Source: a virus
Direction: 5' to 3' (one strand)
IMG/VR virus record: IMGVR_UViG_3300025941_000034
Span: 1 to 50,052 of that record
DNA length: 50,052 bases
Each line of letters opens with the position of its first letter. The stretch's first letter is position 1. Positions 1 to 50,052 of the stretch are shown piece after piece. The notes under the pieces were generated by a model. It searched no databases, was not told the origin of the DNA, and worked only from the letters and a program-made list of their open reading frames with translations. A program made the position numbers and the translations under genes.

Positions 1-146
1 AGTCTTAGGCGGTAATGGTAATGCCGGAGACTTCTTAGATAACGTAACTATTATCGCAGCTACGACTACGCCTGGTGCAGTAACCATTAAAGATGGTTCT
101 ACTACTGTCTACAGTTCACCGGCTGGTACAGCTACAGTTCTACCCT
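1..146. repeat. Left copy of 146-bp end overlap
   Basis: Bases 1-146 match bases 49907-50052 with a single difference (T at 127, C at 50033), which is silent in a Gly codon. The match shows that the window closes on itself. It is either an assembly overlap of a circular or permuted genome, with one polymorphism, or a genuine short terminal repeat. Because it lies inside a reading frame, an assembly overlap is the simpler reading. Confidence 0.9.
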
Positions 147-247
147 ACATTGTGAACATCCCTTTCAAGATGTACTCAGTGTCAGGTGCTTGGAAGGTTA
201 CCACGGGCAGCAACGTCTCTGTTGTTGCAGTTGGTAAATTCTACTAG
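1..247 (+). CDS. Small structural-type protein, C-terminal part (continues from the right end)
   Basis: The frame is open from base 2 to the TAG at 245-247 and continues the gene that starts at 49839. Joined across the overlap it gives a protein of about 117 residues. It is rich in Thr, Val, Ala and Gly with beta-strand-like patterning and ends in a Val-Ala-Val run before GKFY. It has no signal peptide or membrane segment. Its place just before the terminase block and after other virion-like genes suggests a minor virion or decoration protein, but I do not recognise the family. Confidence 0.75.
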   Translation, partial: VLGGNGNAGDFLDNVTIIAATTTPGAVTIKDGSTTVYSSPAGTATVLPYIVNIPFKMYSVSGAWKVTTGSNVSVVAVGKFY

Positions 248-249
248 CT

Positions 250-519
250 ATGGAGTGGGGGCCATGGCTTGCTGTCGTTGGCACGGCTGTTTCATCTAGC
301 TATGCGACTTTAGCATGTCTGGTTTGGTGGTTGTCAGGACGTTTCAGCAAGATCGAGAGAAATCAAAGAGAGATATTAGAATCCCACGAAGAACTGGATC
401 AGTTCAGACATGAAGAGAATCTAAAACGCTTTGAGAGAATCAGTGTATCCCTTGCAAGGTTAGGGTCGGACAACGGCACCCATGACGATGAAGTTATCAG
501 AAGAAAGAAAAGAACGTAA
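250..519 (+). CDS. Small membrane protein with coiled-coil tail, upstream of terminase
   Basis: The 89-residue protein has one hydrophobic segment at about residues 6-28 (WLAVVGTAVSS...ACLVWWLSG). A charged helical tail with heptad-like spacing follows, ending in a basic RRKKRT. It overlaps the start of the large terminase gene by 38 bases in another frame. In T7 the genes just before the large terminase are a holin, the small terminase and a spanin. This product has the topology of a holin or spanin accessory protein, not of a small terminase. The role is inferred from topology and position only. Confidence 0.7.
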   Translation: MEWGPWLAVVGTAVSSSYATLACLVWWLSGRFSKIERNQREILESHEELDQFRHEENLKRFERISVSLARLGSDNGTHDDEVIRRKKRT

Positions 520-2044
520 AGAATTAGCCGAGGCTAGCTTAGAGGAGTTCATTAGACTTGTACATCCTAAAAGACTACTCGGCAATATTCACAGAGAGGT
601 AATACGTTGGTGGACAAGATCGGATGCGAAGCAGCAACAGATTTTACTCCTCCCTCGGGACCATGGGAAGAGTGCGATGATCGCTTACCGCGTTGCGTGG
701 GAGTTAACCAAAGACCCTACCTTACGCGTGCTGTTCATCAGTTCTACCTCAAACCTCGCTACTAAACAGCTTAAGTTTATTAAGGATATCTTTACTTCCG
801 ACACCTACCGGATCTTCTGGCCAGACATGGTCGATAAGGATGAGGCTAAGCGGGAGAAGTGGACAGAGAGGGAAATCTCTCTAGACCATCCTAAACGGAA
901 AGAGGAGGCCATTCGTGACCCTTCTATATTCACTGCTGGTCTTACTTCCAACATCGTTGGTTTGCATTGCGATATCGCGGTACTTGACGACGTTGTCGTA
1001 CAAGCCAATGCTTATACGGAAGACGGAAGAGAAAAGGTAAAGGATCAATACTCCCTATTATCCTCTATCGAAACTGTTAATGCAAGGGAGTGGATCGTTG
1101 GTACTAGGTATCATCCCAAAGACCTGTACAACGATATAATGCAAATGGAGATTGAAGAATACGATGAATTGGGGAACGTTATTAAATCCACTCCACTTTT
1201 CGAAAAGATGGAAGAACAAGTCGAATCTGTTGGAGATGGAACCGGACAATACCTCTGGCCCAAACAACAACGATCAGATGGAAAATGGTTTGGATTTGAC
1301 CAAGACATTCTGGCTCGAAAGAGAGCGCAATACCTTAACAAGGTACACTTCAGGGCCCAGTACTATAACGATCCGCACGACGTCGACTCCTCGGTATTCA
1401 AGAGGGATCAATTCCAGTACTATGACCAAGGATTCCTAGCTAGTAGGGACGGTCATTGGTACTTCAAAGGAGAACGTCTCAATGTCCTTGCGGCAGTGGA
1501 CTTTGCTTTTACTGTTGGACGGCGCAGCGATTATAGCTGCATCGTCGTTATTGGCATCGACGGTAGAAGTAATTACTACGTCCTTGAAATAGACCGGTTC
1601 AAGACTGAGAAGATATCGGATCAGTTCGATCATCTTCTAAAGCTATTTCAGAAATGGGGCTTCCGAAAGGTAAGGGCTGAGGTAACAGCAGCTCAGAAGG
1701 CCATCGTTACTGATCTTAAAGAAAGCTATATCCGTCCATTAGGACTTGGATTGTCTGTAGAAGAATTCAAACCTTCCCGTTTTATGGGGGCTAAAGAAGA
1801 ACGCATTATGGCGGCTCTGGAACCCAAGTATAACAACAGACAAATCTGGCACTATCTAGGCGGTAACTGTCAGGTCCTTGAAGAGGAACTGATGTACACG
1901 AACCCTCCACACGATGACGTTAAGGATGCTTTGGCATCTGCAGTTGATTTCTCGGCAGGGCAGGCACCATTAAATATATTTAAAATACAGAAAGCACATA
2001 TGCCTAGTTTCTCATACCATAGTAAGTTCGGAGGGGTAGCGTGA
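482..2044 (+). CDS. Terminase large subunit (DNA packaging ATPase/nuclease)
   Basis: This 520-residue protein drives ATP-dependent packaging at the portal and cuts the concatemer. The ATPase Walker A is PRDHGKS at residues 59-64 and Walker B is DIAVLDD near 164-170. The C-terminal RNase H-like nuclease shows acidic residues in AAVDFAF (D340), VRAEVT (E400) and HDDVKDA (D478/D479, D482). Length and motif order fit T7 gp19-type terminases. A second ATG two codons downstream could also be the start. Its stop overlaps the portal start by four bases (GTGA), so the two are translationally coupled. Confidence 0.95.
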   Translation: MTMKLSEERKERKELAEASLEEFIRLVHPKRLLGNIHREVIRWWTRSDAKQQQILLLPRDHGKSAMIAYRVAWELTKDPTLRVLFISSTSNLATKQLKFIKDIFTSDTYRIFWPDMVDKDEAKREKWTEREISLDHPKRKEEAIRDPSIFTAGLTSNIVGLHCDIAVLDDVVVQANAYTEDGREKVKDQYSLLSSIETVNAREWIVGTRYHPKDLYNDIMQMEIEEYDELGNVIKSTPLFEKMEEQVESVGDGTGQYLWPKQQRSDGKWFGFDQDILARKRAQYLNKVHFRAQYYNDPHDVDSSVFKRDQFQYYDQGFLASRDGHWYFKGERLNVLAAVDFAFTVGRRSDYSCIVVIGIDGRSNYYVLEIDRFKTEKISDQFDHLLKLFQKWGFRKVRAEVTAAQKAIVTDLKESYIRPLGLGLSVEEFKPSRFMGAKEERIMAALEPKYNNRQIWHYLGGNCQVLEEELMYTNPPHDDVKDALASAVDFSAGQAPLNIFKIQKAHMPSFSYHSKFGGVA

Positions 2045-3861
2045 CCGGTAAAGTACTAGAACTTAGTAACGTTCTGTCTCCTGATCTGTTAGCCACTCGG
2101 CTTACAGAGAAGTTTATTGAATGGGATACCCTTCGTAATGTTAAGAAGGTAGATTGGGAAGAGGTCCGTAGATATTCCTATGCTACTGACACTACCCAGA
2201 CCACTAACAACCAACTGCCTTGGAAGAACAAGACTACTGTTCCTAAGCTCTGTCAGATTAGGGATAATCTCTACTCTAACTATACAGCCACCCTGTTTCC
2301 TCAGCGTAAATGGCTGACATGGGAGGCAAATGAGCAGGATTCCAATTCTGTTGATAAACGGGACGCTATTACCAATTACATGTCTTGGGTTGTTAGCCAA
2401 CCTTCATTCAAGCATGAGATGGATAAAATTATCCTGGATTATATTGACTTTGGTAATTGCTTTACCACTGTTGATTGGTTGGATGAGAGAGTAGAACAAA
2501 ATGGGGTCACTCAGGCTGGCTATGTAGGTCCTGTTATTAGACGTATTAGCCCCTTAGATATCGTATTTAACCCTACTGCAGAGAACTTCCAACATACTCC
2601 TAAGTTCGTAAGGTCTATTATTTCCCTTGGTGAACTACGTGATCTCTTGGATAAAATGTCCAACGATAGCAATCGTGAAGAGTATGAGGAGCTTTATAAG
2701 TACCTTAAAGACATTAGATTCCATGCCCGAACGTTCCAGGGAGATTGGATACAACGTGATCATCTGTATGCTATGGATGGCTTCACTAGTTTCCGTGCTT
2801 ATCTACTGTCTGAGTTTGTAGAGGTATTAACCTTCTACGGCGACTGGTATGACTACTACACTGATGAGTTCCAGAAGAACAGAGTCATCACTGTAATTGA
2901 TAGACACAAGCTAATTGGCAATAAACCCAACCCTTCCTACTACGGTTATGCTCCTATATTCCACTCTCCGTGGCGTAAGAAGCAGGATAATCTGTGGGGA
3001 ATGGGTCCTCTAGATAACCTAATTGGCATGCAATATCGACAAGATCACGTCGAGAATATGCGTGCAGACGTAATCGATTTAGGCACTTATCCTGTCCAAA
3101 AGGTCAAAGGATTTGTGGAAGATTATGTTTGGCAACCAGGCGAGAAGATATTCGTCTCTGAAGAAGGCGATGTTGATCTGGTAACTCCGGACACCAATCT
3201 GGTTAATGCTAACTTTGAATTGAATGAACTCCGTTCTCTTATGGAAGAGATGGCAGGTGCTCCTAGAGAAGCTATGGGCTTCAGAACACCTGGGGAAAAG
3301 ACTAAATACGAAGTTCAAAGAATGGAAAATGCGGCTTCACGCATCTACCAGAACAAGATTAAACAGTTCGAAGAACAGGTTGTAGAGCCTGCTCTTAATG
3401 CCATGTTGGAGCTTGCCAGGCGCAATATGACTGGTTCCACCACTATTAGAGTGATGGATAATGACTTCAAGATGGCTTCTTTCCAGACTTTAACTGTAGA
3501 AGACATTACTGGCGTAGGCAGGATTAAGCCTGTTGCTGCCAGACACTTTGCTGAACAAGCAGAGCTAATCCAGAACTTAACGAACCTTACTGGCTCTGGT
3601 CTATGGCCAACAGTACAGCCTCACTTCTCAGGAGTCAAGCTGTCTAAGATATTAGAGACCACATTTAACTTAGAAGACTATGAAGTAGTGACTCCCTTTG
3701 TCGGACTATCTGAACAAGCAGAAGGCCAGAAGAGAGTACATGCCCTGCAAGAACAGATAGTTAAATCAGCAGGAACAGCTACTGGCTTAAACGGAGACTA
3801 TGATTACGAAGCGGCGGGACAACAGCCTCCTCAGATCAACCCCGAACAATTGAGTAAATAA
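2041..3861 (+). CDS. Portal (head-tail connector) protein
   Basis: The 606-residue protein would form the dodecameric ring at the capsid vertex through which DNA is packaged and the tail attaches. The stretch near residues 400-460 (EEMAGAPREAMGFRTPGEKT, then YEVQ and a long charged helix) is typical of podovirus portals. The frame starts with GTG inside the GTGA overlap with terminase. No in-frame ATG gives as good a fit. It is followed directly (TAATG) by a small gene and then scaffold and capsid, the usual morphogenesis order. Confidence 0.93.
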   Translation: MTGKVLELSNVLSPDLLATRLTEKFIEWDTLRNVKKVDWEEVRRYSYATDTTQTTNNQLPWKNKTTVPKLCQIRDNLYSNYTATLFPQRKWLTWEANEQDSNSVDKRDAITNYMSWVVSQPSFKHEMDKIILDYIDFGNCFTTVDWLDERVEQNGVTQAGYVGPVIRRISPLDIVFNPTAENFQHTPKFVRSIISLGELRDLLDKMSNDSNREEYEELYKYLKDIRFHARTFQGDWIQRDHLYAMDGFTSFRAYLLSEFVEVLTFYGDWYDYYTDEFQKNRVITVIDRHKLIGNKPNPSYYGYAPIFHSPWRKKQDNLWGMGPLDNLIGMQYRQDHVENMRADVIDLGTYPVQKVKGFVEDYVWQPGEKIFVSEEGDVDLVTPDTNLVNANFELNELRSLMEEMAGAPREAMGFRTPGEKTKYEVQRMENAASRIYQNKIKQFEEQVVEPALNAMLELARRNMTGSTTIRVMDNDFKMASFQTLTVEDITGVGRIKPVAARHFAEQAELIQNLTNLTGSGLWPTVQPHFSGVKLSKILETTFNLEDYEVVTPFVGLSEQAEGQKRVHALQEQIVKSAGTATGLNGDYDYEAAGQQPPQINPEQLSK

Positions 3862-4124
3862 TGCTTTCAGCATGGACACACCATCTAAAAGACCCAGATG
3901 AGAAGGTCCGATATGAGAAAAGTTTAATCCATTCTCGATGGATTTTAGAGGATTTAACTAAGCTCCTCAATCAAATGAAAGAGGATTTAGAGAAATCAGA
4001 ACGATCTCCCAAGTCGTATGACCTACCTAATTGGGATTATAGACAAGCACACTGTAATGGTTTTATGCAATGTCTATACAAAATACAGAATTTATTATCC
4101 CTAGACCATAAGGACAAACAATGA
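3861..4124 (+). CDS. Conserved-type small protein between portal and scaffold
   Basis: The 87-residue, mostly helical charged protein contains DLTKLLNQMKEDLEKSE and a C-terminal NGFMQCLYKIQNLL helix. It starts on the TAATG overlap with the portal and ends in an ATGA overlap with the scaffold gene. That tight placement suggests an assembly-related role, but I recognise no domain. Confidence 0.8.
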   Translation: MLSAWTHHLKDPDEKVRYEKSLIHSRWILEDLTKLLNQMKEDLEKSERSPKSYDLPNWDYRQAHCNGFMQCLYKIQNLLSLDHKDKQ

Positions 4125-4885
4125 GTGACGATGCGTTAGACCCACGCGTTGACGAAAATAAAGACTACTTCTCGGAATTAGTCGGAGAAGGCAGGAAGTA
4201 TAAAACTCCTGCTGACCTCGGCAAAGCCTATGCACACGCAGATAACCTGATCGGAGTATTAACTAAACGATCAGATGAGATGCGTGATGAAATAGTAAAG
4301 ATGCGAGAAGAGATCAACTCTAAGGCTAAAGTCGAAGATTTGATGGACCAATTGTCAAAGAGACAGCTTGCGAGTAGCGAACAACCCAAAGCGAAAGAAG
4401 CACCAAAGCCGGAGATAAACATGGATCAAGTTGGTGACATTATTGAACAGAAGTTTCGAGAAGTTGAAGAACTGAAGAGACGGAAGGAAAACACCACTCT
4501 GGTCACAAACAGACTTAAGGAAGCTTGGGGCGATGGCTACCAAGAAGTACTTAAGCAGAAAACACAAGAATTAGGTTTGACGGATACGTTCGTTAAGGAC
4601 CTGCAAGGTAACTACCCAGAAGTCTTATTCAAGACTATGGGCGTTGCTGAAGCTCCTACCCGAGACCCGTATCAGGCTCCTCCTCGTAATGCTATGCGGA
4701 ATGACAGTTTCGCTCCCAAAGGCGCTCCCAAGCGTACTTGGGCTTATTACCAAGAGCTGAAAAAGGCAAATCCTAATATCTATTTCGATAGAAAAACCGC
4801 AGTCCAAATGGCACAGGATGCCGTCGAACTAGGCGATAGCTTTAGAGACGGTGATTACTATGTCTCCGGATTGCATGAAAATTAA
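4121..4885 (+). CDS. Capsid assembly scaffolding protein
   Basis: The 254-residue protein is acidic at its N terminus and has a long predicted coiled coil at about residues 40-130 (repeated K/E/R heptads, then a Pro-rich linker). This is the usual make-up of podovirus scaffolds such as T7 gp9. The N-terminal YFSELVGEGRKY is a motif I associate with this family. Scaffolds direct capsid protein into a procapsid and then leave. It sits between portal and major capsid protein. Confidence 0.88.
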   Translation: MSDDALDPRVDENKDYFSELVGEGRKYKTPADLGKAYAHADNLIGVLTKRSDEMRDEIVKMREEINSKAKVEDLMDQLSKRQLASSEQPKAKEAPKPEINMDQVGDIIEQKFREVEELKRRKENTTLVTNRLKEAWGDGYQEVLKQKTQELGLTDTFVKDLQGNYPEVLFKTMGVAEAPTRDPYQAPPRNAMRNDSFAPKGAPKRTWAYYQELKKANPNIYFDRKTAVQMAQDAVELGDSFRDGDYYVSGLHEN

Positions 4886-4902
4886 CAAGGAGACTGACTT
4901 CA

Positions 4903-5859
4903 ATGGCTGGCTTTACAGACAGCACTAATCAGTATCTAATTCGAAGTAATCTTTGGTCTCGTCAGATCAAAGAACTTCTGTTAGATGAACTGAATGCAAT
5001 GAAGTTTGTCCGTATTATCTCTGACTTCCCAGACGGCTATACTATCAATATTCCGTCTATCGGTGAGGCTAAGCAGCAGAACTTCGTTGAAGGCGCCGCC
5101 ATCAAATATGATGCGATGGACCAAGGCAACTTCACGTTCTCGTTCGATACGTATGTATACTCTGCTAACGCAATCTCCGAGAAGTTCAAGCGGGATAGTT
5201 TCTATTCGCAGGATGTGATCTCGGCCTTCGTGCCCCGTCAACATCGCGTGCTTATGGAAGGTGTTGAGACCAAGGTCCTCTCGGTCGCCAACTCCGGTCA
5301 AACTGCATCTAGCTTAAATACCATCAACAATGCTAACCACAGGTTTGTTGCCTCGGGTTCGAGCAAACAAATCACTCTGCAGGATTTCGCAAAGGCGCAT
5401 TATGCCCTAACTAAGGCTAACGTTCCTCTTCGCAATCTGGTCGGTATCATCGACCCCTCTGTTGCGTATACGTTACAGACTCAGACCAACACTGTCAACC
5501 TTCTGTCACCGATGCCCATGTGGGAGAACGTGGTGAAGGACGGTGCTATGACTGGGTTCAAGTTCCGTTTCAACATCTACGGGTTCGATCTCTACGTGTC
5601 CAACTATCTGCCTGCGATCAGCTCTGAGACGATTGATGGCTCAACGGTTACTACCGGTGTTGCCAACTACTTCTTCTCGGCTGCCCCTGGCGATACGTTG
5701 CCGTGGATCGGTGCCTTCCGTCAGATGCCTACTGTCTACTCGGAGTTCAACAAAGACCTCCAGCAAGAAGAGTATCTGACCATCACCGAGTATGGCTTCA
5801 AGCTGTACCGTCCGGAGAACCTGGTTACCATCCTCACCGCCACTGGCGTTGTCTCGTAA
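4903..5859 (+). CDS. Major capsid protein
   Basis: The 318-residue protein follows the scaffold gene with a good ribosome site (AAGGAGA ending 11 bases before ATG). Composition (few Cys, many Asn, Thr, Phe) and length fit an HK97-fold capsid protein. The N-terminal helix (SNLWSRQIKELLLDELNAMK) and the EKFKRDSFYSQD segment fit the N-arm and E-loop region. Base composition is more GC-rich at third positions than in its neighbours, as often seen for the most highly expressed phage gene. Confidence 0.9.
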   Translation: MAGFTDSTNQYLIRSNLWSRQIKELLLDELNAMKFVRIISDFPDGYTINIPSIGEAKQQNFVEGAAIKYDAMDQGNFTFSFDTYVYSANAISEKFKRDSFYSQDVISAFVPRQHRVLMEGVETKVLSVANSGQTASSLNTINNANHRFVASGSSKQITLQDFAKAHYALTKANVPLRNLVGIIDPSVAYTLQTQTNTVNLLSPMPMWENVVKDGAMTGFKFRFNIYGFDLYVSNYLPAISSETIDGSTVTTGVANYFFSAAPGDTLPWIGAFRQMPTVYSEFNKDLQQEEYLTITEYGFKLYRPENLVTILTATGVVS

Positions 5860-5871
5860 GGAGGTAATAAT

Positions 5872-6414
5872 ATGGTTGCTGGAAATTGGTTTAATAACGA
5901 CAATCTCTACCTGGAATTTGGTACAACCAAAGCCACGGTAGCGACTGCCGGCGAGTATCGGATGCTTGGTCCTCAGCGTATTGCTGAAGTCGACATCGAT
6001 ATTTCGACTCTAACTACGACTGCTGCAATTCAGGATAATAACTACTTCTTCCCGATCGGAACTAACATTCAGATCGACAAGGTTGAGGTTATTACCCAGG
6101 TTGCATCAGCCACGATCACCAGCCTCAGCGTGGGTCTGATGAAGCAGGATCGTACGACTACCCTGTCGGACACTGCCTTCGTCGCGGCTCTTGCCCAGGC
6201 AGACATGGATGCCGCAGGCGAGACGAAAGTCCTGACTGCTGGCTCTACGGCTGCTGGCAATTACGTTGGTGCTGTTGCGGGCGCTTACGTTGGTTCGTAT
6301 GCCACTAGCCCAACCGAGACTGGTTACATCACGGCGAAGATCGCCGGATCGACTGGTACCGGTAAGGTTCGGGTGCGAATCTTCTGGAGTGCTGTCGGCA
6401 CGATCTCTCAGTAA
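5872..6414 (+). CDS. Capsid decoration or minor head protein
   Basis: The 180-residue protein has a strong ribosome site (AAGGAGG) only 12 bases after the capsid gene. It is beta-rich, with many Thr, Ala and Gly, no membrane segments and no Cys. Its central segment, from about residue 70, alternates hydrophobic residues as in a beta sandwich. Position and high-expression codon use suggest a virion surface protein made with the capsid. The family was not identified. Confidence 0.75.
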   Translation: MVAGNWFNNDNLYLEFGTTKATVATAGEYRMLGPQRIAEVDIDISTLTTTAAIQDNNYFFPIGTNIQIDKVEVITQVASATITSLSVGLMKQDRTTTLSDTAFVAALAQADMDAAGETKVLTAGSTAAGNYVGAVAGAYVGSYATSPTETGYITAKIAGSTGTGKVRVRIFWSAVGTISQ

Positions 6415-6422
6415 TTATGAGT

Positions 6423-6438
6423 GGGGGCTTCCGCCCCC
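6423..6438 (+). terminator. GC-rich hairpin after the capsid/decoration genes
   Basis: A perfect six-pair stem, GGGGGC with loop TTCC and GCCCCC, lies between two structural genes. No T tract follows, so it is either a weak or partial terminator or an mRNA-stabilising hairpin behind the highly expressed capsid genes. A purine-rich ribosome site for the next gene follows at once. Confidence 0.6.
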
Positions 6439-6458
6439 TCCCATAAGGAAGGAAAACA

Positions 6459-6941
6459 ATGACTGATATTTCAAGTTTTGTTGACATGGGTGGTCAAACG
6501 ATCATGTGCAAAGACGTTTTCGTCGGCGCTAATGATCCAGGCGATACCGGAGCCTCTGTCCAAGCAGTTGATTTGACTGCACTGGATGGCGTGACTCCTG
6601 GTACTGTCACGGCGAGCAAGGCTCTTGTGGTTGGCGCTAGTAGCGAACTCACTGGACTCGGTACGCTCACTCTGGCTGACGCCGCGAACATCGTGGTCAA
6701 CACTTCTACTGGTACGAAGATCGGCACGGCCACTTGTCAGAAGCTTGGCTTCTGGAATAAGACCCCTGTGATCCAACAGGCTTCTGCTGCACAAGCTGCA
6801 GTGACGCCTTCTACGGACTACACTGGTTCTGACACTGTGAACAAGGCTACTGTCCTTGCTGCAGTTCAGGCTGTGGAGACGCTGGTAAATCGTCTCCGTC
6901 TTGATCTCGTTACCACTGGCATTATCAAAGGCTCTGCGTAA
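6459..6941 (+). CDS. Head fibre/decoration-like protein
   Basis: The 160-residue protein ends with a pattern ([16 protein letters not shown], then a short linker and the helix [17 protein letters not shown]) that I know from phage head-fibre-type proteins, in which a GFW/GFF-TPV motif precedes a trimer-forming helix. The first 100 residues are beta-rich. It has a ribosome site (AAGGAAGG) and starts 20 bases after the preceding hairpin. The role as a capsid-bound fibre is inferred from this pattern. Confidence 0.72.
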
Positions 6942-8173
6942 TGGCTAAGTTGACGTTAACTGATCTGGCGAATCTGCAGAATGAAACTACAGCAGTTAAC
7001 GCCATCAATGCTAATAACACGGCAATTGAGACTGCACTAGAAAATACTCTATCCAGAGACGGTACTACTCCCAATACGATGAGTGCCTCTCTGGATATGA
7101 ACTCCAATCGTATCCTCAATCTACCTGATGCTATCTCTGATCAAGAACCTCTTACTCTAGGTCAGATACAAGCAGTACTAATCCCTGGACCACAGGGAGA
7201 CCCTGGTGATACAGGTCCCCAAGGTCCTCAAGGAGATACAGGCCCAATTGGCCCTGAAGGACCTACTGGTCCTACTGGCCCTACCGGTCCTACTGGTTCT
7301 GGTTCTGGTGACGTACTAGGCCCTGCGACTAACACAGACAACAACATTCCTCTATGGAATGGGGCTAATACCAAGACCCTGAAAGATGGATTAACTCCTT
7401 CTACTCTAGGACTAGCTCTGTTGGGTTCTGCGACTAAGACTGCTCATGGAGTGATCTTAGGCAATGGAACTTCGGCCTTCGGCGTTACCGCAGCTATGAC
7501 TGATGGCCAGCTGTTGGTTGGTCAATCAGGAGCTGATCCTCTCCCCAAGACTGCAAGTGGCGATGCCACTGTAGCAGCCTCTGGGGCTATTGCTGTAACT
7601 AAAACCGGTGGAGTAAGCTTTGCTGCGTCTGCTACAACAGATACTACAGTCGCTAGTAATATTAGCTCTGGCACCCTTGGTGCTGGGCGTATGCCTGCTC
7701 TTACTGGCGATGTCACTACTTCTGCTGGTGCCGTTGCAACCACCATAGCTGCTGGAGCTGTTACCTATGCTAAGGTAGCCTCTGGTTCTATTGCGTCTGG
7801 TGCTGAATACCAAGCGGCTACTGCTAGCAAGCTTCTGTCTGCTGCTGGTGTATGGTCTGCTGGTGCTCTCACTACTCTAACTGATGGTGCTACTATTACT
7901 CCTGACTTCAGTGCAGGTATTAACTTCGTAGTTACTTTGGGAGGGAACCGTACCTTAGCTGCTCCGTCTAATACAAAGGTCGGTCAGTCTGGTATTATCA
8001 TTATCAAACAGGACGGTACTGGAAGTAGGACTCTGACATTCAACTCAGCTTATAAATTCGCTGGTGGAACTGATCCTTCTTTAACTTCTACAGCCAGTGC
8101 TACTGATATTCTTTACTATATCGTAGAAGACTCTACACATATCCATTGTTCTCTAACCAGTAATAGTTCGTAA
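6941..8173 (+). CDS. Tail fibre-like protein with collagen-like Gly-X-Y repeat
   Basis: The 410-residue protein has a short helical N terminus and then a collagen-like stretch at about residues 81-122 (repeated G-P-Q/T and G-D-T triplets). A long beta-rich shaft with Ala/Thr/Gly repeats follows, and a C-terminal domain at about 310-410 contains GGNRTLAAP. Such triplet repeats form trimeric fibres. It starts on the TAATG overlap with the previous gene. It may be a side fibre or capsid fibre; adsorption function is an inference. Confidence 0.82.
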
Positions 8174-8868
8174 TGTTACCAGGGTTATCAGCAGTACATC
8201 CAGGTGGTTCAGCTCACTCTGGAATCATAACTTTAGTAGACCACCAATCTGGGTCTGGTAAAGATAATGCTACGTACACCTTTGGCGAAGCTTGGACTGG
8301 CCGGGTAATTGCTGTTGGTATTTCTTATGCAGCAGGGGCAGTTATATCCTCTGTAACTATTGGAGGTGTCTCTGCTACTAAACAAGTAGCCCAGACTGAG
8401 AACGACGGTATCTTTGGAGAATCTCACAATGCAGAGATATGGACAGCTACTGTCCCTACAGGAACTTCTGGAAACATCACATGTACGCTTGCATCAGGCT
8501 GCTATGTTGGTTTCGCAATGTCTGTCTATTCGATAGGCACGGTTTCAGAAACTCCTACAGATAGTGATAAAACTTCCAAGGTTCCTGCATTCGACGGAGA
8601 CCCTATTAATCTAAGTGTTACCCTAACTGTTGCTACCGCCAATAGTACAGTCATGGGAGTAGGAAGTATGGCACGAATAAGCTCAAGCTCAAGTACATGG
8701 TCACATGGACCTACTGAAGATGTGGACGTTCAATACCTTTCTTATGTATCTGGAACGACTGCTTCTAAGATGGGTGTACCTTCGGGTGCATATCAAGTCG
8801 AAGTAGACATGGATCAACACTTTACTCTAAACAGTGGCGTTATGGCCACAGCATGTTGGGACCCATAA
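8173..8868 (+). CDS. Beta-rich structural/fibre accessory protein
   Basis: The 231-residue protein is dominated by alternating Thr/Ser/Val beta patterns (SSVTIGGVSATK, GNITCTLASGC) and has three Cys. It has no membrane segment. It is joined to the fibre gene by TAATG at its start and to the endolysin by TAATG at its end. It is probably a distal fibre or receptor-binding component, or a fibre chaperone-like domain made as a separate protein. Confidence 0.7.
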   Translation: MLPGLSAVHPGGSAHSGIITLVDHQSGSGKDNATYTFGEAWTGRVIAVGISYAAGAVISSVTIGGVSATKQVAQTENDGIFGESHNAEIWTATVPTGTSGNITCTLASGCYVGFAMSVYSIGTVSETPTDSDKTSKVPAFDGDPINLSVTLTVATANSTVMGVGSMARISSSSSTWSHGPTEDVDVQYLSYVSGTTASKMGVPSGAYQVEVDMDQHFTLNSGVMATACWDP

Positions 8869-9554
8869 TGAAAGAAACCTATAATGAAGCTATGGCTCAG
8901 GTTTATGAAGACGAAGGCGGGTATTCCAATGACGCGGGCGATCCAGGTGGTCCTACTAAGTATGGTATTACCATTCATGATGCTCGAATGTATTGGAAAC
9001 GCGATGCAACCGCAGCCGACGTTAGAGCCATGCCCAAAAGCGTTGCTGCAGATATATACGCCAAACATTATGCCAACCCTATCCGGTATAATGATTTGCC
9101 CGCAGGACTTGACTACACAATACTCGATTATGGAATTAATTCCGGAATCTCTAGATCGGTTAAAGTTCTTCAACGGACACTCGGCAGAACTGTAACTGGC
9201 AATATAAATGATGGTGATATCGAAGCTTGTAAGAAAGCTGAAACAGTTGATCTCATCAATAAAGTCTGGGATGAAAGAGTCCGATTCCTAACTAACCTCA
9301 GTCGTAGTAAACCTCAATTCAGAGCAGGTTGGCTATCTAGGTGTAGGCGTGGAAGACATCTCGCTCTATCTCTAGCAAATAAACAACCTAGCAATGCTCC
9401 CACTGTGGTAGCAACCGCAGGAGGTGCAGTTGGATCAGGCGTTATTGCAGCTAGCCAATGGCCTCATCTTTGGCTCTACATCTCTATCGGTGTTGGTGCT
9501 GCTATTCTTATTGGTGTGTTGGGTTGGTACTTCTATCGAAAAAAGAAAGGATAA
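8868..9554 (+). CDS. Endolysin: GH108 muramidase with C-terminal membrane anchor
   Basis: This lysozyme-like muramidase cuts peptidoglycan at lysis. The N-terminal GH108 signature is clear: EDEGGYSNDAGDPGG at residues 14-28, with the presumed catalytic Glu16, then TKYGIT. A peptidoglycan-binding-like helical region follows to about residue 165. Residues about 193-221 form one membrane segment ending YFYRKKKG, unusual for this family. I chose the ATG at 8868 (TAATG overlap with the upstream stop) over an in-frame ATG 15 bases earlier. The tail anchor may hold the enzyme at the inner membrane until holins act. Confidence 0.9.
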   Translation: MKETYNEAMAQVYEDEGGYSNDAGDPGGPTKYGITIHDARMYWKRDATAADVRAMPKSVAADIYAKHYANPIRYNDLPAGLDYTILDYGINSGISRSVKVLQRTLGRTVTGNINDGDIEACKKAETVDLINKVWDERVRFLTNLSRSKPQFRAGWLSRCRRGRHLALSLANKQPSNAPTVVATAGGAVGSGVIAASQWPHLWLYISIGVGAAILIGVLGWYFYRKKKG

Positions 9555-9558
9555 TTAA

Positions 9559-9747
9559 ATGTCTATGACAATGTTTTGGATCATGCAGGCTCTCATGCTT
9601 GCCTCTGGTTTTCTTGGTTACATGATTGGTAAGATGGGGTTTGCTAACTCCGTTCAGGAGGTCAAGGATGAAATCGCAAGGCTCGCGAAGCAAGTCTCGG
9701 ACGCGTCCACTCCCCCCGCAACGCCCCCGACGACTCCAACGCCTTAA
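9559..9747 (+). CDS. Small lysis-cassette membrane protein (holin/spanin-like)
   Basis: The 62-residue protein has one N-terminal membrane segment (about residues 5-24), a short charged helix, and a Pro/Thr-rich tail. It starts 5 bases after the endolysin stop. Its 3' third overlaps the next gene in another frame, an arrangement typical of compact lysis genes. The single-span topology with a helical tail resembles an Rz-type inner spanin but is short. A holin or antiholin role is equally possible. Confidence 0.65.
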   Translation: MSMTMFWIMQALMLASGFLGYMIGKMGFANSVQEVKDEIARLAKQVSDASTPPATPPTTPTP

Positions 9748-9958
9748 TCAAAAGGCTGCTACCTACTGGCCTGGTATTAAAACCAGGGTAACAGCAGGTT
9801 GTGGGATTATTGGTTCTGCCGCCGCTCTACTGCAGAACTATGTATCTGGTCTTCCTCTAGATAAAATTATAGACGTGAAGACAGTACTAATTATAAACGT
9901 AGTTCTCTTCTCCCTTGCCTATTGGTTTAGAAGCTTAACAAATGTGGAGCATACTTAG
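9668..9958 (+). CDS. Two-span holin-like membrane protein
   Basis: I place the start at 9668, an ATG with an ideal AGGAGG ribosome site 6 bases upstream lying inside the preceding gene. A longer form from 9626 lacks such a site. The 96-residue product has a very basic N-terminal 35 residues, then two hydrophobic segments (VTAGCGIIGSAAALL and TVLIINVVLFSLAYWF) around a short loop, a common holin layout. It overlaps the next gene by 17 bases. Confidence 0.68.
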   Translation: MKSQGSRSKSRTRPLPPQRPRRLQRLNQKAATYWPGIKTRVTAGCGIIGSAAALLQNYVSGLPLDKIIDVKTVLIINVVLFSLAYWFRSLTNVEHT

Positions 9959-10361
9959 TTTTATTACTGGCTTAGCAGGTCCCTTAAAAGCCTTAATAGA
10001 ACGAATCAGTTCGCTAGAGATAGCAAAGATTACAGCTAAGACTGCTGTCGAAAAGGCAGTAATCGAAGCTCAGATTGAGGAAGTACACGACAAGAGAGCA
10101 GTAATTATAGCAGCCGCAGGCAATAGACTCTGGGCTGCTATTATTGCAATAGTTCAATTGTTAATAGCTTCCGGACCGATATGCTACTTAACTAAAATAT
10201 TCTTATGGGACAAAGTAATAGGCGCATTCGCTGGATGTGTAGGAAGGAATGTTCCAGCTAGTTGTAAGCTCTATGAGACCGATCCACTAGACCCTTATCT
10301 GTGGATGGTGATTATGACAATCATTTCCTTCTACTTCATTTCAACAGCTATGAGAAAATAA
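9942..10361 (+). CDS. Three-segment holin-like membrane protein
   Basis: The 139-residue protein has an N-terminal amphipathic helix, a charged helix rich in Lys/Glu (about 25-50), and then two strong membrane segments (about 65-85 and 120-137) flanking a loop with WDKV and DPLDPYLW. The WDK...DPYLW layout is one I associate with GTA/phage holins of the 3TM class. It ends on a TAATG overlap with tail tubular protein A. Function as holin is likely but not certain. Confidence 0.72.
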   Translation: MWSILSFITGLAGPLKALIERISSLEIAKITAKTAVEKAVIEAQIEEVHDKRAVIIAAAGNRLWAAIIAIVQLLIASGPICYLTKIFLWDKVIGAFAGCVGRNVPASCKLYETDPLDPYLWMVIMTIISFYFISTAMRK

Positions 10362-11497
10362 TGGCCGAATTAACTCTTTTACAAATGACCCAGAATATTC
10401 TGTCTGCATTGGATAGCGACGAGGTTAACTCGATCTCCGATACAGTAGAATCTATGCAGGTCGCTAGGATCATTCAGAATAAGTACTACGATCTAACTAC
10501 TCGTGGTGATCTTCCTGAACAGCAAATCCTACTACAGCTAGAAGCCTCTGGGGATGCTACTAAGCCTGTTCTTATGCTGGTTCCTGCTACTACGTCCAAG
10601 ATCGAATGGATTAAATACTTTGATTCAAATCCAAATGCTTCCCAACAAATCGACCAGTTTGGTTCCTTCAGTCACGGCGTCAACACAGACTTGGAAAGTT
10701 CTGAAGACTGGATCACAACCTCTACTAGCTCAGTTACCATTGGGACAGGAACCAAGGTCTTCACTGTTGCCTCTAGTTCGCTCCCAATCTCTGTGGGACA
10801 AGGTGTCCTAGCTTCTGCTGGTGCTGCTAGTATGTTTGGCAGTGTAGTCAGCTATGTAGGAACTACTCTAACGATCACAGTAACTACTACCGTAGGTAGT
10901 GGAACATTTACTTCTTGGACATTAACCAATGCTTCGTCTGCTACTACAGCAGGGTACAAGTACGTTAATATCCTCCCTGTAGATCAGTTCCTGGATATGA
11001 TCAATAGATACGACCCAGCTGCATCAGACGTAGGTTCCTTCACATTTACAGAAGGGGCTTATGACTTCACTTTCTACTACAAGAAAGATAAGCAACCTCA
11101 GTGGTGTACCATCATTGAGAATGACTATGTGATCTTCGACTCTTACGATCAGAACTTCGACGATACTCTGCAGGCCAGTAAGACTATGGTCTATGGTCAG
11201 CAGATCACTCCCTTCCAACTCACGGATAACTTTATCCCTGATATGGATGATAACCAGTTTCCTCTTCTACTCAATGAAGCAAAATCCTTAGCTTTCTTCG
11301 AGCTAAAGCAGATGCCTCATATGAAAGCAGAACAGGAGATCAAGCGTCAGTGGAGTGCAGTACAGAAGAACAAGTCTGTTGCTAACAAACCTTCATATTT
11401 CAATCAGCTTCCTAATTATGGAAGAGTCCCACGTACTGGTGGATACGGTGGTGGAGGCTATGGTGCCTATCGCTGGATGAGGCAGGTGACCCCATGA
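10361..11497 (+). CDS. Tail tubular protein A (T7 gp11-like) with an inserted beta domain
   Basis: The 378-residue protein would form the gatekeeper ring between portal and nozzle. The N-terminal helical part (TLLQMTQNILSALDSDEVNS) and the C-terminal part from about residue 190 (VLPVDQFLDMINR..., ending in Gly/Tyr-rich YGGGGYGAY) are typical. Between them, about residues 108-180, lies a Thr/Ser/Gly-rich beta domain (SVTIGTGTKVFTV...) that looks like a separate inserted module. The start at 10361 uses the TAATG overlap. Confidence 0.87.
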   Translation: MAELTLLQMTQNILSALDSDEVNSISDTVESMQVARIIQNKYYDLTTRGDLPEQQILLQLEASGDATKPVLMLVPATTSKIEWIKYFDSNPNASQQIDQFGSFSHGVNTDLESSEDWITTSTSSVTIGTGTKVFTVASSSLPISVGQGVLASAGAASMFGSVVSYVGTTLTITVTTTVGSGTFTSWTLTNASSATTAGYKYVNILPVDQFLDMINRYDPAASDVGSFTFTEGAYDFTFYYKKDKQPQWCTIIENDYVIFDSYDQNFDDTLQASKTMVYGQQITPFQLTDNFIPDMDDNQFPLLLNEAKSLAFFELKQMPHMKAEQEIKRQWSAVQKNKSVANKPSYFNQLPNYGRVPRTGGYGGGGYGAYRWMRQVTP

Positions 11498-11787
11498 GTT
11501 CTAGTAAAGCTAAACGGAATGCTAACACAGATATCATCTTAGTTCTAAAACCCATTGACGGTGCTCCTAAGAGCACTGCAGGGCTAGTAGATCGTAGATT
11601 ATTCTCTGGGGACAATACACTACATGCCAAGATGAATCTTCAAACTTGTCTCTGGCATATGGAGTATGACAAGGGACTTCTCCCTAATCCTCTGCACCAA
11701 CAGTTCACAAGCTTTCAAGCATTGCTTAAACATGCACGTCAATACTTCTTGACCCGGAATATTGAGATCACAGAAATAATTGACTAA
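11494..11787 (+). CDS. Small conserved-type protein between tail tubular A and B
   Basis: The 97-residue, basic N-terminus protein (SSSKAKRNANTDIILVLKP) contains a TCLWHMEYDKGLLP segment and a C-terminal helix. It overlaps tail tubular A by ATGA and tail tubular B by TAATG. T7-type phages often carry a small virion-assembly gene near here. No domain was recognised. Confidence 0.8.
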   Translation: MSSSKAKRNANTDIILVLKPIDGAPKSTAGLVDRRLFSGDNTLHAKMNLQTCLWHMEYDKGLLPNPLHQQFTSFQALLKHARQYFLTRNIEITEIID

Positions 11788-14195
11788 TGCCTCAATCGAC
11801 TAGCAGACCGGTAACTCAAGGTTTTTCTAAGGGACTCTTAACTGAGTACACTGGATTAAACTACCCTGAGGATGCTTCTACAGATACTCAGAATTGTGTG
11901 TTCTATCGCATTGGCAACGTCACACGTAGGCCAGGGATAGACTTCGAAGATAACTTCGATACACAGACAGTAGATAGAACTAACAAAGCAATCAACACAT
12001 ATAAATGGAACAACGTAGGTGGAGATGGGACTACACAGATCATCGCTTCTCAAGTCGGTGGGACGCTCTATTTCTATCAATCTAGTTCTGCTACTACTGC
12101 TTCTCCTGTATCTACTCAGCTTCTAGTCTCTACGGTAACCATATCAGATTTCGTTGCAACAAATGCTTCTTTCGATGATTCAGTTGAGTGCCAGTTCACC
12201 GATGGTAATGGATATCTTTTCGTATTCCATCCCAATTGTGATCCTTTTTATTGTACTTATTCAGCAGGGACAGTTACTGCTCAAGTAATCAATGTTAGGA
12301 CCAGAGACTACATTGGTATAGTAGAAACCGGAGTAGACGATGCTTTCCGGCCTCCTTCTCTAACACAAGAACACGCGTACAACCTACAGAACCAAGGCTG
12401 GACTTCGGGACAAGCTTGGTCTGCTGTATCCTTTACTTCCCCTGTAGATTTATCAACAATTCCTACAACTGTAGTCTTTACAGTTCAACCAGGGATCAGT
12501 GGTGTCGTAGTAGGACAACAAGTAGATTTCGGTGTTTCCTCTCCTGTGAATGGAGCGCCAGGTGGTACAGGTCCTACATATCTTCCTACTGGGGCTGCTA
12601 CAGGTAATGTGACAGCTTATAATTCTGGTACTGGAGACCTTACCGTCCACATAACGAGTTTAGGAATGAACCAGCAATTAATGGTTGGTTTTATTCAGTG
12701 GACTATTAAGCCAATTAACACTGGCTACATCAGCACCTTCTTCTCAGACTTAGCTGTCTATCCTTCTAACGGAGATATCTGGTGGGAGTTCAAGGATGCC
12801 TCGGGGGTATTCGACCCTGCCTCTACTGCAGATAACGTATCAGCGGCCTCCGGAGCGGCTCCTAAGGGCTATTATATCTTAGACGCCTTTAACCAAGATC
12901 GTACTACAGCCTCTGGTGTATCTATGCTGACTACAGTCAGTACCATAGCTAGACCTAGAACAGGTGCATGGTTCCAAGGTAGAGTTTGGTATGCTGGTGT
13001 CGATGCTTCTCAAGCTGCTACTGGCGATGCTCAGTTCTATACCTGGACTGAGAATATCTATTTCTCTCAAATCATAACCAACGTCTCTCAGTTTGGTAAA
13101 TGTTATCAGACCAATGATCCTACTTCTGAAACTCGTTTTGCTCTACTTCCTTCAGACGGAGGTGTTATAACTATTCAGGGCACTGGCCCAATCTATAAAC
13201 TATTCCCAATCCAGAACGGTCTATTGGTCTTTGCTGCCAATGGTGTCTGGTTCGTAACTGGTTCGTCAGGCATAGGATTTACTGCAGATGATTTCACCAT
13301 TACCAAATTATCCTCCATACAGTCCATTAGTGGTACTTCCTTTGTGGATGTACAAGGCTATCCAGTCTGGTGGAATGAAGAAGGGATTTACGGAGTTGGA
13401 CCTAGCCAACAGTTTCAAACGGGGAATCCTCGGGGAGCGGGTGGTGGTGGACTACAGGTTCAACCTTTAACCTTCACAACTATTCAGACTTTCTACCAGA
13501 ACATTCCTCTATCTAGTAAGAGATATGTTAAGGGGGCATTTGATCCTCTCAACTGGGAAGTCAGATGGATATATAAAACTACAGAAGAAAGCGATGTTAC
13601 GAGTAGATACCAATTCGATGGTCTCCTAACTCTTAACACCGCTACTAGTGCTTTCTATCCTTGGTCTATATCTACAGAATCAGGAGTTCCATATATACAT
13701 GCTATTAATTATGTTCAAAACGTCGGTGGAAGTACTGCGCCTGATCCTACCTTTAAATACTTATGTTCTAAGTTATCTGGTGTGTACTCTTTTACCTTCG
13801 GTGAGGAACGAGATACAACCAACTGGGTAGACTGGACATCTTCTGGTACAGACTACAACTACGATAGTTACTTTGTAACTGGATATAGAGTACACGGACG
13901 TGCTAGCAATCGCTTCCAGACCAACTACATCCGTGTCTATATAAACAATCAAACTAATTGCCAGTACAAGATGCAGGGCATCTGGGACTATGCAATTAAC
14001 AGAAACTCAGGGAAGTATACTTCTCTAGAACAAACTATAATTACAGACGATCCTGCTAACTTCAAGGCTGTCACTAGACGGCACCGTATCAGAGGAAGAG
14101 GACTCGTTGTTCAATTCAAACTTACATCTGTGGATGGCGAACCCTTCGACATATTTGGTTGGGGCGTAGAAGAAAAGATTAATGCGGGATTATAA
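11787..14195 (+). CDS. Tail tubular protein B (T7 gp12-like nozzle)
   Basis: The 802-residue beta-rich protein opens with SRPVTQGFSKGLLTEY and continues with long beta-propeller-like stretches with Trp/Tyr repeats. Length and position after tail tubular A fit the T7 gp12 nozzle, the tip through which DNA leaves. The segment near residues 425-560 (ENIYFSQIITN...FVTGSSGIGFTADDF) is typical of these proteins. The C terminus carries an FDIFGWG motif. It is coupled to the next gene by TAATG. Confidence 0.88.
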   Translation: MPQSTSRPVTQGFSKGLLTEYTGLNYPEDASTDTQNCVFYRIGNVTRRPGIDFEDNFDTQTVDRTNKAINTYKWNNVGGDGTTQIIASQVGGTLYFYQSSSATTASPVSTQLLVSTVTISDFVATNASFDDSVECQFTDGNGYLFVFHPNCDPFYCTYSAGTVTAQVINVRTRDYIGIVETGVDDAFRPPSLTQEHAYNLQNQGWTSGQAWSAVSFTSPVDLSTIPTTVVFTVQPGISGVVVGQQVDFGVSSPVNGAPGGTGPTYLPTGAATGNVTAYNSGTGDLTVHITSLGMNQQLMVGFIQWTIKPINTGYISTFFSDLAVYPSNGDIWWEFKDASGVFDPASTADNVSAASGAAPKGYYILDAFNQDRTTASGVSMLTTVSTIARPRTGAWFQGRVWYAGVDASQAATGDAQFYTWTENIYFSQIITNVSQFGKCYQTNDPTSETRFALLPSDGGVITIQGTGPIYKLFPIQNGLLVFAANGVWFVTGSSGIGFTADDFTITKLSSIQSISGTSFVDVQGYPVWWNEEGIYGVGPSQQFQTGNPRGAGGGGLQVQPLTFTTIQTFYQNIPLSSKRYVKGAFDPLNWEVRWIYKTTEESDVTSRYQFDGLLTLNTATSAFYPWSISTESGVPYIHAINYVQNVGGSTAPDPTFKYLCSKLSGVYSFTFGEERDTTNWVDWTSSGTDYNYDSYFVTGYRVHGRASNRFQTNYIRVYINNQTNCQYKMQGIWDYAINRNSGKYTSLEQTIITDDPANFKAVTRRHRIRGRGLVVQFKLTSVDGEPFDIFGWGVEEKINAGL

Positions 14196-14710
14196 TGGAA
14201 CCAATTAGCACAGGAGTAATGGCTGCCATTGGCTTGGGTTTCCAAGCTTTCGGTATGTTCTCTAGTCAGTCCTCAGCCAAGGAATACAACGAAGCTCAGA
14301 CCAAAGAGATCGCTTTAGAGCAACAGAGAAATGCTCTGCAGTATAAAGCAATGGTCCTTAAAGCTCGTAGAGATAATATTCAAATACTCAGACAAACACA
14401 ACAGGCTAGAGCTGCTGGCTTAGTAGCCGCAACCAGCCAAGGTGCTCAGTTCAGTTCTAGTGCTGCTGCAGGCCAAGGACAAGCCTCCGCACAAGGAGCT
14501 TGGAATAGCCTAGGCATAGCACAGAACCTAGAGATTGGTAAAGACATCTTCTCGGTAGATAGTCAGATAAGCCAGTCGAAGATTCAGATGGCCAATGCTC
14601 AGATGGGAATGCAGGAAGGTCAAGCCTTCAGTTCCTTCGGTAGTTCTTTAATGGGATCAGCGACGCCATTCGGCAGACTGTTCAGCGGGTTTGGAAATAA
14701 AAATGGATGA
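14195..14710 (+). CDS. Internal virion protein (T7 gp14-like)
   Basis: The 171-residue protein is Ala/Gln/Ser-rich, with an N-terminal hydrophobic segment (GVMAAIGLGFQAFGMF) followed by a long helix. This matches the ejection protein that forms the outer-membrane pore in T7. It lies directly before two very large internal virion proteins, as gp14 precedes gp15 and gp16 in T7, and overlaps the next gene by 8 bases. Confidence 0.8.
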   Translation: MEPISTGVMAAIGLGFQAFGMFSSQSSAKEYNEAQTKEIALEQQRNALQYKAMVLKARRDNIQILRQTQQARAAGLVAATSQGAQFSSSAAAGQGQASAQGAWNSLGIAQNLEIGKDIFSVDSQISQSKIQMANAQMGMQEGQAFSSFGSSLMGSATPFGRLFSGFGNKNG

Positions 14711-17700
14711 ACCCATCTCAATAGCAACACCAGATACTAGTGAACCTATTAGTGTCGATACTACTCCGCCTAATGGTATCCCCATTGGAGCGGAGATAGC
14801 AGGCACGCGTGCATTCAAAGCTAAGGTAGGTTTACCTCAGCTGCCCTATAGCTACGACGATATGTTCCAAGCCATGATCGGTGGCAATGAGACACAGACT
14901 CGTCAGTTCGCTTCTGACTTTGCTAACTACCAGAAGAGCCAATACAAAGTACATGCTCTAAACAGAATAGCTCAGGAAGTCCATGGTCCTCTCACCGATG
15001 AAGAACACGGTAAGGTTTGGAACCTTCTGAATGCTAAGCCAGAAACCAATCCGCAATCAGTATTCGAAGAGTACTACTCTAAGTCATTCTTAGACAGTCT
15101 TAAGAATGGTGTTGATTGGTGGCCGCAGAATGAAGAAGGAGATAGAGATTTCTTCCGTGGTCATAGTTATATGGCCATGCAGGAAGTCATGCGTACCTTT
15201 GTTCAGAATGCTGAACAGAAGCTTAAAGCCCAAGGTACTGCTGGCTGGTTACTGGATGAAGGTCTATCCTTTATCCCTGGTTTCTCTGCTGTTCGTAGAC
15301 AAGGCGTCAAAGGCTTATACAAGCTCGGTGATGTAAACGAAGCAGAGGCTGCTAGCTTCTATAAGGGAGACCCTCAAGCCAATATAAAACGGTTCCTCGA
15401 AAAGGGGAACAAGATGTTGGAAGGTAATCCTAAGGAAGCGTTAGCTTGGGGCCAGTCCATGTTGGATCAGTCCTATGACCAAAAACTTATGGCTAACCTA
15501 GGTGGTCTTCTAGACCTGCCTATCGGTGGTGCTGTTAAGCTTGGAGCTAATGCTCTGGCTCGTAGAGCTATTGTCTCTACTGTTAAGGAAGCTGGTAAAG
15601 AAACTGCTTCTAAAGCAGCTATGGCAGAAGCTGTAGGCGATGTCAAGGAAGCTGCTATTCAAAGGGCCACTACTCGTATTACTGCGAATATGAATGGCAC
15701 AGGACATGCAGTAGATGACAGCCTTAAGTCTATTCCTGAAATCTGGAATCCATACATTGAAAGCCTTAGGGCTAATACCGGTAAGTACAGCGAACAATTA
15801 GTCAGGCGTCTTGTCGATAGAGCAGAGAAGACTAAAGCTGCTCAGATGGATACCATTGCTAATACTGCACAAGTCAATAGGACTGCTGCAGTAGAGCAAG
15901 AGATGCGTAAGCTGGCTGAGGATATGGACAATGCCAATCTGTTCCCTGGTTTAGAGAACAGAGTGCTCAACATCACTCCTCGTAAAGAAGAAGGTATTGG
16001 TCTGTGGGCTGAGTATCACTTCGGTGAGAAAGGACTTACTCTATTCAAGAATTTAAGTACAGCTCAGAAGTGGGCTAAGAAATCTGGCTTCCCCAATGCT
16101 GAGTTCGAAGACACAGGAACCGGTTGGGTAGCTAAAGTATCTGTTCCAGTTGATGAGACTAAACCATTTGTTCGAGATAACTTAGTATCTAAAGATTCCT
16201 TCAAGACACCAAGAGGTAACTACCTCGGTGCTCTTACCAATAGGTATCGTACCCCAAATGAATCTCTCTCTAAGGACAACGTAATCCAGAGAGAAGCTGC
16301 TACCTATGGTCTATCCAATTATCACAAACTCATAGAAGAGAATGCTAAAGACATTCTTAACCTTCGTACATTAGCTGTTCCAGGAACTAAGAAGAGGGAA
16401 ATCTGGAATCAATGGAATGATGTAATGGAGGCTGCCGATAAGTTCGGTATCCGTGATGGAGAAGGATTAAATAACCTATACCAGAATAAGTTTCAACGTC
16501 TACCTAATGAAGCTGAAGTAGAAGCTGCTCACTCCTATTGGAGAGACAGAGAAATCTACAAGACATTCGATGCTCTTCAGCAGTATAAGAATCTCCATCG
16601 CCAAGGTGGTATGGAGATGACTCTGAAGACTCTGGATACTCGTGTCGGAGCTAAAGGAGATATTCCTTACTTCACTAAAGAGTTCCATGCTATACCAGAT
16701 AATAAACTCCCTGGTGGCGATAGTGTCATCTTAGTTGTCGGACGTAAGTTAGGCGATGAGAGAATACTACAAGGTAAGAACATCTCTGCTCCTAAGAGCC
16801 CTACTGGTGAGTCTTTCCGTAAAGGTATTGCTTCAGGCAAGTTAGAAATAGTTCGTGTTGTCAATCCCAATGGTTATCCTTTCCAATACTTTGGAGAGAA
16901 GGTTGGGATGTCCAGAGTTACTCACGTCATTGCGCCTTCATTCGAGAAGAAGTCTATTAACTACAGTAAGTTAGTTAGAGATATTCCACCCAAGCATGAT
17001 GCAGAGTACTTCGTTGCTCAGGCAATCATGCAACATGATCCTACTACCAAGTTAGCTTGGCTGACTGGTCAGAGGTACATTGCAGGTGAAGCTCTTAAAG
17101 GTAAAGCCTCTGAGTGGCTAGCTCTAGATAAAGTACGTCAGGCTATTAAAGCTGGTGACGAAGTTGGTGCTGAAGAAGCATTAAAGAGAAGTAAAATTCC
17201 TCTGGAATATTCAGAGGTACGTAAGTGGTTTGAACCTTCTGTCAGTTCAGAAGGGTTGCCTCTCCCTGCACGTCTCAATAAGGATGAGTCCATTAAAGTC
17301 ATCCGTAGAGATAAGATGATCCATGAAGGAGACAACGAACTTCAGGATAAATATAAGGGAAGTTTCCGCGACGGTACTACTGGCTATATGACACAACATC
17401 AAGGCCAGAATGACTTCCAAGACTTAATGACGCTCACCAGACAAGGTACTAGGGATAATCCTTTGTACGATATTGGAGCGGTGCGTAAAGTAGACCCTAT
17501 CATCAATATGCAGAGGTCCATGAATAGGCTGCTAAATAGCACCTTTATGGATGACTACAAAACCTATGCTATTGAGAGTTGGATACAGGAAGCTAAGAAA
17601 TGGTTCGACCATGCCAAGGTAAAGCCAGAAGACTTAGCTGCTAATCCATATAAACATTTCTATAATCCTCAGTTCCTCAAAGATACGCCTGTTGCAGAAC

Positions 17701-19421
17701 GGCGGGCATTAGAAACAGCTAAGTATCAGATTGACCAGTTCGTTGGAGCAGTTTCTCTTGAGAACTCATTCATTCATGGTCTTACTACTAAGCTAGCCGA
17801 ATCTATATACGGCAAGTCTGGTAGAGAGGTTGTACCTGCTTGGGCTCTGCCTAAGCTGAAAGACCCTGCATCCTTCATCCGTTCTGTGGTAATGGATATG
17901 CGTATGGGTTTGTTCTCTCCTTCTCAATTACTAGTACAGTTACAGACATTCACTAACATCTATGGCATCGCAGGGATGCGTCCGGCTATGGCTGGTACTA
18001 TGGCTGCTGTCCTCCACTCTTGGGGTAGACATGCAGGCAACGATACAATCCTCAAGGCCTTAGACGGTAAGATTGCTGCCATGGGACTTATGAAACCAGG
18101 TGAGTGGCACGAAGCCTTCAAGCTTCTCCACAAGTCTGGCTTTGGTAATGTCGGTGGTGAGTACATTAAGATTGATAAACCTACAGTAGACATTGTTAAG
18201 AATGAAGTAGGGACTGTCCTCAATTGGGGACGTCAGTTCTTCAGGTCTGGCGAATCAGGAGTTAGACAAGGTGCCTGGTACACAGCATACAAAGAGTTCC
18301 GTAACAAGAACCCTCTGGGCAAGATCGGTGAAGCAGAGCTTGGTGAAATCAGGAACAGGGCTGATATTCTCTACGGGAATATGTCCAGGGCGTCGGCGTC
18401 GACTCTCCAACAAGGGTTAATGTCTATCCCCACTCAGTTCTTGTCTTATCAACTGAGAATGTTCGATCTGTTCTGGGGTAAGCGTCTGACTGGTTTAGAG
18501 AAAGGCAGATTAGCCTTTGCTCATGCCATGATGTACGGCATCCCTATGTCAGCAGGTATTACTGGACTACCAATACCAGACTTCCTTAAAGCTTCTGCCA
18601 TTCAGAACCAATATGTCCCAGGACAAGACTGGTTCGTAGCAGGAGATAAATGGATTACTCACGCTGCTATGGAAGGTCTTCCTTCTCTATTTGCAAGCCT
18701 GATTACTGGCAATGTTTATAACTTCGGTGACCGCTATGGTGTCCAAGGAGTAGAGCAAATTAGAGAAGCTCTCTTCTCAGATAAACCATTCATGGATATG
18801 GTGGGAGGTGCAGCCTTCTCTACATTCAGAGATGGTGTCGCTAAGTTCGGAGGTATCTGGAACGCCTTCATGTCTATGATTAGACAGGACGGTATGTTCA
18901 AGCTAACTCTGGATGACATAGTAGAGCCCTTTACAGCTACAGCCTCTGGAGCGGCTTCTAAACGCCTCTGGCACGCTATCCAAGTGGGTAGGTGGATATC
19001 CAGTAAAGAAGGTTACATTGAAGACATCTCTCCTGCCAATGCTGTCTTCCAAACTCTAACAGGTCTGTCCTCTCAAGCACAGTCCAGTTCTAATCTTAAG
19101 TTCTGGAACATGAAGTGGGAACGTGATCGTTTCCAAGAGGCAGAGAACAATGCAATTAAAGAACTCCATCGTGGAGCCCAGGACATGTCTAATAATGATC
19201 CTGAGCAATCCAATGCTCGATGGAAGAGAGCAATAAGTTATCTTAAAGCTGCTGGTGTACCTGACGAAAGGATCGCAAGTGTACTGGCTAAGGCTGCGCG
19301 TGGATGGGAATCCATGTTGGATCGCACTAACTACGAATACTATGCTGATCCTCGTAGAGTTCCGACTACACGTAAACAGCAGTCTCTAGATACATTCTTC
19401 AAGATGAAAGAAAATCAATAA
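14703..19421 (+). CDS. Very large internal virion/ejection protein
   Basis: The 1,572-residue protein is largely helical, with a hydrophobic region at about residues 1095-1130 and further Gly/Ala-rich helices after residue 1300. Size and place fit the large ejected core protein (T7 gp16 role), which spans the envelope during DNA entry. I could not find a convincing lytic transglycosylase signature at its N terminus. I start at the ATG at 14703; an in-frame TTG 12 bases earlier is less likely. It overlaps the gp14-like gene by 8 bases and the next gene by TAATG. Confidence 0.85.
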   Translation: MDEPISIATPDTSEPISVDTTPPNGIPIGAEIAGTRAFKAKVGLPQLPYSYDDMFQAMIGGNETQTRQFASDFANYQKSQYKVHALNRIAQEVHGPLTDEEHGKVWNLLNAKPETNPQSVFEEYYSKSFLDSLKNGVDWWPQNEEGDRDFFRGHSYMAMQEVMRTFVQNAEQKLKAQGTAGWLLDEGLSFIPGFSAVRRQGVKGLYKLGDVNEAEAASFYKGDPQANIKRFLEKGNKMLEGNPKEALAWGQSMLDQSYDQKLMANLGGLLDLPIGGAVKLGANALARRAIVSTVKEAGKETASKAAMAEAVGDVKEAAIQRATTRITANMNGTGHAVDDSLKSIPEIWNPYIESLRANTGKYSEQLVRRLVDRAEKTKAAQMDTIANTAQVNRTAAVEQEMRKLAEDMDNANLFPGLENRVLNITPRKEEGIGLWAEYHFGEKGLTLFKNLSTAQKWAKKSGFPNAEFEDTGTGWVAKVSVPVDETKPFVRDNLVSKDSFKTPRGNYLGALTNRYRTPNESLSKDNVIQREAATYGLSNYHKLIEENAKDILNLRTLAVPGTKKREIWNQWNDVMEAADKFGIRDGEGLNNLYQNKFQRLPNEAEVEAAHSYWRDREIYKTFDALQQYKNLHRQGGMEMTLKTLDTRVGAKGDIPYFTKEFHAIPDNKLPGGDSVILVVGRKLGDERILQGKNISAPKSPTGESFRKGIASGKLEIVRVVNPNGYPFQYFGEKVGMSRVTHVIAPSFEKKSINYSKLVRDIPPKHDAEYFVAQAIMQHDPTTKLAWLTGQRYIAGEALKGKASEWLALDKVRQAIKAGDEVGAEEALKRSKIPLEYSEVRKWFEPSVSSEGLPLPARLNKDESIKVIRRDKMIHEGDNELQDKYKGSFRDGTTGYMTQHQGQNDFQDLMTLTRQGTRDNPLYDIGAVRKVDPIINMQRSMNRLLNSTFMDDYKTYAIESWIQEAKKWFDHAKVKPEDLAANPYKHFYNPQFLKDTPVAERRALETAKYQIDQFVGAVSLENSFIHGLTTKLAESIYGKSGREVVPAWALPKLKDPASFIRSVVMDMRMGLFSPSQLLVQLQTFTNIYGIAGMRPAMAGTMAAVLHSWGRHAGNDTILKALDGKIAAMGLMKPGEWHEAFKLLHKSGFGNVGGEYIKIDKPTVDIVKNEVGTVLNWGRQFFRSGESGVRQGAWYTAYKEFRNKNPLGKIGEAELGEIRNRADILYGNMSRASASTLQQGLMSIPTQFLSYQLRMFDLFWGKRLTGLEKGRLAFAHAMMYGIPMSAGITGLPIPDFLKASAIQNQYVPGQDWFVAGDKWITHAAMEGLPSLFASLITGNVYNFGDRYGVQGVEQIREALFSDKPFMDMVGGAAFSTFRDGVAKFGGIWNAFMSMIRQDGMFKLTLDDIVEPFTATASGAASKRLWHAIQVGRWISSKEGYIEDISPANAVFQTLTGLSSQAQSSSNLKFWNMKWERDRFQEAENNAIKELHRGAQDMSNNDPEQSNARWKRAISYLKAAGVPDERIASVLAKAARGWESMLDRTNYEYYADPRRVPTTRKQQSLDTFFKMKENQ

Positions 19422-21532
19422 TGGCCCCCCTTAACCCAACTCCTCCGGAGACTCGTGATCCTAATTTCTTAGGATACTCTAGACCTATAGAGACTCCACA
19501 CTTCCAGAGTGCTACAGCAGAAGCTGTTAAAGGTACTGGACAATTACTGGCTGGTGCAATCACCAGTGCAGACGAAGTAATGAAGTCTTACATAGCCACT
19601 ACAGAACGTAGAGGGTTAGAAGAGATCAGGGATAGAGAAGTAGGGAACCTAACAGCTGCTGAGTCTTATACAAGACTAGCAACTATAGCTCCTCTTAACA
19701 TTACTCCTCAGTCAGCCAACGGTGGAGAGACTCCCCCTGAGTTAAAGAATGTCGGTACGACTCTCAATAGATTTGCCAATGCTAGGGCCAATGGTAAAAT
19801 CTCTGAGACTCATATGTGGGCTGAGGCGGATACCTTCCTTAAAGACTTAAGAGATCGTGTTCCCGAAGGCTACCGTCCGTACATTGATGAACAAGCCAAG
19901 TCTATCCTTGGAGCTATCCCAGCCAATGCTCGGTTGCAATCTCTGATCGGAGATATCAATGCAGCTATGGGTGCTAAGAACAGCGAAGTGAATGAGCTTC
20001 GTAGAGCCTTTGAACAGGCTGCTAAGGATGGTGAGACCTCTGCTCCTACAATGGCTGAACACTACATAGGTACAGGAGACCTAAAAGGTGGTTGGCAATG
20101 GATTGCAGATACCAACTTCAGAACTGCTCGTAATAAGAAAGTACAACAGGATACCGAATACTCTAAAATGACTAGAGATCAACGGTATACTACAGCAGAT
20201 CAACAGTTCCGTGATGAGAATACTGGCTGGGTCCATTCATCTCTACAGAACTTCCTAACAGTAATTCAACAGAAGATTCCTTACGATGCTGTAGATGCAG
20301 CAGGTAATCCCACTTGGTCTGAACAAAAGCAGCAGTTGATTGCTACTCAAATGCTGGCACAGAAAGATCAGCTTAAAGCTCTCCTCTGGCAGAAGGCTAG
20401 AGAGAAGGATAAGAATGGTTATAGCTATGCCACTCTGGCTCCTGACCAGGCTACTATAAACAAAACTGTCGATGACATGGTTGCTCCCTACACATGGGCA
20501 GGTGAGCGGATCATGAGCAAGGATACTGGAACAGCTACTCTTTCCTCACGTCTTAATGATGCTGCTAGGAATGGTACTACCGCAGCGATCTATAAGAACT
20601 TCCCTATCACCCTAGCTCTTAGAACTATGAAAGATAATCTAGGAGATCAGGGATTCGCTCTGTGGTGGGGGCAAGTTCAAAGTAAGTTCGTATCCGATAA
20701 CAAAGCTTTGTTCGATACTCAGCTTCTAGATACCTTTACTCGTAACGTAAACAATCCTAAGTCTCTCTCAGAGACCTTTGACGAAGCCAAGAAGATGGGA
20801 GTTCAGTTCCCACAACATTATAAAGGCTTGGTCGACATGATTACAGGACCACAAGGATTACTTAGTGATCAACCTTCTGAGAAGAAACTAGGTATTGCAG
20901 CATCCATAGCCAATCCTAATAACACTGATCTTCTATTCAAGATTAAGGAAGGGTATAAAGACCCAGACGGTATCTGGCACGAAGGTAAAGAAGATATTTG
21001 GACTGCGATTACCTCTCCCAAGGTAGCCAATGAGATGGCTAAGGTTGCTAATGAGACAGGTAATGGTTGGCTGTTAAAGAACTATGCAGATGCTATGTCC
21101 ACAACCTTTAGGACTGACATCTTCCAGAAAGACTTAGCTCGTCTAAAGAGTGTCGTTGATAGTGATGGCTTTAAGCTTAAATGGACAGCTGATGAAAAGA
21201 ATGGTGTCTATCGTTGGGATGTAGAATCCAAGGTTCCCTCTGATGAGAACCGTAGTAAGTTCTTAGGGAGAGCAGGTTATCGTGGAGATACTAATCCTGC
21301 ATTAACGGAAGCTAAGAAAGTTGTAGAACATCTTAACCAAGGTGTTAGAGGACTGGTTAACGTTGCTAAGGCAGCAGGAGCTAATCCTAATGAAGCTGTA
21401 CTTGGTCTATTCCAAGACTCTGGCTATGACTTGACTAAGACTGGTGGAGATATCCCCAGCAAGATGTTGGATGCTATTAAGTACAATGGTCTTAAGCCTA
21501 AGAAAGATAAACTAGAAGAGCTTGCTCAATGA
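19421..21532 (+). CDS. Internal virion/ejection protein (T7 gp15-like size)
   Basis: The 703-residue soluble helical protein has no membrane segments. It opens with a Pro-rich leader (APLNPTPPETRDPN) and has many Lys/Gln/Asp helices. Length matches T7 gp15 (about 750), which packs with gp16 in the internal core. Here the order of the two large proteins is reversed relative to T7. It ends in an ATGA overlap with the last gene of the arm. Confidence 0.8.
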   Translation: MAPLNPTPPETRDPNFLGYSRPIETPHFQSATAEAVKGTGQLLAGAITSADEVMKSYIATTERRGLEEIRDREVGNLTAAESYTRLATIAPLNITPQSANGGETPPELKNVGTTLNRFANARANGKISETHMWAEADTFLKDLRDRVPEGYRPYIDEQAKSILGAIPANARLQSLIGDINAAMGAKNSEVNELRRAFEQAAKDGETSAPTMAEHYIGTGDLKGGWQWIADTNFRTARNKKVQQDTEYSKMTRDQRYTTADQQFRDENTGWVHSSLQNFLTVIQQKIPYDAVDAAGNPTWSEQKQQLIATQMLAQKDQLKALLWQKAREKDKNGYSYATLAPDQATINKTVDDMVAPYTWAGERIMSKDTGTATLSSRLNDAARNGTTAAIYKNFPITLALRTMKDNLGDQGFALWWGQVQSKFVSDNKALFDTQLLDTFTRNVNNPKSLSETFDEAKKMGVQFPQHYKGLVDMITGPQGLLSDQPSEKKLGIAASIANPNNTDLLFKIKEGYKDPDGIWHEGKEDIWTAITSPKVANEMAKVANETGNGWLLKNYADAMSTTFRTDIFQKDLARLKSVVDSDGFKLKWTADEKNGVYRWDVESKVPSDENRSKFLGRAGYRGDTNPALTEAKKVVEHLNQGVRGLVNVAKAAGANPNEAVLGLFQDSGYDLTKTGGDIPSKMLDAIKYNGLKPKKDKLEELAQ

Positions 21533-22056
21533 CTATAAGTACTAGCGATGGTAAGGTTTATGAAGATAACTTTATGTATATGCTGGGACAGCATGACATC
21601 GACCACAATGAAGAAGGTTCTGTAACTGATAAAGTAGCAATGGACTTGGATAGACGTACACCGCCTCCCCTTCCCATTGTAGAGCCCACCCATTCGATTG
21701 CACCACATAACCCTAATCCTCCTATGGGTGGAGTAGGGAAAGAGGTACAACCTGGACAACGTCTCGGTTTCATGCCAGAACCTACCGATAAGAACCCTGG
21801 GGGTGATTGGCCATTAGGTCAAGCTGCTCCTAATGTCTTCAAATCATTAGGCTCTCATATGAATGATGCGACTCTTACTAAAGGTTATGATGAGTCTTGG
21901 AAAGCTTTTGAAGGCATTGACTCTTTAGTTAAACCAGATGCTTTCAAAGCATGGCTTGATAGTCTTCCTACAGGTGCTCAAATAGAGGACCGTAGAAATG
22001 AACCTCCTGAAATACTTAAAACACATAATAAAGAGATGCAAAAATTACCCGAATAA
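21529..22056 (+). CDS. Last gene of the structural arm, Pro-rich unknown protein
   Basis: The 175-residue protein has a Pro-rich middle (PPPLPIVEPTHSIAPHNPNP) and a charged C terminus. It overlaps the previous gene by ATGA and is followed 29 bases later by the bidirectional terminator. No domain was recognised. Position suggests a minor virion protein or a host-interaction protein made late. Confidence 0.75.
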   Translation: MTISTSDGKVYEDNFMYMLGQHDIDHNEEGSVTDKVAMDLDRRTPPPLPIVEPTHSIAPHNPNPPMGGVGKEVQPGQRLGFMPEPTDKNPGGDWPLGQAAPNVFKSLGSHMNDATLTKGYDESWKAFEGIDSLVKPDAFKAWLDSLPTGAQIEDRRNEPPEILKTHNKEMQKLPE

Positions 22057-22084
22057 GACCTTAACTTTTCATTTTGACAAATAA

Positions 22085-22119
22085 AAAGACCCGGACGGCG
22101 TAATGCTATCCGGGTCTTT
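22085..22119. terminator. Bidirectional intrinsic terminator between converging arms
   Basis: An 11-pair perfect stem (AAAGACCCGGA with TCCGGGTCTTT) surrounds a 13-base loop. A-rich sequence on the left and T-rich on the right give T tracts on both strands. It sits between the converging plus and minus arms and should stop both. Confidence 0.92.
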
Positions 22120-22147
22120 CTTTATGCCTGTAGTCTCCTACGAGACA

Positions 22148-22855
22148 CTAGTTAATGGGGAAAGTCTCCAGCTCACGAACAGAGGCCAGGGCATCCTTGG
22201 GATCAAGGATCGCCACGTCGTCGTAGGTCTTGGTCTCGGCCGCCGAGAACTTATCCGACCAAGCTTTGAAGCCGTCCGTGTCAGCAGGGGTTGCCGGGTC
22301 TCGCCACTGGACGAAATCGAACAGGGAATAGCCCCAACGGCTCCCCTTCTTCGCCTCAGCCTCCTTGTCGAACACGTACTTGCCCGAGGCAATACGGTCC
22401 AACAGAGCCTGGAAGGTCCTCGGACTTTCATCATCATAGATGTGAAAAGCCTTACTAGCCTCAGAAATCTTGTCGACACTGATGCCCGCGATTCGATTGT
22501 GGAGGTACTGGCGCTCAGTCTTAATCGTGTCAGTCTGGGTCGGGGTATACATGGTTTCTTCTCCTTCTTCTTCGTCTTCTAAATCCACATCCCACTGATC
22601 TGGTGTAGGACCAACAATCTTGAAGGACATGGCCGCACTCTTGCACTCAAGATTAGCTAATGACATCATTGTCATCCTATCTGACTCCGCAGCCCTAACG
22701 TCTTCTTCATTAGGCTGAAAATCACTGAGCTTGGTAGAATCACTACCCATCAATAAATCTTTCTTTAGAGCAAACCGTAGCTCATTGTCGGCGTACTCAT
22801 AACCTGGGATTAGTCTACAGTACATGTGGAACCTAGGGTCCTCGTGGTAAGCCAT
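22148..22855 (-). CDS. Unknown protein, last gene of the minus arm
   Basis: The 235-residue protein has two parts. Residues 1-100 include a central MSLANLECKSAAMSFKIVG, then a very acidic linker. The C-terminal part, about 115-235, contains TFQALLDRIASGKYVF and FVQWRDPATPADTDGFKAW, a pattern I have seen in other podovirus proteins of unknown function. The C-terminal half is markedly GC-rich compared with the N-terminal half. It has an AGGAGG ribosome site and is preceded by its own hairpin. Confidence 0.8.
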   Translation of the reverse strand: MAYHEDPRFHMYCRLIPGYEYADNELRFALKKDLLMGSDSTKLSDFQPNEEDVRAAESDRMTMMSLANLECKSAAMSFKIVGPTPDQWDVDLEDEEEGEETMYTPTQTDTIKTERQYLHNRIAGISVDKISEASKAFHIYDDESPRTFQALLDRIASGKYVFDKEAEAKKGSRWGYSLFDFVQWRDPATPADTDGFKAWSDKFSAAETKTYDDVAILDPKDALASVRELETFPIN

Positions 22856-22876
22856 AGCACAACCTCCTAAAAGTAA

Positions 22877-22894
22877 AGGCCCCTTTCGGGGCCT
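22877..22894 (-). terminator. Hairpin upstream of the last minus-arm gene
   Basis: A seven-pair stem (AGGCCCC / GGGGCCT) with a 4-base loop is followed on the minus strand by a T-rich run (TTTACTTTT). It looks like an intrinsic terminator or attenuator between the tiny upstream gene and the 235-residue gene, whose AGGAGG site follows at once. Confidence 0.7.
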
Positions 22895-22900
22895 CTTTCA

Positions 22901-23053
22901 TTACATCATGTGTGTAATTGGTTCACTCTTTTGGATCGTGTCCTGCTTCGGCTTGGACTTCTTTGCCTTCGCCTTCTGCATTTTCCTTGCTGCTTCGCTT
23001 AAGGAATTCTGGGAGTGACTCCACGGCCACAACTTCTTGAGTAGTTTGTTCAT
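22901..23053 (-). CDS. Small Lys-rich protein (preferred of two overlapping frames)
   Basis: This frame encodes 50 residues, basic and Lys/Ala-rich in the middle (RKMQKAKAKKSKPK), and its stop lies directly before the hairpin. It shares its AAGGAAG ribosome site with another frame that starts 4 bases earlier. I slightly favour this one because its end abuts the terminator. Function unknown. Confidence 0.42.
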   Translation of the reverse strand: MNKLLKKLWPWSHSQNSLSEAARKMQKAKAKKSKPKQDTIQKSEPITHMM

Positions 23054-23057
23054 TCAT
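22923..23057 (-). CDS. Small acidic protein (alternative overlapping frame)
   Basis: The ATG at 23057 lies closer to the AAGGAAG ribosome site and opens a 44-residue acidic frame (MNEQTTQEVV..., Glu/Lys-rich). It overlaps the Lys-rich frame almost completely, so probably only one is used. I cannot decide from sequence alone. Confidence 0.35.
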   Translation of the reverse strand: MNEQTTQEVVAVESLPEFLKRSSKENAEGEGKEVQAEAGHDPKE

Positions 23058-23071
23058 TATTACTTCCTTTC

Positions 23072-23170
23072 TTAAATATCTGCATCAGTAGCAGTGTACC
23101 AACGTCGGTACCACTTACCACGATACTTTGTTTCTCCAAGACATATCCAATATAAAGATTGCAAAAGCAT
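23072..23170 (-). CDS. Micro-protein after the HNH-like gene
   Basis: This frame encodes 32 residues rich in Tyr, Trp and Arg (LGETKYRGKWYRRWY). The start overlaps the HNH-like gene's stop as TAATG, with AGAGGAAG just upstream, so it is well placed for coupled translation. Function unknown. Confidence 0.6.
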   Translation of the reverse strand: MLLQSLYWICLGETKYRGKWYRRWYTATDADI

Positions 23171-23409
23171 TACTTCCTCTTGGGCTGTCTTATCCGATTA
23201 GCATGCTTAGACACGACGCGAGTTGGTACGTGATCCAAACTGCCTGTGCGGTGGAAGCCGACATGGTCAAGCTCCTTTCCGTCACCTTTATGTACAAGCC
23301 CTTTACGCATTGCTTTGCGTCTGGCTCGATTTCTTGCAACACGACGCTTAACCTGTTCAGGTGTGTTCTCGTATCGTGTTTCTTTAGCATAGTCTCTCCC
23401 GCGTGCCAT
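23170..23409 (-). CDS. HNH-type small DNA-binding/nuclease-like protein
   Basis: The 79-residue, very basic protein has a helix of alternating Arg/Lys (VKRRVARNRARRKAMRKG), then KELDHV and RVVSKHANRIR. The KGDGKELDH...RVVSKxANR layout is that of short phage HNH endonuclease-like proteins, with the DH of the first HNH element. The zinc-binding Cys pairs of many HNH enzymes are absent and the middle is short, so activity is uncertain. Confidence 0.65.
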   Translation of the reverse strand: MARGRDYAKETRYENTPEQVKRRVARNRARRKAMRKGLVHKGDGKELDHVGFHRTGSLDHVPTRVVSKHANRIRQPKRK

Positions 23410-23413
23410 TTCC

Positions 23414-23608
23414 CTAACTAATCATCTCCTTTACAGTATATTTAATCTCAATCTGTTTCCCTGTAATTTCAGGGAACTTTATATCAACTATCTCTTCGCT
23501 CTGCTTTACCTTCTTCCAAGCGTACAGTAGCATCGCTATCTGGTCTTGTAGATGGGAGGTCGCTATTGTTAACTTTCTTGTTCTTAGGGAGCTTTTTCTT
23601 TTGCTCAT
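23414..23608 (-). CDS. Small protein, frame overlapping the KKHPSNR-type gene
   Basis: From the ATG at 23608 this frame encodes 64 residues: a basic start (SKRKSSLRTRK), a helix (DQIAMLLYAWKKVKQ) and a C-terminal strand-like IEIKYTVKEMIS. An upstream TTG in frame is less likely. It has no clear ribosome site and lies largely inside the next frame. It looks like genuine protein, more so than the second half of that other frame, so a frameshift or coupling between them is possible. Confidence 0.5.
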   Translation of the reverse strand: MSKRKSSLRTRKLTIATSHLQDQIAMLLYAWKKVKQSEEIVDIKFPEITGKQIEIKYTVKEMIS

Positions 23609-23654
23609 TAAGTAACCGTCTTTCAAATCTATTAGAAGGATGTTTCTTATTCAT
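23484..23654 (-). CDS. Small basic phage protein (KKHPSNRFERR start)
   Basis: The 56-residue product opens with NKKHPSNRFERRLLNEQKKK, a start I recognise from small conserved podovirus proteins of unknown function. It overlaps the preceding gene's stop by 8 bases. After about residue 28 the sequence becomes Asp/Ser/Arg-rich and less protein-like, while the overlapping frame looks better there. Confidence 0.55.
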   Translation of the reverse strand: MNKKHPSNRFERRLLNEQKKKLPKNKKVNNSDLPSTRPDSDATVRLEEGKAERRDS

Positions 23655-23784
23655 CTAAGCAGACAGGGAGTACTAAGTAGTCTTGTTCTACCAGGTATTC
23701 CAGGACCTCCTCTTCAGTAATGTCATTAATTTCAAGTATCTCAGAGAAGGAATAGTTCTCTAAGAGGGCAGCATAATTAGTCAA
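23647..23784 (-). CDS. Small acidic phage protein (YAALLENYSFSEIL type)
   Basis: The 45-residue acidic protein (LLENYSFSEILEINDITEEE...) matches a pattern I know from small conserved podovirus proteins of unknown function, usually next to the KKHPSNR-type gene, as here. The start is probably the TTG at 23784, overlapping the upstream stop. No in-frame ATG exists before the conserved part. Confidence 0.6.
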   Translation of the reverse strand: MTNYAALLENYSFSEILEINDITEEEVLEYLVEQDYLVLPVCLDE

Positions 23785-23926
23785 AGATAACAGTAACTCC
23801 AAGGAACCAGGCCAAGCCTAGCTCTAATACAACCAAAGCTGCGAGTCCAAAGATGAAACCCTTGATCGCAGAAGCCCAAGTAAGTTCTTTCAGTTCTTTG
23901 TCAGTGTGCCAGCTTATCTGTTCCAT
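23777..23926 (-). CDS. Small single-span membrane protein
   Basis: The 49-residue protein has a charged N terminus (EQISWHTDKELKEL) and one hydrophobic span (FIFGLAALVVLELGLAWFL). GGAGG lies 9 bases upstream of its ATG, which overlaps the previous stop as TAATG. Function unknown. Confidence 0.68.
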   Translation of the reverse strand: MEQISWHTDKELKELTWASAIKGFIFGLAALVVLELGLAWFLGVTVIFD

Positions 23927-24093
23927 TAGAACCATCCTCCACAGAAGTATTTACAGAGTGGGATGTGGGTGGGGATAATTCCCCCTACTGAGTAGTAGGT
24001 ACTAATAGCAGTTAAGATCATAGAGTTAATAATTAACCAACCAGCGATTGCTATTTCAATCTTGCTTGGATGGCATTGAACGATTTTCTTCAT
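23926..24093 (-). CDS. Small membrane protein
   Basis: The 55-residue protein has a hydrophobic segment (IEIAIAGWLIINSMILTAI) and three Cys, two of them in a short C-terminal tail (CKYFCGGWF). The ribosome site is weak. Its stop forms TAATG with the following gene. Confidence 0.6.
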   Translation of the reverse strand: MKKIVQCHPSKIEIAIAGWLIINSMILTAISTYYSVGGIIPTHIPLCKYFCGGWF

Positions 24094-24190
24094 AAGTTTT
24101 ACACCATATGCATTGACTTAAGCCTATCGTATAGCAGGCTGGATGATATTTAAAGAGACAAAAGAAACGTTTTACAAGCCTTGTAACCAT
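24056..24190 (-). CDS. Small Cys/His-containing protein
   Basis: The 44-residue product has Cys and His spaced as in a small zinc-binding knuckle (FFCLFKYHPACYTIG then CIWC). It starts at an ATG 18 bases inside the resolvase gene, with GAGG upstream, and overlaps the next gene by 38 bases. A metal-binding function is inferred from the Cys/His pattern only. Confidence 0.48.
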   Translation of the reverse strand: MVTRLVKRFFCLFKYHPACYTIGLSQCIWCKTYEENRSMPSKQD

Positions 24191-24510
24191 TCTGTAGGAA
24201 CCTCTTTTATTGCCCATTTGAAACCGTGTTTGTCGGCCCATTTGATTTGACTGGACCTTCTAGAATAGAAGACGAAACGAATATCCATTTCAGGGTGTTG
24301 CCTCTTAACTGCCACCATTTTGCGTTTGGCCTCTGGTCGTAAATATCCTTTAGCTTCAACATAGACTGTTCCAAGTTTTGTTTCGATAATGAAGTCTGGG
24401 ATGTAGTGGCCAGCGATGACATAGGGTATCTTCTCCCTTTCGTACTTAAACTTAACTTTCTTCTTCTTGAGAAACCGTTCTATGGATTTCTCGAATTCAT
24501 TTCTAGGCAA
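24172..24510 (-). CDS. T7 endonuclease I-type Holliday junction resolvase
   Basis: The 112-residue protein would cut branched DNA during replication and packaging. It has the family's active-site layout: a Glu in the first helix (EFEKSIE), then IPDF with Asp39, and VEAKG with Glu52 and Lys54, followed by KRQHPEMDIRFVF and WADKHGFKWA. T7 gp3 is slightly longer (149). It overlaps the exonuclease gene upstream by 8 bases, forming a nuclease pair. Confidence 0.9.
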   Translation of the reverse strand: MPRNEFEKSIERFLKKKKVKFKYEREKIPYVIAGHYIPDFIIETKLGTVYVEAKGYLRPEAKRKMVAVKRQHPEMDIRFVFYSRRSSQIKWADKHGFKWAIKEVPTEWLQGL

Positions 24511-25357
24511 TTAATTCTTTAACGTCAGGAGTTCTGACAACCTTTGTTAAGTAGACCGGTCCGGAGGAGTATAGGAAAGTTCGAAGGTGTGGGAAGCAAC
24601 AGTGTTTATAAGCCGAGTAGCTAGCTTTAACATCGAGCTGTATGTTCCCAGACGAACCGGAAGGGGTAGTTCCACATTCGCAAGGAGGCGGCTCTGCCTG
24701 TGCAACGATTCGCTTATAGAGATCAATTCTTTGTCTAAGCTTTTGCTCTCGCTCATCAGTGACCTCGTGCTTATATGTTACCATATGGCCTAGCTGCTTG
24801 TCAATGGCAAGAAGATACCCGTACCTCTTGTTAGTGACCAAAGGATCATTACGGGAAGCCACCACATACCCGTCAAGTTGATCCAAATAACCAAAGCTAT
24901 CGCTTTCCTTGATGGTCTTATCTTTGAATTTCTGAAAACTCCTAGTAGCACTAGATTTGACGTCAACGATGCAACCGTCAATGACACAATCGCGATGCCC
25001 CACAATGCCATCAAGTTCCAGTTCATCCTGTTCTCCCTGGACATCGTGGCCTGATGCTTTAGCAAGAGCTATGACCAGGGCTTCGAGTATGTGACCAAAC
25101 GCGAATTTAACTTCGACCCAAGGCGGTGGTGTCTCTCCCATCTCAGGTTGGTGTATCGAAAACCATAATGCTTTTGGACAAACTGGACCCATCTTCGACA
25201 AGCGAAGTGTAGGTTTGCGGGGATCAGCTCCGAGCTGTCCTTGGAGGCGCCTTGATATATCAGCGGAAAGTCCATCTGCGAGAGCAGCGTCGAACCAGCC
25301 ATCGGTCTTCTCCAAGAGATTGTATATGTCAGGTACTAAAGTAGAAATATCTTTCAT
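24503..25357 (-). CDS. PD-(D/E)XK exonuclease (RecB/Cas4-like)
   Basis: From the ATG at 25357 (ATGA overlap with the upstream stop) the protein has 284 residues. The nuclease motifs are LRLSKMGPVCPKALW (51-65), GHRD (120-123), VDVKS (131-135, Asp132 and Lys134) and the QxxxY-type DQLDGY (159-164). It fills the slot of T7 gp6 5'-3' exonuclease. Cys60, Cys226, Cys228 and Cys253/254 are placed as in Cas4/AddB proteins, with one Cys early and three late, so an iron-sulphur cluster is possible. A longer form from 25474 would overlap the upstream gene and is rejected. Confidence 0.88.
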   Translation of the reverse strand: MKDISTLVPDIYNLLEKTDGWFDAALADGLSADISRRLQGQLGADPRKPTLRLSKMGPVCPKALWFSIHQPEMGETPPPWVEVKFAFGHILEALVIALAKASGHDVQGEQDELELDGIVGHRDCVIDGCIVDVKSSATRSFQKFKDKTIKESDSFGYLDQLDGYVVASRNDPLVTNKRYGYLLAIDKQLGHMVTYKHEVTDEREQKLRQRIDLYKRIVAQAEPPPCECGTTPSGSSGNIQLDVKASYSAYKHCCFPHLRTFLYSSGPVYLTKVVRTPDVKELIA

Positions 25358-25650
25358 TTCAATAGTGGAGCGATAATAGCGTACTTCTGGATGAACCCTA
25401 ATAAGAGGGACAGATACAGGTAGCCCACAAATGGGCCTGCAACAAATCCCGCGATTGTGATCAAACTCAAGCACTCTAAGAAGGAGAAGACAACAGGCTT
25501 AGGCTTGTCCTCTTCTTTCTTCTTTTTAATCTTCTCTTCCACATCCTTTCTAATGTCTTCCAATGTTTTGTTATTCTCGATAAGTTCAGCTAGTGTCGGT
25601 TCTCTGGTGGGATAACCCATCCACCCTGGCGGTGGGCCATATCCATACAT
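25354..25650 (-). CDS. Membrane protein upstream of the exonuclease
   Basis: The 98-residue protein has a Gly/Pro/Tyr-rich N terminus, a Lys/Glu helix (about 25-50) and one or two C-terminal membrane segments (about 55-95). It has a clear GGAGAG ribosome site and an ATGA overlap with the exonuclease. It is the first gene after the structured RNA locus. Function unknown. Confidence 0.75.
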   Translation of the reverse strand: MYGYGPPPGWMGYPTREPTLAELIENNKTLEDIRKDVEEKIKKKKEEDKPKPVVFSFLECLSLITIAGFVAGPFVGYLYLSLLLGFIQKYAIIAPLLK

Positions 25651-25752
25651 GATAACTCTCCTTTCTTGGGGCCTCAGGAACGGGGCAGCTGATCAACGGC
25701 CTACCTTTCGGTAGTCTGTCTTCCGGACCTTGCCCCGCTCCTTGGCCCTTCC

Positions 25753-25827
25753 TTAAGGAGGCTGCCTCGGGGCAAAGAGAATTACTATCCACCTACGATC
25801 AGGCATGAGTACGGGGTTTGTTTCCAT
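25753..25827 (-). CDS. Possible 24-residue leader peptide in the RNA locus
   Basis: A tiny frame starts 4 bases after an AGGAGCG ribosome site that closely resembles the site of a real gene upstream (start 28054). The product is Pro/Arg-rich with a short hydrophobic stretch. It lies inside a highly structured RNA, so it could be a real micro-protein or leader peptide, or chance. Confidence 0.3.
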   Translation of the reverse strand: METNPVLMPDRRWIVILFAPRQPP

Positions 25828-26043
25828 TGCTCGCTCCTGTGTCGGTTGCTCCACGCGGTGGCCAGAATGAGGGATTACGATCGTTGAGTTACCCATCGGA
25901 TTTCTGCCTTTGCATCGCCAACCATGTAACGGTCAACTAGGCATACGTTCCTACTCCTACCTCACAGCGATCTACCACTTTATGAACCATTGCCCCTTCC
26001 CTTCGGGTCACGGTCCTTCCTGCCAAGCGTCATCCCATCCAGT

Positions 26044-26420
26044 CTAGTCTCAGCGATATGATGCCTGCCACTAGAACAGTCCTTACACCTTCCTCAGAAG
26101 AAGGTTAGGGGCTATGGGGAATTCAACCCATGCGTCTACCAATTGCGCCAGGGGGAGCTGTCCCCCGCAGGATTTGAACCTGCAACAATGGGCTTATGCT
26201 TTTGGTCCTGTTCGCCTTGAACCCGTCTCACGGGCGGAGGATTCGCACCTTCCATCGGACCTCTCACCGGTATTGTTCCATAGGAACTGGGGTCGAACCA
26301 GTATGAGCAGACTTTCACATCTGCCGCATGACCTAAGGCTACCTCGTCCTCTTCGGAGTCGATTATACTGATGTGGACTCGAACCACACCTAGCCCATAT
26401 TCTGCCATCCTACAGACTAG
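26044..26420 (-). other. Split group I intron-like pairing around the permuted tRNA
   Basis: Downstream of the permuted tRNA is GCTGAGACTAGACTGG (26054-26039), close to the R element of group I introns. Upstream is CTAGTCT (26420-26414), a perfect seven-base complement of AGACTAG (26050-26044), as expected for P7. The order is S-like element, tRNA 3' half, tRNA 5' half, R-like element, which is the order of a permuted intron-exon. I could not complete P3 to P6, so this stays tentative. Confidence 0.35.
26121..26198 (-). tRNA. Circularly permuted tRNA (3' half before 5' half)
   Basis: Read on the minus strand: the anticodon-stem 3' strand CCCAT (26192-26188), variable TGTT, a T arm with perfect stem GCAGG/CCTGC and loop TTCAAAT, and the acceptor 3' strand GGGGGA (26166-26161). 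A 4-base linker CAGC follows. Then come the acceptor 5' strand TCCCCC (26156-26151), TG, a D arm GCG/CGC with GG in the loop, and the anticodon-stem 5' strand ATGGG (26131-26127), pairing perfectly with CCCAT. All four stems form, but only if the halves are swapped. The anticodon depends on the unknown joint: CAT (Met), GTA or GAA are possible. No CCA is encoded. Confidence 0.68.
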
Positions 26421-26993
26421 GAATACGTCAGGTGAGTCTTACCTAGCTTTATCTCGCTAGGCTAATCCTTAGCCGGATCGTACTTTCACCCCCACGTCTA
26501 AACGTGCCAGAGTTACTGTGACACCGTTCCTTCCGAAGGGACCGCCCTCAGGAGAGAGTCCAGGCGTGTCAGGATACCAGCGTCGCTCTGTTTGCATGTA
26601 ACGATGTGTGGTCTCTTGCCCATCACACCGGATGTTGATTCTCTTCTTTCTGTCCAGACAAACGGATTTGCACCGACGCTCTTTCCTCTAAAGCGTATCC
26701 TAGTGATTATCCCTGGACGAGCGATTTCTCTGTCGAGCTATACAAGTCACCTGGACAAGCTATAACTACAGGACCGCTACGCTCATTCACGGGTAGAAGA
26801 GGGACATCTCTCCTCAGCTGTTTTAGTTCCCATCGCTGAGTAAACGGATAGTCTTTGCCCTGCTTCCAGGACTGACATCAGTACCTTTCGCTTCATTCAC
26901 AGAAAGACGGTTGCACTGACGTGTGAGCACAGTGATTTGGAGTTCGCTGTGCTGCTGCAAGAGAGGTACGCAAAGCCTCTATCTTATCTAGCC

Positions 26994-27060
26994 CTCTCCC
27001 CAGGGGGATTGAACCCACTACAGCCCGCCGGTAAACAGCCGGTGCTAAGGATCGTTGGGA
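26994..27060 (-). tRNA. Degenerate tRNA-Asn-like sequence
   Basis: An anticodon arm (CCGG, loop CTGTTTA, CCGG; anticodon GTT) is followed in normal order by a T arm (GTGGG, loop TTCAATC, CCCCC; one mismatch) and an acceptor-like GGGGAG that can pair with CTCCC at 27061-27057. Only about 11 bases separate that acceptor strand from the anticodon stem, so a D arm is missing. It may be a decayed tRNA, a D-armless one, or a piece of the larger RNA structure. Confidence 0.35.
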
Positions 27061-27152
27061 GTCTAGACAGACCTGATGGTTGTAAGGGGGTCAAGGGAGA
27101 GCACTATCCCCCTTGGTGGTGCCGTTAGACCATAGCGATTTTAACTTGCTAA

Positions 27153-27689
27153 TTAAAATTTAACCTGCACAGCTGGCTCAACACCATCTATGCCTTTAGT
27201 TAACTTCATTTCCTCTTCGTCGAAGTCTTTACGGCCTTCATAAGGGATTAAGTTATCCACTCTAGAAGACTCCCACCTGATAGCTCTGCCTCTCTTACCG
27301 GGACTGCCAGGTTGGTTATAGGAATAGACTGCAATCTTTGTGATTACATCTGAACCGTTACCAACGAAGACACCCCTTAAAGGTGGGCTAGAACCATCAG
27401 GCAAGGTCATGGAGCCGTCGAGCACAACGGGAGGTTCAAAAGCAACTATCTTACCTTTGATCTCTTTACTAGAAGGGCGAGAAATAGAGATATACTCTCC
27501 ATCCTCATCTTTCCTGATCTCATTCTTAATACCGGACATAGTAGGAGTAGACTCTTTAAGCTTCCAAAGAATCTTCAAACTATCTGCATCTGGATATAAT
27601 ACGTGAGAACGCTTACCCCATTCATTGGGTTTCTCAGGGCGGAACCATTTAGTCTTGCCCTTCAAGTATACAAATTCAGTCTTAGCCAT
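27153..27689 (-). CDS. Single-stranded DNA-binding protein (phage gp2.5-like role)
   Basis: The 178-residue protein matches the podovirus SSB pattern: KGKTKWFRPEKPNEWGKRS..LYPD near the start, GIKNEIRKDEDGEYISISRP in the middle, then PPVVLDG and FVGNGSDVITKIAVYSY. The C terminus is acidic (DFDEEEMK) before a short tail. It would coat single strands at the replication fork beside polymerase and helicase. It overlaps the upstream small gene by 8 bases. Confidence 0.88.
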   Translation of the reverse strand: MAKTEFVYLKGKTKWFRPEKPNEWGKRSHVLYPDADSLKILWKLKESTPTMSGIKNEIRKDEDGEYISISRPSSKEIKGKIVAFEPPVVLDGSMTLPDGSSPPLRGVFVGNGSDVITKIAVYSYNQPGSPGKRGRAIRWESSRVDNLIPYEGRKDFDEEEMKLTKGIDGVEPAVQVKF

Positions 27690-27849
27690 TTAACTCTTTC
27701 ACTTCCTCCACTGTAATATCCAATGCCTCTGGGTACGACATCTCAATGTTACGGAGAGCCTCCTGCTCTGCCTCTTCTCGGCTGTCAGCATCTAGCTCAA
27801 TGTCGAACCACTCAGGGATGTTGTAAGAACCTTCAATCAAGTACTTCAT
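27682..27849 (-). CDS. Small acidic phage protein upstream of SSB
   Basis: The 55-residue protein (KYLIEGSYNIPEWFDIELDAD...) has a strand-then-acidic-helix pattern like small conserved phage proteins of unknown function. An AGGAAG ribosome site lies upstream, it overlaps the upstream gene by 17 bases, and its stop overlaps the SSB start. Confidence 0.68.
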   Translation of the reverse strand: MKYLIEGSYNIPEWFDIELDADSREEAEQEALRNIEMSYPEALDITVEEVKELNG

Positions 27850-28054
27850 TTTCTTTTCTTCCTAACGAATACCGACTATTCATAGTCTCAACTAAGTCGG
27901 GATGAATGTGTCGAACAATCTTAGAGGTTTCCATGTACTGGCCATGTCCTCTTAAGTTGGGATGGTTACCCCAGAATTCTCCTCTAAGGGTCACCCCATC
28001 TGCATACTGAACCTTCTTCCAGTTCTGGATCATGCCACGATAGGGTTTAACCAT
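27833..28054 (-). CDS. Small phage protein between DNA polymerase and SSB
   Basis: The 73-residue protein contains MIQNWKKVQYADG, LRGEFWGNHPN and ETSKIVRHI. It has a good AGGAGCG ribosome site and starts 10 bases after the polymerase stop. I recognise no domain; it is probably part of the replication operon. Confidence 0.75.
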   Translation of the reverse strand: MVKPYRGMIQNWKKVQYADGVTLRGEFWGNHPNLRGHGQYMETSKIVRHIHPDLVETMNSRYSLGRKENEVLD

Positions 28055-28063
28055 TGTTCGCTC

Positions 28064-30055
28064 CTAGTGTGTCACGTACCAATTAGTTCCGATAGTGTAG
28101 TCTTTCTTATCTTCATTCCAATAACTACCGGCTAATGGGCAGTTCAGTCCAAGTTCTTCTCCTACAATACGTAGGCTATCTGCTTGCATCTTTGCTATTT
28201 CTAGTGCTACCTCCATATTGTTAGGGGTCTCAGTTTGCCACTCATCGTGGACGAAATTAACTAACTTGCAATCCATGCCAGCTAACTTATCGAACCACTT
28301 AAGAGTGGCTCGTTTCATAACGATAGCTTCTCCGTTTTGGAGGTATCCTGACATGCAGAGGTGTCTTCGGTCTCCCACGGTATTACCTGGAATGAGAACT
28401 TTTCGTCCGTCAAGCCCTGTAAAATATCCGGCTTTAGCGTCAGCTGGAAACCTTTCTCGCTTAAGGACATTAAACCCTGGATACCTTTCGTTGAATTTAT
28501 CAACAGCCTCTCGCGCTTGTTCTTGTGAACAGTCCAATATTTCAGCAAATTTCCCAACGCCTCCACCAAGAAGAAGCGCATATAGGAATCGTTTTGCTGC
28601 GGCTCGGGTTTTACATATTTCCCCGAGTACCCGTTGATTAAGGGAGTGGGGATCGGTTTTATTATCTTTTCTTCCATCTACTAAGCTCTGTGTTAATTCA
28701 GGATCATTAACGTAATGAGCAAATATCCTAAGCTGAATACCTTCGGCGTCTACTCCCACGAGCAAGCGCTTCTTGGGGGCACACCAGAGAGATCGGAGTT
28801 CTTTACCGAAGAACTTCTTCGATCCATCTTCTCTGAATTCGTTGGGGATGTTCGCTGTGTTGGGCTCTTGATGAGCCATGCGATGAGTCCAGGCTCCTAT
28901 GCCATAAAACTTACCGTGTATACGTCCATCTGGCTGGACAAGATCACACCATTCGGTGAGAGTCCTGCGTCTGCTTTCTAAGACGATACGTTTAGCTAGG
29001 AGCCTGGCCGGGGCGGGAGACGAACTAGGTAACGTGCTTAAATTCTCTTCATTAATTTTGTAGCCGTATACCTTCAGTGTCTCTAGTTTACCATTCAAAG
29101 TATTTAAGTCAAGTTCCTTAGTGGGACTATGTGAATACTTTAGTCGATTGATCTCTCTTTCGGTTTCAATGTGGGTCTTCGTTTTGTCTGTAGGATGCCA
29201 TCCAGCTTGCTGTAGAACATCCACAATCTGTTTATGACTAGAAGGATTAAACTCTTTCCACGCAATCCGTGTAAATGGTCCCCCGTTATATTCAGAGAGA
29301 TCACCATCCTTAATCCATCTAAAGTCACTTCGGTTGAGAGTTCCAAACTTTGTGAGCTTAGGGTGTATTTCTCTGATCGCCGTGGGCCTAGCAGGGAAGG
29401 CATTGAGTATGTCTCCATCTAGTTTTGCTAAGTCTGCGGTTATAGTTTCGAGGTAACCAGTAGCACGATTAAGATTAAAATAGAAGCCGTTTTCATGTAG
29501 TGCGTTAAGAACACGCTGGAAACTTTGTTCTGTTTGTAGACTACCACTCCTCTCCCAATCAGGAAGATCAGCCACAAGCTTAAGGAATACTTGATGATTA
29601 ATCTCAACATCTCTAACACAGTAATCCTCCAGTTCTTGAGACCACTGTTTGAAGAAGAGTGTGGATTTGTTCTCTAGTTTTTCTTGTCCAATTTCTCTGC
29701 CAAATGCATCAAGTGAGTGGCCTTGAAGTCTTGAGTAGTCCACCAACTTAGACATACAGAGAGTATCAAAGACTTTAAGCTTGGTCTCTGCGGTGGAATT
29801 GGAATAAATGTCCCAGTGAGAAGAGAGGCCACAAGGAATAAGAAGCCTATGTATAACAGGCAGATCGTACCCAAGGATATTGTGACCAATAACAGTATCA
29901 ACAGTTCCGGCAAACTTAATAAAAGCCTCAGGGCTTTCTTGAACATCTCTAAATATCCTCGTCTCTTCGGTGTCTATGTCTTTACAGACTATACACCAAA
30001 TCTTATCTGGGTTCTCTAACCCATTAGCTTCTATGTCTAATACTATTCTTCCCAA
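28064..30055 (-). CDS. Family A DNA polymerase with 3'-5' exonuclease (T7 gp5 type)
   Basis: The 663-residue replicative polymerase has exonuclease motifs LDIEANG (Asp7, Glu9), GHNILGYDLP (Asp64) and YCVRDVEIN (Asp149). Polymerase motif A is VGVDAEGIQLR (Asp436), the O-helix is RAAAKRFLYALLLGGG (484-499) and motif C is VHDEW (His603-Asp604-Glu605). The start is a TTG at 30055, inside the upstream small gene. No in-frame ATG precedes the first exonuclease motif. Length is close to T7 gp5 (704). Confidence 0.95.
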   Translation of the reverse strand: MGRIVLDIEANGLENPDKIWCIVCKDIDTEETRIFRDVQESPEAFIKFAGTVDTVIGHNILGYDLPVIHRLLIPCGLSSHWDIYSNSTAETKLKVFDTLCMSKLVDYSRLQGHSLDAFGREIGQEKLENKSTLFFKQWSQELEDYCVRDVEINHQVFLKLVADLPDWERSGSLQTEQSFQRVLNALHENGFYFNLNRATGYLETITADLAKLDGDILNAFPARPTAIREIHPKLTKFGTLNRSDFRWIKDGDLSEYNGGPFTRIAWKEFNPSSHKQIVDVLQQAGWHPTDKTKTHIETEREINRLKYSHSPTKELDLNTLNGKLETLKVYGYKINEENLSTLPSSSPAPARLLAKRIVLESRRRTLTEWCDLVQPDGRIHGKFYGIGAWTHRMAHQEPNTANIPNEFREDGSKKFFGKELRSLWCAPKKRLLVGVDAEGIQLRIFAHYVNDPELTQSLVDGRKDNKTDPHSLNQRVLGEICKTRAAAKRFLYALLLGGGVGKFAEILDCSQEQAREAVDKFNERYPGFNVLKRERFPADAKAGYFTGLDGRKVLIPGNTVGDRRHLCMSGYLQNGEAIVMKRATLKWFDKLAGMDCKLVNFVHDEWQTETPNNMEVALEIAKMQADSLRIVGEELGLNCPLAGSYWNEDKKDYTIGTNWYVTH

Positions 30056-30186
30056 GATAAATATTCTTCAATCTTGTTCTTAAGTTCTTTAATTTGGCCT
30101 CTGTCTAATTGTACTAAGAAACTACACCAAGTATCTCCACTACTAATAAACTCTAAAATACCATGGCTATCTATATCTATTTTCAT
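30043..30186 (-). CDS. Small protein overlapping the polymerase start
   Basis: The 47-residue protein (KIDIDSHGILEFISSGDTWCSFL...) has a C-terminal charged helix (KELKNKIEEYLSWEE). It starts in a TGATG overlap with the upstream stop, and its end overlaps the polymerase's TTG start by 13 bases, so polymerase translation may depend on it. Confidence 0.65.
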   Translation of the reverse strand: MKIDIDSHGILEFISSGDTWCSFLVQLDRGQIKELKNKIEEYLSWEE

Positions 30187-30338
30187 CAATGTGTCAACAC
30201 GAATAAGAGGAACATCTTAGGGACCCAGCTTAACGATGGAATTAGAGATAAGCCAAATAGTCCCAATGCAAAAATACCAGCGGTATTAATAATAGGGTTA
30301 ATACCGTACTTGTGTAGAATATCAAAAAAGTCTTTCAT
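30186..30338 (-). CDS. Small membrane protein
   Basis: The 50-residue protein has a hydrophobic stretch (GIFALGLFGLSLI) and a second hydrophobic C-terminal part (KMFLLFVLTH). A GGAGG ribosome site lies upstream within the previous gene, and its start forms ATGA with that gene's stop. Confidence 0.65.
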   Translation of the reverse strand: MKDFFDILHKYGINPIINTAGIFALGLFGLSLIPSLSWVPKMFLLFVLTH

Positions 30339-30487
30339 TTATTAACCTCCAATAATTTTCTAACACAGTCAACTAAATATCTACTGTCGGAAATATTCAT
30401 TGCGTAGTGAATATCAAAGCCTTTGTGCTGTTCCCAACCGCAATGCCATTCAATCTTTTCTAATATATTTAGAAGCCGTTCCATCAT
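30335..30487 (-). CDS. Small charged protein
   Basis: The 50-residue, mostly helical protein contains LLNILEKIEWHCGWEQHKGFD and a C-terminal VDCVRKLLEVNK. The ribosome site is weak (AGAGAA). Its stop forms ATGA with the next membrane protein gene, the first link in a chain of overlapping small genes leading to the polymerase. Confidence 0.6.
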   Translation of the reverse strand: MMERLLNILEKIEWHCGWEQHKGFDIHYAMNISDSRYLVDCVRKLLEVNK

Positions 30488-30583
30488 AGTTTCTCTATAA
30501 TTATATACTAAGTTATTATTAAGGTAGTATATATAGTAGTATATATATATACATAGTTATTTAATAAATAGTATCTTAAGTAG
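30488..30583. other. AT-rich island
   Basis: These 96 bases are almost entirely A and T, with a long alternating TA run (about 30535-30550) and repeated TTATTTA/TAAATA motifs. No gene lies in it. It is just upstream of the small-gene chain leading to DNA polymerase and could be a promoter region or a DNA-unwinding element. I see no consensus promoter. Confidence 0.5.
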
Positions 30584-30751
30584 TTATTTAGTATAGTCTC
30601 TTAGAAAGGAAGAATATATCTGTCTTTCTCTTTCTAAGTTATCTTTGTTATAGTCTTTGTCGTATTCTATACATTCCCTTAACATTAACATAGTTTTCCA
30701 ATTTAGTAATCTTTCTTTTATCGAACCCTTATAACCTATAACCTTAGTCAT
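30584..30751 (-). CDS. Small AT-rich gene product
   Basis: The 55-residue basic helical protein (KERLLNWKTMLMLRE, then NKDNLERERQIYSS) is encoded in strongly AT-rich sequence. The start overlaps the upstream stop by 8 bases. Function unknown. Confidence 0.58.
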   Translation of the reverse strand: MTKVIGYKGSIKERLLNWKTMLMLRECIEYDKDYNKDNLERERQIYSSFLRDYTK

Positions 30752-31085
30752 TGTCAATGTCTTCTATCTTATTTCTAATATTTCCTAGGTCTTCTACTAA
30801 ACTGAAGCGGTTACAGAACCACTGAGGATCGACCCAGAGTTTACTATCGTCTGGGTAACTGCTCAGTCTATACGCTTCTCCGTGTATCCAGTCTACATCG
30901 AACTGGTGTAGAATAAATGATTTAGTCTGTGTGTCTTTAACTAAGAACACCTGGCCCTCCGGTAACCCTTTAAGCCAGCATGGTGGGGTTGGGTCCCCAC
31001 TCATAGGAGCTTCTCTGCCTCCCTTGATCACTCTAAGTCCCAATTTCTCTTTCTCCTCCTTCAGTAAATCTGATGTTCCATTCAT
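30744..31085 (-). CDS. Unknown protein downstream of regulatory element copy 1
   Basis: The 113-residue protein has a Pro/Gly-rich region (GDPTPPCWLKGLPEG), then WIHGEAYRLSSYP and an acidic tail. Its ATG lies 19 bases after the conserved stem of the three-copy element, so that element forms its leader or promoter. No domain was recognised. Confidence 0.7.
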   Translation of the reverse strand: MNGTSDLLKEEKEKLGLRVIKGGREAPMSGDPTPPCWLKGLPEGQVFLVKDTQTKSFILHQFDVDWIHGEAYRLSSYPDDSKLWVDPQWFCNRFSLVEDLGNIRNKIEDIDND

Positions 31086-31089
31086 TTTA

Positions 31090-31190
31090 AATAGCCCCTC
31101 ATTCTCAATTAGAAGGCCACTGGTGAGTTTTAGGGGGTTCCCTGGTAGGTAGGTGTACCCCCCTACCTGCTAGTTGTATAGAACCCTACC
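31090..31190 (-). promoter_or_regulatory. Three-copy regulatory element, copy 1
   Basis: On the minus strand: a GGTAC-containing box flanked by CTACC repeats, then AAAA, a stem CTCA / TGAG around a 16-base loop beginning with the dyad CCAGTGG, then AATGAGGGGCTATTT before the ATG at 31085. Copies 2 and 3 share the layout. It is the leader or promoter of the gene that follows. Confidence 0.65.
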
Positions 31191-31215
31191 AGTTAGCCAA
31201 CATTTGCACAGAGGT

Positions 31216-31683
31216 TTATCCTTCCCGCAGGAGACGCAGAACTGTTCCCGGACTTCTCTGAATGTCTCCCGCCGTTGGGTTGGAGTCATTGTTTTTAATA
31301 ACTCGAGAATTTCCTTCTTTGGAGTGGTTGTCATAGCCACCTTCCCTGACTAAGTTCAGCTCTGTCTGTTCTGGCTGCTTTCTGTTTCGCTTAACAATGC
31401 GGTAAACCTGGTCCACACTGATGTCCAAGAGGAAGGCAATCCTCTTCTGTTTGTATCCAATATCGTACATCTTTAGGACACGATTAACCAGGTTCTTGTG
31501 TGAGAAGTGCCTGATCTTGAGATGCTGCGTAGACTGCATCACCTCAATCATGTCGTCAATATTTTTGACTATAGTATCTAAGATTTGTCCAACCATCGGT
31601 TCAGGATCAAGGTGAAGCTTCAGCATTGTAGCACGCCTGCGGAATACTTCAGCCTTCTCTATCAGCTTAACACCATACGCCAT
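31216..31683 (-). CDS. Helix-turn-helix DNA-binding protein
   Basis: The 155-residue protein has a HTH at about residues 70-100 (MYDIGYKQKRIAFLLDISVDQVYRIVKRN), with a basic recognition helix, followed by a long charged tail ending RSPGTVLRLLREG. The motif resembles homeodomain-like or sigma region 4-like HTHs. It lies beside regulatory element copy 1, so a transcription regulator is a reasonable guess. A small terminase, which also has a HTH, cannot be excluded. Confidence 0.72.
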   Translation of the reverse strand: MAYGVKLIEKAEVFRRRATMLKLHLDPEPMVGQILDTIVKNIDDMIEVMQSTQHLKIRHFSHKNLVNRVLKMYDIGYKQKRIAFLLDISVDQVYRIVKRNRKQPEQTELNLVREGGYDNHSKEGNSRVIKNNDSNPTAGDIQRSPGTVLRLLREG

Positions 31684-31692
31684 AGCTCCCTC

Positions 31693-32028
31693 CTAGTGTT
31701 TCCCACCTGTACTCAGAGGTGGCAGTCTCTTCCCTTCTGGCTTATCTTCCACATAAGCCACACCGTCGATGAACCTGAATGGATCGAAGTTGATCCAGTA
31801 ACCACAGCCTCTGTTGCACCACCAATGGAAGCCAATCAACTGGAAACCATCATCGTGCTTGCACTCACTCATGATCTTCTCCACTAGCCTGGTGATATCC
31901 ATCTGCTGAATAGCATTAGACTTTCTTGCTTTCAAGAATCCGATCATCTGCTCCTCGACATCCTTCGGATTGCCGGGCGGTAGCATCCGGTTCATTTTTG
32001 ACGGGCCTTTATTTGAGGTTGAGTTCAT
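31693..32028 (-). CDS. Unknown protein with Cys-rich core
   Basis: The 111-residue protein contains CKHDDG, then WWCNRGCGYWINFDPF, a Cys/His arrangement that could bind zinc. It has a clear GGAGG ribosome site. It lies between the HTH gene and a micro-gene. Confidence 0.7.
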   Translation of the reverse strand: MNSTSNKGPSKMNRMLPPGNPKDVEEQMIGFLKARKSNAIQQMDITRLVEKIMSECKHDDGFQLIGFHWWCNRGCGYWINFDPFRFIDGVAYVEDKPEGKRLPPLSTGGKH

Positions 32029-32046
32029 GGTGCTTCAACCTCCTAG

Positions 32047-32124
32047 TCACCATCTTAGGTCTGGGTCACATGGCCAATTCATTGTTGCACCTACAACTAG
32101 AAGAACGATTAGGATGTACTCCAC
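32047..32124 (-). CDS. 25-residue membrane micro-protein
   Basis: A GTG-started frame follows the uracil-DNA glycosylase stop by 2 bases, with GGAGG 11 bases upstream. The product is almost wholly a hydrophobic span (EYILIVLLVVGATM) with a short Trp/Pro/Asp tail. Similar tiny membrane frames recur in this arm. Confidence 0.45.
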   Translation of the reverse strand: MEYILIVLLVVGATMNWPCDPDLRW

Positions 32125-32126
32125 GA

Positions 32127-32768
32127 TTATGAAAGCCTCCAATCAATAGGTTCCTTGAGATTAGAATTAATTGTACTAAACAATCTACTGCCTAAGAAAC
32201 CTTTGTTAGCTCCTAGTGGACTAGGGTGGCTAGTTTCAACAATAGGAGAATTATTGATGTACTTAGAATAACTCCGAGCATAGTTGCCGAGCAGAGCAAA
32301 GACACAATCCCCCCGTACATCGAGCTTCTCCACTATCTCCTTGGTTAAGAATTCCCACTCGATCCAGTGGTGTGATCCCGCTTTGCCCACCAGGCAAGTA
32401 GGGAATGCGTTCCACAGGAGAACACCGCGCTTAGCCCAATCAGACAGATCGCCTGAGGTAGGCTCAGGGTAATGTAGGTCATCTTGGTACTCCTTGAAGA
32501 TGTTCTTTAGCGACGCAGGAAATTCACTAACACCCGAAGGAATACTGAAAGCAAGGCCAGTGGCAAGATTATGGTTAGGGTAAGGGTCTTGACCCATAAG
32601 TACAACACGTACAGACTCAAACGGAGTAACTTCCAAAGCTCGGAAAATAAGTTTATGACTAGGGTTGTACAAGATACCTGCGACTTTGAGGTCATCGAGG
32701 CGCTCCTGTACAACCTGCCATTCTCCTGTCTCAAAATACTTTAAGTTCCAGTTACTTAACTTCGACAT
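32127..32768 (-). CDS. ung: Uracil-DNA glycosylase, family 1
   Basis: This 213-residue base-excision enzyme removes uracil from DNA. The water-activating motif is GQDPYP (59-64, Asp61) and the substrate-clamping motif is HPSPLGANKGFLGSRLFS (181-198, His181). SIPSGVSEFPASLKNIFKE and the WAKRGVLLWN segment are typical. The usual GQDPYH has Pro at its last position. It sits between the primase-helicase region and small genes, in the replication arm. Confidence 0.93.
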   Translation of the reverse strand: MSKLSNWNLKYFETGEWQVVQERLDDLKVAGILYNPSHKLIFRALEVTPFESVRVVLMGQDPYPNHNLATGLAFSIPSGVSEFPASLKNIFKEYQDDLHYPEPTSGDLSDWAKRGVLLWNAFPTCLVGKAGSHHWIEWEFLTKEIVEKLDVRGDCVFALLGNYARSYSKYINNSPIVETSHPSPLGANKGFLGSRLFSTINSNLKEPIDWRLS

Positions 32769-32949
32769 CTAAACCTTTCTTCTTTAACTCTTCAATTAAA
32801 TCATCTGCAAATTCAGAATTAATACTCAATGCTGGTTCAGTGTTCTTATTGTTCTGAACCATCTCCTCAAGGATGAACTTCTCACCCTTGGTAGACTTAC
32901 CGATTATTACTGTCCTATGCTGCCCTTTGATTACCAGGATATCCAACAT
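32752..32949 (-). CDS. Small protein between primase-helicase and uracil-DNA glycosylase
   Basis: From the ATG at 32949 (GGAG 6 bases upstream) the protein has 65 residues: a strand pair (LDILVIKGQHRTVIIGKS) and a C-terminal acidic helix. An in-frame ATG at 32967 has no better site. It overlaps both neighbours. Confidence 0.6.
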   Translation of the reverse strand: MLDILVIKGQHRTVIIGKSTKGEKFILEEMVQNNKNTEPALSINSEFADDLIEELKKKGLDVEVK

Positions 32950-34486
32950 CTGAAGCTCCGTTGTCATTTGCTGCTTTCTCCGTAATCACACCGGTATTGG
33001 GATTGTAAGAGAGTAACCCGCAGGGTCCTGTTTGTCCTGCGTATCTGTTCTTGGCGATAGATAGTACGATAGTGTTTCTAACGTCAGCATCCACAGCAAG
33101 AAGCTCACGAGACACATCAAGACGAATGTCAGCAATCTTTCCGATGTATCTGCTCCCCCTCGTTTGTCCGTTGTCATTGACGTGGCTCACTATGATTAGG
33201 CCGAAGTCCAGTTCCTTCACCATCATTTCGGCTCTGGTGGCAAAGTAATCGAGTTTCCTCCGTTCGTCTTCCTCTGAACGACCGCTGACAGCCATAGTAA
33301 TGTGATCAAGCAGAATCCAAGCACAGCCACGGGAAGTAACGAGAAATCGTATCGTATCAAGGAGTAGTTCTGGGTCGTCAGAGCCAAAACGACAATGAAC
33401 ATGAAGCCGGTCATCCTTCTGTACCACTTCTCTAAGTGCATCGCGGACCTGAATATCCGTGCAGCCGCTATCCGGTAGATGTACAGGTCTCTCCAATTGT
33501 AAGCCTGCAAGTGCTTGGAGATGTCGTCGTGGCAGCTCTTCAAGAAAGATGGCACCAACATTGTCCTCTGTCCTTTTCAGGAGGTTGAATTCTATTGCGT
33601 GCATCAGCTCTGTCTTACCTACACCTTCCTGTGCAGTAATAAGAACTGACTCACCTTTCCTTAAGCCATAGGTCCTCTCTGTGAGAGTAGCCCATGGATA
33701 AGGTATTCCCACCCTAGGTGGTTCAGCGATGATCTTCTCGAATTCATCAAAGGTGGAGACGATGTACTCAGGTTTATATTTCTTTGCGTTCCACCAAATA
33801 TTTCGTAGCTCTTCTACTTCATCGTGTTGGAGATATTCGTTAGCGTCCTTTCGATTGGTGAACCGCACATGGTAAACTTTGTCATAGTCAAAAAGTCTAG
33901 CGACGGCTGCAGTAGCCTCCAACCCTTTACTGTCGGAGTCAAAAGCAAGGTATATCCGTTCGAATGAATTGAGATAATCCCACTCTGCACTGCAATCCCT
34001 AACAGCAGAACTGCTACTAGTGACAGATACGCAAGGAACGTCACGAAGTACCTGATATAGCGAACAAGCATCTAGCTCTCCTTCGGTTATGGTCACATAT
34101 TTATGTGATCCGGCTGCGAACTTGTCTTGTCCAAATAAACCAAGCGGGCCAGTATTATTAACATCCCTGACCCAATAGAAATCTTTCTTATCCCTTAGTC
34201 TAGCTTTATAGTTACCATTTGGATACCGGAAGCCAACTGAGATTGGCTTGCCAGTGTTGTCCACCTTCGTTTGGACAGTATATGATTGAAAAGTACTGGC
34301 TGTGATACCCCGCCAGGGAACATACTGATAACTATATGATAAAGACTCCTCGGCCAGATTGGCCCCTTCGGCTTTAGTGTAATTTTGACACGAAAAACAG
34401 TATCCGTGGCCATCATCGTAGACATGGTATGCATCCGAGCTAGGACAGTTGGGACAGGGTTGCTTATCTAGAATTACCTTTGACAT
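32915..34486 (-). CDS. DNA primase-helicase (T7 gp4-like)
   Basis: The 523-residue protein primes and unwinds DNA at the fork. The N-terminal zinc ribbon has Cys11, Cys14, Cys30 and Cys33. TOPRIM motifs are TEGELDA (Glu135) and AFDSDSKG (Asp183, Asp185). The RecA-like helicase has Walker A AQEGVGKTE (285-293, Lys291) and Walker B WILLDH (Asp394). Length is near T7 gp4 (566). The upstream gene ends inside its 5' end, overlapping by 23 bases. Confidence 0.94.
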   Translation of the reverse strand: MSKVILDKQPCPNCPSSDAYHVYDDGHGYCFSCQNYTKAEGANLAEESLSYSYQYVPWRGITASTFQSYTVQTKVDNTGKPISVGFRYPNGNYKARLRDKKDFYWVRDVNNTGPLGLFGQDKFAAGSHKYVTITEGELDACSLYQVLRDVPCVSVTSSSSAVRDCSAEWDYLNSFERIYLAFDSDSKGLEATAAVARLFDYDKVYHVRFTNRKDANEYLQHDEVEELRNIWWNAKKYKPEYIVSTFDEFEKIIAEPPRVGIPYPWATLTERTYGLRKGESVLITAQEGVGKTELMHAIEFNLLKRTEDNVGAIFLEELPRRHLQALAGLQLERPVHLPDSGCTDIQVRDALREVVQKDDRLHVHCRFGSDDPELLLDTIRFLVTSRGCAWILLDHITMAVSGRSEEDERRKLDYFATRAEMMVKELDFGLIIVSHVNDNGQTRGSRYIGKIADIRLDVSRELLAVDADVRNTIVLSIAKNRYAGQTGPCGLLSYNPNTGVITEKAANDNGASDVGYPGNQRAA

Positions 34487-35078
34487 CGTGCTCCGTAAAC
34501 CTATAATATTGCTTATTCCAATCCCTAGGATCGGTAAATAACTGGGTTAATTTGTAATCGAGACCACCCCGACTTCGATAATAGGTCTGGTCCCAGTCGA
34601 TGATCTTCGGCTCCCAGAAGTCCCGCTTGGCGATATACATCCAAGCCTGGACATCCCCGCCGGTAACGAGAGTTAAGGGAACCCGTCGGCGGACGAATGA
34701 TAAACCATTCTCCCTATGGTTGTCAAGGAATTGCACAACCTTAGGATCAACGGCAAACACATGTCCCTGAATAACAGTCTTCTTGTGTTGAGAAGCCTTG
34801 CTATTCAGAGCGATACCAAAACTATGGCACCCATGATCCCTTTTCCAGAGAGTAAACCGCTCCCTGGTATAGGCAGTAGCTACCGGATACTCACCAATAA
34901 GCTTCCTCTGTTTCGGCATACCGAACATGTACTCACTGTACTCGAAGATCAACGCCTTCGGTGCCTGCTCCAACTTCCACAGATCAGGAGTATGGAGCGG
35001 AATAGCACTGTTGAGGCGGATTTCTTCACTGGACGGCATCGAGTGCGAGCGGAACAGATCAGTCACGAAGCTGAGCAT
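34464..35078 (-). CDS. Gamma-glutamylcyclotransferase-like protein
   Basis: The 204-residue protein shows the GGCT/AIG2-like fold pattern: FEYSEYMFGMPKQRK, a basic segment with RFTLWKRDHGCHSFGIAL, GHVFAVDPKVVQFLDNHR, then RRRVPLTLV and AWMYIAKRD. It could act on gamma-glutamyl peptides or amines. The usual Tyr-Gly-x-Asn substrate loop is FGMP here, so activity is uncertain. It overlaps the primase-helicase start by 23 bases and has GGGAGA upstream. Confidence 0.7.
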   Translation of the reverse strand: MLSFVTDLFRSHSMPSSEEIRLNSAIPLHTPDLWKLEQAPKALIFEYSEYMFGMPKQRKLIGEYPVATAYTRERFTLWKRDHGCHSFGIALNSKASQHKKTVIQGHVFAVDPKVVQFLDNHRENGLSFVRRRVPLTLVTGGDVQAWMYIAKRDFWEPKIIDWDQTYYRSRGGLDYKLTQLFTDPRDWNKQYYRFTEHDVKGNSR

Positions 35079-35208
35079 TGGTAGTCTCCCGTGCTTTTAA
35101 TTAGCTAAAGAATATACAAAAGGACCCAGGGGAGGAAGACAAACACCCCTGGGCCTTCCCTCTCCTACCTCGCCACCATGGCCACATGTTTGCGGGTAGG
35201 TTCAGGAA

Positions 35209-36906
35209 CTAGGCAGCCTTGCCTTTGGCTGCTTCACGGAGACGCCGAATTCGATCTGCCGGAGACTCCGCTGGTTGAGCAGGAGCTGCAACAGGTTCTT
35301 CGGTCTTGGTTTCCGCCTTCGGCTTGGACATGCCGACTAACTCAGGCTTGAGTTCGACCAACATGTTAAGCAGATCACGGATGACGATGCTGGTGGCGAA
35401 CTTATGTTGCTCACACAGCCATTGGATAGAACGCCTCGGAAGCCGAATGAAGTCCTCCAGTTTGTAACCAGTCTGCTGGAAGAACGACTGATACGGTTCC
35501 TCTGCGCCCTTGATCTTCTCTGGGTCGACCAAGGCCACGTTCTTGAGATACTCGGTGATGTCCTTCCGTGCTTGAGGAAGCAAGATGGGCATCGTCTCGG
35601 CAGGAGCCGACACAACCTCCGGCTCATCAGGATACTTGTCTGCATCCTTCTCGACCAGAGCCTGCACAGTGCCTGCAGGTGCCTTGGCGTAGGCACTGGA
35701 AGCCTTGAGCAACGAACGTGGGATACCGTTCTTGCGAACGTCATCCGCGTTGTGGCTGGCCGAGTTCTGGAAGTTGTTGTTGACCCAGTTCTTGATCTGA
35801 CGGTTCTTGGTCAACTTGGCCGGTGGGAAGATACGTTCGTCCTTACCTGCGGTGGAAGGAACAGCCGTATCCGTCTTGGGTTTCTCCACAATAGGAACAG
35901 AGGTAGGCTGTGGAGCGATGGGGGAAGTCGAAGCAACAACCGGTGCTTTACCAGCTGCTGCAGCGCGTATCCGGGCAATACGTTCCGCAGGGGTTTCTGC
36001 CTTAGCCGGCGGACCCTGAACTTCCACCACCTTGACCTCTGTCTTGATCTCATCCACAGGACGAGACATGTTGCCCCAAGGCAAGTTCAAAGCCAACTCG
36101 TTCTTGGGGTAGTGGATCATGCGTCCTGCACAATCGAATAACGTGAGGAACCCACGGGGAGTCCACAGATTGCCGAAGTCCTTGCGGACAACAGCAGTAT
36201 CCAGGCGACCCATTAGTTTAGTAAGGTCCTTCCCGCAGGCTTCATATGCCTCGTTGATCTTCTCGAAAATATATTCGCTGAAAGCGTAGTACTCCGGAGA
36301 ATGGGAGTCCTCCCTGTCGTAACCTGGGAATGTACCTTCCAGGAAAGCAACAAGCTTCATGTGGTTGTCGTCACCGATTATGATAGGAAAAGGCTGCTTA
36401 TCCTCGTCCATCACATCGCCGTCCTTGTACCTCTGACCGAACAGGACGACACGGTGATCTCCGAGAATCTCCAAGGTCTCGGACAATGCTGTGATCGTAG
36501 CATTGGCATCAGCCTTGGCATTCTCGAACACTTCAGTGTTGATCTTGCCTTGGTCTGCATAGGACACAGAGATTTGTCCATTGAAGTTATTGCAGACACC
36601 TTGAATTACATCGGGAGGGATGCTTGCCTTTGCACCCTTCTCGACTATTAGTCCCTCATGCATATGTCTGTCCTCGTACTTAGGCAGCCTGTTAACCCGT
36701 TGCTGAATTGCTGCCTTCAACTCAGCTGGGAGCCTAGGAATAAAAGTACAAAGCAAACCATAGTAGCCTGAATGATTACCTAGTCGAGTGTATGCTGTAG
36801 TCTTTTCCTCCAGTGTTATTAGGTTTCGATTGAAGCTCTCTTCTAAAGCTTCTACTATGCAGTCTTCCACATGAGACCTAACCCATGCGTTCCTCCATTT
36901 GCCCAT
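35209..36906 (-). CDS. Large unknown protein with repeated RIRRLREAA-type motif
   Basis: I start at the ATG at 36906, which has GGAGGG upstream, giving 565 residues. A longer frame would run through the tRNA gene and is rejected. The N-terminal 290 residues look globular. Then come a Pro/Ala/Thr-rich linker, a second globular part (about 395-540) and another linker. Two copies of a helix motif occur, TPAERIARIRAAAAGKA (about 302-318) and SPADRIRRLREAAKGKA (about 548-564). Codons are more GC-rich than in the polymerase. No known domain was seen. Confidence 0.8.
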   Translation of the reverse strand: MGKWRNAWVRSHVEDCIVEALEESFNRNLITLEEKTTAYTRLGNHSGYYGLLCTFIPRLPAELKAAIQQRVNRLPKYEDRHMHEGLIVEKGAKASIPPDVIQGVCNNFNGQISVSYADQGKINTEVFENAKADANATITALSETLEILGDHRVVLFGQRYKDGDVMDEDKQPFPIIIGDDNHMKLVAFLEGTFPGYDREDSHSPEYYAFSEYIFEKINEAYEACGKDLTKLMGRLDTAVVRKDFGNLWTPRGFLTLFDCAGRMIHYPKNELALNLPWGNMSRPVDEIKTEVKVVEVQGPPAKAETPAERIARIRAAAAGKAPVVASTSPIAPQPTSVPIVEKPKTDTAVPSTAGKDERIFPPAKLTKNRQIKNWVNNNFQNSASHNADDVRKNGIPRSLLKASSAYAKAPAGTVQALVEKDADKYPDEPEVVSAPAETMPILLPQARKDITEYLKNVALVDPEKIKGAEEPYQSFFQQTGYKLEDFIRLPRRSIQWLCEQHKFATSIVIRDLLNMLVELKPELVGMSKPKAETKTEEPVAAPAQPAESPADRIRRLREAAKGKAA

Positions 36907-36950
36907 TCTTCCCTCCTTAGGCAAAGTAAGAGAAAGCATTAAATATAAAA

Positions 36951-37036
36951 TGGTGCCCGCAGCAGGATTCGAACCTGCAAGCCCCGAAGGGCCAGGGATT
37001 TTAAGTCCCTTGCGTCTACCGTTTCGCCATGCGGGC
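36951..37036 (-). tRNA. tRNA-Leu (anticodon TAA), CCA encoded
   Basis: A complete 86-base class II tRNA: acceptor GCCCGCA/TGCGGGC, D arm GCG/CGC with GGTAGA in the loop, anticodon arm with CTTAAAA (anticodon TAA), a long variable arm (CCTTCGGGG) and T arm GCAGG/CCTGC with TTCGAAT, ending ACCA. It lies between two minus-strand genes, and the upstream gene's stop codon falls inside it. Confidence 0.96.
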
Positions 37037-37189
37037 ATTGAAACTAGAAACAATCTTCTTAATCTTATCAATAGGTCCCGGCTTATTCGTTGCACACTTC
37101 CTGCACTTATTGACATAGGTAACCCCTGACGTCCGTTTGCTCGCACCAGGGCTGGTTTTACCGCATGTACGACAGTAGATAGTGGACAT
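37016..37189 (-). CDS. Small zinc-ribbon protein ending inside tRNA-Leu
   Basis: The 57-residue protein has CRTCG near the N terminus and CRKC further on, a four-Cys zinc ribbon, with a basic linker. The last residues are encoded by the 5' end of tRNA-Leu, and its TAG is in the tRNA D loop. AAGG lies upstream. Confidence 0.65.
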   Translation of the reverse strand: MSTIYCRTCGKTSPGASKRTSGVTYVNKCRKCATNKPGPIDKIKKIVSSFNARMAKR

Positions 37190-37224
37190 TTTGGGCCTTA
37201 CCTTTTCATTTTGGCACAGAAAAA

Positions 37225-37266
37225 CCCCGGCGGAGCGTGAACCGAATTAACGCTACGACGCCGGGG
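37225..37266 (-). terminator. Strong intrinsic terminator
   Basis: An eight-pair GC stem (CCCCGGCG / CGCCGGGG) with an inner AGCGT/ACGCT stem is followed on the minus strand by TTTTT. It lies between the 37316-37897 gene and the zinc-ribbon/tRNA-Leu unit, so downstream genes need readthrough or their own promoter. Confidence 0.85.
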
Positions 37267-37315
37267 TCCTCTAGTTGGCTGGGAGGGAAGTCACAACCAA
37301 CAGAGTTCGATGATT

Positions 37316-37897
37316 TCAGATGGTGTAGGACCAACGAATACGATTGTATTCGTAGTCTTTCATTGCCCTCATCTTTGTCCCGTAAATCCTGGATATTCTT
37401 GTTACACCAATCTCCTCTTCTACCCAGAGACAACGTGTCCCTGAGCGTAGGAGCTTTAGTTTATAGCCCTCTAGGTCCAGGATAGTAACACCAAAGAATT
37501 CTTCAATACCTTGTCCACGCAGCTCCGATTGCCAGACAAGGTGAATATTATCCAGAGTAATAACTACTTCGCTACGTTTCTTGGCTTCGTATTCATCCCG
37601 TGGCGTCTTAGTTCCAACAGGATATATGTCCCCGTCTTCGGTAATTCCGAATATTGGGATACCCTTAGTGTTCGGTATTTGCTGTGTGAACGAATTCTCA
37701 CACACAAACTTCCCGTCTTTATTGTAGTAATGAATTGGGAGTTTCTCATTGGCTCTTCCCACCGCTGAGGCTACTCGCTGACGATTGTTGAAGATATGGT
37801 AGGACCTAACTTTAACTGGGTCCACACCCTTGAGAACATTTAAATAATCAGAAGCGTACCTCTTCAGGTGCGACTTCTTGACCCTCCGCTTCGCCAT
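37316..37897 (-). CDS. Unknown protein upstream of the terminator
   Basis: From the ATG at 37897 (GAGGG upstream) the protein has 193 residues, with a basic start (AKRRVKKSHLKRYASDYLNVLKG) and later KGIPIFGITEDGDIYPVGTKTPRDE. It looks like a mixed alpha/beta fold with no membrane segment. Part of the sequence recalls DNA-binding regulatory proteins, but I make no firm call. Confidence 0.7.
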   Translation of the reverse strand: MAKRRVKKSHLKRYASDYLNVLKGVDPVKVRSYHIFNNRQRVASAVGRANEKLPIHYYNKDGKFVCENSFTQQIPNTKGIPIFGITEDGDIYPVGTKTPRDEYEAKKRSEVVITLDNIHLVWQSELRGQGIEEFFGVTILDLEGYKLKLLRSGTRCLWVEEEIGVTRISRIYGTKMRAMKDYEYNRIRWSYTI

Positions 37898-37962
37898 TCC
37901 GTTTCCCTCACCATTCCCATCCTCATAATAATGACACAACTAATTTCTTAACACAAACTAAG

Positions 37963-38100
37963 TTAGTGCTTTTCCTCTTGGTTGTACACCCTAAGCAATG
38001 GTTCCAGCCTCTTCTTCCCATAGTCTGCTATGGTAAGAGTGGCCAACCAAACACCGATAATAACTGCCGCTATTCCGAGCAGACTTTCCCATATCTTCAC
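37963..38100 (-). CDS. Small single-span membrane protein
   Basis: The GTG-started 45-residue protein has GGAGG 6 bases upstream, one membrane segment (LLGIAAVIIGVWLATLTIA) and a basic C-terminal tail. Function unknown. Confidence 0.6.
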   Translation of the reverse strand: MKIWESLLGIAAVIIGVWLATLTIADYGKKRLEPLLRVYNQEEKH

Positions 38101-38109
38101 AACATCCTC

Positions 38110-38250
38110 CTATAAGTCAGCATGGACTGTGAGAATAAACTCACCCATCACAACGTCTTCTTCTTCAAAGTAATGGGTAGCTACTTCTTGGTAGTTAGGG
38201 AGGAGAATGAATTCCTCCCTTTCTTCCACTTCAAGTAATTCAATCCTCAT
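38110..38250 (-). CDS. Small acidic protein
   Basis: The start at ATG 38250 has GGAGGG upstream. The 46-residue product (RIELLEVEEREEFILLPNY...) is acidic with beta-like patterning. It overlaps the upstream gene by 11 bases. A longer in-frame start is rejected because the clear ribosome site lies here. Confidence 0.62.
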   Translation of the reverse strand: MRIELLEVEEREEFILLPNYQEVATHYFEEEDVVMGEFILTVHADL

Positions 38251-38437
38251 GTGTTGTTCCCTCCATTCCAACGGTGTTGAGAATGATCTGTTTACTCCTA
38301 CAACAACGCAAGACACAGACCCCTTCCACGTTAACCCACACTCTGCCATCTGCTGTGACTTCAATTGCAACATGGTTCGGTTCAGTCACATCTAACATCG
38401 GCAAAGCCCTGTAGCCGAATTCCAGGTAGTGCCTCAT
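38240..38437 (-). CDS. Small protein with beta pattern
   Basis: The start at ATG 38437 has AGGAGCG just upstream, giving 65 residues. HVAIEVTADGRVWVNVEGVCVLRC reads as a pair of strands, and three Cys are present. It overlaps the next gene by 11 bases. Confidence 0.6.
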   Translation of the reverse strand: MRHYLEFGYRALPMLDVTEPNHVAIEVTADGRVWVNVEGVCVLRCCRSKQIILNTVGMEGTTHED

Positions 38438-38447
38438 GCCATCGCTC

Positions 38448-38525
38448 CTATAAGGCGTCGTATTCCCTGTGCAACTTGCTGACCCACCTGTTGTAGCATT
38501 CGATGGCGATGGCATCTTCGGACAT
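38448..38525 (-). CDS. Possible 25-residue micro-protein
   Basis: A short frame (SEDAIAIECYNRWVSKLHREY...) fills the gap between two supported genes, ending 11 bases before the next start. There is no good ribosome site. The helical, amphipathic sequence makes it plausible but unproven. Confidence 0.38.
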   Translation of the reverse strand: MSEDAIAIECYNRWVSKLHREYDAL

Positions 38526-38541
38526 TCGCCCGCGTCTAGTC

Positions 38542-38865
38542 TCAATCAGACCCAGATTCCGAAACGCGCACCACTCTGCCTGTCTCCTGTGGATGTTGTA
38601 GCTTGTCCTTAAGAGAAACGCTATTCGGTATGCTGCTATTGCTATCGGGCTCCCGCAAGGCATCTTCCCTCTCCTGCGTTGCTTGCTTCCAGCTCTTAGC
38701 GAATGTACCACATTGGATGTACAGCACTTCCCCATACCGTCCATCATAAACACCAGTAATCAATGAAACTTCGTATTCAATATTCGCATCAATATCCTTG
38801 ATGATGACCACAGCATTGTCATCCAATGCCATGATTGCTTCCCTCACATCAGCCACTGTACCCAT
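38542..38865 (-). CDS. Unknown protein with DDNAVVIIKD start
   Basis: The 107-residue protein begins GTVADVREAIMALDDNAVVIIKDID, a pattern seen in small regulatory or domain proteins of phages, followed by a beta pair (EYEVSLITGVYDGRYGEVLYIQ) and a polar tail. It is separated by only 1 base from the next gene upstream. No domain is named. Confidence 0.68.
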   Translation of the reverse strand: MGTVADVREAIMALDDNAVVIIKDIDANIEYEVSLITGVYDGRYGEVLYIQCGTFAKSWKQATQEREDALREPDSNSSIPNSVSLKDKLQHPQETGRVVRVSESGSD

Positions 38866-38866
38866 G

Positions 38867-39121
38867 CTAGTTCCCCTTCTTGCGTAGGACGTACTTCACA
38901 ACGAAGCACTGACGCTCAGGGTAATGGTAGAACTTGTGCTCTAATAGAAATTGAATGCCAAAGTCTCTGGCCTTGAGATAATCAACAAAGGCTGTAGCTT
39001 GTTGTTGCATCTCATCCTCGTTGCCATGTTGGAACGGCCTCTTCTTACGAGGATTGAGGTAATACGGAAAGTCCATCTTACATTCCGTATCGCGATCAGA
39101 GATTGGCTTTGTGCTTAACAT
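38867..39121 (-). CDS. Unknown small protein
   Basis: The 84-residue, basic and aromatic-rich protein contains DFPYYLNPRKKRPFQH and a C-terminal CFVVKYVLRKKG. Its GGAGGGAAGCCATG start is identical to that of its upstream neighbour, suggesting a shared translation signal. It overlaps that neighbour by 26 bases. Confidence 0.68.
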   Translation of the reverse strand: MLSTKPISDRDTECKMDFPYYLNPRKKRPFQHGNEDEMQQQATAFVDYLKARDFGIQFLLEHKFYHYPERQCFVVKYVLRKKGN

Positions 39122-39326
39122 GGCTTCCCTCCATTGAGTTAAGTGCCTGCTGCCGATAGAGAGCTGTCCTGACTGCTACACGCATACAACCCCAACAGAC
39201 AAAGTGGTGAATAGTACTTCCAGTCTCGTAGAAATCTCCTTCGAAAATACCTTTCTCCTCAGAACAAATGAAACACTTGAACCTAGGCTTTTCCCCAGGC
39301 TTGTTAACTCGATCAGGTAAAGACAT
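39096..39326 (-). CDS. Small zinc-ribbon protein
   Basis: I start at the ATG at 39326, preceded by GGAGGGAAGCC, giving 76 residues. CFICSEEKG and CWGCMRVA form a CxxC...CxxC zinc ribbon with about 25 residues between. It could be a DNA- or protein-binding adaptor. Confidence 0.68.
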   Translation of the reverse strand: MSLPDRVNKPGEKPRFKCFICSEEKGIFEGDFYETGSTIHHFVCWGCMRVAVRTALYRQQALNSMEGSHVKHKANL

Positions 39327-39391
39327 GGCTTCCCTCCATGGGTGTGGCGAAGGTTCCACCTTAAGCGTCACCTCCAACCGCATCTTAGTGA

Positions 39392-39676
39392 TCAGACAAC
39401 CTTGGGAAAATTCCCACGTTTGGCTTTCTTCACCTCCTCGTTCTGTTCAAGAACGTTCTCGGCAAAGTGTTCGAAATTATCAAGAGGGATATACACAGAA
39501 CTACCGCCTGCGAAGCTGTCCACAGCCACACAAACAGTACAAGAACGGCCAGTCTTTTCCATGCTGATTGCGATGGCCATAGCATCGGTATACCCATTGG
39601 CTGGGATTGTACCTTTGCGGATTGGACGTCCACTGTCCTTGTCATGGAGAGTGGTAGAGACAACATATCGTACCAT
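39392..39676 (-). CDS. Unknown small protein
   Basis: The 94-residue protein contains VRYVVSTTLHDKDSGRPIRKGTI near the start, then AIAISMEKTGRSCTVCV and a charged C terminus. It has a GAGGGAA ribosome site. The first half looks like a small beta fold. Function unknown. Confidence 0.68.
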   Translation of the reverse strand: MVRYVVSTTLHDKDSGRPIRKGTIPANGYTDAMAIAISMEKTGRSCTVCVAVDSFAGGSSVYIPLDNFEHFAENVLEQNEEVKKAKRGNFPKVV

Positions 39677-39746
39677 AGCATTTCCCTCGCTGGTGTGTGA
39701 TGAAAGAACCTCTAAGCACTCTCAGTCTAGGGGGCAGAAAGGGGTT

Positions 39747-39778
39747 CCTGCACTAGATCGGATAAAGACAAGTGCAGG
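39747..39778 (-). other. Hairpin in an otherwise empty 136-bp spacer
   Basis: A perfect eight-pair stem (CCTGCACT / AGTGCAGG) with a 16-base loop lies between the genes ending at 39813 and starting at 39676. No T tract follows on either side. I see no gene in 39677-39812; this may be a regulatory leader or processing site. Confidence 0.5.
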
Positions 39779-39812
39779 TAGACTGGTCAAAGCGCCTAGA
39801 GGCCGTCCCCCA

Positions 39813-40121
39813 TTACTTACTGGTCAGACTATCCGCACGGGTGGATAGCCCTTCCAGATAGGTTTCAATGGCCTTGGCTGCTTTGTCAGCATGCTCTCGC
39901 TCGAGATCGGCCTGCTTCAATAGGCCCTCAATGATTTTCTTATATTCTTTCTCAATCTCTTTTGCTTCTTCTTCCAAAGTCTCGGCAGCCTTACTGCCCA
40001 ATGCACGAATGCGATCCACCACGGGCTTGTTAGCCTCCTTGGTAGACGCTGGCGGTATGGTTTGTAGGGCTTGGCTTTCCTTGGTCTTGAAAGCCTCGGA
40101 CTCAGTAACACCGTTCATCAT
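39813..40121 (-). CDS. Coiled-coil protein
   Basis: The protein has about 102 residues, choosing the first ATG after GGAGGGAAGTG. Its middle and end are a long charged helix (AAETLEEEAKEIEKEYKKIIEGLLKQ) typical of coiled coils. It is the first gene downstream of regulatory element copy 2. Confidence 0.7.
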   Translation of the reverse strand: MMNGVTESEAFKTKESQALQTIPPASTKEANKPVVDRIRALGSKAAETLEEEAKEIEKEYKKIIEGLLKQADLEREHADKAAKAIETYLEGLSTRADSLTSK

Positions 40122-40199
40122 CACTTCCCTCCTATGAATTACTTACCCTATTAGTATGGGCCTTATAGTTACTTAATGCAAATCAAGTACTTATGTTTA

Positions 40200-40285
40200 T
40201 TATAAGATACCCCGTATTCTCAATAGGAAGGTCACTGATGAGTTTTGCATATGGGGCTGGTAGGGTACCCAACCTCCTACAAATA
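40200..40285 (-). promoter_or_regulatory. Three-copy regulatory element, copy 2
   Basis: On the minus strand: GGGTACCC, then CCCCATATGCAAAA, stem CTCA (40242-40239) / TGAG (40222-40219) with a 16-base loop starting with the dyad TCAGTGA, then AATACGGGGTATCTTATAAT. The loop dyad changes from CCAGTGG to TCAGTGA with symmetry kept. It precedes the gene starting at 40121 by about 80 bases. Confidence 0.65.
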
Positions 40286-40359
40286 CAATGCATTAGCAGG
40301 CTGGGCCACGCCGCGCCACGGCCCCCACCAGCGGGCAGTTATGATAGGAAAACACATAA

Positions 40360-40430
40360 CGTAGCCAAGCTAATGGCTACGCTTTGTAGTCAACTACGAA
40401 ACGAAGAAATCCCCCCACCCCGTAGGGTGG
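40360..40430 (-). terminator. Two hairpins after the 442-residue gene
   Basis: Reading the minus strand, a CCACCC/GGGTGG stem with a TACG loop (40430-40415) is followed by a seven-pair CGTAGCC/GGCTACG stem (40381-40360) and then TTATGTGTTTTCC. Together they lie after the gene ending at 40467 and may terminate it. The T run is broken, so strength is uncertain. Confidence 0.5.
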
Positions 40431-40466
40431 AGGGTATTCAGTTCAGGTAGCTGGTAGTGTGGTAGG

Positions 40467-41795
40467 CTAGGCTGCCTTCGGCCCTGCCTGTGGCGGGTGC
40501 TCGGCTGCCGCCTTAGCCGATGCCATCTTATTCCAGCGTGGCTCGACTAGTTTCCATAGTCCGTTGATACAGGACACGAACTCTTGGAAACCTTCGACAT
40601 CCTCATTGGACATACCAGCGAAGTACTTGCGTACTGCCGTCCGGTTCTTGGCATCGTCGGCGTAGGCTAGTACCTCAGAGATATATTCGTCCAACTCTTC
40701 CGCGTTGGCGATAGCCGGAACCATCTCCGGTTCAGTTGGGGTACGCTTTAGTGTCTCGTTGAGGTGGGAAAGGTTACACTGTTTCCCTTCCTGATCCGCG
40801 AGTGTGAGTGCAGCCGGAACGTTGATCCGATTGAAGGTATTGATGGACTTCGGATCACTGATCGCAGTGCGCCCAGTGTGCGCGTCGATGAAGTGTATCT
40901 CGATGGGCAACGTCTTGCGGTGTGCCACGTCGAGATTGTCATCGACAAGAAACACCTTGAACCTTGCGTCTTCGAGGGCAGCACGTTGCAGTCGGTAAGA
41001 CTGGGCAGAACGTAGTCTCTTGCCTAGTCCATTGCGTTGTCGGTTCCACCGTGCCTTGATCGCAGCGAATTTCTTTTCGGCGGACAAGTCTTCCCAACTG
41101 TTCTCATTGGGGATGTTAGCCCAAAAGTCTTTGTCCTCTTGGGTAGTCTCTTTCTTTGCGACGCGGTTTAGGATACCGCGCACATGTTGGATGTAGATAC
41201 CGGCGGTAGTACCGTCGGCAATGTCCTGATACTCGGAGCCCGTGATTGGTTTCTCACGGTTAGCAACCTTGCGCTTGTAGTAGTCGGGTCGCTGATTGCC
41301 AGGGTGTTCCTTAGTACCAGGGTCCGCGTCGTGTCGTGTGCCCGGTCGGATGTTCAGGTTCTCCAGTGCTGCCTTGAACGCTGGTGAACGGTCAATCCAA
41401 TCGGCCAGCACAAGCACACCACCGCTTACCTCTTCGTCCTTGTTGGCGAGGTCAGCCATGTAGGACGACATGTCCTTAGGCATGAGTGCGCCAATTTGGT
41501 GTGCGAATTGCTGGTCTTTGTCCGCAGACACAGCCGATAGTCCTGCCGTGTCATCGTCTTCGGTGTCGTCGACGTCATCGACCACGATGTTGTGAACCGC
41601 GTCGAGACGTTGCTGGAAGACGGCATCATCGTTGTCGTCGCCGTCCACCTCTCGCACCGCAGTAAGAATGTCTTCGTCCGTTGCGGTGGTCTTGTCGTCG
41701 GGATAGGCTGCATCGTGTGCGGCCTTCCAGCCTTTCACGATTACGGCCTTGTTCTTAGTCACGTTCCCATTAGGGTCGCGGAATACAACAGGCAT
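40467..41795 (-). CDS. Large unknown acidic/helical protein in a GC-rich block
   Basis: The 442-residue protein has a long acidic linker (about 50-90, including VVDDVDDTEDDDTAG), a helical and Arg/Lys-rich middle (KFAAIKARWNRQRNGLGKRLRSAQ), and a C-terminal Ala-rich tail. It has a GGAGGCAAGTA ribosome site. Codons are clearly more GC-rich than in the polymerase or structural genes, as in its upstream neighbours. No known domain was seen; a host-takeover role is a guess from location. Confidence 0.75.
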   Translation of the reverse strand: MPVVFRDPNGNVTKNKAVIVKGWKAAHDAAYPDDKTTATDEDILTAVREVDGDDNDDAVFQQRLDAVHNIVVDDVDDTEDDDTAGLSAVSADKDQQFAHQIGALMPKDMSSYMADLANKDEEVSGGVLVLADWIDRSPAFKAALENLNIRPGTRHDADPGTKEHPGNQRPDYYKRKVANREKPITGSEYQDIADGTTAGIYIQHVRGILNRVAKKETTQEDKDFWANIPNENSWEDLSAEKKFAAIKARWNRQRNGLGKRLRSAQSYRLQRAALEDARFKVFLVDDNLDVAHRKTLPIEIHFIDAHTGRTAISDPKSINTFNRINVPAALTLADQEGKQCNLSHLNETLKRTPTEPEMVPAIANAEELDEYISEVLAYADDAKNRTAVRKYFAGMSNEDVEGFQEFVSCINGLWKLVEPRWNKMASAKAAAEHPPQAGPKAA

Positions 41796-41853
41796 TACTT
41801 GCCTCCGTATTAGAACAGCCTAGTGCGTTATGCTCTAGTCCTACTGCTCTCCA

Positions 41854-41874
41854 TTGCACTGCATCACAGTGCAA
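41854..41874. other. Perfect hairpin upstream of the 442-residue gene
   Basis: An eight-pair stem (TTGCACTG / CAGTGCAA) around a 5-base loop lies in the 89-base gap before the gene starting at 41795. No T tract is present, so it is more likely a regulatory or processing site than a terminator. Confidence 0.5.
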
Positions 41875-41884
41875 CAGGCAACAG

Positions 41885-42196
41885 TCAGGTCCGAACGTAT
41901 GTAGCGAGCACTGCATCCTCATAAGGTGCAATCAGGTCGATACATGCAGGTTCATTACGTAGGTGTGCCACGTCCATGCATTCAAGCGTAGTACCATGGC
42001 CGCAGCCAACCATGTTGCCGTTGTCGTACCGATCCCACAATACCACGTCGATAACTATCGCAGGCACAGGGTAGTTGGGCAGAGCGTAGCCAAAGTGTCG
42101 CTTGTCAACGTGCCACCTAGCACCCCGGCTATCTGTCCAATGCACTAGCAAACCATCATGGTCAACGTCGTGCATGTTCCAACTGTCGAATACCAT
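41885..42196 (-). CDS. Unknown His/Asp-rich protein
   Basis: From the ATG at 42196, with GGAGG 5 bases upstream, the protein has 103 residues. It is rich in His, Asp and Trp (NMHDVDHDGLLVHWTD, HVDKRHFGYALP) and could bind a metal. A longer in-frame start lacks a ribosome site. It is GC-rich like its neighbours. Confidence 0.65.
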   Translation of the reverse strand: MVFDSWNMHDVDHDGLLVHWTDSRGARWHVDKRHFGYALPNYPVPAIVIDVVLWDRYDNGNMVGCGHGTTLECMDVAHLRNEPACIDLIAPYEDAVLATYVRT

Positions 42197-42197
42197 G

Positions 42198-42263
42198 TCA
42201 GCCTCCGCAGGGCACGGCTGCCAGTGCAGCCATAACAACCACGATCGCAGTCAAGATCAACAT
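42198..42263 (-). CDS. 21-residue membrane micro-protein
   Basis: A strong GGGAGG lies 6 bases before an ATG that opens a wholly hydrophobic peptide (LILTAIVVVMAALAAVPC). Its stop lies 2 bases before the next gene's ATG, whose ribosome site is inside it. Its size and topology resemble other tiny membrane products in this arm. Confidence 0.45.
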   Translation of the reverse strand: MLILTAIVVVMAALAAVPCGG

Positions 42264-42279
42264 CGTCACCTCCCATTGA

Positions 42280-42295
42280 CCATACCTAAGTATGG
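42280..42295. other. Short palindrome
   Basis: CCATAC, a 4-base loop, GTATGG. It lies in the 66-base gap before the micro-gene and could be a small operator or hairpin. There is little else to support a role. Confidence 0.3.
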
Positions 42296-42329
42296 CTTGG
42301 CTAAAACCTTATGTCAAACTGATACGAGC

Positions 42330-42578
42330 TTACGGTTCGCTGTTGCAACCGCCTTTCAGCATGCCGTCCGACCACGAGCGTCGAGTAGGCTTCGAAAGAT
42401 TATGGTCGTAAGCCTCCATTACCCTACGTTGGGTGAAGTCTCCGATCAACTCAAACTCTCCGTCGATGCCCCGATCATGGTCAAAGAACGTTACCATGCC
42501 GTCATCGTGAAGCGTTGCCGTTATGCGTTGCCCATTGGCGGTATACTTCCGCCCGGTGTTGAACCGTATGGTTTCCAC
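42330..42578 (-). CDS. Unknown small protein
   Basis: I start at the GTG at 42578, with AGGTGA upstream in the end of the previous gene, giving 82 residues. TGRKYTANGQRITATLHDDGMVTFFDHDRGIDGEFEL reads as a small beta sheet, which supports this frame. The ATG upstream in frame would overlap most of the preceding gene. Confidence 0.6.
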   Translation of the reverse strand: METIRFNTGRKYTANGQRITATLHDDGMVTFFDHDRGIDGEFELIGDFTQRRVMEAYDHNLSKPTRRSWSDGMLKGGCNSEP

Positions 42579-42582
42579 GGTA

Positions 42583-42759
42583 TCACCTGCAAGCAATCGC
42601 GTTGAACAGGGACCGCGACATGGTGCGATGTGGATTGCGCACATGGGAGCGACGTGGCCGCACTTGTGCCTTGCAGATAGTGGCGCAGCCCAGTAGCCCA
42701 GCACACAGCCTCTCCAACTCAGCGCGTTGCGCAGCCTTAGCGTTGGGATTGATACCCAT
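42583..42759 (-). CDS. Unknown small basic protein
   Basis: The 58-residue protein has a GGAGGG ribosome site and an N-terminal helix (NAKAAQRAELERLCAGLLG), then an Arg/His-rich tail. It is the first gene read leftward out of the noncoding control region at 42.76-43.40 kb. Function unknown. Confidence 0.55.
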   Translation of the reverse strand: MGINPNAKAAQRAELERLCAGLLGCATICKAQVRPRRSHVRNPHRTMSRSLFNAIACR

Positions 42760-42930
42760 GGCCTAGTCCCTCCGGTTCCCGATGGCCCATCGCCATCTGA
42801 CAGTCACGAGAATAGCAGAACCATCGAGGAAGTATACAACTCAGAGGTTGTAATTTGTATCGTCTGTATCGCGGAGCTATGCGTCCAGCGCATAGGTGAG
42901 AACAAAAGGTGAAAACTCTCAGAGTATTCA

Positions 42931-43145
42931 CGGTTTGTTCTTTGTAACCTTAGGTAACTAAGTAAATTCTTATCGTAGTAATCATAGTAACTACGTTGTG
43001 CCTACGAATACCTAATGTATTACTAAGTAACTACTGAAGGTAGTTAGAACTAACCTCAGAACGTCTAAGAAATTCTTAACTCAAGCTGTAGTTAGTTACT
43101 CTTAGTAATTCTTACGTAGACTACTCTTCGTAGCTATGCAAAACT
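42931..43145. repeat. Repeat-rich noncoding region (candidate origin or operator array)
   Basis: The heptamer TAACTAC or its complement occurs at 42988, 43028, 43040 and 43088. Many partial versions (TAGTAA, GTTACT, AGTAATTCTTA) and palindromic AAGAATTTCTTA-type sequences surround it. No credible gene lies between 42760 and 43400. Clustered short direct and inverted repeats beside a strong promoter suggest protein-binding sites for replication or transcription control. Confidence 0.55.
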
Positions 43146-43200
43146 GCATGGCAGCCATGCGTTTGGAGGGGTTGACATGGGTGGGGGGTACCCCTATAAT
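43146..43200 (+). promoter_or_regulatory. Perfect sigma70 promoter with two palindromes
   Basis: TTGACA (43172-43177), a 17-base spacer and TATAAT (43195-43200) match the consensus exactly. The spacer contains GGGGTACCCC (43186-43194 region), and GCATGG-CAG-CCATGC (43146-43160) lies just upstream of the -35. Both are likely repressor or regulator sites. It points rightward, towards the structural arm, and first runs antisense to genes at 43401-43967. Confidence 0.88.
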
Positions 43201-43262
43201 GGAACGATGCGCCGAGCCCGTAGGGCGAGGGCCCCACTAAATTTATCTCGAAGTATCCCCCC

Positions 43263-43308
43263 GTACTTGAATTTTCCTTGGGTCCCATACGGGTACTTAA
43301 ATTCTCCT
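43263..43308 (+). repeat. Direct repeat pair GTACTTRAATTYTCCT
   Basis: Two 16-base copies with two differences start at 43263 and 43293, 30 bases apart, with a third partial GTACTTA near 43315. They lie between the consensus promoter and element copy 3 and could be binding sites for one regulator. Confidence 0.55.
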
Positions 43309-43317
43309 ATTTATGTA

Positions 43318-43396
43318 CTTATAGTAGGTAGGTACCTATTTTAGATTAAAACGCACCAGTGGGCTTCCTAATGCGATTGAGAGGCATTCTATTAGC
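43318..43396 (+). promoter_or_regulatory. Three-copy regulatory element, copy 3 (plus strand)
   Basis: GTAGGTAGGTACC, then TTTTAGATTAAAA, stem CGCA (43352-43355) / TGCG (43372-43375) with a 16-base loop starting with the dyad CCAGTGG, then ATTGAGAGGCATTCTATTAG. Compared with copies 1 and 2, CTCA/TGAG has become CGCA/TGCG, a compensatory change. Unlike the other copies it lies on the plus strand. Confidence 0.65.
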
Positions 43397-43400
43397 AGTC

Positions 43401-43748
43401 CTAGGGTATATTTATTACCTGGATTGGGATGTTAGCCTCTTTAGCAGCTGTAATCATGTCCTTAGTCCCCCTACTATTAGGGGCTAAGAAAGCTATAACC
43501 AAGTCAGGCTTGCCTTCTCTAAGCATCTGTCTATTTCGGATTGGACCTGCTCGTCTGCCATACAATTCCCATAGAGCACGAAATCGTTGGACAGGGATGT
43601 TATTATTTCTACCAAACGTGCCGGCACATGTATCTGTGCCAGCGGCTCCTCCGTGGATGATCTCACTAATGTTCCTAATAGAACTAAGTTCTCTGTTGAT
43701 TCGTTCTTGGTCATGAAAATGTCTACTCCCACAAACTAATACTCTCAC
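43401..43748 (-). CDS. SLOG/DUF2493-type nucleotide-binding protein (YspA-like)
   Basis: I choose the GTG at 43748, whose GTGA overlaps the upstream stop, giving 115 residues. The family pattern is clear: RVLVCGSRHFHD at the start, IIHGGAAGTDTCAG (phosphate-binding loop), LYGRRAGPIRNRQML, then GKPDLVIAFLAPNSRGTKDMITAA. SLOG domains bind nucleotide-derived ligands and are found in signalling and defence systems. Several phages carry such a protein; its role here is unknown. Confidence 0.82.
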   Translation of the reverse strand: MRVLVCGSRHFHDQERINRELSSIRNISEIIHGGAAGTDTCAGTFGRNNNIPVQRFRALWELYGRRAGPIRNRQMLREGKPDLVIAFLAPNSRGTKDMITAAKEANIPIQVINIP

Positions 43749-43831
43749 GTCGATGCTAGCCACCCTAACAGAATAACACAAACTAACATAGTCCAGATAA
43801 CCCAATTAAATATCCTACTGTCTCGGTCCAC
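43745..43831 (-). CDS. 28-residue membrane micro-protein
   Basis: A GTG start with AGGA upstream opens a peptide with one membrane span (NWVIWTMLVCVILLGWLAS). It ends in a GTGA overlap with the SLOG gene, so the two are coupled. Confidence 0.5.
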   Translation of the reverse strand: MDRDSRIFNWVIWTMLVCVILLGWLAST

Positions 43832-43967
43832 GTAACATCCTTTCTACTGGCCAGGTGTAGGTTTGCTTAAGCCAGCAGGGTATACAAATAACATATTCCC
43901 AAATGCGGGTAGTAAATCTAGTATTGCAGTTAGTGCAGAACTTACTGTATTGTTCTTCTATTGACAA
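43815..43967 (-). CDS. Small zinc-finger protein
   Basis: The 50-residue product has Cys11, Cys14, Cys28 and Cys31 (FCTNCNTRF and VICIPCWLK), a compact four-Cys zinc finger with aromatic residues. The start is probably a TTG with AAAGG upstream; no ATG is in frame. It lies divergent to the secreted-protein gene at 43999, so their promoters overlap. Confidence 0.55.
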   Translation of the reverse strand: MSIEEQYSKFCTNCNTRFTTRIWEYVICIPCWLKQTYTWPVERMLRGPRQ

Positions 43968-43990
43968 ATCATTATCCTTTCTGTTATAAT
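43961..43990 (+). promoter_or_regulatory. Consensus sigma70 promoter of a near-leaderless gene
   Basis: TTGACA (43961-43966), an 18-base spacer and TATAAT (43985-43990) are exact consensus hexamers. Transcription would begin about 7 bases later, within a base or two of the ATG at 43999, so the mRNA would be leaderless or nearly so. It also overlaps the divergent zinc-finger gene's start. Confidence 0.85.
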
Positions 43991-43998
43991 ATCCGGCT

Positions 43999-44262
43999 AT
44001 GTCCTTAAAAGTAATTATCTTTGCTTCTATGCTATTGGCACACTCCTGGTATCCTTCTGAGTGTTGTTCTGAAAGAGATTGTTATCCCATTAACTGTTCT
44101 GAAGTTAAGAAGATAGATGGTGGGTATAACTACAAAGGTATCTTCTTTGCTAATAGTCAGGTTAAACAAACTCCTGATGAACATGTAGGTTGTCATGCCT
44201 GCAGTTCTTTTGGCGAGAGACAATATGGTTATTGTCTATTCCTACCTAGGGCTGGTGTCTAA
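43999..44262 (+). CDS. Secreted Cys-rich protein of host type
   Basis: The 87-residue protein has a signal peptide (SLKVIIFASMLLAHS), then HSWYPSECCSERDCYPINC, further Cys at GCHAC, and CLFLP near the end. Eight Cys in the mature part imply disulphide bonds in the periplasm or outside. The SWYPxECCxxxDC opening is one I associate with small exported proteins of alphaproteobacteria such as Bradyrhizobium, so it may be a host-derived gene. It has a near-perfect promoter and almost no leader. Confidence 0.75.
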   Translation: MSLKVIIFASMLLAHSWYPSECCSERDCYPINCSEVKKIDGGYNYKGIFFANSQVKQTPDEHVGCHACSSFGERQYGYCLFLPRAGV

Positions 44263-44402
44263 TGCCATATAAATCTAAAGCCCAAGCAGCATACTTCAAT
44301 ATACACAAAAAGGAACTAGAACGCAAGGGCGTTAATGTAAGTGAGTGGAACAGAGCAACTAAAGGGAAGAAGCTTCCGAAGAGGAAGAAGAAAAAGAAAT
44401 GA
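44262..44402 (+). CDS. Small basic phage protein (PYKSKAQAAYF type)
   Basis: The 46-residue, strongly basic protein (PYKSKAQAAYFNIH..., then ATKGKKLPKRKKKKK) resembles a widespread small phage/bacterial protein family of unknown function that starts with P-x-KSKAQ and ends with a TKGKKLP motif. It starts in a TAATG overlap and ends in ATGA. Confidence 0.72.
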   Translation: MPYKSKAQAAYFNIHKKELERKGVNVSEWNRATKGKKLPKRKKKKK

Positions 44403-44551
44403 TTTGGATTGTCTCTGCTGCTAGTGTTGTTTGGGTCCTCGGTTGGTTATCTTTGCTTCCCCATATTGAGAAGACTCCTAAAGCATTAGTTGCTACATTT
44501 TTTATTTGGCCGTATGTCGTTGGGGCAATGATGCGATCAGGAGATCGTTAG
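44399..44551 (+). CDS. Small two-span membrane protein
   Basis: The 50-residue protein has two hydrophobic segments (IWIVSAASVVWVLGWLSLL and ALVATFFIWPYVVGAMM). Its start overlaps the previous stop by ATGA and its stop overlaps the next GTG. Function unknown. Confidence 0.62.
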   Translation: MIWIVSAASVVWVLGWLSLLPHIEKTPKALVATFFIWPYVVGAMMRSGDR

Positions 44552-44694
44552 TGACTATTAAGGGGCCTCGTATAATTAGATTCATCGCTTACCTCTGGCA
44601 TATGCCCTACAATTTAAAGAGAGCGTCTAGGCGAGAAGAATGGGAACGGTATCGTCGTTCTCCATTCCATTTTAGAAATAAGAAAGCACAATAA
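44551..44694 (+). CDS. Small basic protein
   Basis: The 47-residue, Arg-rich protein ([17 protein letters not shown]) starts with GTG overlapping the previous stop. Its own stop forms TAATG with the first fibre-like gene. Function unknown. Confidence 0.58.
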
Positions 44695-45824
44695 TGGCGT
44701 ATGCCGTAACACATAACTTTGTATCTGCTGTACCTGATGATGCTCTGGCAGAAGCTAATGGAGAAGTTCTTCCGTCTAATTGGAATGAAGACCACGTTAT
44801 CTCTGGTAGTCTAACAGCATCAGAAATAGCTAACGTTCCTTCTGGACCTATTAGTTCTACCAACGTTCAGGATGCGATCGATGAAATAGCTTCTTCTGCA
44901 GTAACAGGAGAGGCTCTTACTTTAGGTAACGACACTAACGTTACTCTCACTGCAGGCGGGTCTGACTCTACAGCTCTAGTACATGCTGCTTCTATAACAG
45001 CAGGATGGACGGGGACTTTGTCTATTGCCCGAGGCGGCACAGCTAAATCATCTTGGAACCAAGGAGATGTCGTATATGCAACCAGCAGCTCAGCACTCGA
45101 TGGCTTACCTAAAAGCACTTCTACTACAAGATACCTTTCTAACACCGGTACAAACAACAATCCGGCGTGGGCGCAAGTAAACCTAGCTAACGGCGTAACA
45201 GGGAATCTCCCAGTTGGCAATCTTGACTCAGGAACTTCTGCTTCTAGTTCTACTTTCTGGCGTGGTGACGGCACTTGGGGTACTCCTTCTGGTACAACGG
45301 TAGTCACACCTTCTGCTCTTACAAAAGTAGATGACACTAACGTAACTCTTACATTAGGCGGCACACCAGCTACAGCCCTTCTACAGGCTACGTCTATTAC
45401 AGCTGGGTGGACAGGCACACTAGCTTCTAGTCGTATTAACTCTAATGCCATCACTTCAGGGATTGAGTTTATAATTGATGGAGCGGGGTCAGTTATTACT
45501 ACAGGAATGAAAGGCTATTTAGAAATACCTTTCGGCTGTACGATTAACAGGGCTACTCTATTAGCAGATCAGTCTGGTTCTATTGTAGTAAACATTTGGA
45601 AATGTACATATTCCCAGTTTGATGCTGGTGGTACACATCCAGTCGTAGGCGATAAGATCACAGCATCCGCGCCTCCTACAATATCTTCTACTACTAAAGC
45701 ACAAGATTCAACTCTCACTGGCTGGACTACTTCAATTAGTGCCGGTGATATTTTAGCATTTAACGTAGACTCGGTTTCAACATTAACCAGGGTCACTCTA
45801 TCTCTAAAGGTAACAAAGACTTAA
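44694..45824 (+). CDS. Tail fibre-like structural protein
   Basis: The 376-residue protein's N terminus ([20 protein letters not shown], then [13 protein letters not shown]) is like phage fibre N-terminal domains I recognise. The body is beta repeats with Gly/Thr/Ser ([14 protein letters not shown] and [14 protein letters not shown] are two versions of one repeat). The C-terminal 120 residues form a separate beta domain. It opens the second structural cluster. Confidence 0.75.
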
Positions 45825-45825
45825 C

Positions 45826-46911
45826 ATGACTCTATTAATGTTCGAAAGTTTGGGCGGCTTTAGTAACGCCCATAACTCAACCTACCCTGCTACTCAGGGC
45901 GTTTCCATGATGGGGAATGCCTTTGGAGGTACTGCAGGAACTGGTAGTTGGGACCTATGGACTTCTGGTGGTGTTAATACAAGTAGTCTTGGTTCAAGAA
46001 TGAATCAGTGTTCTCAGAATGGTGGTTGGCGGTGGAACTTAGGTTCTGCCAATACGAACACTTGCTTCACTGGGGCACGTCTTAATTTCAATACTTTTGG
46101 CAGTGCAGTCACCAGAGATTTCTTCCAAATATGGGATAGTGCAGGAGCTGTTCAATGTGGCATGTCTATTAACTCATCTGCTAAACTGATCTTTTGGAGA
46201 GGGACTAATTCAACGGTTATTGGTACTGGAACAACTACCATAATCGGAGGTGTTGAGTATTTTATTGAAGTCGGCATTCCTCTAGGGAATAGCGTAACCA
46301 TTGAAGTTAGAATAAATGGCGTTACAGAGATAACTGCCTCTACGGTAGATACTACAAACACAGCTAACCAAAACTGGCAGTACTTTTGGTGGAGTTGCGG
46401 TTCCGGGCAAACTTGTCTGTATACCGATATTTATGGCTTAGACAGCGGTGGTAGTGCTCCACATAATACGTTCTTGGGAGTATGTCGTATTGAGACTCTT
46501 CCAGTAACAACTAACAACAGTGTTACTTGGACTGCATTATCTTCTACAAATGCTAGCCAAGTTGATGACACAGGTACATTGGGAACTAGTACCATTGACT
46601 CAGATACAACGTATAACAAAACAAGTACCACTAGCAACGTTGATACCTTTAACCATTCTGCCTTAACATCTAATCCGACTACAATCTTTGGAGTTAAGGT
46701 TCAGACTATTGTTAGAAAAGAAGACGTTGGTAACAGAACATACCGTAATAAACTGATTTCTGGCGGCACTACGTCGAGTGGAACAACTGTCCAAACATAT
46801 ACTGGGTATATGACGCAGGATGATTATTACACTACTGACCCTAATACCTCAGCAGCTTGGACAGCTACAAACGTAAACGCTACAAAGATTGGTTACGAAC
46901 TGGTATCTTAA
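45826..46911 (+). CDS. Beta-rich structural protein
   Basis: The 361-residue protein is rich in Thr, Ser, Gly and Asn with few charged residues. It contains a concanavalin/jelly-roll-like pattern (ARLNFNTFGSAVTRDFFQIWDSAG, then VEYFIEVGIPLGNSVTIEVRINGV). This suggests a carbohydrate-binding virion surface protein. It directly abuts the next gene. Confidence 0.7.
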   Translation: MTLLMFESLGGFSNAHNSTYPATQGVSMMGNAFGGTAGTGSWDLWTSGGVNTSSLGSRMNQCSQNGGWRWNLGSANTNTCFTGARLNFNTFGSAVTRDFFQIWDSAGAVQCGMSINSSAKLIFWRGTNSTVIGTGTTTIIGGVEYFIEVGIPLGNSVTIEVRINGVTEITASTVDTTNTANQNWQYFWWSCGSGQTCLYTDIYGLDSGGSAPHNTFLGVCRIETLPVTTNNSVTWTALSSTNASQVDDTGTLGTSTIDSDTTYNKTSTTSNVDTFNHSALTSNPTTIFGVKVQTIVRKEDVGNRTYRNKLISGGTTSSGTTVQTYTGYMTQDDYYTTDPNTSAAWTATNVNATKIGYELVS

Positions 46912-47748
46912 ATGGCCGTTCCTAGTTTTGTAAGCATTGGAGGAGCGACTGGTGCTGGGTCGGGTACGACTCTTACTCCTGCTCTTCCTGGAAGCAGAGT
47001 TAACAACAACATTCTAATTTCGTTTTGTTCTGTTCAAGGAACGGGTAAAACCGTTACGACAGCAACTACGGGATGGACTGTAGGAGACTCAATAAACTCA
47101 GGGAATATCTCTGCGGCATGGGCGTGGAGATTAGTAGATGGAACTGAAACAGCAGCGGTTTGGACTTGGACTGGTTCTGCAGCTAATGTGGGTGTTGAAA
47201 TCCAGTATTCTGGCAACGCCACCGTATCTCCTATAAATACAAATAATAAAGCTACTGCTAATTCATCTTCAACAGTAACCATAGCTGCCCTTACTACAGG
47301 TGCAGATAACTGTGAAATTGTCGACTTTATAACGACAAGTACTAACCAGACGATTCCCGTGCCAATCGGCATGACGACTCGTTTGATTTCCCAAGGTGGC
47401 AACGGTTCGATGCGAATCGGCGACGGTCAAATGGGAAAAGCTGGTGCTACCGAAGCTGAAAGTTTCCCTATTACCAGTGACAACTGGGTTACGTTTGGCA
47501 TTGCAATTCTAGGCAGTGGCACTGGGACGACTCCAAATGCTCGGGTTACCTCAGTAGCCGCCCAAGTCTTGGAGGCACAACCTGACTCAGAGAACAATGT
47601 TCGAGTTACTTCAGTAGCTCAACAAGTCCTAGAAGCACAACCAGCATCTGAAAACAATGTTCGAGTTACTTCAGTCTCTATGCAAGTTCTCAGAACAGTA
47701 TCATCAATCACAACACTTCCTTTTATCAAAGGTTTTATAATAGATTAA
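46912..47748 (+). CDS. Structural protein with three tandem C-terminal repeats
   Basis: The 278-residue protein has a first 200-residue beta sandwich. Residues about 208-265 hold three copies of a 19-residue repeat (RVTSVAxQVLEAQPxSENN, last one degenerate). Such short repeats are found in other phage virion proteins. Confidence 0.7.
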   Translation: MAVPSFVSIGGATGAGSGTTLTPALPGSRVNNNILISFCSVQGTGKTVTTATTGWTVGDSINSGNISAAWAWRLVDGTETAAVWTWTGSAANVGVEIQYSGNATVSPINTNNKATANSSSTVTIAALTTGADNCEIVDFITTSTNQTIPVPIGMTTRLISQGGNGSMRIGDGQMGKAGATEAESFPITSDNWVTFGIAILGSGTGTTPNARVTSVAAQVLEAQPDSENNVRVTSVAQQVLEAQPASENNVRVTSVSMQVLRTVSSITTLPFIKGFIID

Positions 47749-47749
47749 C

Positions 47750-48178
47750 ATGTCTACAACTTTTAACAAATTCAATGTCTTCGTCCAAGACATGGCTAAC
47801 GGAAAGCACAATCTTGGTTCGGACACTATTAAGGTAGCTCTGACTAACGTAGCCCCTGTGGCTTCTAATACCGTGTTTGCTAACATCACTGAGATTTCAG
47901 CAGGCAATGGTTATACCGCAGGTGGTGCTACTTCCACTCAGACGAGCAGCGTCCAGACAGCTGGTACGTACCGTCTGATCACTGGCAACGTAACGACGAC
48001 TGCTTCGGGAGGTTCTGTAGGACCGTTCCGGTATGTGGTGGTGTATAACAACACTCAGACCAGTCCTTTGAAACCATTGATTGGTTACTATGACTTTGGC
48101 AGTAACGTCACGCTTAACAACGGTGACTCGTTCTCTACCAACTTCGACCAGACTAACGGACTCTTAAGCGTTACGTAA
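47750..48178 (+). CDS. Structural protein, beta sandwich type
   Basis: The 142-residue protein begins with a conserved-looking NKFNVFVQDMANGKHNLG and continues with FRYVVVYNNT and GDSFSTNF. I associate this pattern with phage virion proteins often found beside fibre genes. It has no membrane segment and no Cys. Confidence 0.72.
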   Translation: MSTTFNKFNVFVQDMANGKHNLGSDTIKVALTNVAPVASNTVFANITEISAGNGYTAGGATSTQTSSVQTAGTYRLITGNVTTTASGGSVGPFRYVVVYNNTQTSPLKPLIGYYDFGSNVTLNNGDSFSTNFDQTNGLLSVT

Positions 48179-48184
48179 TAGCCA

Positions 48185-48880
48185 ATGGCTAGGAAAATAA
48201 AGACTAGATACGGTGTAGATACCGGAGTCTTTACCTTAACTGGTAATGTGTTGCACTTCAGTCAAGCTGAAACAGCTGGTACTGGTGTGTTCACGCTTAC
48301 CGGTTCTGATGCTAGTCTTATTAAAAACGTAACACCTAGTCTTGCTGCCGATACTGGTGTATTCCTAGAAACAGGAAATAATGCCAACCTTCTATTAGGG
48401 ACAGTATTCTCTGTTTCTACTGGAACATTCTCTATGACCGCTGCTGACGGTACGTTCGTTGTAAATCGAACGCCGTCTATGATTGCAGAGTCGGGGACAT
48501 TCTTACTTACTGGTAACGATGCTACTCTAGTTGAAGACGTTGTAATAGACGTAGACACTATTGAAGCGGAGACTGCAACTTATACAGTAGACTCAGGACC
48601 AGTAACGTACGTCCTTAATATCTTTGTGGGTGATGAATGTCATCCTGCCTTCCAGATAGACGCCTTCCAATTCAATGCCTTCCAGACTTGTCTGGATATT
48701 GAAGTACCTCCGGAAGAACCATCAGTCGAACACGGTGGCAGACAAATCTTCCCAGAGATACCATCGATTACACACCGATGGAAAGAGGGGGCAAACCAGC
48801 TCTATGCGCGCAAGCAGATTAGAGAGGCGGCTAGGGTACTAGGACGGAAGGGTGGATTAGCCAATAGACGATGGCGTTAG
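48185..48880 (+). CDS. Repeat protein with TGVFTLTGN-type beta repeats
   Basis: The 231-residue protein has at least five repeats of about 28 residues (each with T/S-G-x-F-x-L/M-T-G/A) in residues 10-125. Then come a distinct region and a basic C terminus (AARVLGRKGGLANRRWR). The repeats look like stacked beta hairpins, typical of a fibre or spike. The basic end resembles a KGG-type motif also found in the small gene at 48971. Confidence 0.7.
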   Translation: MARKIKTRYGVDTGVFTLTGNVLHFSQAETAGTGVFTLTGSDASLIKNVTPSLAADTGVFLETGNNANLLLGTVFSVSTGTFSMTAADGTFVVNRTPSMIAESGTFLLTGNDATLVEDVVIDVDTIEAETATYTVDSGPVTYVLNIFVGDECHPAFQIDAFQFNAFQTCLDIEVPPEEPSVEHGGRQIFPEIPSITHRWKEGANQLYARKQIREAARVLGRKGGLANRRWR

Positions 48881-49011
48881 AAAAGTCGAAGCGGGCATGC
48901 ATTTTATGCAAACTAGTTCGGTCTTTAAACGATCTCAGAGTTTATCAGGAAATCAAGGCGATACTAAACCATGAGCGGGCAAGTATTAGAACTGAGAAAA
49001 CCATCGCTTAA
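48871..49011 (+). CDS. Small CxxC helical protein
   Basis: The 46-residue protein has CILC near the start and helical LNDLRVYQEIKAILNHERAS, ending SIRTEKTIA. It looks like the small CxxC plus helix proteins found in phages and recalls a simple HTH. It overlaps both neighbours. Confidence 0.55.
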   Translation: MALEKSKRACILCKLVRSLNDLRVYQEIKAILNHERASIRTEKTIA

Positions 49012-49141
49012 GGAACACGCTTACATCCTTGGTTCTCAAGGAGCTTCTAAAGGTGGAAGCGCGCGAGCAAAGAAGCTCGATAAAAAGCAACGATCTTCCC
49101 AAGCTAGGAAAGCAGCCAAAACTAGATGGCTAGGAAGCTGA
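48971..49141 (+). CDS. Small basic KGG-type protein
   Basis: The 56-residue protein ends with SKGGSARAKKLDKKQRSSQA then RKAAKTRW. The KGG-x-ARAKKL...RKAA-x-RW arrangement is a known pattern of short basic proteins. It overlaps the CxxC gene by 41 bases in another frame. Possibly DNA-binding. Confidence 0.6.
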   Translation: MSGQVLELRKPSLKEHAYILGSQGASKGGSARAKKLDKKQRSSQARKAAKTRWLGS

Positions 49142-49166
49142 AGCGGGAAAGCAAAGGAACATTAAA

Positions 49167-49382
49167 ATGATGACGGGACAACGAAGTTCAGATATTGGTA
49201 GCTACGGCTTACCTGTTACTGACGTTCAGGAGAAGAAAAGAAACTTCTCCGGCTACCAAGTCAACCAGTTTTACTCTCTGGCAGATATGCAGATGGGAGA
49301 TACTTCTGGGACGACTGAGACGGATAGCGCCACAGACCGCAAAGGTTCTGGCGGCTATACGTTAATTAATTCTAAACGGTAA
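49167..49382 (+). CDS. Small polar protein
   Basis: The 71-residue, Ser/Gly/Thr-rich protein (DTSGTTETDSATDRKGSGG) has no membrane segment. It lies in a tandem of small genes before the terminase block. No clear function. Confidence 0.58.
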   Translation: MMTGQRSSDIGSYGLPVTDVQEKKRNFSGYQVNQFYSLADMQMGDTSGTTETDSATDRKGSGGYTLINSKR

Positions 49383-49393
49383 AGGAGATACAA

Positions 49394-49513
49394 ATGAATC
49401 AGGTTTCTAATTGCATGGGCCAGTCGCAGACGCACAAGGCCAATGGTGCAAAAGTTAATGATCCAGGTGGTTATACTATGTCTATGACTACTGGTGGTAC
49501 AGTCGGGGGCTAA
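49394..49513 (+). CDS. Small Gly-rich protein
   Basis: The 39-residue protein follows a strong AAGGAGA ribosome site. It is Gly/Asn/Thr-rich and ends with a GGTVGG run, with one Cys. The strong site argues that it is made. Function unknown. Confidence 0.6.
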   Translation: MNQVSNCMGQSQTHKANGAKVNDPGGYTMSMTTGGTVGG

Positions 49514-49539
49514 GTGCCTCCGATCCCATTGAGGATAAC

Positions 49540-49839
49540 ATGAAGAAAATTTGGTTGAGCATTGGATTAGTAGCAGCTTTAGTTGCAGGCAACTTAGGTA
49601 TCTATTTATTCAATACACATGCTAAGCCACATGTCCCTACGGTGACTGAGCGAGTTGAGCAAGTCCTGCCTCGGATTGTGGAGAAGAACCCTACTACTAA
49701 GAAATTGGATCGTTACTGTGCGTCTGTCAAAGATTGGGCAGATAAGTATGGTAAGGATCAAATCTTAGTTCAAGCTAAAGCACACCAATATTCCAAGCGT
49801 CAGTTCCGTGAACTTGGTAAGTGCATGGAGAAATTCTAA
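49540..49839 (+). CDS. Exported or membrane-anchored small protein
   Basis: The 99-residue protein has an N-terminal basic and hydrophobic segment (KKIWLSIGLVAALVAGNLGIYLF) that could be a signal anchor, then a charged helical domain with two Cys (CASVKDWADKYGKDQ and KCMEKF). Its stop overlaps the next gene's start by TAATG. Confidence 0.68.
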   Translation: MKKIWLSIGLVAALVAGNLGIYLFNTHAKPHVPTVTERVEQVLPRIVEKNPTTKKLDRYCASVKDWADKYGKDQILVQAKAHQYSKRQFRELGKCMEKF

Positions 49840-50052
49840 TGGTTGAGTATGTTGGAAGTGCTCCTCCGGGGCAATATGAAACTGTCGCAGCTGGTCAGTC
49901 TGACCAAGTCTTAGGCGGTAATGGTAATGCCGGAGACTTCTTAGATAACGTAACTATTATCGCAGCTACGACTACGCCTGGTGCAGTAACCATTAAAGAT
50001 GGTTCTACTACTGTCTACAGTTCACCGGCTGGCACAGCTACAGTTCTACCCT
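49839..50052 (+). CDS. Small structural-type protein, N-terminal part (continues at base 1)
   Basis: The TAATG-coupled start opens a frame (VEYVGSAPPGQYETVAAG...) that runs off the window and continues at bases 1-247, because the last 146 bases repeat the first. The joined protein has about 117 residues. I place it tentatively among virion-associated small proteins. Confidence 0.75.
   Translation, partial: MVEYVGSAPPGQYETVAAGQSDQVLGGNGNAGDFLDNVTIIAATTTPGAVTIKDGSTTVYSSPAGTATVLP
49907..50052. repeat. Right copy of 146-bp end overlap
   Basis: Same as bases 1-146 except C at 50033 for T at 127. See the left copy. It shows that the genome closes at about 49,906 unique bases. Confidence 0.9.

Follow-up and report, generated by a model that had tools for sequence, protein, structure and literature searches.

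Does a phage encode a circularly permuted tRNA gene, or an RNA that shares parts of the tRNA architecture without being a tRNA? This question is raised by a minus-strand locus in a 50,052-base IMG/VR virus record (the window, i.e., the whole stretch of DNA that was analyzed), where the first-pass annotation proposed a permuted tRNA whose halves would have to be joined. Judging from its predicted genes (terminase, head-tail adaptor, major head protein, internal virion protein, family A DNA polymerase and primase-helicase), the window is a podovirus-like phage. Comparisons of its polymerase and terminase identified roseophages and other Cobavirinae as the closest isolated relatives, and the phage belongs to an uncultured clade of distant kin of the Cobavirinae. 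A DNA similarity search of the noncoding region that holds the locus yielded no match among isolated phages, and no long gap separates the polymerase from the exonuclease in the relatives CRP-5, CRP-13 and phiM6. The exonuclease of the clade was also sought in bacterial genomes, and none was found.

Anatomy and significance of the module

The tRNA-like module lies in a noncoding region (25651-27152, minus strand) that is syntenic with noncoding regions of 1.2-4 kb in about 50 related phages. The region is flanked upstream by a predicted gene of 178 aa with no assigned role (27153-27689, minus strand), which is kept across the clade, and downstream by a clade-conserved Cas4-like exonuclease (24503-25474, minus strand). 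The family A DNA polymerase (28064-30055, minus strand) served as the anchor for finding relatives. Elsewhere in the window, ARAGORN called a canonical tRNA-Leu(TAA) at 36951-37036 on the minus strand, as it did in relatives L164, L169 and L170. In the window this tRNA falls within the 5' part of an open frame of 645 aa (35209-37146), whose true start is probably located further downstream.

All four stems that had been described on the minus strand are present between 26194 and 26125. Read in this direction, the module consists of a closing stem, a T-arm, an acceptor-like hairpin, U8-G9, a D-arm and the other strand of the closing stem. The 5' strand of the closing stem, analogous to an anticodon stem, is AGCCCAT (26188-26194) and its 3' strand is ATGGGTT (26125-26131). 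Between them lie the T-arm GCAGG-TTCAAAT-CCTGC (26167-26183), the acceptor-like hairpin GGGGGA-CAGC-TCCCCC (26151-26166), which has six pairs and is closed by a tetraloop, the dinucleotide TG corresponding to tRNA positions U8 and 9 (26149-26150), and a D-arm of tRNA-Leu type, GCG-CAATTGGTAGA-CGC (26132-26148). Because the acceptor-like loop has only 4 nt (CAGC), no CCA is encoded in the module of the window. Folding predictions indicate that the isolated strand of 72 nt adopts the module fold; in a 111-nt fold, ATGGG can instead form a local hairpin with a second, downstream CCCCAT. The T-arm of the phage's tRNA-Leu is identical to that of the module but for one base and the D-arm of the module is of Leu type, which, by inference from these sequences, makes it plausible that the module had a separate origin, derived from tRNA-Leu.

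The module is unlikely to have arisen by chance. The full T-hairpin-T-D pattern was found once in the real window and in none of 200 dinucleotide-shuffled windows. Perfect T-arms occurred at a rate of 0.2 per shuffled window, relative to four in the real window; these four are all on the minus strand and one of them belongs to the canonical tRNA-Leu. When the halves were swapped, the cloverleaf was restored and ARAGORN called a tRNA in 38 of the 39 trial junctions, and it called none in the native order. Finally, a covariance model built from the relatives only, with the window left out, scored the module of the window at 44.4 bits (E ~1e-13, with rough calibration). These results confirm the tRNA-like permuted topology that was proposed from the sequence.

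Conservation among related phages

We gathered 73 related loci using the DNA polymerase, many of them on contigs of 48-53 kb. In about 50 of these loci, the polymerase is followed by the 178-aa gene, the long noncoding region and the exonuclease, in this order, and ARAGORN detected no canonical tRNA in the scanned noncoding regions of the clade. With covariance models, a single strong copy of the permuted module per phage was recovered, both in the window and in each of 16 distinct relatives. All 17 modules are on the gene strand and occupy the same noncoding region between the DNA polymerase and the Cas4-like exonuclease. The module was found in about one third of the noncoding regions of the clade, and the other two thirds lacked a clear module under the covariance models used: in these regions we found either T-arms, some of them in a related T-hairpin-D form, or none.

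A MAFFT alignment of the whole noncoding regions revealed essentially no alignable primary sequence. In the alignment of the 17 modules, 98.5% of the cells pair and nine of the 13 pairs show changes in both partners. The score for covariation is 0.536, against 0.173 when shuffled and at most 0.179 in slid register; because the modules were aligned by fitting them to the structure, both pairing and this score are somewhat favored. The closing stems, which were left outside the covariance model used for the module search, pair better with their own partner than with mismatched ones (0 of 20,000 permutations). Their sequences include GGTTCTCGTT/GACGAGAACC in L161, CACTGACA/TGTCAGTG in L165 and CAACTCAC/GTGAGTTG in L177.

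The comparison of the modules further separates retained from dispensable features. All 17 modules have T54, T55, C56, A58 and U8, and nearly all D-loops contain GG. The acceptor hairpin varies across relatives from 4 to 7 pairs, its loop spanning 3 to about 30 bases. L133 (with L136 as a near-duplicate), L139, L161 and L135 lack the hairpin, and a linker of 4-6 bases takes its place; the acceptor-less module of L161 is nonetheless predicted to fold cleanly. Some relatives carry additional hairpins in the acceptor loop, within the D-loop or next to the closing stem. No module of the 17 presents a CCA in register, and no conserved anticodon arm was found among the modules compared. The loss of the acceptor, the extra hairpins and the lack of CCA would be intolerable for a tRNA gene and tolerable for an elbow-shaped domain.

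One of the additional elements, a hairpin with the loop (G)AGTATCCTAGAAA, was observed in the modules of L157, L162, L161 and L135, and also upstream in L139. Its position varies: it is found either in the acceptor loop or between the closing stem and the T-arm.

The surrounding noncoding region

Across the noncoding regions of the clade, perfect T-arms are concentrated on the gene strand (about 95, compared to 3 on the opposite strand), and so are Leu-type D-like motifs (16 compared to 0); these counts include a few near-duplicate loci. Three perfect T-arms of the window lie within 26388-26167: besides that of the module, ACTGG-TTCGACC-CCAGT (26286-26302, minus strand) and TGTGG-TTCGAGT-CCACA (26372-26388, minus strand), the latter preceded by the D-like TGGCAGAATATGGGCTAGG. 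A second T-arm-like hairpin, GAAGG-TGCGAAT-CCTCC (26236-26252, minus strand), is followed by a hairpin at 26235-26221; as a second T-hairpin-D unit, this stretch (26252-26221) is weak, with 9.1 bits only (R3).

A hairpin with the motif TRATGCAAAGA occurs five times in the 17 module-bearing loci, each time 102-126 nt upstream of the module, and its stems show compensating changes. In addition, a CTGARGG-type motif was found at most 90 nt downstream of 8 of the 17 modules, relative to about 0.06 expected per module. Together with the strand bias of the T-arms and D-like motifs, these elements suggest that the module is part of something larger. Folding energies calculated over whole regions give an uneven signal (z of -2.4, -4.1, -4.4 and -0.4), and no Rfam family matched the noncoding region at gathering score in the window or in 11 relatives. 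From these predictions, the noncoding region is likely a single structured RNA.

Several other arrangements were observed in these regions. A D-like TGGCAGAA stands directly before a T-arm in the window (26372-26407, minus strand) and in L135, L162 and L157; this is the normal order, with no permutation, and it resembles a tRNA minus its anticodon arm. A second T-hairpin-D unit is present in L140, L141, L147, L149 and L184, about 460-640 from the start of the region, and is composed of GTTGG-TTCGATY-CCAAC, CTCCGT-gtg-ACGGAG and CTG-GCG-GCAATGGTGG-CGC, with a different hairpin sequence in L141. An R-element-like GCTGAGACTAGACTGG stretch raised the idea of a permuted group I intron, which was rejected: Rfam gave no match to such an intron on either strand with E up to 10. 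No group I intron was detected in the 11 relatives at gathering score either.

Competing explanations and known systems

The most direct explanation would be a true circularly permuted tRNA gene, whose transcript would be circularized or joined at the anticodon loop, with RNase P and a 3' nuclease opening the acceptor loop. The swapped molecule passes ARAGORN, known genes of this type can have intervening sequences as short as 1 nt and junctions in the anticodon loop (PMC3978253), and the module of the window taken alone would also fit. However, the acceptor stem from which a chargeable tRNA would be released is missing in four homologous relatives (L133, L139, L161 and L135) and has 4-6 bp in most others, there is no CCA in register in any of the 17 modules and the anticodon arm is not conserved. 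BHB splicing is what permuted tRNAs known so far rely on (PMC3978253), and there is neither a group I intron match nor a detectable RtcB gene in the window. The claim that the halves are joined into a tRNA is thus not supported: a permuted tRNA gene is very unlikely here, and the module is probably not a tRNA gene. We consider it least probable of all that the module represents the remnants of tRNA genes in a decaying cluster. Such decay would account for tRNA-like arms without canonical tRNAs, and an intact phage tRNA-Leu with a nearly identical T-arm does exist elsewhere, but the pairs strongly covary in a sequence that is otherwise unalignable, and the core bases, strand and place are constant. 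These features point to selection rather than decay.

A third explanation is a bacterial-type Y RNA, in which the closing stem would lead to a Ro60-binding stem and the RNA would act with host Ro60 (Rsr) and PNPase. In its structure, YrlA is similar to three arms of tRNA (D, T and acceptor); DusA and TruB modify it, and it connects Rsr (Ro60) to PNPase (PMC8394870). The module presents the identical order (T-arm, acceptor-like hairpin and D-arm, closed by a stem), and Rfam YrlA (RF02553) is its best family match (29.4 bits, E of 0.0006-0.001), a score that is not specific in tRNA clusters, since tandem normal tRNAs and several control genomes, including E. coli, match as well. L094 provides an example of a phage YrlA beside a phage Ro60 gene: its match spans the full model at 54 bits, and TROVE is encoded on the same contig. 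However, the match covers positions 23-89 of the 114 of the model, i.e., the module part alone, and falls below the cut-off of 69 bits; the D-arm, being of tRNA-Leu type, differs from the YrlA consensus, and several relatives lose the acceptor hairpin. Moreover, no Ro60/TROVE gene was found in the window or in any of the 26 near-complete relatives (48-53 kb), and the positive control, L094, was detected. Ro60 could possibly be encoded by the host. Overall, we regard a genuine Y RNA as unlikely. Its example is nonetheless informative: YrlA has the swapped order yet is no tRNA, and the swapped order in the phage therefore does not imply a tRNA gene.

Permuted tRNA-like units were also observed in unrelated phages. 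Many matches of the first search for permuted patterns were ordinary tandem tRNAs. L094 carries two such units side by side (7984-8085 and 7868-7924, both on the minus strand), one of which is the full-length YrlA match. Stand-alone units lie within or beside tRNA genes in L098 (complement of 1-190), L096 (3401-3514, minus strand), L103, L039 and L088 (6453-6508, minus strand), with closing stems such as AAGACACA/TGTGTCTT and no Ro60 gene detected in these contigs. The unit of L098 retains an anticodon-like hairpin, AATGA-CTTAAAA-TCATT (Leu TAA).

We conclude that the module is most probably a mimic of the tRNA elbow within a larger noncoding RNA. The T-arm and the D-arm, linked by the acceptor-like hairpin and closed by a stem, would form one domain of a long RNA of this clade, and the whole noncoding region would be a single transcript. 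The T-loop and D-loop would dock as in tRNA, as suggested by the retained signatures of U8, A14, GG and TTCRA. Such an elbow mimic would need no joining of ends and would never become a tRNA. What the domain contributes may be its shape, either by docking a host factor that binds the tRNA elbow—by analogy with YrlA, a tRNA-modifying or processing enzyme would be a candidate—or by organizing the larger RNA. Any specific role is proposed with far less confidence than the mimicry itself. One idea is that the module may inhibit a tRNA-cutting nuclease, as suggested for YrlA (PMC7790460). More tentatively, and with somewhat more doubt than confidence, the regions of 1.2-4 kb could make up a single, large and previously undescribed class of phage noncoding RNA, in which several tRNA-elbow units, each combining a T-arm with a D-arm in an order that is permuted or lacks the anticodon, present tRNA-like surfaces to the host. 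If this were true, these surfaces might capture or divert tRNA-binding enzymes or tRNA-cutting defenses.

With the elbow mimic, permuted mimics of tRNA would exist in a second lineage, one that seems not to depend on Ro60 and in which selection seems to keep the elbow and not the acceptor end. The module also draws attention to a long noncoding region of this clade that is missing from Rfam 15. When phages are scanned for permuted tRNAs, modules of this kind should be regarded as mimics until a joined product has been observed.

Compared to the circularly permuted tRNA genes of algae and Thermofilum (PMC3978253), the phage module has no conserved anticodon or CCA, its acceptor is dispensable among relatives and it has shown no tRNA splicing motif. 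The candidate RNA is similar to GOLLD and ROOL (PMC12286853), which are large structured phage noncoding RNAs of the same size range, but the Rfam models of these families did not match the window or 11 relatives, and the region bears many T-arm-like hairpins with no adjoining tRNA island. YrlA differs in other respects: the phage module sits in a noncoding region of 1.5 kb without a phage Ro60 gene, and it has a Leu-type D-arm, an optional acceptor hairpin and a score below the cut-off. Yet both share the T-arm, the acceptor-like hairpin with a closed end, the D-arm and the closing stem, and YrlA, which also occurs in phages, is itself a tRNA mimic and never a tRNA (PMC8394870, PMC7765460).
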